62,676 bases of DNA from Candidatus Poribacteria bacterium (lineage in GTDB: Bacteria; Poribacteria; WGA-4E; GCA-2687025), in contig VGLH01000005.1 of assembly GCA_016866785.1 (NCBI GenBank), forward strand, positions 1 to 62,676, read 5' to 3'. A program made the translations under genes and the position numbers. The notes under the pieces were generated by a model. That model was not told the DNA's origin. It did not search any database and saw only the letters and a program-made list of their open reading frames with translations. Below are positions 1 to 62,676 of the stretch, in pieces. Position 1 is the stretch's first letter, and each line of letters begins with the position of its first letter.

Positions 1-372
1 TACCGCGACGAGCGACGTGTTCGTGTGCGGGAAGTAGGCGAAATCCTGATGCCACGCGAACGTGCCCGCGCCGACCTTCGGGGGCTTGGTCGCCAGCTTC
101 GAGTGCTGGAGTTGGATGTCGGGACCGGTCAACTGGGCGACCCGCTCGACGATCCTTGGATCGGCGGCGAGCGCCTTGAACGCCGCGTGCTTGGCGGTGA
201 TCTCAAGCAGGTGGACGACGCGCTCGCGGTAGCCGGACGCTTCGAGTCCGCCGCGCACCGCGTCCGATTCGGCAGCCTCGCGCAGCGCTTCGACCTCATC
301 CGACATCAGGACGCCATCGACGACGATGAAGCCGTCTCGCCAGAAGCGCTCGACTTCGGCGTGAGTGAGCAT
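1..372 (-). CDS. phytanoyl-CoA dioxygenase (PhyH)-family protein, C-terminus cut by window edge
   Basis: The first 124 codons of a non-heme Fe(II)/2-oxoglutarate oxygenase run off the left edge, so the C-terminal half is not seen. ATG at 372 is preceded by GGGAGG (378-383). The N-terminus has the usual PhyH opening (FWRDGFIVVDGVL) and, near the edge, WHQDFAYFPHTN, which carries the His-x-Asp pair that binds iron in this family. The distal His and the 2-oxoglutarate Arg lie outside the window. Substrate cannot be predicted; bacterial members hydroxylate many small molecules. Two other PhyH genes occur in the window (16723-17541 and 37152-37907), and only this one and the 16723 gene keep the standard HxD motif. 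Confidence 0.85.
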   Translation of the reverse strand, partial: MLTHAEVERFWRDGFIVVDGVLMSDEVEALREAAESDAVRGGLEASGYRERVVHLLEITAKHAAFKALAADPRIVERVAQLTGPDIQLQHSKLATKPPKVGAGTFAWHQDFAYFPHTNTSLVAV

Positions 373-434
373 ATACGCCTCCCATGTCACCGGTTGGGCT
401 GATGGCGGAAGGATGCGGAACCTGCGGGCGTGTG

Positions 435-1379
435 TCAACGCCTCCGTTTCAGATGCGCCCAGATGAGGACGTGGCTTGCGAATGGCGGCAGCGAACGGGA
501 GGTAGCCGGCGACCACGTCGGCGAACTGTCCTGCGCAGCGTCATCCGTAAGTCGGCGGACGGTGCCCAGAACGACGTCCATCGCGTAGATGTCGAGATTG
601 CCGCTGCGATCCGAGGTGAAAAGCAGGACCCTGCCATCAGGAGACCACCCGGGCGACTCGTCCCACGAAGGCGCGTTCGTGACGTTGTGCGGATTCTGCC
701 CGTCGGCGTCCATCAGGAAGATGTCCCGGTTGCCGCTGCGGTCTGAACTGAACGCGATCATCGAGCCGTCCGGCGACCATGAGGGCCTGTTGTCAAAATC
801 CGGATGGTTCGTCAGGTTGCGCACGTCCTTCCCGTCGGCAGACATGGCGAACACATCCCAATCGCCGCTGCGGTCCGAACTGAAGGCGATCTGCCGCTCA
901 TCTGGCGACCACGACGGGAATCGATCCGACGCGGCGTCGTTGGTGAGATTGCGCGGCTTGCCGCCATCCGCGTCCATCACATAGACCTCGTCGTTCATGT
1001 CCCGGAACGAAACGAACGCGATGCGCTTCCCGTCGGGCGACCATGCGGGGCGTGTGTCGGGGCCCAGATGGCGCGTGAGATTGCGCGCGTTCCGTCCATC
1101 GGCGTCCATGACGTAGACCTCTCCGTCGCGGTCGCGGAAGGTGACGAAGGCGATCCGCCGTCCGTCAGGCGACCAGGAGGGTTGGACATCGATGTCAGGG
1201 TCGCGCGTCAGGTTCTGCGCTCTGGCTCCATCGGGGTCCGTGACGTAGATTTCGGCGTTCCCGTCGCGGTAGGACTCGAATGCGATCTGGGCGCCGAACG
1301 CCCTCGGATGTCCGCCAGCAACGCCGAGGGTGGCGAGCAGGATGGGCAGTGCTCCGCACCGCAGGCTCTCGTGAGGCAT
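435..1379 (-). CDS. secreted TolB-like beta-propeller (PD40 repeats)
   Basis: A 314-residue protein with an N-terminal signal sequence (start MPHESLRCGALPILLATLG) and six successive PD40/TolB-type blades, each of the form 'IAF.S.R.G..(E/D)IYVMDADG...NLT......PSWSPDGR'. The start at 1379 is chosen over upstream in-frame starts because AGGAG lies about nine bases before it and the signal peptide begins there. TolB normally has an N-terminal alpha/beta domain before the propeller and sits with tolQRA and pal; neither is present here, so this is a free-standing periplasmic propeller, probably a binding or scaffold protein. A good promoter lies at 1419-1447. It is divergent from the HEAT lipoprotein gene at 1571. 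Confidence 0.8.
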   Translation of the reverse strand: MPHESLRCGALPILLATLGVAGGHPRAFGAQIAFESYRDGNAEIYVTDPDGARAQNLTRDPDIDVQPSWSPDGRRIAFVTFRDRDGEVYVMDADGRNARNLTRHLGPDTRPAWSPDGKRIAFVSFRDMNDEVYVMDADGGKPRNLTNDAASDRFPSWSPDERQIAFSSDRSGDWDVFAMSADGKDVRNLTNHPDFDNRPSWSPDGSMIAFSSDRSGNRDIFLMDADGQNPHNVTNAPSWDESPGWSPDGRVLLFTSDRSGNLDIYAMDVVLGTVRRLTDDAAQDSSPTWSPATSRSLPPFASHVLIWAHLKRRR

Positions 1380-1418
1380 GGGTTGCTCCTGAGTGCTGCG
1401 GCGGACACCGTGCCTCCG

Positions 1419-1447
1419 ACAATACAGCCGTCGATGGCTCCTGTCAA
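1419..1447 (-). promoter_or_regulatory. sigma70-type promoter of the TolB-like gene
   Basis: On the minus strand TTGACA (1442-1447) is followed after 17 bases by TATTGT (1419-1424), placing transcription about 30 bases upstream of the start codon at 1379. Seen by eye only. Confidence 0.55.
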
Positions 1448-1570
1448 ACTCGCGGGACGCCCTGCGCGTTCTGGCGGGTATGCCGCGCGGTTCCCGACCG
1501 CGAAGATATGGCGTATGCTCTAGGTGACAGGTCGGCGGCTCGCCGCCGTTCAGGATAGGAGGGTTCCACA

Positions 1571-2821
1571 ATGTCCATGCGACGATTGGTATGCCGTTCC
1601 CCGTGGGCTGCGCGAGCGCTCGTACTGGCGCTCATGCTTCCTGTGCTCCTCGTTTCGTGTCGATCCGACCCGACATCCAACGCGATACGGCATCTAGGCA
1701 GCGGATCGGTCGAAGAGCGAGTCGCCGCTGCGCAGGTGCTTCTGCAGCAACCAGGTGACCGCGGCGAACAAGCTCTCATCAAGGCGCTGGAGTCGACCGA
1801 CGCGTCCTCGGCGTCGGTGCGACGCGTCATCGCTGAGGGCATCGCGAAGTGGGGCAGGCCCGAGCCTGCCAAAGCCGCCGTCGCCGCGATGGAACGCGAC
1901 CTCGCGTCCGAGGACGCCGAAGTGCGGCGTGGAGCCGTGCAGGTTCTCGCCCAGATCGACAGTCCCGAGTCCACTACCGCGCTTGTCGCAGCCCTTCGCA
2001 CGCCGCAACCTGTGATGCGGGAAATGGCGACGAAGGCGCTCACATCGCGTGGGGCGGCGCTCGAGGGCGGTGACCGTCTACGGCTCCTGCTGATCCAAGA
2101 GAACGTCGCGCAAGTCGTCGCTGCGGGGCGCGATGCGCTGCCCGATCTGACGGCGATGCTCACGGAGGACCCGGCGCTCCGCGCGGCGGCGGCGACGGCG
2201 ATCGGGCTCATCGGCGAGCCGAGCAGCCGGGCCCAGGCATACGACGCCGTGCTCGGCGATCTGGCTTCCGAGGATGCAGCGACGCGAGCCCGCGCCGTGG
2301 ATGCCCTCGGAGCCTTGGGGAACGCCGAAGCCCTGACGCGTATCCAGAACCTCGCCGCGAACGACACCGACTCGGGCGTTCGTGCTGCCGCCAGCATCGC
2401 GACCTACGTGCTGCAGAAGGACATCGTCTCGCTGATCAGCGCGCTCCGCGACCCGAATCCTCAGCTTCAAAGCATCGCCATTCGCGGGATCCGCAACGTC
2501 TCGCCACCGGATCGCAAGGCTGCGGTTCTGCCGCTGGTGTCGCTCCTGCGCTCGACGACCAACCCCCGGCTCGCCGCCGAGGTCATCTCGACGCTGGACA
2601 GCGCGGGCGCGCAGTCGACGAAGCCCATCCTAGATGCGTTGGGCTCCGAGCCGGAATGGCAGCTTCGGAAGCGGCTCGCGCAGGCGCTGGCTCAACCGGG
2701 CGTGCTGGTCGGCATGAACCCGGCGCTCGAAGTGACGCTCTACAACCTGTATGAGAAGGAACCGAACGCCGATGTGAAGCCGGATTTGGCGGCGATCCTG
2801 CGGGCGCTGGAAGGTCGATGA
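1571..2821 (+). CDS. HEAT-repeat lipoprotein
   Basis: A 416-residue lipoprotein: a basic N-terminus, a hydrophobic stretch and the lipobox LLVSC with Cys30 as the lipidation site. The mature part is a run of about ten HEAT/PBS-lyase-type helical repeats (for example 'ALIKALESTD', 'TALVAALRTPQPVMREMATKAL', each ending with the next helix pair), a solenoid used for protein binding. The start is ATG 1571 (a second ATG two codons on is equally possible) with AGGAGGG about eight bases upstream. No catalytic motif is visible. It is one of three HEAT lipoproteins in the window (others at 46514 and 47871), suggesting an expanded family of envelope scaffold proteins. Partner unknown. Confidence 0.8.
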   Translation: MSMRRLVCRSPWAARALVLALMLPVLLVSCRSDPTSNAIRHLGSGSVEERVAAAQVLLQQPGDRGEQALIKALESTDASSASVRRVIAEGIAKWGRPEPAKAAVAAMERDLASEDAEVRRGAVQVLAQIDSPESTTALVAALRTPQPVMREMATKALTSRGAALEGGDRLRLLLIQENVAQVVAAGRDALPDLTAMLTEDPALRAAAATAIGLIGEPSSRAQAYDAVLGDLASEDAATRARAVDALGALGNAEALTRIQNLAANDTDSGVRAAASIATYVLQKDIVSLISALRDPNPQLQSIAIRGIRNVSPPDRKAAVLPLVSLLRSTTNPRLAAEVISTLDSAGAQSTKPILDALGSEPEWQLRKRLAQALAQPGVLVGMNPALEVTLYNLYEKEPNADVKPDLAAILRALEGR

Positions 2822-2827
2822 GCCGGA

Positions 2828-3061
2828 TCAGTCGTCGTATGACGGGCGCGGTCGGGTCTCGGGCTCGGCGTGCAGAACCGTCAGCGTGACGTGGAGCAGG
2901 TCTGCTTCCAGACTCACGTCGAGCGCAATGCGGCGCAGCATGCCGTCGAAGAGCGCATCGCGGAGGAGCCGCTCGACGTCGGCGACGCGCATGCCCTCGT
3001 AACGCGCGCCAGGGGCGAACGCGGCGGGAGGCTGGTCATCAGTCGGTGGTATCGCCGTCAT
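2828..3061 (-). CDS. small hypothetical protein, coupled to the TPR gene
   Basis: A 77-residue acidic protein of unknown function. Its ATG at 3061 lies inside the end of the upstream TPR gene, a 23-base overlap in a different frame, so translation is probably coupled. The sequence contains an amphipathic stretch (VADVERLLRDALFDGMLRRI) followed by a strand-like segment (LDVSLEADLLHVTLTVLH), which looks like a small folded alpha/beta domain rather than random translation. No signal peptide, membrane segment or known motif is seen. It ends seven bases from the convergent HEAT lipoprotein gene. It could be a chance frame, but position and strand agree with a third gene in the fucK-like/TPR operon. 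Confidence 0.5.
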   Translation of the reverse strand: MTAIPPTDDQPPAAFAPGARYEGMRVADVERLLRDALFDGMLRRIALDVSLEADLLHVTLTVLHAEPETRPRPSYDD

Positions 3062-3872
3062 CCGAGTCCTCAGCCATATCCCGCAGGAGGTCTTCGCGCG
3101 TCAGCACTCTGAGGTCATCGACCGGCACGGTCGCCCCGTCTGCCACCAGCCGGTCGAACTCCGGATCGCCCCGCAGCGAAGCCAGGTGCGGATCGTCCGT
3201 CGCCGTCCGCGCCCACCCGGAGTTGAGGAGGAGGGCGGTCGTTAGGTTCTCCATCGCAGCCTCGCGATTCCCCTGCCTGGCGTGAATCGCCGCCAGGCAG
3301 TAGAACGGCGCGGGCCAGTCGGTCCGGGCGCGCAGAATCGCCTCGAAGTGGGGCATCGCCTCGTCGTACCGCCCGTTGTAGAAGAGCACCTGTCCCAGGT
3401 CGAAGTGCGCCTCGACGTAGTCCTGGCGTAGCTCCACAGCCGCGCGCCAGCATCGCAGCGCGTCCTCGGCGCGGTCCCCCATGTCCGCGTAGACGTTCCC
3501 CAGGTTGTAGTGGACGAACGCATTGGATGGATCGAGTTCCAGGGCGGCGCAGAGCTCGTCGGCGGCGAGCGCATGGTCCTCTTCCTCGCGAGCCGCGAAC
3601 GCCTTCTGGATGTGGACCTGCCGCAGCCCCTCCGTCGCTGTCGGGTCGTTCGGGCTCTCGGCGAGAACGCGCTGGAATGCCTCGCGGGCATCGTCTGCCG
3701 CTCCCTGCGCGAGCCGTATGCCGCCCAAGACCTGCAGCGCTTCGACTGGAACCGACGCGCCGCGCAGGAATGGCTCCAGGGCGCTGAACGCTTCCTCCAG
3801 CCTCCCGTCGTCCAGGGCGTCGGCAGCACGCGCCAGGCTGCGGTTTCGAAAGACGGTCTGCAGGAACCTCAT
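3039..3872 (-). CDS. TPR-repeat protein
   Basis: A 277-residue cytoplasmic protein made mostly of tetratricopeptide repeats. Typical TPR signatures are 'NAFVHYNLGNVYADMGDRAE', 'YVEAHFDLGQVLFYNGRYDE' and 'APFYCLAAIHARQGNREAA', with earlier degenerate repeats from about residue 15. The C-terminus is highly acidic (AEDSDDGDTTD). There is no signal peptide. It follows the sugar kinase gene by 28 bases and overlaps the next small gene, so the three probably form one transcript. TPR arrays bind proteins; the partner is not evident, and a link to sugar metabolism is only positional. Confidence 0.8.
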   Translation of the reverse strand: MRFLQTVFRNRSLARAADALDDGRLEEAFSALEPFLRGASVPVEALQVLGGIRLAQGAADDAREAFQRVLAESPNDPTATEGLRQVHIQKAFAAREEEDHALAADELCAALELDPSNAFVHYNLGNVYADMGDRAEDALRCWRAAVELRQDYVEAHFDLGQVLFYNGRYDEAMPHFEAILRARTDWPAPFYCLAAIHARQGNREAAMENLTTALLLNSGWARTATDDPHLASLRGDPEFDRLVADGATVPVDDLRVLTREDLLRDMAEDSDDGDTTD

Positions 3873-3900
3873 TCAGCTCGTCCGTGGGGTCGGCGCGCGA

Positions 3901-5364
3901 TCATCCCTTGAGCGCTTCGACGACGCGCCGGTGCTGAGCGTAGAGCGGAGCGTAGACGTCGGCGTTCTGCGGCTCGAACCGCTTGACGCCCATGCCGACC
4001 CGCCCCCATGCGGCTTCGACCGACGGGACGATCCCGGTTCCCACCATCGCCAGCACCGCCGTGCCAATGGTCGTGACCTCCGGGATGCCGGCGAGCTCGA
4101 CGGGTTTCTCCGTGACGTCTGCCAGAATCTGCCCGAAGAGCGCGTTCTTGGCGAACCCGCCGCCGACGAGGATCGTACGCACTTCGCCGCGCAGGTGTGA
4201 GAGGGATTCCCGCGTCTGGTACGCGAGCCCTTCCAGCAGCGCGCGCGCCGCGTTTTCCGGCGGCATGCCGTCTTCCCAGCCGATGATCGCGCTCGGACAG
4301 TCCGGGTCGGGCCCGGTGCGCGCCACGAACGTCGGTACGATGAGCACGCCGGCGCTTCCGGGTGCGACCTTCGCCGCGCGATCCGTGGCTTCCGCAGCGG
4401 AACAGCGAGGCATGAACCGCTTGCGGATCAGGTCGAACGATAGTCCGCCGATCATGTGTCCCTGACGGTTGTATCCGCCGACGACTCCGGACGTGTGGGG
4501 GTTCACTTCCCAGAGGAGGTTGCGAGCCCGGTCCTCTATCCGGGCTTCGTACTTGTCCCGCGTGGCGACGAGGATGCTCCACGTGCCGGTCGAGTAGAGA
4601 ACGTCCGTGCGCAGGTCGCGGCACGCCCCGACCGTCGCCAGCGCCGTATCGTGTCCGCCGGCGCAGACGGGCGTCCCGGCGGGAATCCCCGTCGCCTTGG
4701 AGGCCTTCGCCGTGACGACGCCGACGGCGTCGCCCGGAGAGCGCACGGGCGGGAACTTGTTGGGGATGTCGAACTGTCGGAACAGGTCGTCGGACCAGTC
4801 ATCGGCGCGGAGGTCGTAGAGCATCGCGGTCGCCGCCATCGTGCGGTCGGTGACGCGCTCGCCGGTGAGACGCTCCACGAAAAGCTGCGGCATGAACAGG
4901 AAGGCTTCTGCGCGGTCGAGCACGTCGGGGCGGTGCTCGCGCATCCATCGCAGGCTGAAGGCGGAGTTGAAGTAGAACGGCGGCGCGCCGGTCGTCAGGT
5001 AGGCGGCGTCTAGGTCGAGGTTTTCGGCTGCCCACGCGGCTTGGGCGCGGGTTCGCGTGCACTTCCATGAGATGACCGGGTAGAGCAGCTTGCCGTTCTT
5101 GCCGACGGCTCCCCAGCAGACGCCGAACGTCGTCAGGTTCACCGCCTTCGGCACGGCGCTGGATTCGGACAGGAGCTGCTTGGTCAGCTCGGCGAAGTTC
5201 TCCCACATCGTCTCGAAGGGCCAGGAGAGCCCGTCGGCGGTCTTGGCGACGGTCGTCGGGCGCGACGCGGAGGCGAGAACGCGCCCGTCAGTCGCCAGCA
5301 GCGAGACGGTCGTGTTCGTGGCTCCGCAGTCCCAAATCACCAGGCATTCGCTCTTGGCAGCCAT
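3901..5364 (-). CDS. FGGY-family carbohydrate kinase, fuculokinase-like
   Basis: A 487-residue sugar kinase of the FGGY (ASKHA) fold. The phosphate-1 loop is IWDCGATNTTVSLL near the N-terminus; a central 'TTFGVCWG' and 'LYPVISWKCTRT' closely resemble the corresponding segments of E. coli L-fuculokinase FucK; 'GGHDTALATVGA' and the FGGY-type 'LVGGGFAKNALFGQILAD' complete the ATP and sugar sites. Such enzymes phosphorylate ketoses such as L-fuculose or L-rhamnulose with ATP. The start at 5364 is supported by GGAGAA about nine bases upstream; an upstream in-frame ATG (5451) would add residues that do not match the family. No isomerase or aldolase partner is adjacent, so the exact sugar is inferred only from similarity to FucK. 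Confidence 0.85.
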   Translation of the reverse strand: MAAKSECLVIWDCGATNTTVSLLATDGRVLASASRPTTVAKTADGLSWPFETMWENFAELTKQLLSESSAVPKAVNLTTFGVCWGAVGKNGKLLYPVISWKCTRTRAQAAWAAENLDLDAAYLTTGAPPFYFNSAFSLRWMREHRPDVLDRAEAFLFMPQLFVERLTGERVTDRTMAATAMLYDLRADDWSDDLFRQFDIPNKFPPVRSPGDAVGVVTAKASKATGIPAGTPVCAGGHDTALATVGACRDLRTDVLYSTGTWSILVATRDKYEARIEDRARNLLWEVNPHTSGVVGGYNRQGHMIGGLSFDLIRKRFMPRCSAAEATDRAAKVAPGSAGVLIVPTFVARTGPDPDCPSAIIGWEDGMPPENAARALLEGLAYQTRESLSHLRGEVRTILVGGGFAKNALFGQILADVTEKPVELAGIPEVTTIGTAVLAMVGTGIVPSVEAAWGRVGMGVKRFEPQNADVYAPLYAQHRRVVEALKG

Positions 5365-5421
5365 CTTGGTGTTTTCTCCGTGGCTCACGCGCTGGGGCGA
5401 CTCGACTCCGGTTTGTGTGCT

Positions 5422-5451
5422 ATTCTCCGGCGCGAGGATCGAGGATGTCAA
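5422..5451 (-). promoter_or_regulatory. candidate promoter of the sugar kinase operon
   Basis: Minus strand TTGACA (5446-5451), an 18-base spacer and GAGAAT (5422-5427). The -35 is perfect and the -10 matches at four positions. It lies in the 130-base divergent spacer between the kinase and the YdhR-like gene. Confidence 0.4.
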
Positions 5452-5494
5452 CGGGCGGGCGCGGCACGACGGCGAGGTTCACGGAGGTGATGTC

Positions 5495-5887
5495 ATGCGA
5501 CGATGGGTGGTCGGGTTCATGGCGGGAGTGTCAGTTGGGCTGCTCGGAGCGACGGTCTTACATGGGTGGGCGTCGGAGTCGCCGAAGCCGCCTCACGTCG
5601 TGATGGTCACGTCGTTCAAGCCGGAGCCCGCGTGGACGCCAGCGAACGCTGAGGCGGGAATCCGCAAGCTGCAGCAGGAGTACGACGAGAAGGCGATTCC
5701 CGGGTTCGTCCGAAAGCAGTTTGTCGGGTCCTTCGACCGAAACGAGTATGGCGGATACTACGAGTTCGAGTCGGAGGAAGCGCTCAAGGCGTTCCTGGCA
5801 GCCTATCCGCCGGCTCCGAACCGCACGGTCAAAACATACCAACTGCTGGCGACGTGGGAGCCCAAGAAGGACAAGCCCACGCCGTAA
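5495..5887 (+). CDS. secreted YdhR-like alpha/beta-barrel protein
   Basis: A 130-residue protein with an N-terminal signal or anchor (MRRWVVGFMAGVSVGLLGA). The rest fits the dimeric alpha/beta-barrel pattern of the YdhR/monooxygenase-like family: a strand 'HVVMVTSFKP', a helix 'AEAGIRKLQQEYDEKAIPG', then 'KQFVGSFDRNEYGGYYEFES' and 'EALKAFLAAYP'. YdhR-type proteins are usually cytoplasmic, so export is uncommon. The ATG at 5495 has GGAGG at 5483-5487. A longer in-frame start exists but reads through the divergent promoter region. Function unknown; the family assignment is moderate because it rests on pattern only. Confidence 0.6.
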   Translation: MRRWVVGFMAGVSVGLLGATVLHGWASESPKPPHVVMVTSFKPEPAWTPANAEAGIRKLQQEYDEKAIPGFVRKQFVGSFDRNEYGGYYEFESEEALKAFLAAYPPAPNRTVKTYQLLATWEPKKDKPTP

Positions 5888-5898
5888 CCGACCGAACA

Positions 5899-7194
5899 CT
5901 ACGACTTGCGTTCGGACGCTTGGAGGCGTTCCCACAGGGCGGTCAGCGCGGAGAGCTGGAACGCGCGGATGCGCTCGCGACGCTCGAAGGTGCTCGCATC
6001 GTCGTTGGCGAGGATGGAGAACGTCAGGAAGTTCCCTTGCGAGGTGACGAGGTAGCCGGAGAGCGTCAAAGCGCCGACGATATAGCCCGTCTTGGCGTGC
6101 AGGTGTCCTCGGAACGGGGCTTCTGCGAACCGGCTGGCAAGAGTGCCGGTGACGCCGCCGACGGACAGCGAATCGAGAAAGACCGCGCTCCAGTTCGGGT
6201 CTGCCGCCATCGTGCGGAGCAGCGCGTTCATGGTGGTCGGCGTGCAACGGTTCCCGCCGCCCGGGATGCGAGCCAGCCCGGAGCCGTCGATCTGCCCGTA
6301 GCCCGCGAGCGGTATGCCTCGGTGCTCGAGTGCCTCGCGGACCGCCAGCAAGCCCGCTTCGAAGCTGCCTTCGCCGATCGCTTCAGCGCCGAGCGTCTTG
6401 AGCAGATGCTCGGCGAAGAAGTTGTCGCTCCAGGTGTTCGTCTGTCGCACTACGTCTGCCAGGGCGAAGGGCGACTCCTGCGTGTAGAGCGTCTGGTCGG
6501 CTCCCGGCGCTCGCTCCGCGCCTTCGGCGAAGCGCGATTTCGCGACTTTGATGCCCCGCTTCTCGAGCCCGTACTCGACGAAGTTCGCCGTCACCTTGAC
6601 TGGCGTGAAGGTCGCCATCTCATCGGAGCCCTTGCCGCCGCGCACGCGTACCATACCGCGAGCATAGGGCAGTCCTGAGACGGGCGCGGAGTACCCTTCG
6701 CGGAGTTGGTCTTGGGGCCAGTACGGGTGTTGGAACTGGCGGTCGAAGTAGCGCGCATCGACGATCAGCTCCTGAAGGCTGCGAACCCCCGCCTTCTTGA
6801 GGCGTTCGGCGACCTCGTCCAGGAACTTGTCGGGATACGACACGCTGTCGACCGTCGCGAACGAGGCGTCTCCGGAGCCGATGATCCAGAGCCTCTTGCC
6901 GTCGAGCCTCGCCGTGGTGGTCCACCGAAAGGTCGGCGGCAGCGTCCAGAGTGCCGCTGCCGTCGTGAAGAGCTTCGTGTTCGACGCCAGCACGAAGGGC
7001 TCATCGGCGCGGTGGCTGACCACGGGAGCCCCCGAAGCATCCAGCACGAGCACTCCGAGCCGGATCCCGACCAACTCGACGTCGGCGATCTGAATCGCGA
7101 TCGGATCGGGCTCGACACCGACTGCCGGTAGACAGACGACGAACAGGGCGAGAACCAACGCCGTGAGGGCGCGGTAGTTGGCACTGCGGGTCAT
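5899..7194 (-). CDS. dacB: D-alanyl-D-alanine carboxypeptidase/endopeptidase (PBP4 type, peptidase S13)
   Basis: A 431-residue periplasmic penicillin-binding protein. After a signal peptide (about residues 1-25) the three active-site motifs are in order and with S13 spacing: SNTK at 71-74 (nucleophile Ser71, Lys74), SDN at 256-258 and KTG at 368-370. The wide gap between the first two motifs is the insertion domain that distinguishes PBP4 from DacA-type enzymes. It trims pentapeptides and cleaves cross-links in peptidoglycan. The start at 7194 has GGGGGAAC upstream; the longer frame to 7254 adds no signal-like sequence. It lies 139 bases after an ABC ATPase gene on the same strand and converges with the YdhR-like gene 11 bases away. 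Confidence 0.92.
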   Translation of the reverse strand: MTRSANYRALTALVLALFVVCLPAVGVEPDPIAIQIADVELVGIRLGVLVLDASGAPVVSHRADEPFVLASNTKLFTTAAALWTLPPTFRWTTTARLDGKRLWIIGSGDASFATVDSVSYPDKFLDEVAERLKKAGVRSLQELIVDARYFDRQFQHPYWPQDQLREGYSAPVSGLPYARGMVRVRGGKGSDEMATFTPVKVTANFVEYGLEKRGIKVAKSRFAEGAERAPGADQTLYTQESPFALADVVRQTNTWSDNFFAEHLLKTLGAEAIGEGSFEAGLLAVREALEHRGIPLAGYGQIDGSGLARIPGGGNRCTPTTMNALLRTMAADPNWSAVFLDSLSVGGVTGTLASRFAEAPFRGHLHAKTGYIVGALTLSGYLVTSQGNFLTFSILANDDASTFERRERIRAFQLSALTALWERLQASERKS

Positions 7195-7333
7195 CGGTTC
7201 CCCCGTGCGCGATGGTGCCCACGCGCCGCGCAGACAGACGCGACCGCTCAACATGTGGAACGGTGACAGAGGGCGTTGGGTTGCTCGAAGCGGCGTCGAG
7301 CGACGGCGGATGGAGTCGTGCGCACGGCGGGCG

Positions 7334-8074
7334 CTAGTGGCTCTCGCTGGCGAGATGACCCACGTGGATGTCCAGGTCGGCGCGATCTTTCACCTGCTCG
7401 ACCTGCCCGTCGCGGATGTACACGACACGGTCGGAGACGTCGAGCATCTTCAGGTCGTGGGTCGCGCTGACGATCGTGACGTGCTGGGACTCGTTCAGCT
7501 CTTTGAGGAGCGTGATGATCTCTCGCCCGGTCTTGGTATCGAGGTTGGCGGTGGGTTCGTCGGCAAGGATGATGTCGGGATTGTTCGCCAGTGCGCGGGC
7601 GATTGCGACGCGCTGCTGCTGTCCGCCGGACAGCTCGGTCGGTCGATGGTCGAGACGATGCCCCAAGCCGACTAGTTCCAGCAGCCGAGTTCCACGCTCG
7701 ATGCGCTCCTTCGGCGTCACACCGGCGAACACCATCGGCAGCGTGATGTTCTCCATCGCGGACATGACCGGCAGCAGGTTGAACGACTGGAAGATGTAGC
7801 CCATCCGGTTGCAGCGGATCCACGCCAGTTGTTCCGGCGAAAGCTTCGCCATGTCCTCGCCGTCGAGGAAGACCCGTCCCGTGGTCGGTCGGTCTAACGC
7901 GCCGATGGCGTTGAAGAGCGTGGACTTGCCGGACCCCGAGGGACCCATCAGCGACAAGTACTCGCCGCGATGGATGTCGAGGTTCACCCCTTTGAGCGCA
8001 CGGACGACGGTCGTACCCATCGGGTACTCTTTGGTGACTGCCTCGACGCGGACGACATCATCCGTCCCGACCAT
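7334..8074 (-). CDS. ABC transporter ATP-binding subunit (LolD/MacB class)
   Basis: A 246-residue ATPase with a complete motif set: Walker A GPSGSGKST (44-52), Q-loop Gln96, signature LSGGQ (148-152), Walker B IILADE (168-173) and the switch His in 'SATHDLK'. 'TDELRP'-type sequence and overall length place it in the LolD/MacB/FtsE-like group that drives lipoprotein release, efflux or signalling through FtsX-type permeases. The start ATG at 8074 has GGAG about seven bases upstream. An open frame continues to 8818 but that part is antisense or out-of-frame translation of the permease gene, not a fusion. It follows the small FtsX-type permease by 20 bases and should be its partner. Confidence 0.9.
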   Translation of the reverse strand: MVGTDDVVRVEAVTKEYPMGTTVVRALKGVNLDIHRGEYLSLMGPSGSGKSTLFNAIGALDRPTTGRVFLDGEDMAKLSPEQLAWIRCNRMGYIFQSFNLLPVMSAMENITLPMVFAGVTPKERIERGTRLLELVGLGHRLDHRPTELSGGQQQRVAIARALANNPDIILADEPTANLDTKTGREIITLLKELNESQHVTIVSATHDLKMLDVSDRVVYIRDGQVEQVKDRADLDIHVGHLASESH

Positions 8075-8094
8075 GCTCGTCTCCTCGCGCACGG

Positions 8095-8766
8095 CTAGAC
8101 CTCGACGCGCATCGCCTCGACCGGCGGCATCTTCGCCGCTCGGAACGCGGGTCCTGCGGCTCCGATCACCGCCAGGATCATGCCGACGACGCACCCACCC
8201 AGAATGACCGGGATGACACCGAACGGCGCTTCCGGCGATCCGCCCTGAATCCAGGGAAACGTGTAGAACACCTTCCACCCGAACTGCTTCAAGTTCGTAC
8301 CTACCGCGAAGAGCGTTCCCACGATCGCGCCGACCGCTGCCCCGGCAAGCCCCTGGAATCCCGATTCGAGAAGGAACAGCACGACGACGAACCGGTCCAG
8401 CGCTCCGAGGCATTTCATCGTGCCGATCTCGCGGAACCGCTCCGTCACCGACATCAGCATCGCGTTGGCGATGCCGACGACGCAGACGATCAGCGACATG
8501 ATGATGAGCCACCACTGCTGCGGCGAGATGCCCTTCGATGCGTCCTCGGCGAACGCTTCGATCACCTCGACTTCGTCGGCGAGCACGGCGCTGCGGATCG
8601 TTCCTCCCGCCAGGACGGCGACCAGGAACGCGATCCCGAATAGGATGCCCAGCGTGGTGATGATGGAACGCCAGAAACGAATCTTGAGGCTCTGGAAGCT
8701 GATCCGCACCGCTTCGGAGAAGGGCAACTGGATCTGGCTGCGGATGGTCGATCTGGACTGTTGCAC
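8095..8766 (-). CDS. minimal FtsX-family ABC permease without a large periplasmic domain
   Basis: A 223-residue permease, start GTG 8766 with AGGA about nine bases upstream. Four membrane segments are visible: about residues 36-55, 84-104, 126-150 and 183-205. The segment 'AMLMSVTERFREIGTMKCLGA' is the coupling helix typical of FtsX/MacB/LolC permeases and contacts the ATPase encoded just downstream. MacB-like proteins carry about 200 residues of periplasmic domain between the first and second membrane segments; here only about 28 residues lie between them. The reading frame is intact, so this is a short form rather than a broken gene, although loss of the domain by deletion is possible. Confidence 0.85.
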   Translation of the reverse strand: MQQSRSTIRSQIQLPFSEAVRISFQSLKIRFWRSIITTLGILFGIAFLVAVLAGGTIRSAVLADEVEVIEAFAEDASKGISPQQWWLIIMSLIVCVVGIANAMLMSVTERFREIGTMKCLGALDRFVVVLFLLESGFQGLAGAAVGAIVGTLFAVGTNLKQFGWKVFYTFPWIQGGSPEAPFGVIPVILGGCVVGMILAVIGAAGPAFRAAKMPPVEAMRVEV

Positions 8767-8808
8767 TCGTGGAGGTCCTTCGCGCAGGGGCGCCCATATC
8801 GCGGGCGT

Positions 8809-8837
8809 ATCCTAGCACAGCGACCCTGGCGCGTCAA
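8809..8837 (-). promoter_or_regulatory. promoter of the permease/ATPase operon
   Basis: Minus strand TTGACG (8832-8837), 17-base spacer, TAGGAT (8809-8814). It lies back to back with the selA promoter in the same 160-base spacer. Confidence 0.5.
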
Positions 8838-8853
8838 GCAGTCGACGACGGGC

Positions 8854-8883
8854 TTGACACGACGGGCTACTGGCTCCCATAAT
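8854..8883 (+). promoter_or_regulatory. promoter of selA-selB
   Basis: Plus strand TTGACA (8854-8859), 18-base spacer, CATAAT (8878-8883), ending about 43 bases before the selA start codon. Confidence 0.55.
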
Positions 8884-8926
8884 CGGTAATCGCTGTCGGG
8901 AGCGGGACGAATGACCCGAGAGCCCC

Positions 8927-10360
8927 ATGCCGAACGACCCACTGACGCCAACCCAGCTTCGCAGCCTATCCAGCCTGCCATCCGTCGATGCCGTCTTGTC
9001 GAGCGACGCGCTGACTCCCTTCCGCGAACGCTTTCGCGGTGACTTCCTGACGCGGATGGTTCAGGAGGCTGTTGGGGACGTCCGCGCTCGCCTGCTACGC
9101 TCGGGCCCGGAGGCGATCGCTGCGATTCCGTCGGCGGGCGAGTTCGCAGCCCTCGTCGCGGTGCGGCTAGAGAGCCGACAACTGCCTCTGCGACGTGTGC
9201 TGAACCTGACCGGAACGATCACGCACACCAACTTGGGAAGATCGCTGCTCCCGGAGCCCGCCATCGACGCGGTCCGAGACGCGGCGCGGTTCCCTTCGAC
9301 CTTGGAGTACGACCTGGATGCCGGCGAGCGAGGGCATCGAGATCGGCTCGTCGAAGCGGCACTGTGCCGACTGACAGGAGCCGAAGCCGCGACCGTCGCC
9401 AACAACAACGCGGCAGCCGTCCTGATCGCCTTGACCGTGCTGGCTCAGGGCAGGGAGATCGTCGTCTCGCGCGGAGAACTCGTCGAGATCGGCGGTTCGT
9501 TCCGCATACCGGATGTCATGCGCGCGGCGGGAGCCCGGCTCCGCGAGGTCGGCACAACCAACCGAACCCATCCGCGCGACTACCGAGACGCTGTGACCGA
9601 AGAAACAGGGCTCCTCCTCAAGGTTCACCCGAGCAACTACGCCATCGAAGGCTTCACGTGTTCCGTCGAGCTGTCGGAGCTGGTCGCCATCGGCAAGGAG
9701 CTCGGCGCGCCCGTGATGGAGGATTTGGGCAGCGGAGCCCTGATCGACCTGCGAGCATGGGGTCTGCCCGCAGAGCCTCTCGTCGCTGACCGCGTGGCAG
9801 CGGGAGCCGACCTCGTGTCGTTCAGCGGCGACAAGCTGCTCGGCGGACCTCAGGCGGGCATCCTGGTAGGACGGCAGCGCATCGTCTCCGCGATTCGGAC
9901 CCATCCGCTGATGCGCGCGCTTCGCGCCTGCAAGCTGACCTACGCCGCGCTCGGGGCGACACTCGACCTTTACGAGCGCGAAGCCGACCTGCCGTCGCAC
10001 CTTCCGATGCTGCGCATGATGACGCGTCCACTCGATGAAGTGCGGTCGTGCGCCGAATCGCGCGTCGAGCTCTGGCGACGCGCTCTGCCGACCGATTACC
10101 GAGTCCAGTCGGAGCCCTGCCACTCCGAGGTCGGGAGCGGCGCGCAGCCGGGCACACACCTGCCCAGCCATGCCGTGACGTTCTCTCATCCCAGCCTGTC
10201 GCCGATGCAGATCGCCGGGCTCCTGCGCGCGCAGAATCCGCCGGTCATCGCGCGCATCTCCGACGGACGCGTGTGGCTCGATCTGCGCACGGCGCTGCCG
10301 GACGATCTGCCCCTGCTGGACGACGCCGTGACCTCCGCGCTGTCGGGGCTCACCCGATGA
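8927..10360 (+). CDS. selA: L-seryl-tRNA(Sec) selenium transferase
   Basis: A 477-residue PLP enzyme that converts Ser-tRNA(Sec) to Sec-tRNA(Sec) using selenophosphate. Family hallmarks are 'VLNLTGTITHTNLGRS' near residue 90, 'NNNAAAVLIAL', 'SRGELVEIGGSFRIPD' and 'FSGDKLLGGPQAG', where Lys303 corresponds to the PLP-binding Lys295 of E. coli SelA. Length is close to the usual 460-470. Its TGA stop overlaps the ATG of selB (ATGA at 10357-10360), so the two are translationally coupled. The pair implies selenocysteine use in this organism, but selC, selD and selenoprotein genes are not in the window. Confidence 0.95.
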   Translation: MPNDPLTPTQLRSLSSLPSVDAVLSSDALTPFRERFRGDFLTRMVQEAVGDVRARLLRSGPEAIAAIPSAGEFAALVAVRLESRQLPLRRVLNLTGTITHTNLGRSLLPEPAIDAVRDAARFPSTLEYDLDAGERGHRDRLVEAALCRLTGAEAATVANNNAAAVLIALTVLAQGREIVVSRGELVEIGGSFRIPDVMRAAGARLREVGTTNRTHPRDYRDAVTEETGLLLKVHPSNYAIEGFTCSVELSELVAIGKELGAPVMEDLGSGALIDLRAWGLPAEPLVADRVAAGADLVSFSGDKLLGGPQAGILVGRQRIVSAIRTHPLMRALRACKLTYAALGATLDLYEREADLPSHLPMLRMMTRPLDEVRSCAESRVELWRRALPTDYRVQSEPCHSEVGSGAQPGTHLPSHAVTFSHPSLSPMQIAGLLRAQNPPVIARISDGRVWLDLRTALPDDLPLLDDAVTSALSGLTR

Positions 10361-12279
10361 AACACACGATCATCGGAACCGCCGGACACGTCGACCACGG
10401 CAAGACGACGCTGATCCGCGCGCTGACGGGCGTCGATACGGACCGCCTGCCCGAGGAGAAGGCGCGCGGGATGTCCATCGAGCTCGGCTTCGCGTACTTC
10501 GACCTGCCGGATGGCACTCGCTGCGGCATCGTCGATGTGCCCGGACACGAGCGGTTCATCGATACGATGGTGTCCGGGGCGCACGGGATGGATGTCGTCC
10601 TCTTCGTCGTGTCGGCGAAGGAGGGCGCGCAGCGGCAGACCGTCGAGCATCTCCAGATTCTCGACCTGCTGGATGTTAGGCACGGCATCCTCGTCGTGAC
10701 GATGAGCGACCTGGTGGACTCGGAAGTCCTGGAGTTCGCCATCGAGGAGACGAAGGAAGCGCTGGAGGGCACCAGCCTCGAAGGCATCCCACACGTCGCC
10801 GTTTCCGGCACGACCGGCGACGGGATCGACGAGTTGCGGGCTCTGCTCGTCGAGGTTGCCGGTCGGGTTCACGACGAAGAGTCGCCGGACGAACTGCCCC
10901 GCCTGCCCATCGACCGCGTGTTCACGCTCGAGGGGTTCGGTCTCGTCGTGACGGGCACGCTTCGATCCGGTGTGCTGAACGCGAACGACCGCGTGCACCT
11001 GCTGCCGGGCGGGCGACCGGCTCGGATACGGAGCCTGCAGGTGCACGGATCGAGTGTGGCGCGGGCTCTGCCGGGGCAGCGTACCGCCGTGAACCTGGTC
11101 GGTGTCGAGCGGGAGCTCGTCGAGCGAGGCGACGTGCTGACGGTTCCCGAACTGTCGATGACGACGCGCAACATCGACGCGTCCGTGCGAGTCGTCGCAG
11201 ACTTCCCGCGCATCGTCGAGCATTGGACTCGCTCCCGCCTGCACATCGGAACCCGCGAAGCGTTCTGCCGGATCGTCACGCTCGTCGACCGCGACGGCAT
11301 CCTCCCGGGAGCCGCGTCCGTGGTGCAACTCCGCGTCGAGGAGCCCATCTCTGCGGTGCGAGGCGACCGGTTCATCCTGCGCGACGCGTCGGCGGAACGA
11401 ACACTGGGCGGAGGGGTCGTGCTCGATCCGTCCGCTCCTCGTCATCGGCGCTTTGCCGACCGGACGCGGGCACACATCCACGCGCTCTCCGCGACGACGC
11501 GCTCGGAGCTCATGGAGCACCTGCTGCGTCGCGGCGCGCCGTTTGTCGGGCTAAGCACGCTGGTTCCGTACTTCCCGCTGCGGGCTGCGGAGCGTGACCG
11601 ATGGATCCGCGAGCTGTCGGAGCGGGGCGTCGTGGTCAGTTCCGGTGAAGCGCTGATCGCCCCGGAACGCTACGGCGCGCTTCGAGACGCCGTGTTGGCG
11701 GAGCTCCGCGCGTTCCACACAAAGGAACCTCTTGAGCTCGGTGTCGGGGTCGGCGCGTTGAGAGCTACGATGCCGGAGACTACGGGTGAGCGCGATTTCG
11801 ACTGGCTGATCGACTCGCTGCAGCGCGCTGGCTCCGTCGTGCGGGATGGCAGCACCGTGCGCCTGGCGAGCCACCGGGTTTCCTTCGGAGACGAGGACGG
11901 TGCGACCCGCGACCGACTCGTCGAGCTATTCCGCGAGGCGGGGATCGCCTCGCCGTCTCTGTCGGAGCTTGAGGAGACGCTGGCGTCCGTCCCGGCGAAT
12001 CGCGTGCTGCGCGTCATCCAGACGCTTGTCCGGCTGGGAACGCTGACACGTATCGACGAGGAATACTGGCTCGATACGTCGGTCTACACGGCGACGCTGG
12101 ACGCTCTGCGCGAGCATTTCGCCGACCACCCGACCATCGACATCGCTGGGTTCCGCGACTTGACCGGCGCATCGCGCAAGTACGCCGTGCCCTTCCTGGA
12201 GCACTGCGACGCGCGCGGCTACACGGTGCGCGCCGGGAACGCCCGCCGAGCGAAGCCGACGTTCCTGCAGCGATCCTGA
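10357..12279 (+). CDS. selB: selenocysteine-specific elongation factor SelB
   Basis: A 640-residue translational GTPase that delivers Sec-tRNA(Sec) to UGA codons marked by a SECIS hairpin. The G1 motif is GHVDHGKT (10-17), G3 is DVPGHERF; the G4 position reads TMSDLVD rather than the common NKxD, as is seen in SelB proteins. Domains 2 and 3 follow, and from about residue 370 the C-terminal part shows several winged-helix units ('TRSELMEHLLRRGAPFVGLS', 'RVLRVIQTLVRLGTLTRIDE', 'KYAVPFLEHCDARGYTVR') that bind the SECIS RNA. The start overlaps the end of selA. The length and domain order match bacterial SelB, so it should be functional. Confidence 0.95.
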   Translation: MKHTIIGTAGHVDHGKTTLIRALTGVDTDRLPEEKARGMSIELGFAYFDLPDGTRCGIVDVPGHERFIDTMVSGAHGMDVVLFVVSAKEGAQRQTVEHLQILDLLDVRHGILVVTMSDLVDSEVLEFAIEETKEALEGTSLEGIPHVAVSGTTGDGIDELRALLVEVAGRVHDEESPDELPRLPIDRVFTLEGFGLVVTGTLRSGVLNANDRVHLLPGGRPARIRSLQVHGSSVARALPGQRTAVNLVGVERELVERGDVLTVPELSMTTRNIDASVRVVADFPRIVEHWTRSRLHIGTREAFCRIVTLVDRDGILPGAASVVQLRVEEPISAVRGDRFILRDASAERTLGGGVVLDPSAPRHRRFADRTRAHIHALSATTRSELMEHLLRRGAPFVGLSTLVPYFPLRAAERDRWIRELSERGVVVSSGEALIAPERYGALRDAVLAELRAFHTKEPLELGVGVGALRATMPETTGERDFDWLIDSLQRAGSVVRDGSTVRLASHRVSFGDEDGATRDRLVELFREAGIASPSLSELEETLASVPANRVLRVIQTLVRLGTLTRIDEEYWLDTSVYTATLDALREHFADHPTIDIAGFRDLTGASRKYAVPFLEHCDARGYTVRAGNARRAKPTFLQRS

Positions 12280-12281
12280 CT

Positions 12282-12297
12282 TGATCGACCCCGATCA
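12282..12297. terminator. small hairpin in the selB/phosphatase convergent gap
   Basis: TGATCG (12282-12287), loop ACCC and CGATCA (12292-12297) form a six-base-pair hairpin in the 15-base gap between two convergent genes. There is no T run; a weak bidirectional end signal at best. Confidence 0.25.
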
Positions 12298-13512
12298 GTC
12301 CTGTGGCGGGTAGACGTCGAAGACCTTGCCGGACTCGTCGAAGGCGCGATAACGGACATCCGACGCCGTGACGTCGACCAACCACACGTGCGGGATGCTC
12401 TCCATGCGCTCCAAGTACCAGCGCGGATCGTCCACAGTCCGGGCACCCACGCCGAAACACCCGTCTCCGAGGTAGAGTGTTCCCTGCGGGTCCTCCCGGT
12501 TCGCCTTGAGGAGCTTGCTGCGCTTGAAGGTGTGGTCGTGGTTCTCGAACGCCGCCGTCAGACCGAACTCGTCGAAGAGCGGTCCCCATACCTCGCGTCC
12601 GCGCACGGAAAGGCTCCCGTCGTAGGCGCGATGGCTTGGGTAGAGGGGGATGTGGTAGACCGCGAACTGATGCCGGCGTCCGCGATAGCGCTCCATGGCT
12701 CGGCGGAGCCAAGCCGCTTGGGGCCCGTCGTGGTCGGCGACGATGCCGCTGTCGAGGATGTAGAAGACGCTGTTTTCGCCGACCGGCATGGTCCAGTAGC
12801 TGATCCGACGCTGCGCGAAGTAGCCGAAGTAGAACGGGCTCTTGTCGAATCGCAAGCCGGTCTTCCAGTTGGACTCGTGGTTGCCGATGGCGAGGACGAT
12901 GGGGATCGTGTAGCCGTCCGGCGAGACCAGCAGATCGGTGGTCGACTCGAACCAGGCGTCCCAGTCTTTGTACTCCTCGATGTTGCCGTTGGCATAGGCG
13001 ATGTCTCCGCCGACGAGCACGAAGGCGGGGTCCTGCGCGGCGGCAATCTTCACCAGCGTCGCCGTCCGTTCGCCGGAGTTCATGTCGCCGCCGGTGGCGA
13101 ACCGGTACGGCTCCTCGGCGGGCAGCGTACGGAATTTGCGTTCTGCCGTGAACCCCTGCTCCGGGTCGCCAGCGACGAAGTAGTAGGTCGTGCCGGCGGA
13201 CAGGTTCCACAGCGGCACGTCATGGATCCAGCGCTCGATGGGCAGACCCGAAATCTGGTGCGCCTTGCCCGATGCGTGATGCGCATAGGCTGCCGGATCG
13301 CCGCCGCGCGGCTCTGTGTCGTAGTAGACAAGGCTCGACGCGGAGGGCTTCGGCGTGTGATACGTGACCGTCATCGTCGTCGCCGGGTCCGCCTGCCACG
13401 TGAGGTAGACGCGCTCGACCTCGGCGTGCACGGCGGTTGCGCATGACCATACGGCGGTGAACACGGCGATCCGAAGCAGGAACCGGCGCTTCGTCGCCAT
13501 CATCGGCGTCAT
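12295..13512 (-). CDS. exported purple-acid-phosphatase-like metallophosphoesterase
   Basis: A 405-residue protein with a signal peptide (to about Ala30, 'AVHAE'), an N-terminal fibronectin-like purple acid phosphatase domain ('RVYLTWQADPATTMTVTYHT') and a C-terminal calcineurin-type catalytic domain. Metal-ligand motifs are in order: GGDMNSGE, GGDIAYANGN, GNHES, 'YHIPLYPSH' and ENHDHTF. It probably hydrolyses phosphate esters in the periplasm. The start at 13512 has GGGAGA seven bases upstream; ATGs at 13503 and 13500 are alternatives. It is the last gene of the 17815-12295 operon, 59 bases after the DUF5916 gene, and converges on selB. Confidence 0.88.
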   Translation of the reverse strand: MTPMMATKRRFLLRIAVFTAVWSCATAVHAEVERVYLTWQADPATTMTVTYHTPKPSASSLVYYDTEPRGGDPAAYAHHASGKAHQISGLPIERWIHDVPLWNLSAGTTYYFVAGDPEQGFTAERKFRTLPAEEPYRFATGGDMNSGERTATLVKIAAAQDPAFVLVGGDIAYANGNIEEYKDWDAWFESTTDLLVSPDGYTIPIVLAIGNHESNWKTGLRFDKSPFYFGYFAQRRISYWTMPVGENSVFYILDSGIVADHDGPQAAWLRRAMERYRGRRHQFAVYHIPLYPSHRAYDGSLSVRGREVWGPLFDEFGLTAAFENHDHTFKRSKLLKANREDPQGTLYLGDGCFGVGARTVDDPRWYLERMESIPHVWLVDVTASDVRYRAFDESGKVFDVYPPQD

Positions 13513-13571
13513 GTCGGTCTCCCGATATGGATTGGATCATCGTGCAGCGTGCTGGCGCATTGCCAGACGGG

Positions 13572-15689
13572 CTAGAGGACCTTCGCCTGGTAGGACAGCT
13601 TGAGGAAGACAGCCCGGTCAGTGACCCGTTGCCCCTCCTCGGTGAACCGGCGTTCGTTGTAGACGATGTAGAAGAACGAGCGGGGGCGGTACTCCGTGCC
13701 GAACAGGACGAAGAACCGGCGCTCGTGTGCCAGGTCGGTCTCGAAGGAGCCGCTGGCAAACGAGTCGCGCGTGAACTGCATCCTCGACTGGATGCGTTGC
13801 ACTCGGTTGACGAGCTTCCAGGGCTGCGTGGACACTCGACGCTTGACCTCGCGCTGCTGGCTGTACTCGATCTGCCAGCGCGTCACGGGTCGTACGACGA
13901 GCGCCGGACTGATGAACCACTTGCGAGCGCCGTCTCGGTAGCCGAGGTTCTGAAAGACGCGCACCTGCACGTGTTCCGGCGGGAAGTAGCCGGTGAACAG
14001 CTCGACCGTCTCGTCGCGGAAGACCATGCCGTCATCCTCGACCCGGTAGTAGCGCTGCGGTCCTCCGAAGAAGAAGAGATCGCCGAACCCGACGTTGAAC
14101 TCCGGCGACAGCCGCTCGTTCCGGAGCGAGCCGGTGGAGTCCTCCAGCCGCTCGTAGTTGAACTCCCATCCGACGCGCGACACGAAGCTGTCCTCGAACT
14201 GGCGTCGGTATCCGAGCTCGGTTCTGCCGCCGCGTCGGTCGGTGCGCTCGATGAAGCCCGTATCGACGAGGAAATCCGGACCGATGTCCGCTGCCATCAA
14301 GCTGTAGCGCCAGGTGTTCGTGCGCCAGTCCGCGCGGAGGAAGGCGGCGTGATCCGTGTGCCATCCGGGCGCGGGCGGGAGCTCGCCTTCGAGCGATGTG
14401 CGGTTGCGATCCCAGTTGGCTGCAATCTGCCCCACGATGGTGATATCGTGCGGCAGGCGGATGTTGGCATCAAAGCCGCCGGCTCCGTTCGTCTGATCAA
14501 GCGCCGGGTACTGCCGATTCGCGCCGAGGAGACCGATCCCTACGGACGGCATGATATCGCGTTTGTATCGCATCGCCGTGTAGTTGGCGAGATCGTCCAG
14601 AGCCGCTCCCTGCTCGTCGAGGTCGTATGCCTGTGCGCTGACGAACGCGACCTCGTTGGAACCCAGCTTCCCTGCCATCTTAGCACCGGCTTTGAGGTCC
14701 TCGATCCGACGGGAGTAGAAGAGCTCGATGGGCGCTTGGTAGATCTCCCCGCCTTCCAGGAAGAAGGGTCGCTTCTCCTGAAGGCGGAGCTCGACGTCGG
14801 ACAGGTTCACCTGAGAGGGGTCCGCTTCGATCTGGGCGAAATCGGGGTTGATGGTGAAGTCGAAGGTGATCCCCGTCAGCGGGTACTGGAAGTCGATGCC
14901 GCCCTTGGGCTTCAGGTCGAAATCCTCGCCGGTTTTCTGCCTGGGGCTCGCCGTGAAGTAGGGCGTCACAGCGAGCAGCTTGCCGCGCTCCAGCTTCGAC
15001 GGCTCCAGACCGACGATCGTGCCGAACTTCGACACGTTGTAGGTCCGGCTTCCCACGTCCGCCCAGGTCAGCTCCTGATCGACGGCTTCGATGTTCCGCC
15101 AGAAGTTGATGCCCCACACGTCGCCGTTGCGGTCGAACCGCAGAACGGCGAACGGGATGGACAGCTCGGCCGACCAGCGATCCTCCGACCGGAACACCTC
15201 TGCCTGCCAGGTGGCGTCCCAGGACGAATCGCCGAACCGCGACTGGGATTGGTTGAGCCCTTCGTTGGCGATCCGCATGTCGCGCTGGGTGCCCAACGCG
15301 TTGACGAGGAACGCGTAGCAGTTGCGGCGGTCGTAGAACGTGTCGAGGTAGACGCCGACGTGATCGTCGGAGAAGAACGGGCTATCGCGCTCGGTTGTCG
15401 ATGCCAGGACCCGCTTCGTGTTGGCGGCATCGCAATCGAAGGCGATGTAGAGATGCGCGGCATCCCAGAGCACGCGGACTTCGGTGCGCTCTCCTGGTGG
15501 GTTCCCGTGGACGGGCTCGTGCTGCGCGAAGGTCGTGGCGGGTGCGGCTGCCTTCCATGCGGGGTCGTCGGTCCTGCCGTCGATCTTGGGGGGCTCCGAC
15601 GTGAACGTGGCGCGGATCCGAGGCTCGGCGGCGACGCTCCATGCGGCTAGCGCCCAAAGCACAGCAAGGCACGATGCGAGGGATTTCAT
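13572..15689 (-). CDS. CBM9-like/DUF5916 outer-membrane-associated protein
   Basis: About 705 residues. A signal peptide (MKSLASCLAVLWALAAWSVA) leads into a CBM9-like carbohydrate-binding module ('PPKIDGRTDDPAWKAA', 'RVLWDAAHLYIAFDC', 'DDHVGVYLDTF'), followed by a long DUF5916 region with 'TGITFDFTINPDFAQIEAD', 'RLQEKRPFFLEGGEIY' and many alternating hydrophobic strands typical of an outer-membrane beta-barrel. Such proteins are common in sugar-degrading Gram-negative lineages, though their role is unproven. The start is uncertain: ATG 15689 is chosen because the signal peptide begins there; GTG 15695 and TTG 15719 are in frame. The gene lies 37 bases after the nucleoside hydrolase. Confidence 0.8.
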   Translation of the reverse strand: MKSLASCLAVLWALAAWSVAAEPRIRATFTSEPPKIDGRTDDPAWKAAAPATTFAQHEPVHGNPPGERTEVRVLWDAAHLYIAFDCDAANTKRVLASTTERDSPFFSDDHVGVYLDTFYDRRNCYAFLVNALGTQRDMRIANEGLNQSQSRFGDSSWDATWQAEVFRSEDRWSAELSIPFAVLRFDRNGDVWGINFWRNIEAVDQELTWADVGSRTYNVSKFGTIVGLEPSKLERGKLLAVTPYFTASPRQKTGEDFDLKPKGGIDFQYPLTGITFDFTINPDFAQIEADPSQVNLSDVELRLQEKRPFFLEGGEIYQAPIELFYSRRIEDLKAGAKMAGKLGSNEVAFVSAQAYDLDEQGAALDDLANYTAMRYKRDIMPSVGIGLLGANRQYPALDQTNGAGGFDANIRLPHDITIVGQIAANWDRNRTSLEGELPPAPGWHTDHAAFLRADWRTNTWRYSLMAADIGPDFLVDTGFIERTDRRGGRTELGYRRQFEDSFVSRVGWEFNYERLEDSTGSLRNERLSPEFNVGFGDLFFFGGPQRYYRVEDDGMVFRDETVELFTGYFPPEHVQVRVFQNLGYRDGARKWFISPALVVRPVTRWQIEYSQQREVKRRVSTQPWKLVNRVQRIQSRMQFTRDSFASGSFETDLAHERRFFVLFGTEYRPRSFFYIVYNERRFTEEGQRVTDRAVFLKLSYQAKVL

Positions 15690-15726
15690 CGACACGTTGC
15701 GCAAAGTCCTGTCTACCAACTAGCGA

Positions 15727-16692
15727 TCAGGATGCCGCCAAAACGCGCGTTTCGAAGAGCCGCAGAAACCTTTCCGGGTCTGCGTCGAGGGCGATCCGCG
15801 CGTTCGGTTCCCCGGCAAAGCGCGGGGGCTCCCGCAGATCCGCGACGGTCTGCCCGAGCGTGACCGTCCCGGTCGTCTCGACGACAACCCGGCGTTCGAC
15901 GTACGTCAACAGGGCATCGTCGACGACGTGCGCGACGGCGAGCGGGTCGTGGACATAGCACCCGTCGATGCCCTCGTGCGTGGAACCGAACTCCATGTAG
16001 TGCGCCGTGATGTCGCGCACAAAGCGCCCGCGCCGATGGGTTGCGTGCCGCTCGACGAGCTCGCGTCTCAGAACGATCCGCTCCGTCGCATCGAGGGGCA
16101 CGAGCGTGACGGGCACGCCGAACCCCAGTACGACAGCGACGGCGTCGGGATCGGCGTAGACGTTGAACTCAGCGACCGGCGACATGTTGCCCTGTCTGCG
16201 GAACGCTCCCGCCATCGCGACAATCCGAGCCGCGTGGCGCATCGCCTCAGGGTACAGCGACATAGCCAGCGCGACGTTCGTGAGCGGGCCCACGGCGACG
16301 ACCGTCACTTCGCCCGGACGAGCGGCGACCGTCTCCGCGATCACCTGCGGCGCTGGACGCCTGTCGAACGCCATGTCCGGGACGGGATACGCGGGATTCC
16401 CGGTGTCGTCGCGTGTCCGACTCGCGCCGCCAATGCCATCCCAGCCGTGCACGTCGTCCGCGTAGACCGGATCGCGGCGGAGAGGCACGGAGGCTCCGAC
16501 TGCCAGGGTCGGGAGCTCCGTCGCTCCCAGAACCGCCAAGGTGCGGAGGATGTTCTCCGCCGCACGACCGACTGGGACGTTCCCGTGGACGGCGGTGATC
16601 GCCTCGACGCGGAGCTCCGGGGAACGCATGGCGAGGCAGATCGCCAGCGCGTCATCGACCCCGGTGTCCGTGTCGAGAACGATCCGCCGCAC
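15727..16692 (-). CDS. inosine/uridine-preferring nucleoside hydrolase family protein
   Basis: A 321-residue enzyme of the IunH family, which cleaves ribonucleosides to ribose and base using a bound calcium ion. The calcium-binding motif is DTDTGVDD (7-14); 'ITAVHGNVPVGRAAENIL', 'VVAVGPLTNVALA', 'FNVYADPDAVAVVL' and the catalytic 'VHDPLAVAHVV' near the C-terminus are all present. Start is GTG 16692 with GGGAGA four to five bases upstream; the nearby ATG is in another frame. It follows the PhyH gene by 30 bases in the same operon. No signal peptide is present. Base preference cannot be read from the sequence. Confidence 0.92.
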   Translation of the reverse strand: MRRIVLDTDTGVDDALAICLAMRSPELRVEAITAVHGNVPVGRAAENILRTLAVLGATELPTLAVGASVPLRRDPVYADDVHGWDGIGGASRTRDDTGNPAYPVPDMAFDRRPAPQVIAETVAARPGEVTVVAVGPLTNVALAMSLYPEAMRHAARIVAMAGAFRRQGNMSPVAEFNVYADPDAVAVVLGFGVPVTLVPLDATERIVLRRELVERHATHRRGRFVRDITAHYMEFGSTHEGIDGCYVHDPLAVAHVVDDALLTYVERRVVVETTGTVTLGQTVADLREPPRFAGEPNARIALDADPERFLRLFETRVLAAS

Positions 16693-16722
16693 GACATCTC
16701 CCGCAGATGGGTCCGCGTCCGG

Positions 16723-17541
16723 CTATGACGCGCTGAGGCGGGTCTCCGGCATGTTCTCTAGCCGTCCGAGCCAGTAGGCGACGTCGTAGTCTTCATTGCC
16801 CGTGAGGAAGCGCCAAAACTTGATCCGGTTCACCACCTCGATACGGATCTCGTTGCCGTACCACCGATGATCCGTGTGTAGGATTCCGCTGACCGACGAG
16901 TCGTCGATATCGTCCGTGTTCCATAGGCGGAGTTGGCGAACGGTCGGATTCAAGCGGAGCTTGAACATGTAGCGCCGACGATCCGTGCAGTTGGGCTGCG
17001 CGCAGTGCCAGATGCCGTGGTGGACGACGACGACGGTTCCCTCTGGACACGCGATCGCCACCTGAGACAGGAAGTTCTGGTAGCGCGCGATGTCCGTCTC
17101 GCTGATGCGCCGGTACTGGCTCCCGGGAAGGATCATCGTGCCGCCCATCTCGCGCGGCGTGTCGTGGCTGAAGTAGAAGAACTGAATGTCGAAGTGCGTC
17201 CGCGTGTCGATGATCGCGTCGGCGTGCCAGATCTGACCGTTCGGGTTGTTCGCGTTGACCGTGTGGATCGCGTGATGGTCGTAGAGAGGGTCGGGGCCCA
17301 CTAGGCTGCGAATGATCCCCTGGATCTGCGGCAGACGAAACACCTCTCCCACGGCGCTTTCGGACTGCCAGAGCTCACTGAAGGGCTGCCCAGCCTTGCC
17401 GCGCGGAACCGCGTTCCGCTCCATCTCGTCGAACGCGGCGGCGTTGAGCTCGCGCGGCACGAGTCCATCAAACCTCAGGTAACCGTCTGCGACGAAGCTC
17501 GCCATTTGCTTCGTCGTCAGCAGGTGTTGGCGGTCACTCAC
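16723..17541 (-). CDS. phytanoyl-CoA dioxygenase (PhyH)-family oxygenase
   Basis: A 272-residue Fe(II)/2-oxoglutarate oxygenase. Iron ligands are visible as 'QIWHADAIID' (His-x-Asp) and the distal His in 'VVHHGIWHCAQPN'; 'TMILPGSQYRR' is the usual loop and 'RRRYMFKLRL' supplies the 2-oxoglutarate Arg. The start is GTG 17541, which overlaps the end of the preceding 93-residue gene and has GGAGG six bases upstream; an open frame extends to 17922 but reads that gene in the wrong frame. The overlap shows translational coupling. The substrate is unknown; the operon partner is a nucleoside hydrolase, so a nucleoside-related substrate is one guess. Confidence 0.88.
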   Translation of the reverse strand: MSDRQHLLTTKQMASFVADGYLRFDGLVPRELNAAAFDEMERNAVPRGKAGQPFSELWQSESAVGEVFRLPQIQGIIRSLVGPDPLYDHHAIHTVNANNPNGQIWHADAIIDTRTHFDIQFFYFSHDTPREMGGTMILPGSQYRRISETDIARYQNFLSQVAIACPEGTVVVVHHGIWHCAQPNCTDRRRYMFKLRLNPTVRQLRLWNTDDIDDSSVSGILHTDHRWYGNEIRIEVVNRIKFWRFLTGNEDYDVAYWLGRLENMPETRLSAS

Positions 17542-17815
17542 CGATGTCCTCCATCTTCTCGAGAATGTACTCGAACCGGAGATAAGATGTCGTGTACTCC
17601 ATTCCCGGATAGGCGGGGAATTGCTGCGGGAACTGGATGACACGCCAGCCGTCGCGCATCGCCGCCACGACGGACGCGTAGGGAGGCGTCTCGCTGTCGC
17701 CGCTCGTATGGGCATCCCTGCCTGTTCCGTCGTACTGTGTCCAGGCGACGACGGAACCGTACAGGTCAGGGGTGTGCAGATACAGGACGAGCAGCTTCTG
17801 TCGCAGGTTTGGCAT
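17534..17815 (-). CDS. small hypothetical protein heading the PhyH operon
   Basis: A 93-residue protein with no recognised family. It is rich in aromatic residues (for example 'LYLHTPDLYGSVVAWTQYDG' and 'PQQFPAYPGMEYTTSYLRFE') and has no signal peptide or membrane segment, so it is probably a small globular cytoplasmic protein. AAAGG lies upstream of ATG 17815. Its last codons overlap the GTG start of the PhyH oxygenase, which argues that it is real and made in fixed ratio with that enzyme, perhaps as an accessory subunit. A promoter about 110 bases upstream (17924-17953) would start the operon here. Confidence 0.65.
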   Translation of the reverse strand: MPNLRQKLLVLYLHTPDLYGSVVAWTQYDGTGRDAHTSGDSETPPYASVVAAMRDGWRVIQFPQQFPAYPGMEYTTSYLRFEYILEKMEDIGE

Positions 17816-17923
17816 TCACACCTTTCACCGTTGAGGGCCCTGATCGGCATTCGCAGCCGACGCAAGCAGAAAGCCCGATGCGCCTTGTTGGCGTGTCCAT
17901 CGTTCGTCGCGCGGGACGGCACT

Positions 17924-17953
17924 ATCTTATGTAAAGCGTCGAGACGGTGTCAA
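17924..17953 (-). promoter_or_regulatory. promoter of the 17815-12295 operon
   Basis: Minus strand TTGACA (17948-17953), 18-base spacer, TAAGAT (17924-17929). It lies just downstream of the rpoC terminator hairpin, as expected for a new transcription unit. Confidence 0.55.
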
Positions 17954-18006
17954 TCGTCAGCAGGGAGGCTATGCGACCGATCCGCGCGGGAGTCGCGAGA
18001 CGGAAA

Positions 18007-18036
18007 CAGGGGCGACTCCACCGGGAGCCGCCCCTG
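18007..18036 (-). terminator. terminator hairpin after rpoC
   Basis: CAGGGGCG (18007-18014) pairs with CGCCCCTG (18029-18036); after one A-C mismatch, CTCC (18016-18019) pairs with GGAG (18024-18027) around a four-base loop. On the minus strand it is followed by TTT. It begins 28 bases past the rpoC stop codon. Confidence 0.65.
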
Positions 18037-18064
18037 CTCAGAACCAGTCGCAGCGGGATACGCC

Positions 18065-22738
<4,674 letters not shown>

Positions 22739-22808
22739 GGGGTCGGACCTCCTCTGGGGAACCGCTGCGCTTCGACGTGTCGCTCGACCGGGTTACGGGG
22801 TCGTCAGC

Positions 22809-22846
22809 GGCTGAGCCGTCCCACTGAGGGTCGGAACGGCTCAGCC
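22809..22846 (-). other. perfect 11-base-pair hairpin between rpoB and rpoC
   Basis: GGCTGAGCCGT (22809-22819) and ACGGCTCAGCC (22836-22846) are perfectly complementary, with a further CCC/GGG pairing (22820-22822 with 22828-22830) possible in the loop. There is no T run on the minus strand. It may be an RNA-processing site, a partial terminator or an mRNA-stability element. Confidence 0.5.
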
Positions 22847-22858
22847 CTTCGGGTCGGT

Positions 22859-25800
22859 TCAGGAACCGGCAGCCTCGATGGGCTCAGCCGTCAACTGGTC
22901 GAGGAGCGCGCGCTCGGATTCGGCGTCGCTGGACTCCTCGAGGGTGACGTCGAGGCAGAGGCTCTGGAGTTCCTTGATGAGGACGTTGAACGATTCCGGC
23001 GTACCCGGTTCGGGCGCGTTCTCGCCCTTGACGATCGCTTCGTAGACACGCGTACGCCCGACGATATCGTCGGACTTGATCGTGAGGAGTTCCTGCAGGA
23101 GGTAAGCCGCGCCGTATGCCTCGAGCGCCCACACCTCCATTTCGCCGAACCGCTGACCTCCCAGCTGCGCCTTGCCGCCCAACGGTTGCTGCGTGACCAG
23201 CGAGTAGGGCCCGATGGAGCGTGCGTGGATCTTGTCGGCGACCAAATGGTTCAACTTGAGCATGTAGTGGAGCCCGACGGTCACCTTCTGGTGGAAGGCT
23301 TCGCCGGTTCGACCGTCGTACAGTCGCGCCTTGCCCGTCAGCGGCAACCCGGCTGCCTCGAGCTCGTCGCGGATCTCATCCTCGCTGGCGCCGTCGAACA
23401 CCGGCGTGGCGACCTTCATCCCAAGCTGGCTGGCTGCCCAGCCGAGGTGGGTCTCCAGGATCTGCCCCACGTTCATGCGCCCCGGGACGCCCAGCGGATT
23501 CAGGATCATGTCGACCGGCGTGCCATCTTCGAGGTACGGCATGTCCTCGATGGGCAGAATCTTTGAGATGACGCCCTTGTTGCCGTGCCGACCCGACAGC
23601 TTGTCGCCGACGGAGATCTTCCGCTTCGTCGCGACGTAGACGCGCACGAGTTTCAGAACGCCGGGTTTCAGCTCGTCGCCCTTGTTGATCTTTTCGATCT
23701 TCTCGTCGCGCTCGACGTTGACCTCGCGGATACGCCCCTGAGCCAGGCTGCGGATTTGCCGAATGCGCTCCATCGTGTCGAGGTCGGAGACGGAGGCATC
23801 CTCCGCCGCCAGCGCCTGGTCGAGCATCGCCTGCGTGACGACGTCGCCCTTCTTGCTGACGGTTCCGCTCTCCGTCCGTAGCGCCGTCACCAGCTCCTTG
23901 CCGAGGATCAGGCGCTTCGCCTGCTCGCGGAGCCCCTGCTGAATGAGGGCGATCTTGTCGCGGCAGTCCTTCTCCGCCTGCTTGATCTGTGCCTGCTCGC
24001 GGAGCTCGCTCTGGCGATCCTTCTCGCGCTCCTTGCGCGCGAAGATGCGCGTGTTGATGACGACGCCTTCGACGCCGGGACGGGCTTCCAGCGAGGCGTC
24101 TTTGAAGTCGCCCGCCTTGTCGCCGAAGATGGCTCGGAGGAGCTTCTCTTCGGGGCCCAGCTCGCTCTCGCCCTTGGGCGTCACCTTGCCGACCAGGATG
24201 TCCCACGGTTCCACGACCGACCCGATGCGAACGATGCCCTCCTCGTCCAGGTCGCTGAGGGCTTCCTCGCTCTTATTCGGGATGTCGCGCGTGATCTCTT
24301 CCTTGCCCAGCTTCGTGTCGCGGGCGTCGAGCTCGAACTCCTCGATGTGGATCGACGTCAGCACGTCGTCCTGCACGAGGCGCTCGCTGATGAGGATGGC
24401 GTCCTCGTAGTTGTAGCCTTCCCACGGCATGAACGCGACGAGCACGTTCGCGCCAAGCGCCAATTCTCCCTGGTTGGTCGCGCTCCCGTCGGCGATCACC
24501 TCTCCGGCTCGGACACGCTGACCCTTACGGCAAATGGGCATCTGGTCGATGACCGTGTTGCTGTTGGAGCGCTTGTACTTGATGAGCCGATAGACGTCGT
24601 AACCCATCTCGGAGAAGGAGTGCTCGCCCTCGTCGTAGAGCTCGCCTTCCTGCGTTCGGACGATGATCTCGTCGGCGGTGACGCTCTCCACGATTCCGTC
24701 GCGCTTGGCAACGACGACGGCTCCGGAGTCCAGCGCCGCCTTGTACTCGATGCCGGTTCCGATGACGGGCGCTTCGCGCCGGAGCAGTGGAACCGCCTGA
24801 CGCTGCTGGTTCGCGCCCATCAGAGCTCGGTTCGCGTCGTCGTGCTCGAGGAAGGGGATCAGCGCCGCCGAGACGCTGACGACCTGCTTCGGCGACACAT
24901 CGACGTAATCGACTTCGGTCGGCGACTTCACTGGGAAGTCACCGCGATGGCGCGTGATCGTGGGCAGATCGGACAGGGTGCCCTCCGCGTCGCGCGCGAT
25001 GTTCGCCTGGGCGATGACGTGGAGGTCTTCCTGGTCCGCTGAGAGGTAGTCGATCGCGCCGGGAACGACCTGACCCTCCTGAACGCGCTGATAGGGCGTT
25101 TCGAGGAAACCGTACTCGTTGACTTGTGCGTAGCAGCTCAACGACACCATGAGACCGACGCTGGGCCCCTCGGGCGTCTCGATCGGGCAGACACGCCCGT
25201 AGTGCGTGTGGTGCACGTCACGGACGTCGTAGGTGGCTCGGTCGCGGTGCAGACCGCCCGGTCCCAGGGCGCTCAGACGGCGCTTGTGCGTCAGCTCGTC
25301 CAGCGGATTCGTTTGCGCCATGAACTGGGACAACTGGCTGCTGCCGAAGAAGTCCTTGATGGCGCTGGTGAGCGGCTTCGGGTTGATCAGGTCGTTCGGC
25401 GTTCGTTGATCGAGGTCTTGCGCCTGGATGGTCATCCGCTCGCGGATGTTCCGAGCCATGCGCAGCAGCCCAACACGAACCTGACTCTGGAGGAGCTCCC
25501 CGACCGCGCGAACGCGCCGGTTCCCTAGATGGTCGATGTCGTCCACGATCCCCTTGCCCGCCATCACGTCGAGCAAGTAGCGCAGGACAGCGATGATGTC
25601 GGTGTCCTCGAGAACGCGCGAGTCTGGATCGACCTTCAGCCCGAGCTTCTTATTCAGCTTGTAGCGTCCGACGCGGGAGAGATCGTAGCGGTTCGGATCG
25701 AAGTAGAGCCGCTCGATGCGCGTACGAGCGCTGTCCGGCGTCGGCGAATCCCCCGGCTGGAGAGCGCGGAAGATCTCCATGAGGGCTTCGTCCTGCGTCC

Positions 25801-26908
25801 GGAACGGGTCCTTGCGCAGCGTATCGAGCAGGGGTCGGATCCACGCTTCCTGAGCCGACGGAATTACGGCGATGGCAGCGATGTTCGCGGCGATGAGGCG
25901 CTCGATGAGCGCCGTATCCACCTCGACACCCGTCTCAGCCAGCACTTCGCCGGTGTCGGCGTCGACAGCGGATGCCGCGAGGATGCGTCTCGTCAACGGT
26001 GCGTCGTCGGTCGCCGTGGCGTTGCGCACGATGATCGTCTCGATCTGCGCTTCGCGCAGCAGGGCTGCGACGTCCGCGGTCAGCGGCGTGCCGACGTCCG
26101 CGAGGACTTCGCCTGTCTCCTGGTCGACGGCGGTCTGCGCGAGCGTCTTACCCAGGCTCCCCTCGACGTCCGCCAACGAGACGACGGTCGCCTCGCCCAG
26201 CGGCAGCGTCTCCGGCGTCACGAACTGCTGAACGATCTGCTCGTTGGTGGACCAGTGGAGCGCCCTGAGAAATGTCGTCGCGTAGCGCTTCTTCCGCCGA
26301 TCGAGGCGCACCCAGAGCAGGTTCTGGATGTCGGATTCGAACTCGATCCACGCGCCCCGGAGCGGAATGATCTGCGTGACGTAGGTCTTGCGGCCGGCCG
26401 GCTGAACCTCCTCTTTGAAGATCACGCCCTCGGAGCGCTTCAGTTGGCTGACCACGACGCGCTCAGCGCCGTTGATGATGAACGTCCCGCGTTCCGTCAT
26501 GAGCGGGATCTCGCCCATGTAGACGTCGGATTCCTTGACGTCCTGCACATCGCCCGCCGCGTCGCCATCTTCGGACTTGGACCGCACCACCATGCGGACC
26601 TTGACCTTGAGTGGGATCGCGTAGGTGGTGCCGCGTTCTTGGCACTCGACGATGTCGTACTTCGGCCGACCCAGTTCGTACGAAGCGTAGTTAAGTGAAG
26701 CGGTCTCGCTGAAGTCGGTGATCTGAAGCATCTCGCGGAACGCCGCTTCGAGTCCCGTGATCGCGCGTTGCTCAGCAGGAACGTCCCGCTGCAGGAACTC
26801 TTCGTACGAGCGCTTCTGGACCTCGACAAGGTCCGGCAGGTCCAGGACCTCAGGAATCTTGGCATACGAACGCCGCTGGGTCTTACCGACCTGTATCGTG
26901 TGGGGCAT
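22859..26908 (-). CDS. rpoB: RNA polymerase beta subunit
   Basis: A 1,349-residue beta subunit with clear landmarks: the rifampicin-pocket segment '[20 protein letters not shown]' (about 520-540), '[18 protein letters not shown]', '[14 protein letters not shown]', the catalytic-side '[15 protein letters not shown]', '[15 protein letters not shown]' and the C-terminal '[19 protein letters not shown]'. The start at 26908 has GGAGGAA immediately upstream. A small oddity is Ala531 where most bacteria have Asp (E. coli Asp516), a rifampicin-contact position. The gene is preceded by its own promoter and a 282-base spacer and by an unrelated cyclase gene, not by rplJ-rplL. Confidence 0.97.
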
Positions 26909-26959
26909 GCTTCCTCCACAGGACGATTGCGGGGAGGTTCGGGGCGTGAGCAACTAACT

Positions 26960-26988
26960 ATTTTAACCGCAGAGAACGGGAAGTGCAA
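26960..26988 (-). promoter_or_regulatory. promoter of rpoBC
   Basis: Minus strand TTGCAC (26983-26988), exactly 17 bases, then TAAAAT (26960-26965), about 52 bases before the rpoB start codon. The rest of the 26909-27190 spacer holds only the terminator hairpin of the upstream gene. Confidence 0.6.
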
Positions 26989-27127
26989 GGAAAACGACAC
27001 GACTTGGATCGACTGGGGCACGAGCCCGCCCCGTGGCATGTCCCGAGACACGATGCCGACGGAGGCGCTCTCTCACGGCGTGGATTCTCGAAGTCGGGAC
27101 TGTCGTCACCGGCTCACGTCGCTGTTG

Positions 27128-27157
27128 AACCGGTGGCTCTCACACGAGCCACCGGTT
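27128..27157 (-). terminator. strong hairpin after the cyclase gene
   Basis: AACCGGTGGCT (27128-27138) and AGCCACCGGTT (27147-27157) form a perfect 11-base-pair stem with an eight-base loop, beginning 33 bases past the stop codon of the cyclase gene. The T run on the minus strand is missing, so termination may be imperfect or need a factor. Confidence 0.55.
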
Positions 27158-27190
27158 TCAGGCGTATGGCGAGTGTCGCGTCACCTCGTA

Positions 27191-30100
27191 TCAGGCTGGG
27201 ATGCGCTTGCGGATGTCCTCGGCGCGGGACGCCGACCCGAGCTGGGCATAGAGGTCCGCCGCCTTGGTCAGATTCTCTCTCGCCTGGTCGGGATCGTTCT
27301 GCTCGAGGTAGATGTCACCCAGGTTGCGGTATATTTCCGCCTGCGCGGTGGCATCCTTCGCGTTGACCGCGGACTCGAGCGCCGCTCGGAACTCGCTGAT
27401 CGCCTCCTCAGGTCGAGAGCGCTTCCACATCAGCGTTCCCAAGTTGACCTGGGCTTTGACGAGTACCTGTTGCATGCCGATTTCCTTGGCGAGCGCCTCG
27501 GCGTCTCTGCCGAACTGCTCCGCCGCATCGAGGTCATTGGCGTAGATGTAGGCGTCGCAGATGTTGTTGAGCGCGCTGACCTCGTTCTGGCGGTCGCCGA
27601 TGCTGCGGCTGATCTCAAGCCCGCGCGTGTAGTGGGCGATCGCCTGTGTGTAGTCCTTCAGGTAGAAATAGAACGCGCCGATGAGGGTCTCCGCCTCGGC
27701 AATGCCTTGCGGGGAGCCGATGTTCTCGGCGATCTCGAGCGCCTTCTCGTAGTGTTCACGCGCCTTGTCCATATCGCCCTGCTGCCGGAGCAGCGATCCC
27801 AGACCGGCATAGGATCGGGTGAGCCCGTCGGCGTACGCCATTTCCTCCTTGAGCTCGATGCTCCGGCGGACGGCTTCGATCGCATCGGCGGTCTTGCCTT
27901 GGAGCCGGTGCGCGGCGCTCATGTTGTGATAGAGCGCAGACATCAGGAGCTTGTCGCCGATGCGCTCGCCGATCTCAACGGCTTGGCGGTAATAGCCCAT
28001 CGCCGTGTCGAACTGCCCGAGACGGAGCTGGATGCTGCCCAGGTTCTTGAGCGCGCTGCACATCACGTCCGGGGCGTCCATTCCCTCCAGCATATCGACG
28101 GCTCGACGGCATTTCTCGTTGGCGTCCGGGAAGCTGCCGCGCGTGTAGGAGATGAAGCCCTTCATGTCGTAGAGCCTCGCCCCCTCTCGGATCGTCTCCG
28201 GCGTCTGCTCGATCTGCTCGAGAGCTTCCAGGGCTTGGTCGAAGAAACCGTCGGCGTCGGCGAACTCCGAGCGCTTCTGCCGAATGAGGCCCGACTTGCG
28301 CAGGAGCACCGCGCGCCGCAGACCTGCCTCGACGAGTACCAGCGACCGCGACGACATCGAGACGGCGTCGTCGTAGCGCCCGATCACCGTGTAGACGTCG
28401 GTCAGTCCCTCGAGGATCTCAAGCACGTCGTCTCGGTCGGCATCGGACAGTTGGTCGGCGATCTCCAGCCCGCGCTCGTAGGACGTGCAGGCGTCCTTGT
28501 TGTTGAAGTAGCGCCGCGACTTCGTCCCTGCCGCCCCGCTGTAGTGAACCGCCTTGTGCCGGTTCGTGGACTGAACGAAGTGGAACGCCAGCAGCTCCAG
28601 GAAGAGCTCGAGCGACTCGACGTGTTGCGTTTCGAGCGTCGAGCCGACCCGCGAGTGGAGTTCCCTTCGATGAGGTCCAACGATGGCGTTGTACGAGATC
28701 TCGTACGTCACGATATGACCGAAGACGTACGCGAGCGGATCCGGCACTTCCTCGTAGACGAAGTTCAGGTCGGTCAGATAGGACAGGCAGTCATCGAGCT
28801 TGGCAGTGTCGTCAACGACGTCCTCGAGGACTTCGTGCTCGAACTTCCTGCCGATGACGGACGCCGTCTGGAGGACGACCTTGGACGCGTCGTCCAGCTT
28901 GTCGATACGAGCGCTCAGCATCTGCTCCAGCGAATCCGGCGGGCGGAACTCGGAGACGTCCTTCTTGAGAACCCAGATGTCGCCGCTCCGCTCGATGAAA
29001 TCGTCGTCGAGCAGGACGCGGATGAACTCTTCGAGGTAGAACGGGTTGCCGCCCGCCTTATCGAGGAGCATCTCCTTGATGGGTTTGCCCTCTTCCGTCA
29101 TCGGCAGCATGATGTCGATGAGACGTCGCGCCGCTTCCGGCACCAGTGGGGTGATCTCGATGAGCTCGTACCGAGACGCGTACTTCGACTGAGCCGTCTC
29201 GCCGAGCGCCCAGCACAGATCGCGCCGTTCGGGGCGGTAGATGAGCATCAGGTAGATGGGAACCTCCCTGAGGTTCTCCATCAGGAAGTAGATGAGATCG
29301 TTCGAGATGCTGTCGAGCCAGTGCAAGTCGTCGAGGGCGAGGATGACGGGACGCTGGCTCACCTCTCGCGCCAGCAGGTCGCGGACGGCGACCCATGTCC
29401 GCCTCTGCAACTGCTCCGGGTCCAGGTAAGCGATACGGTCTGCCAGTGGACCCTCGAACGTGACGGAGAGCATGTTCCCGATGTAGGGCAGCACCTCGTC
29501 CATCGCCGCCTGGTCGCCGCCGAAGACCTGTTCGAGCCTGGACGTCAGCTTGATCCGGCGGTCCAGTGCCGTGTCGGACTCCTTCAGCCCCAGGTAGGCT
29601 TCGAAGGCTCGCAGGAAGACGGAGTAACTCGACGTCACCGTGTTGGGGAAACACGATCCCTCGATCCAGACGCCGCCATGCTGTTCGAGGATCGCCCGCG
29701 TCTCGCGCTTCAGGCGCGACTTGCCGAACCCCGCCTCGCCGATGATGGTCGTAATGACGCTCTCGCCCGCCATCGCCCGCTCGAGGCACTTCTTCGACAG
29801 CTCGAACTGCGCTTCACGTCCGACCATCGGGACGTTGCCGAGCTCGGTCAGACCGCGCTTGGACTCGGTCTGGTCCTTCTTGCCGAGCACGAGATAGATG
29901 GGAACCATCTTCCCGCCGAGCTCGACCGGGTCCAGCGTCTTGAAATCGATCAGCGCGCGCGTCAGCCGGTAGGTACGCTCGCCGACGACGATCTCCCCGC
30001 CCTCGGAGACGTCCTCCAGGATCTCGGCGAGCTCGACAGGCTCCCCGATCACCGTGTAGTCCATCCGAGTGGAGCCAGGAACCAGGTTCCCGATGGAGAC

Positions 30101-31279
30101 GCGTCCCGTGTTGATCCCGATGTGGACGGTGAGCGGCGGGACGCCGAGCTCTTCCTGCGTTTCATCGCTGAACCGCTGCATCTCCTCCATCATTTCGAGG
30201 GCACACCAGATCGCGCGCTCCGGGTCGTCCTCGTGGATGATGGGCGCTCCGAACATCGCCATCAGTTCGTCGCCGACGATCTTGTCGATGACGCCCTCAT
30301 GCTTGTAGATAATGTCTCCGAGCCGCTTGTGGCACCGGTTCATCACTTCGGCGATGAGCTCGGGTTTCGTCTTGTACTTCTCAGACAGGGCAGTGAACCC
30401 GCTGACGTCCGAGAAGAGCATCGTGACCATCTTGCGCTCGCCGGGTGCGGCCGTTTGACCCGACTTGATGCGCTCGCGCAGGTATTCGGGGATGGATTCC
30501 TCGAGCCGCTTGAGTCGGTCGGCGTCGGCTTCGCGCGTCGCCTGGAGGGCTGTCGCCGCCTCCTTGCGGCGCCGGACTCCGTAAATGGGAACCGGCTCGG
30601 AGATGCCCTTCACCATGACGGCCGGAAGGGCTTCGTACTCGAAGTAGTCTATCGTCGCGTCGTACGCGGCTGGGCTGACGACGACTTCGTTGTGTCCTGC
30701 CTTCGTCTTGAGTCGTGCCGACAGGTTGACCGTGTCACCGATGACGGTGGTGTCGATCGTACGTTCGGTCCGGATCTGCCCGACCCAGGCTTTGCCCGTG
30801 TTGACGCCGACGTGGACTTCCGCGCCGTACTGCTCAGCCGTTTCGGTCATCTCCATGGCAGCTAGGACGGCGAACATCGGATCGTTCGGCGTTGACCGCT
30901 GCGTGCCAAACGTCGCCATGAAGAAGCCGCGGATGATCTTGTCGATGCTTCCGCCGTACTTGGAGATGATCTCGTCCAGAGCCGCGTCGAACCCACCCTT
31001 GCGGACCGCGATGTCCTCCATCTGGTCCTGCGTCATGCTCGGAGTGGTTTCGAATCCCGCGATGGAGGCGAAGATGACACTGATGACACGCTGGCCGCCT
31101 CGACTGTCGTCGAACTCGACGGAGTCGTGTTCCGCGAGCATCGCGTCATCGCGGGCGTCTTCGTCGATGGGAAGCCCGTCTTCGCCGAGCAACACGTCGT
31201 CCGATGGACTGGAAGCGGGCGCAGTCTGCTCGTCAGACTGGGCGTCGTCCCGCACTTCGTCCGAGGGCACTTCAGCCAT
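27191..31279 (-). CDS. double class III nucleotidyl cyclase domain - AAA ATPase - TPR protein (soluble adenylyl cyclase architecture)
   Basis: A 1,362-residue multidomain protein. Acidic N-terminus (1-60); cyclase homology domain 1 (about 62-235); domain 2 (about 280-465); AAA/STAND ATPase (GREAQF at 487-492, Walker A GEAGFGKS 514-521, Walker B 'VILALDDLHWLD'); TPR array from about 870 to the end. Domain 1 has Ser72 and Gly118 where the two metal Asp should be, but keeps Lys114, Thr178, Asn185 and Arg189. Domain 2 has both metal Asp (291 and 337) but Glu416 and Ile420 in place of the Asn/Arg pair. Together they supply one complete active site, as in mammalian adenylyl cyclases. Thr178 is the class IIIb type associated with bicarbonate-responsive enzymes. 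Start chosen at 31279; ATG 31297 is six codons upstream. Confidence 0.88.
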   Translation of the reverse strand: MAEVPSDEVRDDAQSDEQTAPASSPSDDVLLGEDGLPIDEDARDDAMLAEHDSVEFDDSRGGQRVISVIFASIAGFETTPSMTQDQMEDIAVRKGGFDAALDEIISKYGGSIDKIIRGFFMATFGTQRSTPNDPMFAVLAAMEMTETAEQYGAEVHVGVNTGKAWVGQIRTERTIDTTVIGDTVNLSARLKTKAGHNEVVVSPAAYDATIDYFEYEALPAVMVKGISEPVPIYGVRRRKEAATALQATREADADRLKRLEESIPEYLRERIKSGQTAAPGERKMVTMLFSDVSGFTALSEKYKTKPELIAEVMNRCHKRLGDIIYKHEGVIDKIVGDELMAMFGAPIIHEDDPERAIWCALEMMEEMQRFSDETQEELGVPPLTVHIGINTGRVSIGNLVPGSTRMDYTVIGEPVELAEILEDVSEGGEIVVGERTYRLTRALIDFKTLDPVELGGKMVPIYLVLGKKDQTESKRGLTELGNVPMVGREAQFELSKKCLERAMAGESVITTIIGEAGFGKSRLKRETRAILEQHGGVWIEGSCFPNTVTSSYSVFLRAFEAYLGLKESDTALDRRIKLTSRLEQVFGGDQAAMDEVLPYIGNMLSVTFEGPLADRIAYLDPEQLQRRTWVAVRDLLAREVSQRPVILALDDLHWLDSISNDLIYFLMENLREVPIYLMLIYRPERRDLCWALGETAQSKYASRYELIEITPLVPEAARRLIDIMLPMTEEGKPIKEMLLDKAGGNPFYLEEFIRVLLDDDFIERSGDIWVLKKDVSEFRPPDSLEQMLSARIDKLDDASKVVLQTASVIGRKFEHEVLEDVVDDTAKLDDCLSYLTDLNFVYEEVPDPLAYVFGHIVTYEISYNAIVGPHRRELHSRVGSTLETQHVESLELFLELLAFHFVQSTNRHKAVHYSGAAGTKSRRYFNNKDACTSYERGLEIADQLSDADRDDVLEILEGLTDVYTVIGRYDDAVSMSSRSLVLVEAGLRRAVLLRKSGLIRQKRSEFADADGFFDQALEALEQIEQTPETIREGARLYDMKGFISYTRGSFPDANEKCRRAVDMLEGMDAPDVMCSALKNLGSIQLRLGQFDTAMGYYRQAVEIGERIGDKLLMSALYHNMSAAHRLQGKTADAIEAVRRSIELKEEMAYADGLTRSYAGLGSLLRQQGDMDKAREHYEKALEIAENIGSPQGIAEAETLIGAFYFYLKDYTQAIAHYTRGLEISRSIGDRQNEVSALNNICDAYIYANDLDAAEQFGRDAEALAKEIGMQQVLVKAQVNLGTLMWKRSRPEEAISEFRAALESAVNAKDATAQAEIYRNLGDIYLEQNDPDQARENLTKAADLYAQLGSASRAEDIRKRIPA

Positions 31280-31588
31280 GTAACCCTGCCTCAACATTCG
31301 CTGTCGCGCTGCGTATGCGCATTGCAGTCAACACCAGCCCGGCTGGCGCATCGACACACCGCTGGCGCAGCCCATCCTAGTACAAGCACTGAGCATAGCA
31401 CATCCTGCCGACCGTGGGAACACGAGACCGTTTGTCGTCGTCGTGTTCGCAGTTTTGGTCGGGAGGCGCTTACCAGCCAGCATCATCGTACGATCGCATG
31501 CCGCGGATCGCCAATGCCGACGCGTTGCCCAAGCCTAGCCCACCCTGGTAGCCTTGCTCGTGCTTCGAGGCATCCGAAGGGGGCTGCT
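31280..31588. other. divergent spacer between cyclase and HEAT genes
   Basis: These 309 bases hold no convincing gene. A weak minus-strand promoter-like pair (TTCCCA-18-TATGCT) and a ten-base palindrome ATCGTACGAT at 31485-31494 are the only structures noticed. The region must contain the start sites of both neighbouring genes. Confidence 0.5.
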
Positions 31589-32377
31589 GTGGATCAGCGA
31601 CGACGGCAACGCGACCCGTTGGACGACTTTCTCCGCGAACAAGATATCCGCATCCGTCACGAGCAGCGCCTGCTGCGGATGCTCTTCCTGCGAGTCGAGA
31701 CCGTCGATGCCCTTCGGGCGCAACTGCTCGAGGAGCTCGCCGACCCCAAGGAGATGAAAGAGGGGGAGTCTCTCCGCGAGCATCTGTTCTGGCTCGGGTT
31801 CGTCGGAGACGGTCACGTCCTCGACGAATTCCTCAGACTGGCGAACCCGAACGCCAGCGAGGACCCGCTTCACCTCGACCTCGCAAACCACGATTTCCTC
31901 GGCGATCCCGAGGTTCGGCGCGACTTCATGGCAGCGGTCGGACTCCTCGGCAGCGCCATCCGAGACAACGACACGGATCGCGTGCTGTCGCTGAGCCGCA
32001 TGCTCCGCCGGGGGTTGATCGACATTGATCCAGATGTCCAAGTCGCCGCTGCCGAAGCGCTCGCGCGGAGCGTCAAACTCTCCAAGCCGGTGTTCGACTA
32101 CTTCGCCGCCGCGATCGATCCGTTGACGGAGATGCTTTTCTCGACCGAATGGCGCGTCCGACGCGCAGCCATCGGCGCCCTCGCAGAGCTTCCCGATCAG
32201 CGGGCGATGCGGGCGCTCCAGCGGCATGAGGAGCGCGAGGCGGACGATCACCTCAAAGCCATGACGGAGCGGAGCATCCGACGGCTCCGTGACATGCTCA
32301 GCCACTTTCGGCATCTGGGCAGGGCGGCAGACAACCTCCGACGCCGCATCTTCGGCGGATCGCAGTCCGACAGCTAG
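31589..32377 (+). CDS. cytoplasmic HEAT-repeat protein
   Basis: A 262-residue protein, start GTG 31589 with AAGGGGG upstream; the longer open frame to 31127 runs into the divergent cyclase gene and is not credible. The N-terminal 90 residues are charged and helical ('PLDDFLREQDIRIRHEQRLL'); from about residue 120 there are HEAT-type helix pairs ('VQVAAAEALARSVKLS', 'WRVRRAAIGALAELPDQRAM'). The C-terminus is strongly basic and arginine-rich ('SIRRLRDMLSHFRHLGRAA'), which could bind nucleic acid or an acidic partner such as the N-terminus of the adjacent cyclase. No signal peptide is seen. Function unknown. Confidence 0.7.
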   Translation: MDQRRRQRDPLDDFLREQDIRIRHEQRLLRMLFLRVETVDALRAQLLEELADPKEMKEGESLREHLFWLGFVGDGHVLDEFLRLANPNASEDPLHLDLANHDFLGDPEVRRDFMAAVGLLGSAIRDNDTDRVLSLSRMLRRGLIDIDPDVQVAAAEALARSVKLSKPVFDYFAAAIDPLTEMLFSTEWRVRRAAIGALAELPDQRAMRALQRHEEREADDHLKAMTERSIRRLRDMLSHFRHLGRAADNLRRRIFGGSQSDS

Positions 32378-32408
32378 CGTCCCCGCGCCGCTCACCTCGG
32401 CGGCGAGC

Positions 32409-34805
32409 CTACTTCAGCTTCGCCGCCTCGATCCGAGCGGGTCCCTGGCGGTGGAGCGCCTTGACGACCACGCCCGACTCGTCCCGGACGAACGTCACTT
32501 CGGCGGCGGCGACCTTCCAGAAGAACGTATCCTCCCCGCGAGGGAATATCTCGAACTTGGGCTGGCCGGTCATCTGCGCCATCAGATGGTCGCCCTCGCG
32601 CGTCACCGTGAGGACGGCTCCCCGCCCGTAGTCGTATTCGCCGACGTACTCGTCGAGCACGGATGGCTCGACAGCGACGACCGCGCTCGTCTCGACGCGC
32701 TTCGCGACGATCTCCGTCGCGCCTTGGACGATGACGAGACGCGCGACGGCTCCTGTCTCGTCGCGCTCGAACCGGATCGGCGTGCTCGCGTCGGTCGAGA
32801 AGAACCTGTCCGGCCCAGACGGCAGAAGCTCCGAGCGCGGCTGGCCAGCGACGCCCGCGTAGAGCTTCCCATCCTCGAAGGCGACTTCAACGATGGGCGT
32901 GGACGGCAATTCGTAGCTCCCGACATACTCGCCGAACCTACTGACGTCGGCATCGACGTCCCGCGCGAGCGATGCCTGCGTCGACATCTCGCGCCAGAGC
33001 ACGAGCGATGCAAGTTCCGTGGCGAGGGCGCTGGGAACGAGGTCTGGCATGGGTGCCATCGCGTTGGCGAGAACGACGATCGTCGTCTTGGCGTCGGGAT
33101 AGCGATGCAGGGCGGACAGAAAGCCATCCAAGCCGCCACTGTGGAACACGCGACGCATCCCGCGCACGGTGTCGAACATCCACCCGTAGCCGTAGCCGCC
33201 GCCGAGGGCGTCGGCGACGCTGCCGTCGTTCAGCTTGACGGGCGTGAACGCCTCTCGGAGCGTCTCGGCTGCAAGCACCTTGCCCGTGAAGACAGCCTCG
33301 TTCCACTTGTAGAGGTCCTCCACCGTCGAGTAGAGGGCTCCGGCGCCTCCGGCGCGTGACATGTCCCAGTCGAACGACTTGGTGATCTTGCTGGGCCCAT
33401 ACGAGTACCCAATGGCCTCATGGTCCAACACGGTCGTAGCATCGTGGACGCCCGTATCCACCATACCCAGCGGATCGAAGAATGTCGCGCGCAGGTAGTC
33501 GGCATAGCCCTTGCCGCTGACGCTCTCGATGACGTGCTGGAGGAGTAGGTAACCCGAGTTCGAGTATGCCCACATCGTTCCGGGATCGAAGCTGAGCTCT
33601 CGTCGTTTGATCATGTTGACGGTCGCACTCAGCTCGACGGGCGACGCCAGGTGCTCGATGTACTCCGGGAACGCGGTGATGTCCGGAACGCCACTCGTGT
33701 GGGTCAGGAGGTGGCGCAGCGAGATCTCGTCGCCGCGCGTGTAGTCCGGGATGTACTGAGACAGCGGGTCCGCGACGCTCAGCTTTCCTTCTTCTTGCAG
33801 CTTCAAGATGGCTGCCGCCGTGAACTGCTTGGTGATCGAGCCGATACGAAACTTCGTCTTGGGCGTCACAGGAATCTTGTCGGACAGGTTCGCGAGTCCG
33901 TACGTTTTTTGAACCACGGTCTTGCCGTCTCGCGCGATGAGGACGGCAATGCCCGGCGCGTCGGGCTTGGCGGCCCGATCGAACCGAGCGCTGACCAGCG
34001 CGTCGAGCGACGGCATCTCCTCCGGTGGAGCGGATCCCAATGCCGTCAAGCGCTCCGACAGGTCCTCGAATCCTCCGATGCGTGCCGCCTGCGCCGCGCT
34101 CAGACCATCCCGCACGACCGACGCGTCCGCCCCGTGCGCGAGCAGCAGGTCGACCGTGTCTTGCCTGCCAACTCTGGCCGCAGCGACCAGCCGATCGCCC
34201 ATCGCGTCCGTGTCGAGGATTCGGCACGCGAAACCCCACCCCTGAGTCGCGTTCTGCACCTTCAGCAGAAGCCGGTTCGTGCCTGCTCGCAGTCGGATCG
34301 GCACGACGTCATCGTCTGCCTTGACCGCACGCAGGACCCAGTGGTCGTGGACGAGCTCGCCGTTGAGCCAGACGCGTATGCTGTCGTCGCTGCCGACGCC
34401 CAGAACGACCTGCGCATCGGACGGGACGTCGATGGCTGCGTAGGCGTAAGCGATGGAGTAGTCGTGCTCGCCGACGACCTGCGTCAGGTCGACGATGGCG
34501 TTCGGCGCATCGTGAAGCGTCCATGCGAGTTCCGCGTCACCGATGCAGGCAGCCGCCTCTGGCGTGGGATCGGCGGCGGCTTCCCCGCCAGAGTCCGCGA
34601 GCTGGTCGCGCGCGAACGCATCGCGCTGCGCGGTGTCGCTCGGCGTCCCATCGCCAGGCGCGACGCGAATGGGTCCGAGAACGAGCCAGCGCTGCATCGG
34701 GTTCCGCGCTTCGGGGGGTGTGTAGGTGGGAGCGGCGCTGAGCGATCTGGACGTCGCCATCGTGACGATGGCGGCGAGGCAGGTACTAGCCGTTCGGGCA
34801 ACCAT
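32409..34805 (-). CDS. exported beta-lactamase-fold serine hydrolase with N-terminal binding domain and two C-terminal DUF3471-like domains
   Basis: A 798-residue protein. After a signal peptide (about 1-25) comes a PA14/carbohydrate-binding-like region (about 115-200; 'VLGVGSDDSIRVWLNGELVH', 'AGTNRLLLKVQN'), then a single ankyrin-like unit ('TVDLLLAHGADASVVRDG'), then a class C beta-lactamase/PBP fold with S323ITK326, Y414SN416 and HSGG. Two DUF3471-like modules ('GEYVGSYELPSTPIVEV', 'DEYVGEYDYGRGAVLTV') end the protein. Such proteins are usually esterases, D-aminopeptidases or peptidoglycan-related hydrolases rather than antibiotic-degrading enzymes. ATG 34805 has GAGGAGG five to six bases upstream. 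It converges on the HEAT gene 31 bases away. Confidence 0.85.
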   Translation of the reverse strand: MVARTASTCLAAIVTMATSRSLSAAPTYTPPEARNPMQRWLVLGPIRVAPGDGTPSDTAQRDAFARDQLADSGGEAAADPTPEAAACIGDAELAWTLHDAPNAIVDLTQVVGEHDYSIAYAYAAIDVPSDAQVVLGVGSDDSIRVWLNGELVHDHWVLRAVKADDDVVPIRLRAGTNRLLLKVQNATQGWGFACRILDTDAMGDRLVAAARVGRQDTVDLLLAHGADASVVRDGLSAAQAARIGGFEDLSERLTALGSAPPEEMPSLDALVSARFDRAAKPDAPGIAVLIARDGKTVVQKTYGLANLSDKIPVTPKTKFRIGSITKQFTAAAILKLQEEGKLSVADPLSQYIPDYTRGDEISLRHLLTHTSGVPDITAFPEYIEHLASPVELSATVNMIKRRELSFDPGTMWAYSNSGYLLLQHVIESVSGKGYADYLRATFFDPLGMVDTGVHDATTVLDHEAIGYSYGPSKITKSFDWDMSRAGGAGALYSTVEDLYKWNEAVFTGKVLAAETLREAFTPVKLNDGSVADALGGGYGYGWMFDTVRGMRRVFHSGGLDGFLSALHRYPDAKTTIVVLANAMAPMPDLVPSALATELASLVLWREMSTQASLARDVDADVSRFGEYVGSYELPSTPIVEVAFEDGKLYAGVAGQPRSELLPSGPDRFFSTDASTPIRFERDETGAVARLVIVQGATEIVAKRVETSAVVAVEPSVLDEYVGEYDYGRGAVLTVTREGDHLMAQMTGQPKFEIFPRGEDTFFWKVAAAEVTFVRDESGVVVKALHRQGPARIEAAKLK

Positions 34806-34912
34806 GGCATCCTCCTCGACGGCGCGTACGCGTCGTGCGAACGGACGGGCATCTACGGCAGTCTGTACCACGATGATAGCTCCGAACGGACGGGTCAACA
34901 ACGGACTTCGGC

Positions 34913-34941
34913 TTGTGATGGGTTCCTGCGCGTGCTACGCT
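34913..34941 (+). promoter_or_regulatory. candidate promoter of the CinA-like gene
   Basis: TTGTGA (34913-34918), 17-base spacer, TACGCT (34936-34941), about 120 bases before the start codon. Both boxes match at only four positions. Confidence 0.35.
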
Positions 34942-35061
34942 CGCCGCGTTTCGGTGAGGACTCCCGACGATGGCACGGACTCGTCCGCGGTCGTCGGCGT
35001 CTCTCGGCAGGACGAGCCCGATCAGGGCATCGCACACGCAACCGGAGGAAGATGCACAGCG

Positions 35062-35880
35062 ATGGCGTCCACCCCAACCATCGAGCTCTACAGCGTCGGC
35101 ACGGAACTGGTCTACGGCAGGATTCAGGACACAAACGCGTTCTGGATGTCCCAGCAGATCGTCAACCTGGGCGCTAAGGTGCGCCGCGTGACACAGTTGA
35201 CGGACGATCTGGACGATATCGTGAGCGCGTTCCGTAACTCCATGGAGCGCGGCGCCGATCTCGTCGTCAGCTCCGGCGGGTTGGGTCCGACCCCCGACGA
35301 CCTCACGACGGCGGCGCTCTCGGAGTTGACGAACTCGCCGCTGGTGCCCCACGAAGGCGTGATCGCCGACTACATGGCGCGCCGAAACATCGCCACGCGC
35401 GAAGAGGTGAACCCGAACCTGGTGCGCATGGCGACCGTGCCGGCGTGCGCCACGGTCATGCTGAACCCCGTGGGCTGGGCGCCGTGCACGTGCGTCGATG
35501 TCAACGGAACGACCTTCCTCGCGCTGCCGGGACCCCCTCGCGAGATGGAAGCCGTCTTCGTGCGCCACGTCATCCCGTACATCTCCGACCACTACGAGGT
35601 CCGGGCAGCCACCCAGCGCGTGCTCGTGAACACCTACGAATCCGACCTGGCTCCCCACTTCCAGGAGCTCATGGCGCAGTATCCCGGTTCCTACATGAAG
35701 GGGTACATCGCCATGACGGACACCCCCGGCTGGCTCCCCATCGACATCCTGGCGACCGGGGACAACGCGGCGGAGGCGCAGACGACCCTTCAGGCGATCA
35801 TCGACAGCCTGCGCAAGATCGTTCTGCAGAAGGGCAAGGAGCTCACGGTCTACGGCGGGTCCGTCGAGGCGGAGAGCTAG
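35062..35880 (+). CDS. CinA-like molybdopterin-binding-fold protein (N-terminal domain only)
   Basis: A 272-residue protein with the MoCF/CinA N-terminal fold: 'YSVGTELVYGRIQDTNAFWM', then 'SGGLGPTPDDLTTAAL' and 'LALPGPPREMEAVF', all canonical. CinA-type domains have ADP-ribose pyrophosphatase (COG1058) activity in some bacteria. The C-terminal nicotinamide-nucleotide amidase domain found in full-length CinA (about 410 residues) is absent, so this is the COG1058-only form. The start at 35062 follows GGAGG by 13 bases, a little long; a nearer ATG (35052) is out of frame. It overlaps the end of the DUF971 gene by four bases, tail to tail. Confidence 0.85.
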   Translation: MASTPTIELYSVGTELVYGRIQDTNAFWMSQQIVNLGAKVRRVTQLTDDLDDIVSAFRNSMERGADLVVSSGGLGPTPDDLTTAALSELTNSPLVPHEGVIADYMARRNIATREEVNPNLVRMATVPACATVMLNPVGWAPCTCVDVNGTTFLALPGPPREMEAVFVRHVIPYISDHYEVRAATQRVLVNTYESDLAPHFQELMAQYPGSYMKGYIAMTDTPGWLPIDILATGDNAAEAQTTLQAIIDSLRKIVLQKGKELTVYGGSVEAES

Positions 35881-36194
35881 GCGTTCTGAAAGCTCGGGGC
35901 GATCTCTTCGAGGTATTGGAAGGAGTAGATGCCCGTCGCGTGTCCGTCGCTGAACTCGAGGCTGATGGCATACCTGCCGACCGGCTGGACGCGAACGACG
36001 TGGACGTGCGTCGTGAGCATGTCATCCGACAGGATTCGCAGCGGGTTGGTTTCCTCGCGAGTCTCGCGGCACGTAGCGCACGGGCACCGCTGACGCAGGT
36101 AGTCCACCGGATAGACCGACACAGAGGCATCGCGCCACGTCACAGTGAGCGCCTCGTGGCGGTCGAGCTGGATGCGGGTGGGGGGAGACTTCAT
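35877..36194 (-). CDS. DUF971 (GBBH-like N-terminal) domain protein
   Basis: A 105-residue protein made of one DUF971 domain: 'LTVTWRDASVSVYPVDYLRQ', 'CPCATCRE' and 'ISLEFSDGHATGIYSFQYLE' are typical. The same fold forms the zinc-binding N-terminal domain of gamma-butyrobetaine hydroxylase, and stand-alone bacterial copies have been linked by context to iron-sulfur cluster handling. The Cys-x-Cys-xx-Cys group could bind metal. ATG 36194 has AGAGGT about seven bases upstream, and a promoter lies at 36242-36271. It converges with the CinA-like gene. The role here is unknown. Confidence 0.8.
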   Translation of the reverse strand: MKSPPTRIQLDRHEALTVTWRDASVSVYPVDYLRQRCPCATCRETREETNPLRILSDDMLTTHVHVVRVQPVGRYAISLEFSDGHATGIYSFQYLEEIAPSFQNA

Positions 36195-36241
36195 CGGAGA
36201 CCTCTGCGGCGCAGGGCGGATCGCGTGGGCTCTACGCCCTG

Positions 36242-36271
36242 ATTCTAGCGAACCGCTGACGCGGCTTTCAA
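36242..36271 (-). promoter_or_regulatory. promoter of the DUF971 gene
   Basis: Minus strand TTGAAA (36266-36271), 18-base spacer, TAGAAT (36242-36247), about 45 bases before the start codon at 36194. Confidence 0.5.
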
Positions 36272-36330
36272 CACGACCGGACGCGGCAGTGTCCGGCGTT
36301 CGAGACGGAACCCGTATCAGGAGCGCACCC

Positions 36331-37131
36331 ATGGGCAGATTCCGACTCGCTTGCCACCTGATTCAGTTCGGTGGCGAGCAGCGCGACCATCCCGAGAAGG
36401 TGCTGAGCGAGGTCGCGGCGGCGGGCTGGGACGGCGTCGAGGGCATCGGCATCGGGAGCGCGGATGAGCTGGTGGCGATGGCGACGCTGGCGCGTCGGCT
36501 GGGGCTCCACGTCGTCAACGCCGGGGGCGCGTCCGCGCTGGATCGAGTGCGCCACAACATCACGCTGGGGAACGACGCCGCCGAGGTTCCCGCCCTTCGA
36601 CGCGCCGACTGGGGCGGAGCCACGCCCTCGGACGACGACTTCGAACGAGCCGCGCGCACTCTCGACGAAGTGCTCGACTTCTGCGAGGAACACCGCATCA
36701 AGGGGTTCCACCACGCCCACCTCGGCACGCTGCTCGAAACGGTCGATGACGCCGAACGCCTGCTGGCGGCGGCTCCCAAGCTGTGGCTGCTGTTCGACAC
36801 AGGCCACCTGCTGGCTGCCGGAAGCGATCCGATGGATGTCTTCCGCAGCGAACGGCTCCGTGGGCGCATCGGTCACGTTCACCTGAAGGACTGCCACGCG
36901 GACGATCCAGCGACGTGGGACCATCGAACGCAGCGGTTCGGAGAGAAGGCTCGATTCGCCGAGTTGGGGCAGGGGAACCTGGGACTGGATGTCGCCGCCG
37001 TGCTGGAGGGGCTCGACCAGGTAGGCTACGACGGGTGGGTGTCCGTCGAGCTCGACCGCCCCTATCCGCCGAAGCCCGCTGCCGAAGCGGCTGTCTCCAA
37101 CCGCGAGTATCTTCGGTCGCTCGGGTACTGA
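36331..37131 (+). CDS. sugar phosphate isomerase/epimerase-like TIM barrel protein
   Basis: A 266-residue xylose-isomerase-like TIM barrel (AP endonuclease 2 superfamily). Strand-end motifs carrying the likely metal ligands are 'GWDGVEGIGIGSADE', 'GFHHAHLGTLLETVDD', 'WLLFDTGHLLAAG', 'IGHVHLKDC' and 'GWVSVELDRPY'. Such enzymes isomerise or epimerise sugars, inositols or hydroxypyruvate; the substrate is not predictable. ATG 36331 has AGGAG eight bases upstream. The PhyH-like gene follows after 20 bases, so the two probably form an operon, a pairing often seen in Poribacteria- and Planctomycetes-type genomes. Confidence 0.88.
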   Translation: MGRFRLACHLIQFGGEQRDHPEKVLSEVAAAGWDGVEGIGIGSADELVAMATLARRLGLHVVNAGGASALDRVRHNITLGNDAAEVPALRRADWGGATPSDDDFERAARTLDEVLDFCEEHRIKGFHHAHLGTLLETVDDAERLLAAAPKLWLLFDTGHLLAAGSDPMDVFRSERLRGRIGHVHLKDCHADDPATWDHRTQRFGEKARFAELGQGNLGLDVAAVLEGLDQVGYDGWVSVELDRPYPPKPAAEAAVSNREYLRSLGY

Positions 37132-37151
37132 CGCGGAACGGAGCCCCCAGC

Positions 37152-37907
37152 ATGGCTGAACCGTCTGGGATGACCGACCACGAGCGTTACTTCTTCGATG
37201 TGAACGGCTACCTGGTTCTGGAGGACGTGCTGTCACAGGAGCAGATCGCCCACCTGCGCGAGGTCATCGAGCGGCAGAAGCTTCCGCCCGCGACGGATGC
37301 CATCGAAAGTCAGCGGTTCGGCGGCTTCTTCCTGTGGGACCAGGGCTTCCGCGACATGCTGACCCAGCCGCGCATCCTCGGCGTCTTGAAGGAGCTCCTC
37401 GGCGAGAAGCTCCGGCTCGACCACGCCTACGGGATCGTCATGTCCACGAGCAACGTCGGGCTGCAGCTCCACGGTGGCGCTGCGCCCTACGATCCGGCGC
37501 AATACTACATCTACCGCAACGGACGGATGTACAACGGCTTGACAGTCGCCTCGTGGGCGCTGGTGGACGTCGGTCCTGACGATGGCGGGTTCTGCTGCAT
37601 TCCGGGCAGCCACAAGGGCAACATCCCGCTGCCTAACGACGTGCGTCACTTCGAGGCGCACCGGGACTGGGTGCGTCAGGTTCCCCAGAAGGCGGGCTCG
37701 GTCGTCATCTTCACCGAGGCGTTGACTCACGGGACGCTGCCGTGGCGGGCTCCGTACGACCGGCTGTCGATTCTGCTGAAGTACAGCCCGGCGCACGAAG
37801 CATGGGGCAGAGCGAATCCGCCCTCGCCAGAGCTCGATGCGCTGCTCGACGACGCGCAGAAACGTCTGTTCGAGCCCCCGTACATCTGGCGTCGGGAGCC
37901 CGTCTGA
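37152..37907 (+). CDS. PhyH-like protein with His-Gly-Gly in place of the His-x-Asp iron motif
   Basis: A 251-residue double-stranded-beta-helix protein of the phytanoyl-CoA dioxygenase family ('RYFFDVNGYLVLEDVLSQEQ', 'DGGFCCIPGSHKGNIPLP'). The first iron ligand is His107 in 'QLHGGAAPYD', but residue 109 is Gly instead of Asp. The distal ligand His193 ('EALTHGTLPW') and the likely 2-oxoglutarate Arg ('PYDRLSILLKY') are kept. Replacing that Asp by Gly or Ala is the hallmark of Fe/2-oxoglutarate halogenases, although this subfamily may simply use another acidic ligand nearby. The start is ATG 37152 (ATG 37170 is possible). It follows the TIM-barrel gene by 20 bases. Confidence 0.82.
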   Translation: MAEPSGMTDHERYFFDVNGYLVLEDVLSQEQIAHLREVIERQKLPPATDAIESQRFGGFFLWDQGFRDMLTQPRILGVLKELLGEKLRLDHAYGIVMSTSNVGLQLHGGAAPYDPAQYYIYRNGRMYNGLTVASWALVDVGPDDGGFCCIPGSHKGNIPLPNDVRHFEAHRDWVRQVPQKAGSVVIFTEALTHGTLPWRAPYDRLSILLKYSPAHEAWGRANPPSPELDALLDDAQKRLFEPPYIWRREPV

Positions 37908-37918
37908 CCCGGGCTCCC
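37894..37918. terminator. bidirectional hairpin between convergent genes
   Basis: GGGAGCCCG (37894-37902) and CGGGCTCCC (37910-37918) form a perfect nine-base-pair stem with a seven-base loop that contains the stop codon of the PhyH-like gene. The convergent dehydrogenase gene ends five bases further on. No T run on either strand. Confidence 0.5.
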
Positions 37919-37922
37919 CGCG

Positions 37923-38927
37923 CTATCCTCGCAATCGGATGAAGTCCGGTTGGGCGGCCTGCATCTCGTGAGGCGGCGATCCCCGTAGAATCGCCTCCAG
38001 GTCGTTGACGACGATCCTGCCGATGTTCCGCAGGGCTTCGTGGATCGCACCCGCCCGGTGCGATGAAAGCGTAACGTTGGGCAGACGGCAGATCGGATGG
38101 TCGGCGGGAATGGGTTCCTGCGGGAACACGTCCACGGCGGCTCGGAATCTGCCCTCGGCGAGCAGGTCGGTCAGCGCGTCGAAATTGACGAGGTGCGACC
38201 GGCTGAGCAGCACGAAAACGGCATCCGAGGGGATTCGGCTCAGTTTTTCCCTATCCAAGAGATCCCGATTTGACGCAGTGGGGAGGGCGAGCACGAAGAT
38301 GACGCGCGACGATTCGAGCAATTCGTCGAGCCCCACTGGTTCGACACCTTGCGTGCGCAGGTAGGCGTCCGTGAGCCACGGATCGTGAACGCGGATCGGG
38401 CACCGGAACGGCGCGAGCAGAGGCTTCAGGCAGCGAGCCAAGCCGCCGAACCCGATGAACCCGACCGGCTTGTCGTAGAGCAGGAACGTGTCGCCGAAGT
38501 CGGTGTGGCTCCAGTTCGCGGTTCCCGTGCGGATTCCGGCGTCGGTTCGCGCGACGTTCCGAGCGGCGGCAATGGCGAGGCACAAGCCCATTTCGGCGAC
38601 GGCGGGGCCGAACGCCGGAGCGCAGCTCAGAACCTGAATGCTCCGGCGGAAGCACGCCTCGTAGTCGAGGTGCGCGGGCGACGGGAATCCGCCGCTGACT
38701 TCGAGGATGGCGCGCAGGTTGGGGTAGTTGCCGACGTCGCCATGTCGCCAGTAGCCTGCGATGATCGCAACCACCTCGTCGCGGACGCTCTCGAGCGCGT
38801 CGGCTGTCATCGGTTCGTCGCGCGCCCAGACCACGTTGGCGATGGCGTCCAGACGTTCGCGGTCTTCTGGGCTCAGGATGTTCGCCAAGCGCCTGCCGTG
38901 AGGGTCTAAAACGACCGTGGGTCGCAT
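37923..38927 (-). CDS. D-isomer-specific 2-hydroxyacid dehydrogenase
   Basis: A 334-residue NAD-dependent dehydrogenase. The nucleotide-binding motif is 'GFIGFGGLARCLKPLL' (GxGxxA type). The catalytic residues fit the family: Arg in 'VLLSRSHLVNFDALTDLL', Glu in 'DVFPQEPIP' and His in 'LSSHRAGAIHEALRNIG'. Substrates of the family are D-2-hydroxyacids such as glycerate, lactate or phosphoglycerate; which one is not evident. ATG 38927 has AGGAG upstream; the longer start adds a histidine-rich stretch unlike the family. It converges on the PhyH-like gene and is divergent from the FliL-like lipoprotein. Confidence 0.9.
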   Translation of the reverse strand: MRPTVVLDPHGRRLANILSPEDRERLDAIANVVWARDEPMTADALESVRDEVVAIIAGYWRHGDVGNYPNLRAILEVSGGFPSPAHLDYEACFRRSIQVLSCAPAFGPAVAEMGLCLAIAAARNVARTDAGIRTGTANWSHTDFGDTFLLYDKPVGFIGFGGLARCLKPLLAPFRCPIRVHDPWLTDAYLRTQGVEPVGLDELLESSRVIFVLALPTASNRDLLDREKLSRIPSDAVFVLLSRSHLVNFDALTDLLAEGRFRAAVDVFPQEPIPADHPICRLPNVTLSSHRAGAIHEALRNIGRIVVNDLEAILRGSPPHEMQAAQPDFIRLRG

Positions 38928-38968
38928 GCCGCTGGCTCCTGCGTGGTGTGAATGTGCGCCTTCGCGCG

Positions 38969-38997
38969 TTGACACCCGATAGGGTGAGTACTATAAT
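38969..38997 (+). promoter_or_regulatory. perfect sigma70 consensus promoter of the FliL-like lipoprotein gene
   Basis: TTGACA (38969-38974), exactly 17 bases, TATAAT (38992-38997): every position of the E. coli consensus is matched. Transcription would start near 39004, about 58 bases before the start codon. Confidence 0.8.
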
Positions 38998-39062
38998 CGC
39001 AAGCCGGACGTACGGGCGCCGTGGGGCGCTGCTCACGTTCGCCTGAAACAGTGAGGGAAAAC

Positions 39063-39461
39063 ATGAGACGCAGAGTCGTAGGTCTTTATCTCCTCGCCCT
39101 GTCGGCCGCCGTATTCGTGGGCTGTTCCGAGAAGCCGCCGGTCGATATTCCCCATAGTGCGATCATCGTGAACCTGTCGTCGGACGTGGAGGGCAGGCGT
39201 CCGTTGCTCCGAGTCGACGTCACGCTGCAATACGCGGCTGCGACCGCCAACAGCAAGACGCTCGGGCCCAAGGTCGCCGGGGCGGAGGCGCAAGCTGCCA
39301 TCCTCAAGGGGCTGTCCGAGCTCGACACCGCCGAAGTGATCGCCGAGGACAAGAACTACGCGATCGAGAGCGCAATCGATCTCATCAAGGAAGCGCTCGT
39401 CGAGGCGGGGTTGCCAGCGCCGCTGGACGTCAAGGTGACGAACTTCGTCATTCAGGGGTAG
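39063..39461 (+). CDS. small FliL-like lipoprotein
   Basis: A 132-residue lipoprotein with lipobox VFVGC (Cys21). The mature part resembles the periplasmic domain of flagellar FliL: a first strand 'AIIVNLSSDVEGRRPLLRVD' leading to 'VTLQYAA', a helix 'GPKVAGAEAQAAILKGLSEL', 'IDLIKEALVEAG' and a final strand 'VKVTNFVIQ', similar to FliL's C-terminal FxxFVxQ ending. FliL itself is anchored by a membrane helix, not a lipid, and no flagellar gene is nearby, so this would be a relative with another role. ATG 39063 has GAGGG upstream and a perfect promoter. The FliL link is pattern-based only. Confidence 0.6.
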   Translation: MRRRVVGLYLLALSAAVFVGCSEKPPVDIPHSAIIVNLSSDVEGRRPLLRVDVTLQYAAATANSKTLGPKVAGAEAQAAILKGLSELDTAEVIAEDKNYAIESAIDLIKEALVEAGLPAPLDVKVTNFVIQG

Positions 39462-39462
39462 A

Positions 39463-39477
39463 GACGCCTTCGGCGTC
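39463..39477. terminator. small hairpin between convergent genes
   Basis: GACGCC (39463-39468), loop TTC, GGCGTC (39472-39477) lies in the 19-base gap between two convergent stop codons. No T run. Confidence 0.4.
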
Positions 39478-39480
39478 GGT

Positions 39481-39876
39481 CTAGGACGCGTCGGGACGGC
39501 GCTTCTGAGCGAGTCGGATGACGACGCTCCACCGCGACTTGACGAGCCGGTCGCCGACTTCCGCGGCGTTCCAGATGCGCGTCGGCACGCGCCGCACGAA
39601 GACGGTCCCGCCATAGTGGCGATCGGCGAGCGTGAGCTCGAGCGTCGGGCGCCTGCCTTTGCCCGCGACGTGTTGCTCCCACGACACGGACACGATCCAT
39701 GCCGTGACGATCGCGACGGCGATGCCGAAGACGGTCGAGAGCTTCCTCCCGCCGTCGAATATGAGTCGGATGTTGTATTTGTCCGGGTCGCTGATCTGCA
39801 AGTACCACAGGACGCCGCTCGCGAGTAGCAGGAGCCAAAGGAGACGGTACAGCCGCGGCAACCAAAGATAGCCCAA
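39481..39876 (-). CDS. small membrane protein, unknown
   Basis: A 131-residue protein with two hydrophobic helices: about residues 9-26 ('LYRLLWLLLLASGVLWYL') and 46-63 ('LSTVFGIAVAIVTAWIVSV'), followed by a basic cytoplasmic-type tail ending in arginines and lysines. The first codon is TTG 39876, supported by AGGAGG nine bases upstream; no ATG is available before the first helix. No family is recognised. It converges on the FliL-like lipoprotein gene, and a promoter-like pair lies at 39921-39950. It may be a small inner-membrane protein with a soluble C-terminal domain. Confidence 0.6.
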   Translation of the reverse strand: MGYLWLPRLYRLLWLLLLASGVLWYLQISDPDKYNIRLIFDGGRKLSTVFGIAVAIVTAWIVSVSWEQHVAGKGRRPTLELTLADRHYGGTVFVRRVPTRIWNAAEVGDRLVKSRWSVVIRLAQKRRPDAS

Positions 39877-39920
39877 GTCCGTGACCTCCTGGTGCGAGTT
39901 CGCCCCGGACGGCGCATCGT

Positions 39921-39950
39921 ATTGTCATCAGTGCCGATCGCACCTGTCAA
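39921..39950 (-). promoter_or_regulatory. candidate promoter of the small membrane protein gene
   Basis: Minus strand TTGACA (39945-39950), 18-base spacer, GACAAT (39921-39926), 45 bases before the TTG start at 39876. Confidence 0.4.
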
Positions 39951-40004
39951 GCTCGTGTCGCGCGGATACGCCATCCAGTTCCAGACGACGGAGGCAGACC
40001 GACC

Positions 40005-40772
40005 ATGAAATGGTCACTGAACACGTACCAGACGGCGCAGGATTGGTCGCTCGACGAGACGCTCCGCATCGCCAAGGTGACGGGCTACGACGGCGTCGAG
40101 TTCCTGATGGACTTCAAGCAGCAGCACGGGTTCGAGTGGGATACGCCGCGCGAGAACTGGAAGCCGCTCAAGGAGCGAGTCGCCGAGAGCGGACTGGCGA
40201 TCTCGTCGCTGACGAGTTGCCAGGTGTTCCATTCGCCGGATGCCTCCGAGCGGGCGACGAGCGCCGATCGCGTCAAGCGCGTCATCGAGATGTCCGCCTA
40301 CATGGGTTGCTCGCACGTTCGCGTGCTCGGAGACCGGTTCACGCCGGAGACGCGCGACAGCGTGATCGGATGGGTGACTGAGGCGCTCCGAACGCTGGGC
40401 GAGAACGCCGCCGGCAGCGATGTGACGGTCAGCATCGAGATGCATGGCAGCTTCACGGACCCCGATGCCGCGATGAAGCTCATCGAGGGCGTGAACCTGC
40501 CCAACGTGGGGTTCGTGTTCAACTCGCAGTTCGTCGGCTGCGAGGCGGGCTCCATCGTGTCGCTCTTCTCCCGTGTCGCGCCGCACATCACGTCGGTGCA
40601 CACGCACCAGGCGGAGAAGCCGGAGACCTTCGAGCTCTATCGCCAGATGTTCCGCTGGCTGCGTCGCATCGGGTTCAGCGGCTACATCTCGAACGAGTGC
40701 GCGTACCGCGGGCCCGATCCTGAGAAGGTCCTGGCGTTGTACGTCGCATTGTTCAAGGCGCTTGCCGCCTAG
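40005..40772 (+). CDS. sugar phosphate isomerase/epimerase-like TIM barrel protein
   Basis: A 255-residue xylose-isomerase-like TIM barrel. Metal-ligand strand ends include 'GYDGVEFLMDF', 'VTVSIEMHGSFTDPDAA', 'ITSVHTHQAEK' and 'GYISNECAYRG', with Glu, His and Asp/Asn at the usual places. It is only distantly like the TIM-barrel protein at 36331 and so probably has another substrate. ATG 40005 has GGAGG upstream. The cupin-like gene follows after 18 bases and is likely co-transcribed; isomerase plus cupin pairings occur in sugar-acid and inositol pathways, but nothing here proves one. Confidence 0.87.
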   Translation: MKWSLNTYQTAQDWSLDETLRIAKVTGYDGVEFLMDFKQQHGFEWDTPRENWKPLKERVAESGLAISSLTSCQVFHSPDASERATSADRVKRVIEMSAYMGCSHVRVLGDRFTPETRDSVIGWVTEALRTLGENAAGSDVTVSIEMHGSFTDPDAAMKLIEGVNLPNVGFVFNSQFVGCEAGSIVSLFSRVAPHITSVHTHQAEKPETFELYRQMFRWLRRIGFSGYISNECAYRGPDPEKVLALYVALFKALAA

Positions 40773-40790
40773 CTACGGGCAGGGAGCTAC

Positions 40791-41936
40791 ATGGCGCAGG
40801 TCGTTGTGGGGCACATCGCGGATGGGAGCTACGACGCGGTCGTCGAGACGTTCCGCGCGTGGAACCCTGGGCGGAACCTGGGTCGCGGAGCCGTCGAGCA
40901 CGAGACGGAGCTGATATCCCGAGGCGTCGGCTACTTCTGGATCGAGTCCGGCAGCGGCGAGGTCTTCCTTCCACGCGGCACGCGAACCCAGGAGGGCGAC
41001 GGCAAGCCGCTCGACTCGGACTACGCTCCCGAAGGCGTGAGCGACGACGTGTTGCTCTCGCTCGCGCAGCTTGACGCGCGTGCCGCGACGTTCCATCCGA
41101 GGATCCGCAACCCGATCCAGGCGATGGCGGCGCGTCGGCTGGGCGATCAGTTCGTCGGCGACATCGCGGGCGAAATCTGGCTGATCGTCGAGAGCGGGCT
41201 GCCGCGCAGCGAATGGACCGACGACCCGCAGGCTCTGGCGGCTCTGGAAGTGCTGATCGCCGCCTACCGCGAGATCGGCTGGTCGCGCAAGCAGGCGGAC
41301 GGGTGGGAACCGATCCGATCCGGTGACCAGTTGGCGGCGACCGCGTCGCGCCCGGTGCGAGTCCGCGGCGAGTTCCGCTACTGGTTCATCGAGTCCGACG
41401 CCGCGACCGACACGCACACATCGCCGGCGCGTCGGCTGATCCATCTGCGCGACACGGCGGGCGGATGCAACTTCGCGTTCGACGCGTTCCGCCGTCTGCC
41501 GCTGACGTGGCTCACGGGAACTGGCAACGCGAGCACGCCCGACGGGGCGAACTGGGTCAACAGCCACGTCGTGAACATCGCGGCGGAAACGTCGCAGACT
41601 CACTACCACCCGGCGACTCCCGTCGGCGGAGGAACCGCCCAGAGCGAGATGTATCTCGTGCTCGACCCTGGCGCGTACGGGCTGAAGACCTACGGGCGAG
41701 AGGCGTCGCTGGTCACCTTCCCGGACGTCGACGATTTGTCCCGGTTCGACCGAACGCCGCTACAGCCCGGCTCGACGGTCTACATCCCTCCCGGAACCGG
41801 ACACCGAGGCATCGATGTCTTCGTCAACGTCGTCACGCTGCCCGGATTCAAGCCTCGCAACGAGATCTACATCGACCAGCGCATCAAGGGCGAGACCGCC
41901 GGTCGTTCTCCCTTCAACGCCGGGGTGACCACGTAG
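40791..41936 (+). CDS. cupin-domain protein
   Basis: A 381-residue protein without a signal peptide. The C-terminal third carries a cupin-like metal site: 'SQTHYHPATPVGGGTAQSEM' with two His and the Glu of motif 1, followed by 'GSTVYIPPGTGHRGIDVF' as motif 2 with its His. The N-terminal 200 residues match nothing recognised and contain a helical segment ('ALAALEVLIAAYREIGWSRK'). Cupins of this type include sugar isomerases, epimerases and oxygenases. It follows the TIM-barrel isomerase by 18 bases. The large N-terminal region suggests a two-domain or bicupin arrangement, with the first cupin degenerate. Confidence 0.7.
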   Translation: MAQVVVGHIADGSYDAVVETFRAWNPGRNLGRGAVEHETELISRGVGYFWIESGSGEVFLPRGTRTQEGDGKPLDSDYAPEGVSDDVLLSLAQLDARAATFHPRIRNPIQAMAARRLGDQFVGDIAGEIWLIVESGLPRSEWTDDPQALAALEVLIAAYREIGWSRKQADGWEPIRSGDQLAATASRPVRVRGEFRYWFIESDAATDTHTSPARRLIHLRDTAGGCNFAFDAFRRLPLTWLTGTGNASTPDGANWVNSHVVNIAAETSQTHYHPATPVGGGTAQSEMYLVLDPGAYGLKTYGREASLVTFPDVDDLSRFDRTPLQPGSTVYIPPGTGHRGIDVFVNVVTLPGFKPRNEIYIDQRIKGETAGRSPFNAGVTT

Positions 41937-42033
41937 CGTCTCGTCTCCCGTGTCAACCCGGCTTCTGTCCGCGACGTGCTCTCTGTGGCATGTAGAGCCA
42001 TGTCACGTCGCAGGTCCGCGCACGGAGCACCCT

Positions 42034-43278
42034 ATGACCCGGTTCTTCGAAGGCTTCGTCACCGGATGGCTCGCGCTGAAAGCCTCTAAGCTCCGGTCTG
42101 TGCTGACGATGCTGGGCATCGTCATCGGGACCGGCGGCGTCATCGGGACGATGTCGTTCGGAGAGGGCGCGCGGCGGCTCGTCCTCTTCGAGGTCGAGAA
42201 GATGGGCGGGACATCGACGTTCAACGTCAGCCGCCCGGAGTGGGTCCAGCGCGACGGGCGATGGCAGCGGAACCCAAGCAACCAGTACCTGACGATGCGC
42301 GACGTCTACCGCATCGAGGAGTTGTGCCCGTCGGTCGAATACGTGACGCCGGAGATGGGAACCGACGCCGACCTCGACGCTGCCGGAGAGTCGAAACGCG
42401 CCAGTCTGCGCGGCACGACGTCCGCCTACCAGAGCATCCGAGACTGGACCGAGGACATGGGCAGGTTCCTGGTCGATATGGATGTCAGCCTGTGGAGCAA
42501 GGTGGTTGTCATCGGATCGGAGGTCGCCGAGGACCTGTTCGGCTTTCTCGACCCCGTCGGCGAAGAGCTGCGAATCAACAACCAGCGCTATACGGTCGTG
42601 GGCGTGATGGAGTCGATGGGAGGGGGCAACAGTCCCGCCGGCAGCCTCGACAACCAGGTGTTCATTCCGGTGACCACGGCGCAGTCGCAGCTTTCGGGCA
42701 ATGACAAGGTTCCGAGCCTGCTGCTGAAGGCCCGGACGCCGGAGCTTCGCGAGCGCGCTCAGGACGAGGTGCGGGCGATTCTGAGCCGATACCACCCGGG
42801 CGACAACGGGTTCGAGGTTTATTCTCAGGCATCGCAGATGGCGACCGAAGCGAACCTGATCGGCACGGCGATCAAGGCGGTTCTCGGTCTGATCGCCGGG
42901 ATGTCGCTGGTCGTCGGCGGGATCGGCATCCTCAATATCATGTTCGTCACGGTGACCGAGCGCACGCACGAGATCGGGATTCGGAAGGCCGTCGGGGCTT
43001 CGCGGTTCGATATCGCGACCCAGTTTCTGATCGAGGCGTTCCTGCTGTGCCTGGTCGGCAGCGCCATCGGCGTGTTCTTCGGCTGGCTGACCGAACGGGC
43101 GCTCGCCTTCGCCGTCATCAAGTTCATCGTGAAAGAGGGCGAGTGGCCCTCGTTTCTGTCGTGGTTTTCGGTGATGCTGTCGGTCGGCGCGGGTTCGTTG
43201 ACGGGCATCCTCGCCGGCATGGCTCCCGCGATCCGAGCCGCGCTGCTGCCACCTATCGAGGCGTTGCGCCACCAGTAG
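42034..43278 (+). CDS. MacB/FtsX-family ABC permease 1
   Basis: A 414-residue permease of the MacB/YknZ type. The first membrane helix is at about 18-40 ('SVLTMLGIVIGTGGVIGTMS'), followed by a MacB-type periplasmic core domain of about 230 residues ('GTSTFNVSRPEWVQRDGRW', 'VVIGSEVAEDLFGF', 'VVGVMESMGG'), then three helices from about residue 285 with the coupling motif 'MFVTVTERTHEIGIRKAVGA' and the terminal '[14 protein letters not shown]'. ATG 42034 has GGAG eight bases upstream. A second permease follows after 13 bases. No ATPase or membrane-fusion gene is adjacent, so energy must come from a subunit encoded elsewhere, possibly the LolD-like protein at 7334. Confidence 0.9.
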   Translation: MTRFFEGFVTGWLALKASKLRSVLTMLGIVIGTGGVIGTMSFGEGARRLVLFEVEKMGGTSTFNVSRPEWVQRDGRWQRNPSNQYLTMRDVYRIEELCPSVEYVTPEMGTDADLDAAGESKRASLRGTTSAYQSIRDWTEDMGRFLVDMDVSLWSKVVVIGSEVAEDLFGFLDPVGEELRINNQRYTVVGVMESMGGGNSPAGSLDNQVFIPVTTAQSQLSGNDKVPSLLLKARTPELRERAQDEVRAILSRYHPGDNGFEVYSQASQMATEANLIGTAIKAVLGLIAGMSLVVGGIGILNIMFVTVTERTHEIGIRKAVGASRFDIATQFLIEAFLLCLVGSAIGVFFGWLTERALAFAVIKFIVKEGEWPSFLSWFSVMLSVGAGSLTGILAGMAPAIRAALLPPIEALRHQ

Positions 43279-43291
43279 GGGCGAGGCTGCG

Positions 43292-44554
43292 ATGATCTTC
43301 CTGCACAGCTTCGCACAGGGCTTCGCGGCGATGGGGCGGCACAAGCTCCGCGCGCTCTTGACGATGCTCGGCATGGTGATCGGCATCGCGACGGTGACCG
43401 GGATGGTCTCCGTCAGCGAGGGCTACACGAAGGTGGTCATCGATCTCCTCGAACGGATCGGGTTCGGCAACATGATCGTCGTGTTCCGCCCGGATTGGGT
43501 GCAACTCGACGACGGCAGGTGGGTGCCGAATCGAGCGAAAGCGTTCCTCCGTTACTCCGACGCGCAAGCCATCGGCGCGACGGCTCCATCGGTCAAGCTG
43601 GTGCTGCCGGAGCTCTCCGGGTTCATGGCTCCGATTCGATACAGCGGCAGGGAGAAGCAGGTCACCATCGCGGCGACGACGCCGGAGTACGAAGAGGGAC
43701 ACAACTGGTATCTGGATCGCGGGCGTTTCGTCACCGACACGGATGTCGAGCGGGAGGAGCTCGTCTGCGCCATCGGGACGGATATCGAGAAGGAGCTTTT
43801 CCCCGGCGAGGACCCTATCGGCAAGTACGTCCGCATGTGGGGACAGCGGTTCCTCATCGTCGGCGTGATGAGCAAGAAGGGCGACTTCACCCCGGACTTC
43901 ACGGGCACGAACAACACGCTCGTCCTTCCTCTGACGACGTTCCAGCGCCGGTACATGGGGAGCGACCGAGTGGGCGTCTTTTTCGTCCGTGCCACCTCGA
44001 CGCAGGAGGTCGAGCAGGCGCTGTTGGAGACGAAGGTCGTCCTGGCGAGGACTCACGGCGTCGATCCCGACGAGGCGTTCCAGTTCTTCACCTCCGACGA
44101 GATCATGCGTCAGGTGAACCGGGTGAGCTTCATCCTCAAGGCGTTCCTGGTGGGCGTGGCGAGCATCGCGTTGGTCGTCGGCGGCGTGGGCATCATGAAC
44201 ATGATGCTGGTGACCGTGACGGAGCGGACGCGCGAGATCGGACTGCGGAAAGCCGTCGGGGCGCACCGGCGGCACATCCTCTACCAGTTCCTGATCGAGG
44301 CGATCGTCATGGGCGCTGTCGGAGGGATCATCGGCATCGTGGTCGGAGCGACGTTCGGGAAAGCCGTCGGGTTGATCATGTCGCAGTTGGTGAAGAACGT
44401 CGGCGGACCGCCCGTGAACTGGCCCGCGGTCGTCTCGTTGGAGACGGGTCTGGTGGCGATGGCGATCTCCGGCGCGATCGGCATACTGGCGGGCATCTTT
44501 CCGGCGTTCCGAGCCGCGCTGCTGCCCCCTACCGAAGCCCTGCGCCACGAGTAG
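43292..44554 (+). CDS. MacB/FtsX-family ABC permease 2
   Basis: A 420-residue paralogue of the preceding permease with the same plan: helix 1 at about 20-42 ('LTMLGMVIGIATVTGMVSVS'), MacB-type periplasmic domain, three C-terminal helices, coupling segment 'LVTVTERTREIGLRKAVGAH' and the end 'RAALLPPTEALRHE'. The two start alike (FF.GF..G / FAQGFAAMG) and both end in EALRH-x, so they are products of a duplication and probably form a heterodimer. ATG 43292 lies 13 bases after the first permease. The gene ends two bases from the convergent cysteine synthase-like gene. Confidence 0.9.
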   Translation: MIFLHSFAQGFAAMGRHKLRALLTMLGMVIGIATVTGMVSVSEGYTKVVIDLLERIGFGNMIVVFRPDWVQLDDGRWVPNRAKAFLRYSDAQAIGATAPSVKLVLPELSGFMAPIRYSGREKQVTIAATTPEYEEGHNWYLDRGRFVTDTDVEREELVCAIGTDIEKELFPGEDPIGKYVRMWGQRFLIVGVMSKKGDFTPDFTGTNNTLVLPLTTFQRRYMGSDRVGVFFVRATSTQEVEQALLETKVVLARTHGVDPDEAFQFFTSDEIMRQVNRVSFILKAFLVGVASIALVVGGVGIMNMMLVTVTERTREIGLRKAVGAHRRHILYQFLIEAIVMGAVGGIIGIVVGATFGKAVGLIMSQLVKNVGGPPVNWPAVVSLETGLVAMAISGAIGILAGIFPAFRAALLPPTEALRHE

Positions 44555-44556
44555 GG

Positions 44557-45504
44557 CTACTCGTACAGGTCCGTGCTCAAATACTTCATGGCACTGTCGC
44601 ATGCGATGGTGACGACGACGGCATCCGGCAGGCATTGGCTGGCGATCTGCATCGCGGCTGCCACGTTCGCGCCGGTGGAGAACCCCGCTAGTACGCCCTC
44701 CTCTCGTGCCAGACGGCGCGCCATCGAGATCGCCTCGTCGTCCGTGACGGTGAGGTAGCCGTCCACCAGCGTTGGTTCCCAGAATCCCGGCAGCATGGCA
44801 TACCCGGCGCCTTGGATCTTGTGACGCGTGTTCGTCACGGGTCCTCCGGCGAGGAAGGGAGCCCTATCCGGCTCGACCGCGTAGGCGCGAATCTGTGGGT
44901 TCCGGGACTTGAGCGCCCGCGCCGTGCCGACGAACACCCCGCCGGTTCCGACCATCGCCGCGAACGCGGTGATCCGTCCGTTCGCCTGCTCCCATAGCTC
45001 GCGTCCCGTGCCGAACTCGTGGGCGCGCGGGTTGCTCTCGTTGTAGAACTGGTCGGCGCGAAACGCCTTGAGGTCGCGCGTCAGTTCCTGAGCGCGCTGT
45101 TCGACGAGCTCCAGGTCTTCCTTGGAGACCTTGCCGGGCTCCGACGAACCGGACTGCGGAACGAGCTCGAGCTCCGCCCCCAATGCGCTCAACATGCGTC
45201 GCCGCTCGACCGAGTTCCCCTCCGACATGACGGCGACCATGCGGTAGCCCTTGATCGCGCACGCCAGCGCCAGCCCGGTTCCCGTGTTCCCGCTCGTCAA
45301 CTCGACGACGACCCCTCCGGGTCGCAGCCGACCGGAGCGCTCCGCATCCTCGATGATCTGGAGCCCGATGCGGTCTTTCATGCTGCCGCCGGGGTTCAGG
45401 TACTCGAGCTTCAGAAGCACGCGCGCGCCGTTCGCCGGACGGATCCGGTCGAGCGCGACGAGGGGCGTCGAGCCGATGGCGCCGAGAATGCTGTTACAGA
45501 CCAC
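44557..45504 (-). CDS. cysteine synthase-family PLP enzyme
   Basis: A 315-residue beta-family PLP enzyme (CysK/CysM/CBS type). PLP binds Lys43 in 'NPGGSMKDRIGL'; 'LTSGNTGTGLALACA' is the phosphate and substrate loop, 'MVGTGGVFVGTARALKS' the glycine-rich loop, and 'CDSAMKYLST' the C-terminal pyridine-contact segment. The family makes cysteine from O-acetylserine, O-phosphoserine or related donors. The start is GTG 45504 with GGAAGGGG upstream, overlapping the end of the glycosyltransferase gene by 11 bases. Similarity to both CysK and the cystathionine beta-synthase core means the exact reaction is open. Confidence 0.88.
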   Translation of the reverse strand: MVCNSILGAIGSTPLVALDRIRPANGARVLLKLEYLNPGGSMKDRIGLQIIEDAERSGRLRPGGVVVELTSGNTGTGLALACAIKGYRMVAVMSEGNSVERRRMLSALGAELELVPQSGSSEPGKVSKEDLELVEQRAQELTRDLKAFRADQFYNESNPRAHEFGTGRELWEQANGRITAFAAMVGTGGVFVGTARALKSRNPQIRAYAVEPDRAPFLAGGPVTNTRHKIQGAGYAMLPGFWEPTLVDGYLTVTDDEAISMARRLAREEGVLAGFSTGANVAAAMQIASQCLPDAVVVTIACDSAMKYLSTDLYE

Positions 45505-46501
45505 GTGACCCCTTCCGAGTCAGGATGTCAGCCAACTGCCGCCTCGCCTCGACGAGCACTCGGTCGGAAGTGATCGAGTGGAGGGGCTCGCAGAACCCTT
45601 TGCCGCAGCCGCCGGGCGTCTTGCCGGGGTGGCAGGGATTGCAGCCGAGGTCCATATCGCTGCGGATGACCGAGTGCTCCCTGCCGTAGGGCCCGCTGCG
45701 CACGTCGTCCGTCGGTTCGAACAGCGCGACCACGCGCGTCCCGACGGCGTCGGCGATGTGCATCGGTCCCGTGTCGTTGCCGACGTAGAGATCGCACGCC
45801 TGGATCAGCGCGGCGAGCATCCGCAGCGAGACGTCGCCTACAGCGGTTGCCGGATGGCGGCATGCCTCGGCGCACTCGGACGCCATCGCTTTCTCGCCGG
45901 GTCCGGCGAACACGAGCGTCTGCGCCTCGAAATCAGCGGAGAGTCCGTCCGCGACTGCCGCGAACCGGTCCGGGAGCCAGAGCTTGTACGCCCAGTTGCC
46001 GCCGGGATGGATGCCGACGGTGGGGCGGTCGCTTCGGATGCCCGATTGCCGGAGCCATGCGCGGGAGGCATCGCATTCCAATGCCGTGGGCGTCAGCGCC
46101 GGTCGCGCCTGATCGGTCGTGATCCCTGCCGCGCGGAGCGCTCCGAGGTACCGATCCACCGCGTGGACCCGACCGTACTCGCGCAGCCCGATTCGTCGAG
46201 CTCCCAGCAGGCGCGAGTAGGGCGCATCGCGCAAGTCCACGACGAGGTCGAACCGGCGCGCCCGTAGCTCTCGCACGAGGAGCCAGCGCCCCCGGACGCC
46301 GCGATGAACCGATGGGCTGTAGCGGTATACGGTACCGATGCCCGGCTCGCCGTCGAGGATGGGCGCGGCGCGTTCCCCGGCGAGGAAGGTCAGACGCGCC
46401 TCGGGCGAGTGGGCTCGAAGCGGCTCGACGACGCACGTCGACAGGACAGCGTCACCGATATTGGTGAACCCGAGGACGAGGATGTTGGCGCGGGCTCGCA
46501 T
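45494..46501 (-). CDS. GT9 (heptosyltransferase-family) glycosyltransferase
   Basis: A 335-residue glycosyltransferase with the GT-B fold of the ADP-heptose:LPS heptosyltransferases. Motifs: 'LVLGFTNIGDAVLSTCVVEP' at the N-terminus, 'VGIHPGGNWAYKLW' and 'DLYVGNDTGPMHIADAVGTR' for sugar-nucleotide binding. A Cys-rich loop follows ('LGCNPCHPGKTPGGCGKGFC'), common in family 9 enzymes that end in Cys-x-x-Cys. It would extend an LPS-type core on the cytoplasmic face and so supports a Gram-negative envelope. ATG 46501 lies 12 bases after the HEAT/PDZ lipoprotein gene. Confidence 0.9.
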   Translation of the reverse strand: MRARANILVLGFTNIGDAVLSTCVVEPLRAHSPEARLTFLAGERAAPILDGEPGIGTVYRYSPSVHRGVRGRWLLVRELRARRFDLVVDLRDAPYSRLLGARRIGLREYGRVHAVDRYLGALRAAGITTDQARPALTPTALECDASRAWLRQSGIRSDRPTVGIHPGGNWAYKLWLPDRFAAVADGLSADFEAQTLVFAGPGEKAMASECAEACRHPATAVGDVSLRMLAALIQACDLYVGNDTGPMHIADAVGTRVVALFEPTDDVRSGPYGREHSVIRSDMDLGCNPCHPGKTPGGCGKGFCEPLHSITSDRVLVEARRQLADILTRKGSRGL

Positions 46502-46513
46502 GGGAGCCGGTCG

Positions 46514-47863
46514 TCAGGAGGAGGGCGCTGCCGGGGGATTGGACGCAGCCAGGAGTTGCCGAACGAGCTCCTGGACGCCGCCGGAGGATCGTCCCGCCAG
46601 CGACTGCAGTTCGGTCCGGGAAGGCGCGTCGTTGATCTTCGCCAGCGCGGTGGCGATGGTGAGCTGCAACGGCACGGAGGTCGTCGAGCGGAGCGTTGCG
46701 ATCAGCGTATCGCGGGCGCGGGTTCCGCCGATGTCGCCCAACGCTGTCGCCGCGATGTCGCGAACGCGGTCGGGGTTCCCCTCTGCGAGCGCCGCTTCGA
46801 TGTAGGCGAAAGCGCTCTCGCCCAGCGTGCTCAAGACCACTCCAGCCTTGAACTGGACGCCGGGCTCGGAGTCGGTCAGGGCGACCGCCAGCGTGTCCAT
46901 CACCGTCTGGTCGAACGTCTCCTTGGGCAGAACCTGAACGAGCGACTCGACGATGCCGGCAGCCGTGCGGCGGATCTCAGCGTCCGGCTCGGTATCGGCG
47001 TGGAGGAGCGGCAGAACCGCCTGCAGCAACACCGTGTCGGTCTGATGCCGGGCGAGGCGGGCGAGGGAACGCGCCACCGTGCGCCGTGTCGCCAAGTCTT
47101 GGGACGTGTTCAGCAGCTCGATCAGGCGCGACAGCACGGAGGCGTTGCCCGCAGCGAGCTCGCCCATGACGCGGATCGTCTCGAGCCGGATGCCGGTCAG
47201 TTCCTGCGTGTAGAGGTAGATCGATGCGGCGTCTTTCGCGCGCGCCATCGCCTTCCGAAACTCCGCTGGCGATGCGACGGCGTCCTCGTCGATGACGGCG
47301 ACGATCCGGTCTCCGACGACGATCCCGGCGGCTTCGGCGGGGCTCCGCGAGGCGTCCCCCTGGTAGCCGTCGCGGATATCGGAGACCCGCGTGCCATCGA
47401 AGGCGAGTCCGTGCTTCGCCCACTCCTTCGGCTTGCTCGACGCGAGTTCGGTGTAGAGCGTGCTGCCGGTTCTCTCGATCTCCAGGACAGCGCTCGCATC
47501 GGACGTCTCGCGCTCTCGGACGTTCCAGATGTGGCGGCGAGGAGCCATCGCGTTCTTGAGAGCGGCTCGGACGGATGCCTCGTCCGTCACCGCCACGCGC
47601 AATACGACGTGTGTCACCAGGTCGCCGACGCCAAGATCGCCGCCCGAGCCGGTCTCGGTCACGACGACCCCCGACGTGCCCCAGCGATTGTCGAGCTCAG
47701 GATCGAGGCGTTCGACGGTCAGGTTCAGCGTCGTGTCGTGGTAGCTCCGCTCCGGGCTGCAGCCTGTGAGCGCGACCATGAGAGACATCGCGGCAGCGCC
47801 AAGGATGGTGGCGCGCCGTGCCGCTGACGTCGTTGCGTGGAAGCGGGATACCGGTTCCGTCAT
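46514..47863 (-). CDS. lipoprotein with PDZ-like domain and HEAT repeats
   Basis: A 449-residue lipoprotein (lipobox ALTGC, Cys35). The middle section contains a PDZ-like fold ('GLAFDGTRVSDI', 'SPAEAAGIVVGDRIVAVIDE', 'SPAEFRKAMARAKD') of the HtrA/Ctp type without any protease domain. From about residue 225 to the end there are seven or so HEAT-type repeats ('VLSRLIELLNTSQDLATRRT', 'AEIRRTAAGIVESLVQVLP', 'DRVRDIAATALGDIGGTRAR'). PDZ plus HEAT suggests a periplasmic scaffold that binds protein C-termini. ATG 47863 has AGGTGAG six bases upstream. It follows another HEAT lipoprotein by seven bases. Confidence 0.82.
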   Translation of the reverse strand: MTEPVSRFHATTSAARRATILGAAAMSLMVALTGCSPERSYHDTTLNLTVERLDPELDNRWGTSGVVVTETGSGGDLGVGDLVTHVVLRVAVTDEASVRAALKNAMAPRRHIWNVRERETSDASAVLEIERTGSTLYTELASSKPKEWAKHGLAFDGTRVSDIRDGYQGDASRSPAEAAGIVVGDRIVAVIDEDAVASPAEFRKAMARAKDAASIYLYTQELTGIRLETIRVMGELAAGNASVLSRLIELLNTSQDLATRRTVARSLARLARHQTDTVLLQAVLPLLHADTEPDAEIRRTAAGIVESLVQVLPKETFDQTVMDTLAVALTDSEPGVQFKAGVVLSTLGESAFAYIEAALAEGNPDRVRDIAATALGDIGGTRARDTLIATLRSTTSVPLQLTIATALAKINDAPSRTELQSLAGRSSGGVQELVRQLLAASNPPAAPSS

Positions 47864-47870
47864 CGACGTC

Positions 47871-48827
47871 TCACCTTCCGACCACGACGCGTCGTCCAGC
47901 GCGTTGACGCGTCGTCCAGGGCACTTCCGCGCCCGTCGAGTCCGAAAGCAGTCCCAGCAGAACGGGAATGGCGGAATCGCCCGAACCGGATGCGATCAGA
48001 GCATCCATCGCGTTCGTCCGCAGCGACGAGCCCTTGTTCTGCAGGATCATCAGCAACTCGTCGGTCGCGCCCATCGTGCCCAACGCCTGCACCGCGAGTT
48101 CCCGGACGGCGGGGTCTTCGCGTGAGCCCTCGCGATCCCAGAACTTCCACCAAGTCCGCAGCGGAGCGGCAGCGATCTTCCGCCGGAGCGCCGGGATCGC
48201 CTGGCGCGCGCGCGTCGCGTCCTGACGCGCGAGCTCCTCAATGGCGACGACGGCGTTCAGGCGCGTCTCCATGCGCTTGTGATCGAGCGCGGCGATCAAC
48301 TCGTTGGTCAGAGCGTCGTCCTTGGCGGCGAGGTAGCCGAGCACCCAAGCGGCATCGAACCGATCCCGGTTGTCTTTGCCGTGGAGCGCCTTGATCAGTT
48401 CGCGCCGGATTCGGGCTCCGTCCTGGGCGTACCGCCTCTCGAGAGCCTGACGAACCGCCTCGCGGACCGTGTCGTCACGGTCTCGCAGCGCTTCGTAAAG
48501 CAGGGCGTCGGTGTACTTGCGGGGCTGAATCTCGCAGGCGCGGACGAAGTGACCCACGCGCTCGTCGAGGGACATAGACTCATCGTAGTACGCCAGGAGG
48601 TAGTGCGTCTCCGCCTCCTCCTTGGAACTCATCGACGTCTTCAGGGCTTCGTGGAACTGCTCGACGGCGACCGTGATGCGGGTTCGCTTGTCGGACTTTA
48701 GGCTGTCTTTCCCTTCGGCGAGGAACTCGTTCTGCGCGCCGCACGCGGCAAGCAGCCCCAAGAGCGCGACCGCAGGAACCCACCGCAGGAGATCGGCGCC
48801 GCGAACGCGCCGCTGGATGTCGACCAT
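47871..48827 (-). CDS. HEAT-repeat lipoprotein
   Basis: A 318-residue lipoprotein with lipobox LLAAC (Cys29). The N-terminal mature part resembles a TPR-like pair ('TRITVAVEQFHEALKTSMSS', 'AETHYLLAYYDESMS'), and the rest is HEAT-type repeats ('DALLYEALRDRDDTVREAV', 'VRELAVQALGTMGATDELLM'). ATG 48827 has GAGGTAG upstream. The next gene is a second HEAT lipoprotein seven bases away, so the two are made together. A promoter-like pair at 48863-48891 sits in the 104-base gap before it, indicating that this gene may start its own transcript within the larger cluster. Function unknown. Confidence 0.8.
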   Translation of the reverse strand: MVDIQRRVRGADLLRWVPAVALLGLLAACGAQNEFLAEGKDSLKSDKRTRITVAVEQFHEALKTSMSSKEEAETHYLLAYYDESMSLDERVGHFVRACEIQPRKYTDALLYEALRDRDDTVREAVRQALERRYAQDGARIRRELIKALHGKDNRDRFDAAWVLGYLAAKDDALTNELIAALDHKRMETRLNAVVAIEELARQDATRARQAIPALRRKIAAAPLRTWWKFWDREGSREDPAVRELAVQALGTMGATDELLMILQNKGSSLRTNAMDALIASGSGDSAIPVLLGLLSDSTGAEVPWTTRQRAGRRVVVGR

Positions 48828-48862
48828 CTGTTCTACCTCTGCGCTCCCAGTCCAGTCGCGCC

Positions 48863-48891
48863 ATCGTAGCACACGTTCGCGCCGCGATCAA
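48863..48891 (-). promoter_or_regulatory. internal promoter before the HEAT lipoprotein pair
   Basis: Minus strand TTGATC (48886-48891), 17-base spacer, TACGAT (48863-48868), 36 bases before the start codon at 48827. Confidence 0.45.
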
Positions 48892-48931
48892 TCGCGTTGA
48901 GCGCCGCCGGTCCCGATGGAACGAGCCGATT

Positions 48932-50074
48932 CTACGGCTGGTCGGGCAGCGACATGGCGAGAGCGCTCTTCACCACGGATAGCAGCGATGCCCGGTTCTG
49001 CGGACCCGCGAACTGCCGCGCGATCTTGCCCTGGCGATCGATCAGGAACGTGGTCGGCAGTTGCGCTCCGACGCCATAGCGACCCTCGACCGCCCCATCG
49101 GAGAGCACGACCGGGTATCCGACCTTGTGCGAGCGGACGAACTCCGCGACTGTGGCTTCGTCCTTGCTGGTCGAGATGCCGACGATCTCGAAATCCTCGA
49201 CGGCGAGCTCGTTGCGGAGCTCCGTCAGCGCTGCCGACTCGGCGACGGAACCTGCCGTTGACGGCGACCAGAAGTTGATCAAGATGACGTTCCCGATCAG
49301 GTCCTCCAGGTTCAGTTTGCTGCCGGAGAGCGTCGAGAGGATGAACATGGGAGCCGGGGACCCGATGCCCACCTGACCGCTGGCGGAACGAGCCTCGGCG
49401 GTTCCCGAGGAGGGCTTGCCGGTCGTGGTCGCCGCGTCGCCGGACAGTCCCTGCATGAGGATCGAGCCGATCTCGGCGGTCGTGTCTCTGGCGACTGCCG
49501 GTTCCTCGGCAGCGGGGGCGGCTCCCGATACGGAGGGCCCGATCACCTCGATCTCGGAGATGGACGCGGTCGACCGCGTGTTGCCCGTGATGTAACGACC
49601 TCCGAGGGTGCCGACGCGCGTGTTCCGTTGCCTTGTAGCCGCGTCGTTGATCGTGCGACGGACGCGCAGCCGGACGCCGGAAGCCCGCGTGATCCCCTTC
49701 ATCGGCACTTCGATGATTGGGCCCTTCTGACCATCGTACTTGCCGACGAGCTTCATCCCCTGGGTCGGATCCTCGACGTAGAGATCGAATCCGACGATCT
49801 CATCGGTATGGATGGCGACCTTGGAGATCGTGTAGACGTCCGGCAGCAGAACATACGCCTCAGAAGGCGGCGTGATATCCACGAAGCGGCTGTCGGTCGA
49901 TTCCGGGAAGGACGTCTCGCCAGCGGTCTTTGGGTTGCCGTCGATGAAGGCGGGATGGCTCGCCTGCGTGTTGGGAAGGAGAGCCAGGTTCTCGCCAGGG
50001 ACCGGGGGTCCGATGATACGCGCGCATCCGGTTCCTAGAAGCAGCGCGGCGGCGATGGCGACGGTCGTTCTCAT
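48932..50074 (-). CDS. TlpA-fold lipoprotein lacking the CxxC redox site, with N-terminal discoidin-like domain
   Basis: A 380-residue lipoprotein (lipobox LGTGC, Cys17). Residues about 28-180 look like a discoidin/F5-8C-type beta domain ('NTQASHPAFIDGNP', 'IEVPMKGITRASGVRLRV'). A low-complexity linker leads to a thioredoxin/TlpA fold (about 236-375): 'IGSPAPMFILSTLSGSKLNL', 'ILINFWSPSTAGS', 'EIVGISTSKDEATVAEFV' and the cis-proline 'LPTTFLID'. At the place of the usual WCxxC the sequence has Thr273 and Ser276; apart from the lipid-bearing Cys17 the protein has no cysteine. It therefore cannot act as a thiol oxidoreductase and is probably a binding module. ATG 50074 has GAGG upstream. Confidence 0.85.
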   Translation of the reverse strand: MRTTVAIAAALLLGTGCARIIGPPVPGENLALLPNTQASHPAFIDGNPKTAGETSFPESTDSRFVDITPPSEAYVLLPDVYTISKVAIHTDEIVGFDLYVEDPTQGMKLVGKYDGQKGPIIEVPMKGITRASGVRLRVRRTINDAATRQRNTRVGTLGGRYITGNTRSTASISEIEVIGPSVSGAAPAAEEPAVARDTTAEIGSILMQGLSGDAATTTGKPSSGTAEARSASGQVGIGSPAPMFILSTLSGSKLNLEDLIGNVILINFWSPSTAGSVAESAALTELRNELAVEDFEIVGISTSKDEATVAEFVRSHKVGYPVVLSDGAVEGRYGVGAQLPTTFLIDRQGKIARQFAGPQNRASLLSVVKSALAMSLPDQP

Positions 50075-50102
50075 GGCGATCCTCACATTACCTAGCATCC
50101 GG

Positions 50103-51023
50103 TCAGTTGGCGTCTTCGGTTCGGAAGCGAATCTCGTGGAAGAAGGGATGCGTGTCGGCATTCGTCACGCGGTTCAAGCCCGCGATGATCTGCGCCGTGG
50201 ACAATCGCTTGCCCTGCAGGTGCGGCTTGGTCCGCTGGAAGTCGCGGAACAGCTTGGCAAAGACATCCGCGCCGAAGCGCTTCTGGATCTCGGCGACGAT
50301 GGTGTAGGCGGCTCCATAGGTTTCGGCGCTGCGGAACGGAAGCGGGCTCGCATCTCCGCGCCAGTTCTGCAACACATTATAGCCTTGCTCGTCGAGTCCA
50401 ATGGGAACGAGCGAGTTCGCCGTGGAGTTGTGCCGGACGCCCTCTGCGTGATCGATCTGTACCATGGTCGCGATGCCTTCGTCGAGCCACGCGGGCAGGG
50501 CATAGACGCCCAGGAGGGCGTGCGTCAACTCGTGAGCGAGCGTCGACGGCGTCTCGAACGCCTCCTTCCCAAACGTCATCGTGACCTTCTCCGTGCCTTC
50601 GACGTGCTGTTCGCCGAGCATCTGCCATTGGATTCGCGTGTTGGCGTCGTGCGGGTTGCCCTCGATGTCGATCGCGATGACGACGTGGATCGGACCGGCA
50701 GCCTCGATTCCGAAGATATCGCGCACGAAGTCGTAGCTGTCGTTGAGGACGCCGCTCGCCGCCTTGCCTCTGGTGTGGCGCTCCGATGGCGTTCGGTAGC
50801 CGTCGATGGCGTCGAAGCCCTTGGCGAACTCGAATCGGAACCTCGGATTCAGGAACGTGTAGCCGTCGCCGTCGGCGCCGAGCTCCTCGCCGACGACTTG
50901 GTATGTCGTCGTGCGCATGGCGGCGCGCGAGCTCCGCACCGTGCGCGATAGCCCGGATCCGCCCGATGCGCACCCGGCGACCATCAGTGTTGCGGCAGAC
51001 AACGCGAACGCTCTAAGCCACAT
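50103..51023 (-). CDS. gluzincin-type zinc metallopeptidase lipoprotein
   Basis: A 306-residue lipoprotein (lipobox MVAGC, Cys18) with a peptidase MA-like domain. The zinc and catalytic motif is 'LAHELTHALLG' (HExxH), and the third ligand Glu lies 16 residues further in 'LPAWLDEGIATMVQ', the gluzincin arrangement. 'SAETYGAAYTIVAEIQKRFG' is the conserved helix after the active site. It should be an active periplasmic or surface peptidase of unknown target. ATG 51023 lies inside the last codons of the preceding membrane protein gene (11-base overlap), implying coupled translation. The TlpA-like lipoprotein gene follows after 28 bases. Confidence 0.87.
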   Translation of the reverse strand: MWLRAFALSAATLMVAGCASGGSGLSRTVRSSRAAMRTTTYQVVGEELGADGDGYTFLNPRFRFEFAKGFDAIDGYRTPSERHTRGKAASGVLNDSYDFVRDIFGIEAAGPIHVVIAIDIEGNPHDANTRIQWQMLGEQHVEGTEKVTMTFGKEAFETPSTLAHELTHALLGVYALPAWLDEGIATMVQIDHAEGVRHNSTANSLVPIGLDEQGYNVLQNWRGDASPLPFRSAETYGAAYTIVAEIQKRFGADVFAKLFRDFQRTKPHLQGKRLSTAQIIAGLNRVTNADTHPFFHEIRFRTEDAN

Positions 51024-53415
51024 GGGAGCGTCCCGTGAGGTGGTGCTGGGACTTCCAGCGGATCGCGTAGTGCAGCAGGTTCTCAGCGAGAGGCATGCTC
51101 CACGACAGATCCGCCGCCGACTCCGGTCCGACGCCGAGGACCACGTAAAGCCCGGACCCGTACGGCAGCGCCAGCGCAACGGCGGCGGGGTATTCCTCGT
51201 TCCGCACCTGCGATGTCACGGTCGCCAGCAGCGTGTACCGGTCGCTCCAGTCGTCCCACCAGACGAGCGGCTTGAGCGCTTTGGCGTCGATGGCGTGCGG
51301 ATGCCGAAAGATCGGCTCCCCGGCACGGGTGTCATTCAGGTCCTGTTTCACTGGGTTCTTGCCGAACACCAACGGGTCGGGAACCCAGGAGAGCTTGTTC
51401 CCACGGGCGGCGCGCGTGTTCGGAGCAAGGGCGATGACGATGCCGCCGTTGGCAGCGAACTTGCGGATGCGGTCTTCGTTGGCTCGTGTGAGCCCCGGAC
51501 CCCCGGTCACGCGTGCGCCATAGCCAACCCAAAGAATGTCGAGCTTCTCAAGGCGTTCCAGCCTCTGCTCGCGGAGTCGTCGGAAGAGAAGCCGATGCCC
51601 CAAGATGAACTTGCGTTCGCTCAGTGCGAGGTATTCCTCATCTCTGGGGCGAGTACTGACGACTCCGATGCGGATCGGCATCTGCCGTGGAACCGGGACG
51701 GCTCGCCACTCGCGGCGGTGGCGCACGATCGGGAAGAAGAGGACGCGCGACATCGGCGACACGGCGCGACGTTCCTCTCTGAGCCGCGCGATGAGAGCGA
51801 TCTGCGCCGCCGCCAACCTGCCCTTCATCGGCGGCAACCAACCACGGAACGTGCGTCGAATCGGACGCAGTCTGTCGTCCGTCGTGGCGAACTGGTCCTC
51901 CGTCTGCCACCGCTTCGAGTAGAACGACGTGATTTCCACCGTATCGACGCGCGCCTTGCTCAGGTTCGTGATGTAGCCGCGATAGAGGTGCAGCCCTCGG
52001 ACTCGCGTTCCCTCTTTGTCCTGGAAGTCGAACCGAGCGGCGCTGTGCCAGAGCGCTTCCGTCAGCGTGTCGATGGACACCAACTGCGGATCGAACTTCT
52101 CGGCGCGGTATTGGACGACGTTGTCGCTGTAACGGATGATCACATCCGCCGTGCGAACCGTCTCGAATTCCATTTCGACGGTGTTGTAGTACTCCGCGTG
52201 CATCGGGATGGAGTAGCGCACCTCATCGAGGAGCCCGCCCGCGACGTTGCGTTCCTCCCGCGTGCGGTCGGGATGGAACATGACGGGCCACTCGACGCGG
52301 GAGTACGGCTGGATCACCAGGTTGATGTCGCGCCGTTCCTGGTTCCCGACGACGACGCCGTGGATCTCCTTGCCGTCGCGGTAGGACACATGCCTGAGCG
52401 TCACGGGGTACGCGACTCGGCTCTCGATGGTGTACGTATCGCCCTGGCGCGTGAACCGGAACCCCTTGTCGCTCCCGACCCAGGTTCCCATGTCCTTGTG
52501 AACGTTGATCTTGGACATCTCGTGGAACTTGACGTCCAAGAGGTGGTAGAAGCCGTCCAGCGTGTAGTCGGCGAGGATGCACTCGTAGTCGACGCCGCCG
52601 ACCTTGGCGATGACGCGCGTTCCGATGAGCCGGTCGATCAGCAGCCGGTAGGAAGCTCCTGTTGCCATGCTCGCGCCGGCGAACTCCTCCGCTTGGGCTT
52701 CCGCAAGCTGCGTGATCTCAGCCCCGCCGACGAACCCGCCGAACCGTTTGCGTAGGCGCTGCCCAATGGCGCGGTCGTAGATCTGCTTAAGCGTCGTGTT
52801 GAACTGCCGACCCAGTGATTGGAGGCGACGCAGTATTTTTGCCAGAAACGTCGGGTGGTACAGCCGTTCCGCGTAGGCTTGCCGCTCGCCAGACTCCTTT
52901 GCCGTCATCTCGTCGTGGTAACGGAGCATGGCGTAGAGCTTCTGGAACTCCGTCTCCGGGAAGAGCCTGCCGGCGTCTTTCCCTTCCACGTCCGTCTTCT
53001 CCGACGCGATCTCGACATCCTTGAGGATCAGCCGGAGAATCCCCGTGTACCGGCTTCCCTCGTGCAGAAGGACGACATACTTGCCGCGCGTCCGGCGAAG
53101 GATGCGGTCCCGCTTGAGCGCGTTGACGATTGTCGTCAGCGCCGTGATGACGACCGTGATGGCGATGAAGATCCAGAGCGGATTGGTCGGCTTGCCCTCT
53201 TCCTCGACCTTCAGGACGTCGAGGAGCTTCCGGGGCGACGGTGGCGTGGTGGGCGTGTCGGGAGGGCTCTGCGCCAGCGTCGGCAGAACAACGAGAACGC
53301 ACAGAGCCACCACGCACAGGGCGGCGGTCGTCCACCAACGCCATCGGCGGGAGGAACGACTCCGGGTCGCGTGATCGGCTTCGGGCTCGCGGTTCATGGG
53401 ACGTCTACCAGGCAT
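51013..53415 (-). CDS. two-helix membrane protein with C-terminal amidotransferase-like (DUF4159-like) domain
   Basis: About 800 residues. Two N-terminal hydrophobic segments ('TAALCVVALCVLVVLPTLA' and 'PLWIFIAITVVITALTTIVN') bracket a short proline-rich linker, so the first may be a signal and the second an anchor. A small beta domain follows ('GKYVVLLHEGSRYTGILRLI'), then a long middle part without known motifs, and from about residue 640 a Rossmann-like domain ('LDILWVGYGARVTG', 'IRKFAANGGIVIALAPN', 'ALPYGSGLYVVLGVG') homologous to the C-terminal half of the crystallin protein at 57810. ATG 53415 overlaps the zinc-ribbon gene (11 bases) and has GGAGG upstream; ATG 53397 is an alternative. 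Confidence 0.7.
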   Translation of the reverse strand: MPGRRPMNREPEADHATRSRSSRRWRWWTTAALCVVALCVLVVLPTLAQSPPDTPTTPPSPRKLLDVLKVEEEGKPTNPLWIFIAITVVITALTTIVNALKRDRILRRTRGKYVVLLHEGSRYTGILRLILKDVEIASEKTDVEGKDAGRLFPETEFQKLYAMLRYHDEMTAKESGERQAYAERLYHPTFLAKILRRLQSLGRQFNTTLKQIYDRAIGQRLRKRFGGFVGGAEITQLAEAQAEEFAGASMATGASYRLLIDRLIGTRVIAKVGGVDYECILADYTLDGFYHLLDVKFHEMSKINVHKDMGTWVGSDKGFRFTRQGDTYTIESRVAYPVTLRHVSYRDGKEIHGVVVGNQERRDINLVIQPYSRVEWPVMFHPDRTREERNVAGGLLDEVRYSIPMHAEYYNTVEMEFETVRTADVIIRYSDNVVQYRAEKFDPQLVSIDTLTEALWHSAARFDFQDKEGTRVRGLHLYRGYITNLSKARVDTVEITSFYSKRWQTEDQFATTDDRLRPIRRTFRGWLPPMKGRLAAAQIALIARLREERRAVSPMSRVLFFPIVRHRREWRAVPVPRQMPIRIGVVSTRPRDEEYLALSERKFILGHRLLFRRLREQRLERLEKLDILWVGYGARVTGGPGLTRANEDRIRKFAANGGIVIALAPNTRAARGNKLSWVPDPLVFGKNPVKQDLNDTRAGEPIFRHPHAIDAKALKPLVWWDDWSDRYTLLATVTSQVRNEEYPAAVALALPYGSGLYVVLGVGPESAADLSWSMPLAENLLHYAIRWKSQHHLTGRSHVA

Positions 53416-54130
53416 CGTCGAACTCGCCTCCGCATTTGCGGCAGACGAGGTAGAACTGGATCTCGGGTCGCAAGGCATACTGCTTGAGGAGCTCCGCCGC
53501 CTTTGGGGGCAGATCGTCGCCGCACTTGGCGCACTTGTAGAGCGATCCCGACGGCGGCGGAACGCGCCTCATGTCGTCGAGCATCGACGCCCAATGCTCG
53601 TACTCCCATGGGATGGAGTGCCCCACCTCGCGGGAGATGGTCTCTGCCCACTTGATGAGCTGCTGGCACTCCGGCAGCGTCTTCTCCGCGAGAGGCGGCT
53701 GATACTGGTTCACCTCGTTCGTGAGCTGTGCATCGGTCATCCCGCTATCGACGAAGCAGTCTCGGATGCCCACCTTCCACAGGTCTAGCGAGAGAAACAT
53801 CGCCCGCAGCGAGCCGTCCGGGTTCTTTCGGGAGACCACAGCGACAGCGACGCCGCTCTGCGGCAGGTAGCTCGCGAAGCACTTGTGCAGCGGCAGATGC
53901 GGCGGTTGTCGTATCCCCGACGTGACGATCCTCGGCGCGAAGTACGGACATCGTGCATCGCAGCCCTGAACCTTGCCGCGACTCTCGCGACAAGTCATCG
54001 GGGCGATGATGCCGCCGTATGCGGGACACATGCGCTTGCCGTTCGGCAAGCCCGTGACCTTGTCGCGACTGCGGTAGGGCCGCCTTGTCCTAGGGCGTTG
54101 GTCGAGAGGGCGGGGCCATTTGTCGTACAT
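53405..54130 (-). CDS. cysteine-rich zinc-ribbon protein, unknown
   Basis: A 241-residue soluble protein with two metal-binding-type cysteine groups. The N-terminal one spans about residues 35-63 (CPAYGG, TCRES, GCDARCPYF), and the C-terminal one is a classic zinc ribbon ('YKCAKCGDD' and 'LVCRKCGGEF', about 199-237). Between them is a helical region ('DAQLTNEVNQYQPPLAEKTL'). The basic N-terminus is rich in Arg and Pro. No catalytic motif is evident; zinc ribbons usually mediate protein or nucleic-acid contacts. It lies 12 bases after the giant SPFH gene and its stop overlaps the next gene, so it is firmly part of the operon. Confidence 0.75.
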   Translation of the reverse strand: MYDKWPRPLDQRPRTRRPYRSRDKVTGLPNGKRMCPAYGGIIAPMTCRESRGKVQGCDARCPYFAPRIVTSGIRQPPHLPLHKCFASYLPQSGVAVAVVSRKNPDGSLRAMFLSLDLWKVGIRDCFVDSGMTDAQLTNEVNQYQPPLAEKTLPECQQLIKWAETISREVGHSIPWEYEHWASMLDDMRRVPPPSGSLYKCAKCGDDLPPKAAELLKQYALRPEIQFYLVCRKCGGEFDDAW

Positions 54131-54142
54131 CGATCCGGCGCG

Positions 54143-57100
54143 CTAGGTCTGGGGGTTCGACTTGCCTACGAGCGACGACAAGTACTGCGCGATCTTGTCG
54201 GTGACCGTCTGGGCGTCCACGTCGGCGAAGTTGAAGAGCTCCTTCAGCACTGGAGTAATAACGCCCGTATCGAGGATGGCGTTGGCGACTCGACCCATGT
54301 TGCTCCGGTCGGTCGGGCCCTGTCCGCCGGTTCCGCCCATGTCGAGAACCTTGATGCTCTGGATCCGTTCGACCGGCTTCATCAACTGCTCCGCCAAGCG
54401 CGGCGACTGGCTGATGAGCTCCATGACAGCCTCTTGGACGAGGACGCGCTGTTCAGCGGAGTTCCGAGCCTGCAAGTGCGCCATCTCTCCTTCTGCCTTG
54501 GCGCGAGCCTCGGCGAGGATGGCGTCGGCGATGCGCTCGATAGGCTGAGCCTGTCCTTCGGCGTTGATGACAGCCACTTCGCGCTGCCACTCGGCTTCGC
54601 GCGTCCGCTGAACCGCCGTAACGTTGACCTGGGCTTCCATCTTCTGCGCGGCGGCTTCCAATCGGTCGCGCTCTGCAAGTTCCGTCACACGCTGCTTGCC
54701 CTGAACCGCGATCTTCCGATCCTCGTCGGTCAGCGTGACGACGAGTTCCTGCCCGATTCGTGCCTGCTCGACGACCAACGTCCGTTGGATGTCCGCCTGC
54801 TGCACCTGCCGCGTCTGGTCGATCTGAGCCGTCTCCACGATCAGGTTCTTGTCGATCTCGCGCGTCTGGACGAGACGTTCCTGGTCGATGCGAGCCGTCT
54901 CGGTGGCGAGGGTTCGCTCGACATCGCGGACCTGAACGCCCTCTTGCTGGGCGATCTGAGCGATCTGGATTCCCAACTCCCGTTCGATGTCCCGTTCCTT
55001 GACCGCCTGCTCCTGGCTGATCCGAGCCGTCTCGACGCGTAACGTCCGCTCGATCTCGGCTTCCTGCACCTGTCGCGTCTGATCGATCTGCGCCGTTTCG
55101 ACGATCAGGTTCTTGTCGATCTCGCGCGTCTGGACGAGGCGCTCCTGGTCGATGCGAGCCGTCTCTGTCGCCAACGTGCGCTCGACATCGCGCACCTGAA
55201 CGCCCTCTTGCTGGGCGATCTGAGCGATCTGGATGCCCAACTCCCGTTCGATATCCCGTTCCTTGACCGCCTGCTCCTGGGAGATGCGCGCCGTCTCGAC
55301 GCGTAAGGTCCGCTCGATCTCGGCTTCCTGCACCTGCCGCGTCTGGTCGATCTGCGCCGTCTCGACGATCAGGTTCTTGTCGATCTCGCGCGTCTGGACG
55401 AGGCGTTCTTGGTCGATGCGAGCGGTCTCCGTCGCCAGCGTCCGCTCGACATCGCGCACCTGGACACCTTCCTGCTGGGCGATCTGAGCGATCTGGATGC
55501 CCAACTCACGCTCGATATCCCGTTCCTTGACCGCCTGCTCCTGGCTGATCCGAGCCGTCTCGACGCGTAAGGTCCGCTCGATCTCGGCTTCCTGCACCTG
55601 CCGGGTCTGGTCGATCTGAGCCGTCTCCACGATCAGGTTCTTGTCGATCTCGCGCGTCTGGACGAGACGTTCCTGGTCGATGCGAGCCGTCTCGGTGGCG
55701 AGGGTTCGCTCGACGTCTCGGACCTGGACGCCTTCCTGCTGGGCGATCTGAGCGATCTGGATTCCCAACTCACGCTCGATGTCCCGTTCCTTGACCGCCT
55801 GCTCCTGGGAGATGCGCGCCGTCTCGACGCGTAAGGTCCGCTCGATCTCGGCTTCCTGGACTTGCCGCGTCTGGTCGATCTGAGCCGTCTCGACGATCAG
55901 GTTCTTGTCGATCTCGCGCGTCTGGACGAGGCGTTCTTGGTCGATGCGAGTGGTCTCCGTCGCCAGCGTCCGCTCGACATCGCGCACCTGGACGCCCTCC
56001 TGCTGGGCGATCTGAGCGATCTGGATGCCCAACTCCCGTTCGATATCCCGTTCCTTGACCGTCTGCTCCTGCGAGATGCGCGCCGTCTCGACGCGTAAGG
56101 TCCGCTCGATCTCGGCTTCCTGGACTTGCCGCGTCTGGTCGATCTGCGCCGTCTCGACGATCAGGTTCTTGTCGATCTCGCGCGTCTGGACGAGCCGTTC
56201 CTGGTCGATGCGAGCCGTCTCGGTGGCTAGGGTTCGCTCGACATCGCGCACCTGGACGCCCTCCTGCTGGGCGATCTGAGCGATCTGGATGCCCAACTCG
56301 CGCTCGATGTCCCGTTCCTTGACCGCCTGCTCCTGGCTGATCCGAGCCGTCTCGACGCGTAAGGTCCGCTCGATCTCGGCTTCCTGCACCTGCCGGGTCT
56401 GGTCGATCTGCGCCGTCTCGACGATCAGGTTCTTGTCGATCTCGCGCGTCTGGACGAGCCGTTCCTGGTCGATGCGAGCCGTCTCGGTGGCTAGGGTTCG
56501 CTCGACATCGCGCACCTGGACAGCCTCTTGCTGGATGATGCGAGCGGTCTCGACGCCCAAATCGCGCTCGATCTCGCGTTCCTGAACGACCTGCTCCTGA
56601 CGCACGCGCGCCGTCTCGATCCGCAGCATCCGCTCGATCTCGGCTTCTTGGATACGCCGCGACTGATCGACCTGCGCGAGTTCGACGTTCAGGTTCTTCT
56701 CGATCTCGCGTTCCTGGACGACCTGCTCCTGGCGGATCCGTGCCGATTCGACGCCCAGCAGCTTCTCAATCTCCCGCTCCTGAACGCCCTGTTCTTGGGA
56801 AATCTTCGCTCGCTCGATCTGCAGCTTAGTGGCGAACTCCACTTCCTGAATCCGCTGATCCTGCTCGTATTGGAAGGTCAGCGTGTCCGCTTCGCGCTCG
56901 GCGGCGTACGTCGCGATGTTCTTCGACTGGTCGGCTTCCGCCCACGCCAGGTCTTGGTTCAGCTTGAGCTTCTGGGTCTTAGTATCGACCGTGATCTTCG
57001 TGATGGCGACGTCCGTGTCGAGCTTGATCTGCTCGGTCTTCCGGCGCATCTCCTGCGTGATCTCGGTGATCTTCCGAATACCTTTGGCGTCGAACTGGTT

Positions 57101-57769
57101 ATCGGCGTTCATCGTCGTCAGAGGGGACTGATCGACGCGGATCAGCGACACGGTCTCGAGCGTCAAGCCGTTCTCTTCGAGGTCTGCGCGAACCGACTGC
57201 TGCACCGATTCCGCGAACTCCGCGCGCTTCTGGAGCAGGTCCTGCAACTCCTTCTCCGCAGCGACGATACGGAGAGCGCCTTCGAGCTTGGATTCCAGAA
57301 GCTCGGTGAGCTCCTCGGCGGTCATCGTTCGTTCGCCGAGGCTCTGGGCAGCTCGGAGGACGCGATCCTGGACGGGCTCGACGCGGACGAAGAACGCCGC
57401 TTCGATGTCGGCTCGCAGGAAGTCGTTTGTGATGAGGGCGTCAGCGCCTTCACGAATGATGTCGAGGCGCACCGTGTCGAGGAAGATCTCGCGGACCTCG
57501 TGGATGATCGTATTGATCCACAATCCGCCGCTGATCGTAATCTTTGCCTGCCGGCCGCCGGTGCGGACCAGCGCCTGATCGGCTCGCGGCTTGCGATAAC
57601 GGTAGACGGCGGCGACGAAGCCGGTCACGGGCAGGAGTACGATGATCGCAGCGCGGAGCAGCCAGCTCAGCGTCTCATTGAGCAGTGCCTCGCTGGGGAT
57701 CTGCGCGCCGAGCAGGATGGACAGCGCGGCGGTGATCAATACCACGGCGATGGCGACTAGAAGCCGCAT
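54143..57769 (-). CDS. giant SPFH/flotillin-like membrane protein with nested 22/88-residue coiled-coil repeats
   Basis: A 1,208-residue protein. Two membrane segments (about 3-22 and 36-57) are followed by an SPFH/band 7 domain (about 65-260; 'QAKITISGGLWINTIIHEVR', 'LRADIEAAFFVRVEPVQDRV', 'ENGLTLETVSLIRVDQSPL'). From about residue 265 to 1000 the protein is a continuous charged helix. Residues about 418-946 are six copies of an 88-residue unit, each made of four 22-residue motifs of the form (E/T)REI-x3-L-x-VETA-x-I-x-Q-x3-VQ. The C-terminal region (about 1000-1208) resembles flotillins. Flotillins scaffold membrane microdomains; this one is over twice the usual length. ATG 57769 has GGAGA seven bases upstream. 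Confidence 0.88.
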   Translation of the reverse strand: MRLLVAIAVVLITAALSILLGAQIPSEALLNETLSWLLRAAIIVLLPVTGFVAAVYRYRKPRADQALVRTGGRQAKITISGGLWINTIIHEVREIFLDTVRLDIIREGADALITNDFLRADIEAAFFVRVEPVQDRVLRAAQSLGERTMTAEELTELLESKLEGALRIVAAEKELQDLLQKRAEFAESVQQSVRADLEENGLTLETVSLIRVDQSPLTTMNADNQFDAKGIRKITEITQEMRRKTEQIKLDTDVAITKITVDTKTQKLKLNQDLAWAEADQSKNIATYAAEREADTLTFQYEQDQRIQEVEFATKLQIERAKISQEQGVQEREIEKLLGVESARIRQEQVVQEREIEKNLNVELAQVDQSRRIQEAEIERMLRIETARVRQEQVVQEREIERDLGVETARIIQQEAVQVRDVERTLATETARIDQERLVQTREIDKNLIVETAQIDQTRQVQEAEIERTLRVETARISQEQAVKERDIERELGIQIAQIAQQEGVQVRDVERTLATETARIDQERLVQTREIDKNLIVETAQIDQTRQVQEAEIERTLRVETARISQEQTVKERDIERELGIQIAQIAQQEGVQVRDVERTLATETTRIDQERLVQTREIDKNLIVETAQIDQTRQVQEAEIERTLRVETARISQEQAVKERDIERELGIQIAQIAQQEGVQVRDVERTLATETARIDQERLVQTREIDKNLIVETAQIDQTRQVQEAEIERTLRVETARISQEQAVKERDIERELGIQIAQIAQQEGVQVRDVERTLATETARIDQERLVQTREIDKNLIVETAQIDQTRQVQEAEIERTLRVETARISQEQAVKERDIERELGIQIAQIAQQEGVQVRDVERTLATETARIDQERLVQTREIDKNLIVETAQIDQTRQVQEAEIERTLRVETARISQEQAVKERDIERELGIQIAQIAQQEGVQVRDVERTLATETARIDQERLVQTREIDKNLIVETAQIDQTRQVQQADIQRTLVVEQARIGQELVVTLTDEDRKIAVQGKQRVTELAERDRLEAAAQKMEAQVNVTAVQRTREAEWQREVAVINAEGQAQPIERIADAILAEARAKAEGEMAHLQARNSAEQRVLVQEAVMELISQSPRLAEQLMKPVERIQSIKVLDMGGTGGQGPTDRSNMGRVANAILDTGVITPVLKELFNFADVDAQTVTDKIAQYLSSLVGKSNPQT
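54931..56514 (-). repeat. six tandem 264-bp units (each four 66-bp subunits) within the SPFH gene
   Basis: The junction sequence beginning CCTG(A/G)AC recurs at 54931, 55195, 55459, 55723, 55987, 56251 and 56515, each exactly 264 bases apart. Units are nearly identical; most differences are silent (for example CTGAAC versus CTGGAC in the GVQ codons), and only two amino-acid changes are seen across the six units. Diverged 66-base subunits continue on both sides, roughly 54760-54930 and 56515-56840. Confidence 0.95.
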
Positions 57770-57809
57770 CCAGAGTCTCCTGCAGTGCGACCGCTCTGCG
57801 CTCGGACCG

Positions 57810-59198
57810 TTATCCTACCATGCGCTGTCGCCCGCGCAACGGCTGGCGCGGCGACGATGCCCAAGCCAAGCTCGCCAAGTAGCACAGTGCGTTCGCCATG
57901 AGAGGACGCGCCGCCTCGGCGGCACGCGCGTCCCGCGTGTCGATGGCGAAGAGCACGTAGAAGCCGTTCCCCCAGGGCAGCAATGCCGCGATGGGTTCCT
58001 GGTTGTCGTCGCGACGGGCGAGGATGACGTACGTGGGGTCCGTCGTGACCCAGTGGTCGTCGGTGACGATCGTGTCCAGGTTGACGCGGTGGGGCCACGT
58101 GAACAAGCCGGTCCGACGCCCCTCGCGGGTCATCCACACTTTCACGTCCGCCGAGTTGACGACCCGCGCCGGGTGACGTTCGACCGGCAGCCAGCCGCCT
58201 TTCCACTGCGCGTCCTGCTCGCCCTCCGGGATGAAGATGCGGTCGTCGGCGCTGGACGCCCACAGAATGCCCCCCGCCTTGACCCACTCCTTGATGGCGT
58301 ACTCGTCGGCGGGCGTCAGGAAATAGCCGAGGTCGTGTCCGGGCGCGTTCCAGGTGAACCAGATGATGTCGAACTCCGAAAGGCGCTGGGCGATCCTCGA
58401 GAACGGGTGCGCCTCCGGGCTTCCGTAGTTGTCGAGGTTGTGGTTGATCCGAACGTGCGTGTACGTGAAGGTGTTCGACTCGATCTTCGTCATCGCGCCC
58501 AGCATGCCGGGCTCGCGCGTCCGCGTGTCGCCCTCCACCACCAGCACGTTGAAGGTTCCGGTCGGCAGAATCCGCGCCGAACTGATCGTGTCTCCGAACC
58601 GTTGCGGGTGGTCGTGGAGGTTCGGGAACTCGAGGCTGAAGTCGCGCGGGCCCAATGCCACGGAGAGCTGAGCCCCCTCGTAGTCTGGGTTCTGGAAGAA
58701 GACGATGCGGCAGCCGGCGAAAGGGAAGTTGGGACCCCGCGAGACGCGCAGCGACGAGACGGAATCGTTCATGCCGATCTCGCCGAAGTAGCTGACGTCT
58801 CTCAGGATCGTTGCCATGCGCCCTCGGTAGTTGAGGTCTTGGTACACCTCGGCGATCAGCGGAACCCAACCGTACTGAGGAGCCGTGATCGTGGCGGATG
58901 GGCTGAAGTTGATGGATGCGATGATGTCGCCGAAGTTGTACGGGATCGCGTGGACGTCCGGGTAGTAGCCCGGCGGCAACACGAGCCTTCTGCCCTGGTA
59001 TTGGGCGTGCTCGTAGAACATGGCGCGCTGATTGGGCGAGGCGGAGGCTCCGGGCCCGTGGAACACCTTGAGCGACGAGACGACGTCGGTCATCCCGATG
59101 GTCGCCAGGCTTTCCACCGGCTGAATCACCGTCGCCTTGGTGCCCTGAAAGTACTTGTCGCGGAACAGCTCCACGATGAGCCGTGGGTTCTGCGCCAT
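57810..59198 (-). CDS. beta/gamma-crystallin protein fused to an amidotransferase-like domain
   Basis: A 462-residue protein. Residues 1-210 are two beta/gamma-crystallin domains, each of two Greek-key motifs ('IVELFRDKYFQGTKATVI', 'FYEHAQYQGRRLVLPPGYYP', 'AEVYQDLNYRGRMATILRDV', 'VFFQNPDYEGAQLSV'). The calcium-binding sequence NDSVSS at 144-149 matches the (N/D)(N/D)xx(S/T)S rule; the other three sites are degenerate. From about 215 there is a Rossmann-like domain ('FDIIWFTWNAPGHDLGYFL', 'WVKAGGILWASSADD', 'LLPWGNGFYVLFAID') shared with the protein at 51013. No signal peptide is evident. ATG 59198 has GGAGA about 12 bases upstream. It lies between another crystallin gene and the SPFH gene. 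Confidence 0.8.
   Translation of the reverse strand: MAQNPRLIVELFRDKYFQGTKATVIQPVESLATIGMTDVVSSLKVFHGPGASASPNQRAMFYEHAQYQGRRLVLPPGYYPDVHAIPYNFGDIIASINFSPSATITAPQYGWVPLIAEVYQDLNYRGRMATILRDVSYFGEIGMNDSVSSLRVSRGPNFPFAGCRIVFFQNPDYEGAQLSVALGPRDFSLEFPNLHDHPQRFGDTISSARILPTGTFNVLVVEGDTRTREPGMLGAMTKIESNTFTYTHVRINHNLDNYGSPEAHPFSRIAQRLSEFDIIWFTWNAPGHDLGYFLTPADEYAIKEWVKAGGILWASSADDRIFIPEGEQDAQWKGGWLPVERHPARVVNSADVKVWMTREGRRTGLFTWPHRVNLDTIVTDDHWVTTDPTYVILARRDDNQEPIAALLPWGNGFYVLFAIDTRDARAAEAARPLMANALCYLASLAWASSPRQPLRGRQRMVG
57812..57839 (-). promoter_or_regulatory. possible internal promoter before the SPFH gene
   Basis: Minus strand TTGCGC (57834-57839), 16-base spacer, TAGGAT (57812-57817), inside the last codons of the crystallin gene and 42 bases before the SPFH start. 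Weak. Confidence 0.3.
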
Positions 59199-59241
59199 GT
59201 CGGACCCATTCTCCGCCGTGTCCCGTCCGGTCGCGAAGCGC

Positions 59242-60639
59242 CTAGGAGCGCATCAGCCGCCGCATCATGAGGAGCCGCTGCGTCTGCGACATCGGCTGTT
59301 CCAGCCCGGCGGCACGCGGCGAGGGTCCGATGTGTGCGCCCTCCCCATGGCGCTTGTAGATGCGGAAGTAGTCGAACCGGGTCACCGTCGGAGGAATGCT
59401 GCCGGGGCAGAGCGCGTGCAGCCCGACCTGCACCGGATCGCCCATGGCGACGACCGAGGTTCCGCAGTTCTGCCAGTTCTGACCGTCGGCGCTGGCGAAT
59501 CCGGTGAACTGGTTCCCTCGACGCTCCAGGCGCAGGAACAGATGCCGCACCGTCACCAAGCCCTGCCCTCTCCCGACGAGGGAGAAGACGCGGTTGATGT
59601 GCTGCTCGAACCGAACATCTCCGGCGAATCCGTGCGGGCCCGAGGTCTTTTCGAGCCGCAGGAACCGACCCGGGTCCTTCCAGACGAGAATCCCGCCGTG
59701 TTCCTTGAGTTGCGGCGTCACGGGGATGCGCGTCTCCAGCGCGAAGTCGCCGTTCAGGTCCATCACGAGACGCGGGGCGTCCATGTTGCCGCCCTGACCC
59801 GGCGGGTTCCCATGCCACAGGTCTCTGCCGGGCTGCACCTGCATTTCGAGATAGCCCTGGTTCCGCGACCAGACGCCGCCTCCCGTGGGCGCGACCCATC
59901 GCCAGGTGGGCTTCATCGTTGCATCGCCGAACTCGTCGCTGAATACCATCACGCTGAACTCGCCGGACGACGCCCACCCCTCGATCTGGATCGACGAGAT
60001 GGAGCTCCCGAAGGTGGAAGCGTACTGCCCTCCGACCATCTGGATCATGGACAGGTCGGGAACTTCCTTCTTCTGGGTCGTGTTCGTCAAGGGAACCTCA
60101 AGGAAGGGCCCGTCGAAGTCGATGTGCTCGTAGAACCGCACTTTGGCGCCGCTCGACGGGAAGTCGGGTCCCTTCGTCACGCGCGCGCTCTGGATCGTGT
60201 CCGCCATTCCGAGCTGCGTGTGCGTGTTCGCGATGTCGCGGAGTACCACGGCTTTGCGCCCACGGAAGGCGGTCGCCTCGAAGACCTCAATGATGACCGG
60301 AACCGTGCCCCAGACGGGCCCGGCGAGGTCGTAGTCCGGCGCGAAGTTGATCGACGCCACCTGTCCGGTGTGGTTCGTCACGACGTCCAGCAGGTTGGGG
60401 TAGTAGCCGGGACCGAGGACGATCTTCCTGCCCTGAAAGTTCGGCAACTCGTGGAAGATCGCGCGGTAGTTGGGCCCCGCCCCGAAGCCGGGCCCGCGAA
60501 ACACCCGCGCGGAGCGGACGCTGTTGGGGAAGCCGACATCCGCGAGGATGCGCTGGGGGTGGACGAGGTAGCCTACGCGTCCGCCGTAGTTGGGCTGCTC
60601 AAAGACCTCGACGACCAGTCGGGGAGTCACGTTCGGCAT
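59242..60639 (-). CDS. beta/gamma-crystallin protein with C-terminal DUF1349-like domain
   Basis: A 465-residue protein. Residues about 1-215 form two beta/gamma-crystallin domains ('VVEVFEQPNYGGRVGYLV', 'IFHELPNFQGRKIVLGPGYY', 'IIEVFEATAFRGRKAVVLRD', 'RFYEHIDFDGPFLEVPL'). Its calcium motifs are degenerate (PNSVRS, ADTIQS, GSSISS). The C-terminal half is a lectin-like jelly roll of the DUF1349 type ('RDLWHGNPPGQGGNMDAPRL', 'HGGILVWKDPGRFLRLEKT', 'GFASADGQNWQNCGTS'), usually a carbohydrate-binding module. No signal peptide is visible from ATG 60639, and upstream in-frame starts do not give one. It heads the long minus-strand cluster and has a good promoter at 60719-60747. Confidence 0.8.
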   Translation of the reverse strand: MPNVTPRLVVEVFEQPNYGGRVGYLVHPQRILADVGFPNSVRSARVFRGPGFGAGPNYRAIFHELPNFQGRKIVLGPGYYPNLLDVVTNHTGQVASINFAPDYDLAGPVWGTVPVIIEVFEATAFRGRKAVVLRDIANTHTQLGMADTIQSARVTKGPDFPSSGAKVRFYEHIDFDGPFLEVPLTNTTQKKEVPDLSMIQMVGGQYASTFGSSISSIQIEGWASSGEFSVMVFSDEFGDATMKPTWRWVAPTGGGVWSRNQGYLEMQVQPGRDLWHGNPPGQGGNMDAPRLVMDLNGDFALETRIPVTPQLKEHGGILVWKDPGRFLRLEKTSGPHGFAGDVRFEQHINRVFSLVGRGQGLVTVRHLFLRLERRGNQFTGFASADGQNWQNCGTSVVAMGDPVQVGLHALCPGSIPPTVTRFDYFRIYKRHGEGAHIGPSPRAAGLEQPMSQTQRLLMMRRLMRS

Positions 60640-60718
60640 GGCAGTGGACACCTTCGGTAAACGCACAGGAATCGCACGGGCCCGCGTTCCGTGAGCCGGC
60701 ATCGGAAGGCTGGTGCAG

Positions 60719-60747
60719 ACTCTAACACCCGGCTCCAGTGATGTCAA
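60719..60747 (-). promoter_or_regulatory. promoter of the crystallin/SPFH cluster
   Basis: Minus strand TTGACA (60742-60747), 17-base spacer, TAGAGT (60719-60724), about 80 bases before the first start codon of the cluster. Confidence 0.55.
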
Positions 60748-60780
60748 CGGGTCGGGCGCTGGATACGCCCACGCCATCGG

Positions 60781-60810
60781 TTGTTCCGCGGACACGACGA
60801 TTGCTAGAAT
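60781..60810 (+). promoter_or_regulatory. promoter of the Gfo/Idh/MocA gene
   Basis: TTGTTC (60781-60786), 18-base spacer, TAGAAT (60805-60810), about 50 bases before the start codon at 60860. Confidence 0.4.
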
Positions 60811-60859
60811 GGCGTTCGCCGCCGCCATTCACGGACATTCCGCGAAGAGGGAGCTCGCC

Positions 60860-61756
60860 ATGGTTCGGATCGGACTCGTGGACTTCGACACCTCGCATGT
60901 GGTCGCGTTCACTCAGCGATGGAACCACATCGGCTGCCCGGAGGATCAGTGGGTCAAGGGAGCTAAGATCGTTGCCGGTTGTCCCGGCGTTTCGTACCTG
61001 TCGCCGGAGCGGGTTCCCGAGTACACGGAGCAGCTCGCCAACTACGGCGTCGAGATCGTCGCCAAGCCGGAGGACCTCATCGAGAAGGTGGACGCCGTCT
61101 GCATCGAGTCGGTCGACGGGAGCGTGCACCTGGAACGCGCGCGACCGTTCATCGAAGCCGGTCTGCCGCTCTACATCGACAAGCCTTTCACGTGCTCGCT
61201 GGCGGATGCGCTGGAGCTCGTCGGACTCGCAGACGCGAAGGGCGTGCCGCTGTTCTCGACCTCATCGCTGCGCTACGGGCTGGAGGTTCTCGAGCTGCAG
61301 TCGAAGCGCGACACGTTGGGGGGGGTGATCGGAGCGGACGCCTATTCGCCAGCGTCGCTGCATCCCCGGAACCCGGGGCTGTACCACTACGGCGTGCACG
61401 CCGTCGAGACGCTCTTCGCGCTGATGGGCAAGGGCTGCGTCGCCGTGCAGGCGGCGACGACAGGCGACGTCGATGTCGTCACCGGCTACTGGAACGACGG
61501 TCGCGTTGGAACCGTGCGCGGAACGCGCAAGGGAGCCGGCGGGTACGGGTTCTCGGCGTTCTGCGAGAAAGGCATCGTGCAGACGAGCATCAACGCGGGG
61601 TTCATCTACCGCGAGCTACTCAAGCGGATCACGGAGATGTTCCAGACGCGCGTTGCGCCGCTGGATATCCGCGAGACGCTGGAGATCACGGCGTTCATCG
61701 AGGGCGCGATCCACTCGGCAGCGCGCGATGGTCGCAAGGTGACGCTCGCGCTGTAG
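60860..61756 (+). CDS. Gfo/Idh/MocA-family oxidoreductase
   Basis: A 298-residue NAD(P)-dependent dehydrogenase-like protein. The nucleotide-binding strand is unusual: 'VRIGLVDFDTSHVVAF' lacks the normal GxGxxG. The family's EKP motif is present as 'LPLYIDKPFTCSLADALEL', and 'PGLYHYGVHAVETLFALMG' is the conserved region carrying the catalytic His. The C-terminal sheet domain follows. Members oxidise sugars, inositols and related compounds. The altered dinucleotide loop may mean another cofactor preference or loss of redox activity. ATG 60860 has GAGGGAG six bases upstream. Confidence 0.82.
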   Translation: MVRIGLVDFDTSHVVAFTQRWNHIGCPEDQWVKGAKIVAGCPGVSYLSPERVPEYTEQLANYGVEIVAKPEDLIEKVDAVCIESVDGSVHLERARPFIEAGLPLYIDKPFTCSLADALELVGLADAKGVPLFSTSSLRYGLEVLELQSKRDTLGGVIGADAYSPASLHPRNPGLYHYGVHAVETLFALMGKGCVAVQAATTGDVDVVTGYWNDGRVGTVRGTRKGAGGYGFSAFCEKGIVQTSINAGFIYRELLKRITEMFQTRVAPLDIRETLEITAFIEGAIHSAARDGRKVTLAL

Positions 61757-61790
61757 GGACTTCCTGGGGCGGGAAGCCGGCTTGTTGCGG

Positions 61791-61819
61791 TTGACTCGCC
61801 CTGGGCGATCCATTACAAT
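61791..61819 (+). promoter_or_regulatory. promoter of the tRNA cluster
   Basis: TTGACT (61791-61796), 17-base spacer, TACAAT (61814-61819); transcription would start about 27 bases before the first tRNA. Confidence 0.6.
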
Positions 61820-61852
61820 AGGCGTGCTTCGGCGACCGGCGGGAATCGTCCG

Positions 61853-61940
61853 GGTGGGATGGCAGAGCGGCTTAATGCGGCGGTCTTGAAAACCGTTGTA
61901 TCGCAAGATACCGCAGGTTCGAATCCTGCTCCCACCGCCA
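61853..61940 (+). tRNA. tRNA-Ser (anticodon TGA)
   Basis: Acceptor strand GGTGGGA (61853-61859) pairs with TCCCACC (61930-61936), followed by G and an encoded CCA (61938-61940). The anticodon loop is CTTGAAA (anticodon TGA), and the long variable arm of serine tRNAs lies between the anticodon stem and the T arm (GGTTCGAATCC). It reads UCA and UCG codons. Confidence 0.95.
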
Positions 61941-61967
61941 CCCGCGATGGCGACGCGGTCGCGGCAT

Positions 61968-62057
61968 GGAGAGATGCCCGAGAGGCTGAAGGGAGCTGCC
62001 TGCTAAGCAGTTATCGGGGTAACCCGATCGAGGGTTCGAATCCCTCTCTCTCCGCCA
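61968..62057 (+). tRNA. tRNA-Ser (anticodon GCT)
   Basis: Acceptor GGAGAGA (61968-61974) pairs with TCTCTCC (62047-62053), then G and encoded CCA (62055-62057). The anticodon loop is CTGCTAA within the stem CTGC.../GCAG, giving GCT for AGC and AGU codons. A long variable arm (TATCGGGGTAACCCGATC) confirms the serine type. Confidence 0.95.
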
Positions 62058-62104
62058 CACCTAACAGCACAGCCGATGTGCCGGACCCGAGACACACCAT
62101 CAAT

Positions 62105-62180
62105 GCGCCCGTAGCTCAGTGGATAGAGCGCGTGACTACGGATCATGAGGTCGGGAGTTCAAATCTCTCCGGGCGCGCCA
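62105..62180 (+). tRNA. tRNA-Arg (anticodon ACG)
   Basis: Acceptor GCGCCCG (62105-62111) pairs with CGGGCGC (62170-62176), then G and encoded CCA (62178-62180). The anticodon stem CGTGA/TCATG closes the loop CTACGGA, anticodon ACG (deaminated to ICG), for CGU, CGC and CGA codons. Its 3' end is the likely integration site of the element whose recombinase gene begins 348 bases downstream. Confidence 0.95.
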
Positions 62181-62305
62181 ACCGAAGACCCCGAAGAACC
62201 GCATGAACGCTGCGTCGGCGGGTTCCTCTTTCGCCCGATCCCGACCCCCCAATCCTTGCGTATTGCCCCGAAATGCCTTAGAATGCCCTCAAACGACGCC
62301 ATTTT

Positions 62306-62324
62306 GGGCAAGGTTTGGGCAACG
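62306..62324. repeat. 19-bp direct repeat, copy 1
   Basis: GGGCAAGGTTTGGGCAACG, identical to copy 2 at 62452-62470. The last 11 bases also occur at 62382-62392. Confidence 0.8.
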
Positions 62325-62451
62325 CCCAAAGGCGCGGAAAACCCGCATCGAGCGCGTGATTCGCGCCGATTGGTCGCTCGTTTTGGGCAACGATTCCCGA
62401 ATCACGTGATCGTTGTCCGATTCTCAAAGGGACGGTCAACAGTGACATTGC

Positions 62452-62470
62452 GGGCAAGGTTTGGGCAACG
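62452..62470. repeat. 19-bp direct repeat, copy 2
   Basis: Identical to copy 1 at 62306-62324; ends 57 bases before the recombinase start codon. Confidence 0.8.
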
Positions 62471-62527
62471 GCGAAGCCCCGCAATCGCAGCGACAGCGCG
62501 GCTTCGCGCGCAAGGGAGGGGTTCGGC

Positions 62528-62676
62528 ATGGCAAGGGGCAAGCGGAAAACGATTGTGGCGCTTCCCTACCGACAGACATCGGGGCTGTTCCTGAAAGGCG
62601 GGCAATACTTCGCCGACGTGCGAACCGACGACGGACGACGGTTCCGGCGACGCTTCGGCGCGGACAGGACGCGCGC
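62528..62676 (+). CDS. probable tyrosine recombinase (integrase), N-terminus only, cut by window edge
   Basis: The first 49 codons of a basic protein run off the right edge. ATG 62528 has GGAGGGG about seven bases upstream. The visible part is a short basic leader (MARGKRKT) and a segment of two or three strands ('SGLFLKGGQYFADVRTDDGR', then 'RFRRRFGADR') that fits the arm-type DNA-binding domain of phage and island integrases, where a strand pair around 'YFADVRTDDG' precedes the core-binding domain. Position just after tRNA-Arg and after short direct repeats supports this. The catalytic Arg-His-Arg-Tyr set is outside the window, so the call is tentative. Confidence 0.55.
   Translation, partial: MARGKRKTIVALPYRQTSGLFLKGGQYFADVRTDDGRRFRRRFGADRTR

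What the first reader, a model, noticed from the sequence alone, without database searches (positions are those of the whole stretch)
54143..57769. Giant flotillin-like protein built on a nested 22- and 88-residue repeat
The SPFH protein carries six almost identical 88-residue units, each made of four 22-residue motifs, flanked by more diverged 22-mers; the whole helix spans roughly 700 residues. Twenty-two is two hendecads, which predicts a long right-handed or nearly straight coiled coil rather than a normal heptad coil. Ordinary flotillins are about half this length. If fully helical, the repeat section alone would be around 80 nm or more (inferred from 0.15 nm per residue), enough to cross an envelope or form a filament. 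I know of no described flotillin with such a repeat.
Basis: partly seen in the sequence, partly recalled or inferred. Interest (0 to 1): 0.75.

Follow-up and report, generated by a model that had tools for sequence, protein, structure and literature searches.

The report
Giant flotillin lengthened in 88-residue steps
An uncultured bacterium of the phylum Poribacteria makes a membrane-scaffold protein of the flotillin family with a helical section about four times longer than the human one; across the whole phylum this section grows and shrinks almost only in steps of exactly 88 amino acids, as if a protein cage were built taller one storey at a time.

Summary
The minus-strand gene 54143-57769 encodes 1208 residues: two membrane helices, an SPFH domain, 32 back-to-back 22-mers without one indel (residues 307-1010, six near-identical 88-mers inside) and a C-terminal Flot domain. 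The copies differ at 10-26 of 264 bases but at only 0-2 amino acids, so each is under purifying selection, and the longest exact repeat (125 bp) makes an assembly artefact unlikely. New here: the gene is the giant end of a phylum-wide orthologue. In 35 full-length poribacterial orthologues the rod length is 288+88n residues (n = 0,1,2,3,5,6,7), with one exception (11 residues short), although a tree needs at least 12 length changes; in a second, shorter paralogue 30 of 30 rods differ only by multiples of 11. The hydrophobic pattern is a hendecad with seams on more than one side of the helix, as a cage wall needs; the best solved matches are the flotillin cages. Most likely it is a cytoplasmic flotillin cage whose wall is extended in whole modules. 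Giant p-flotillins with expanded coiled coils were reported in 2009, so this is a new variant of a known kind. The neighbour is a conserved beta/gamma-crystallin gene, not NfeD. Cage assembly and function are inferred.

The parts
54143..57769 (-). Giant flotillin gene, 1208 aa
   Evidence: ORF and Pfam hits; only copy in the genome
57707..57763 (-). First predicted membrane helix (aa 3-21)
   Evidence: hydropathy mean 2.85 over 19 residues; helix 2-22 in model
57605..57661 (-). Second predicted membrane helix (aa 37-55), followed by K/R-rich stretch
   Evidence: hydropathy 2.31; 5 K/R in next 15 residues
57047..57577 (-). SPFH / Band 7 domain (aa 65-241)
   Evidence: Pfam PF01145, E 2.4e-16
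54740..56851 (-). Array of 32 x 22-residue motifs without indel (aa 307-1010)
   Evidence: hendecad periodicity
56522..56785 (-). Diverged 88-residue unit (aa 329-416)
54938..56521 (-). Six near-identical 88-residue (264-bp) units (aa 417-944)
54806..54937 (-). Half unit (aa 945-988)
54230..54562 (-). C-terminal Flot domain (aa 1070-1180)
   Evidence: PF15975, E 6.5e-16
57810..59198 (-). Conserved upstream neighbour: beta/gamma-crystallin protein (462 aa), 40 bp from the flotillin start
   Evidence: PF00030 3.9e-15; 50-71% identical homologue directly upstream in nearly all long-orthologue loci whose upstream flank was fetched
53405..54130 (-). Downstream neighbour: 241-aa Cys-rich protein, 12 bp after the flotillin stop
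   Evidence: homologue downstream of the flotillin in most loci of other families, but not in the same-family loci L032/L033, where another gene follows

Best explanation
The gene encodes a prokaryotic flotillin (p-flotillin/SPFH2 type) anchored in the inner membrane by two N-terminal helices. Many copies stand side by side in a ring on the cytoplasmic face, and their long hendecad helices pack in parallel as the wall of a tall cage or tube that is closed by the C-terminal Flot domain. The wall is modular: each 88-residue module is eight hendecads (24 helical turns, 13.2 nm contour), made of four distinct 22-mers A-B-C-D. Recombination between 264-bp repeats adds or removes whole modules, and selection keeps the 11-residue register so that neighbouring helices still fit. 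The number of modules thus sets cage height. Shown here: domain make-up, repeat, register, quantised lengths, purifying selection, multi-faced hendecad helix. Inferred: cytoplasmic side, parallel cage assembly, height control. Speculative: what the cage encloses or tethers.
For: Domains. Anchor-to-anchor rod length in 35 orthologues is 288+88n, one exception of -11 (34 of 35 identical mod 88), with at least 12 length changes on the tree. Second paralogue: 30 of 30 rods equal mod 11 (269, 291, 324, 346). A-B-C-D order of the 22-mers is recovered when each family is left out of training: f8 215/220, f7 22/22, f6 10/11, f1 65/93, chance 25%. Hydrophobic harmonics on the 3/11 helical wheel: one-stripe term weak (2.2), two- and three-stripe terms strong (7.1, 8.1); V at 0 degrees, I/L at 131-164, A/G at 262-295. 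Closest solved relatives by profile and by fold: flotillin-1/2 cages 9bq2 and 9l3g. Human flotillin walls are single-layer right-handed barrels of 44 side-by-side helices, 186 residues long, without heptads, and can attach to a second membrane at the narrow end (PMC11260169). The shortest poribacterial array, 8 x 22 = 176 residues, is close to that wall length.
Against: No oligomer could be modelled. The AlphaFold2 models are low confidence (mean pLDDT 62 and 52), and the window model shows breaks near 407-425, 589-605 and 775-792 in sequence that is helical in other near-identical copies (most likely spurious, but hinges are not excluded). Steps of 88 are also what homologous recombination in a 264-bp repeat array gives without selection on height. 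Topology is from charge and hydropathy only.
Confidence: 0.6

Rival explanations
1. Long tether or filament: a few helices form a right-handed hendecad coiled-coil rod that reaches into the cytoplasm and holds the membrane at a fixed distance from the nucleoid, a microcompartment or another membrane.
For: Rod contour of ~105 nm; hendecads are the repeat of known straight or right-handed rods (own knowledge); human flotillin cages sometimes attach to a second membrane.
Against: Hydrophobic positions lie on more than one side of the helix with a weak one-stripe term, unlike a dimer to tetramer rod; all nearest solved relatives form rings or cages.
Confidence: 0.22
2. Neutral expansion: the extra 88-mers are a by-product of slippage or unequal recombination in a repeat and change nothing of importance.
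For: Length varies between close relatives (288, 376 and 464 within genus g20); units are homogenised within each genome.
Against: Units keep protein sequence at dS up to 0.58 with dN below 0.02; the 11-residue register is kept in 65 of 65 rods of two paralogues.
Confidence: 0.13
3. Assembly artefact in copy number.
For: Most genomes are metagenome assemblies; L041 holds a 620-bp exact repeat, so its count of modules is unsure.
Against: Window copies share no exact stretch above 125 bp, L042 none above 53 bp; single-contig genomes (G046, G080, G082-G084) and others of few contigs fit the same 88-step lengths.
Confidence: 0.03

Closest known systems
Giant p-flotillins of subgroup SPFH2b (Hinderhofer et al. 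2009, PMC2636767)
   Same: SPFH domain, flotillin type, strongly expanded coiled coil, reported 800-1000 aa
   Different: Up to 1208-1289 aa; an exact 22/88 repeat, lengths in steps of 88 and absence of an NfeD neighbour are not mentioned there in the passages read
Human flotillin-1/2 cage (PDB 9bq2, 9l3g; PMC11260169)
   Same: Best match by profile and by fold; SPFH ring, long helical wall without heptads, C-terminal cap
   Different: Wall 186 residues against about 800 helical residues here; no tandem repeat reported; two subunit types; no N-terminal membrane hairpin
E. coli YqiK and alphaproteobacterial flotillins, including Yoonia sp. WP_342075174.1 (1129 aa) and Shinella (about 890 aa)
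   Same: Same domain order; Yoonia and Shinella rods are also hendecad arrays with a super-period of 44/88 (z 5-10)
   Different: Repeats are much diverged (lag-88 identity 0.28-0.36), lengths are not multiples of 11 apart, and other neighbours (YqiJ/OB-fold and PspA, or SRPBCC genes)
Major vault protein
   Same: SPFH-like domain and long helices in a large barrel; weaker fold match
   Different: Not membrane anchored and no repeat rod of this kind (own knowledge)

Membership tests
Prokaryotic flotillin (SPFH2), giant subgroup | SPFH/Band 7 domain | tested here: met
   PF01145 E 2.4e-16, above cut-off
Prokaryotic flotillin (SPFH2), giant subgroup | C-terminal flotillin domain PF15975 | tested here: met
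   E 6.5e-16, above cut-off
Prokaryotic flotillin (SPFH2), giant subgroup | N-terminal hydrophobic membrane stretch | tested here: met
   two stretches, residues 3-21 and 37-55
Prokaryotic flotillin (SPFH2), giant subgroup | Expanded coiled-coil region | tested here: met
   704-residue hendecad array
Prokaryotic flotillin (SPFH2), giant subgroup | NfeD-type partner gene next door (usual, not obligatory, per PMC2636767) | tested here: not met
   neighbours are beta/gamma-crystallin and a Cys-rich protein; the genome's NfeD lies on another contig, C9
FloT (NCBIfam NF058507) | Score above the curated equivalog cut-off of 700 bits | tested here: not met
   24.5 bits
SPFH cage | Ring or cage of many subunits on a membrane | not testable with these tools
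   no oligomer prediction or imaging available
Hendecad coiled coil | 11-residue periodicity of hydrophobic positions and register kept in length variants | tested here: met
   peaks at 5.5 and 2.75; rods equal mod 11 within each paralogue
Low-order (2-4 helix) coiled coil | One hydrophobic stripe along the helix | tested here: not met
   one-stripe harmonic 2.2 against 7.1 and 8.1 for two and three stripes

The most novel reading that the evidence does not exclude
Poribacteria build flotillin tubes roughly 60-105 nm tall, as large as or larger than vaults, whose height is set digitally by the number of 88-residue storeys, because 88 residues is a structural repeat of the wall and not only a recombination unit.
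Probability: 0.35. Interest if true: 0.75.

Novelty: new variant of a known kind. Interest (0 to 1): 0.52.

Why it matters
SPFH cages are found in all kingdoms, and it has been proposed that helix length sets cage size (PMC11260169), but I know of no natural series that differs only in wall length. These orthologues form such a series: same ends, same neighbour gene, walls of 2, 3, 4, 5, 7, 8 and 9 modules. That makes the rule 'wall length sets cage height' testable with natural proteins, and gives a ready-made modular hendecad wall for protein design. It also offers a candidate for unseen large cytoplasmic structures in an uncultured phylum long suspected of cell compartments.

Tried and rejected
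Single-sequence search of the PDB: no hit; only the alignment profile reached flotillin. Small Pfam and NCBIfam hits inside the repeat (dynein lid, RPA_C, BcepMu gp16, CsgB and others) were rejected: the stretches are short or do not pass on their own, and composition explains them. Long ORFs on the opposite strand of the array are shadow frames of the repeat. Testing quantised length outside Poribacteria: anchor distances in proteobacteria are not clean multiples of 11, so the rule is claimed for Poribacteria only. The window AlphaFold model's breaks were not read as hinges: they fall in sequence that is helical in other near-identical copies, and spurious bends of coiled coils are a known fault (PMC11676326 abstract). 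Literature: no paper held joins Poribacteria and flotillin, or hendecad and flotillin. The Poribacteria compartment paper (PMC5087111) gives polar granules of ~168 nm and BMC genes; nothing in the passages read ties them to this protein.

Full report
What is there. The minus-strand gene 54143-57769 encodes 1208 residues. Pfam places an SPFH/Band 7 domain at 65-241 and a flotillin C-terminal domain (PF15975) at 1070-1180. It is the only Flot-domain protein found in its genome. The genome belongs to Candidatus Poribacteria, judged from the named records of its relatives. Two hydrophobic stretches (3-21, 37-55) precede the SPFH domain; the loop between them holds no K or R and five K/R follow the second, so the rest is probably cytoplasmic (inference by the positive-inside rule).

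The repeat. Residues 307-1010 are 32 back-to-back 22-mers with no indel; 417-944 are six 88-mers that differ by 0-2 amino acids. At DNA level the same units differ at 10-26 of 264 bases, with 32 of 37 variable columns at third codon positions and dN far below dS. So the copies are not fresh duplicates, and each is held by purifying selection. No exact repeat exceeds 125 bp, which makes miscounting in assembly unlikely.

Hendecads, not heptads. Hydrophobic residues in the rod peak at periods 5.5 and 2.75, both fractions of 11. On a helical wheel of 3 turns per 11 residues they lie at 0 degrees (V), 131-164 (I, L) and 262-295 (A, G); the one-stripe harmonic is weak, the two- and three-stripe ones strong. 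A helix in a single-layer wall touches a neighbour on either side, which fits; a dimer or trimer rod should show one stripe.

The series across the phylum. 76 of 85 searched genomes of the phylum carry a Flot-domain protein. There are two paralogues: a long one, orthologous to the window's gene, and one of about 620 residues. For 35 full-length long orthologues I measured the distance between two fixed landmarks on either side of the rod. It is 288 (6 genomes), 376 (20), 464 (4), 552, 728, 816 (window) or 904: always 288+88n. The one exception, 365, is 11 less than 376. The family tree built from the parts outside the rod needs at least 12 length changes. In the second paralogue 30 of 30 rods are equal modulo 11 (269, 291, 324, 346). 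A length change that is not a whole number of hendecads was not seen in 65 rods.

The module. The four 22-mers of a unit are distinct types A-B-C-D. When each family was classified with matrices trained on the other families, order was recovered in 215/220 (f8), 22/22 (f7), 10/11 (f6) and 65/93 (f1, the window's family) 22-mers, against 25% by chance. So the A-B-C-D module is older than the families, and events add or drop whole modules. Within f1 the units are homogenised separately in each genome, a sign of continuing turnover. The three giants with complete genes (1116, 1208, 1289 aa) are one clade, family f1. The count in L041 is unsure, because it holds a 620-bp exact repeat.

Structure. 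AlphaFold2 of the 678-aa orthologue gives an SPFH fold and one nearly unbroken helix from 226 to 602 (mean pLDDT 62). The window protein is mostly helix with a few breaks (mean pLDDT 52). Neither is good enough to decide details, but nothing suggests separate globular units. By profile and by fold the nearest solved structures are the human flotillin cages 9bq2 and 9l3g, then by fold HflK/C, prohibitin, stomatin and, more weakly, the vault. In the flotillin cage 44 helices of 186 residues stand side by side as a right-handed barrel without heptads, and cage height is 22 nm (PMC11260169).

How it most likely works. I infer a membrane-based cytoplasmic cage whose wall is the hendecad rod. The shortest members have an array of 176 residues, close to the human wall; each further module adds up to 13.2 nm. 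The window's array has a contour of 105.6 nm; because the 186-residue helix of the human cage (27.9 nm contour) fits in a cage 22 nm high, helices there must be tilted, and the real height here could be nearer 60-105 nm. The 88-step may come from the 264-bp recombination unit, from a structural period of the wall, or from both; the data do not separate these. The 11-step is better explained by selection on packing.

Neighbours. Directly upstream lies a beta/gamma-crystallin protein with a homologue in the same place in nearly all loci of the long orthologue whose upstream flank was fetched, and downstream a Cys-rich protein kept in most loci outside the window's family. No NfeD gene is next to it; the genome's NfeD lies elsewhere. 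This linkage may be a better lead to function than the rod itself.

What is known. Giant p-flotillins of 800-1000 residues with expanded coiled coils were described in 2009 (PMC2636767). Hendecad rods with a diverged 44/88 super-period also occur in Yoonia and Shinella flotillins, so long hendecad flotillins are not limited to this phylum. I found no description of exact 22/88 repeats or of quantised length. I file it as a new variant of a known kind.

Noticed in passing
57810-60828 (-): Two beta/gamma-crystallin proteins stand upstream of the flotillin: one with no Pfam hit in its C-terminal half, one with a DUF1349 domain. The first is next to the long flotillin in nearly all poribacterial loci with upstream flank.
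   Followed up: partly
L035:8403-14043 and L036:7262-12675: In families f6/f7 the flotillin and its downstream Cys-rich gene are followed by genes that look like a NADH dehydrogenase (nuo) operon, judged by eye from their N-termini.
   Followed up: no
L081:3067-6456 (Yoonia sp. plasmid): A 1129-aa alphaproteobacterial flotillin with a hendecad rod and 44/88 super-period lies next to SRPBCC and molybdopterin/FAD oxidoreductase genes; Variovorax (L088) has SRPBCC neighbours too.
   Followed up: partly
L090:673-1374 and L091:673-1374: In Martelella and Hoeflea plasmids a gene annotated as bacteriorhodopsin lies directly upstream of a flotillin gene.
   Followed up: no
51013-53478 (-): 821-aa protein with N-terminal hydrophobic segments and no Pfam match; no homologue in the flanks of the other flotillin loci.
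   Followed up: no
L002-L031 (short paralogue): The second, about 620-aa poribacterial flotillin also keeps its rod length modulo 11 (30 of 30).
   Followed up: yes
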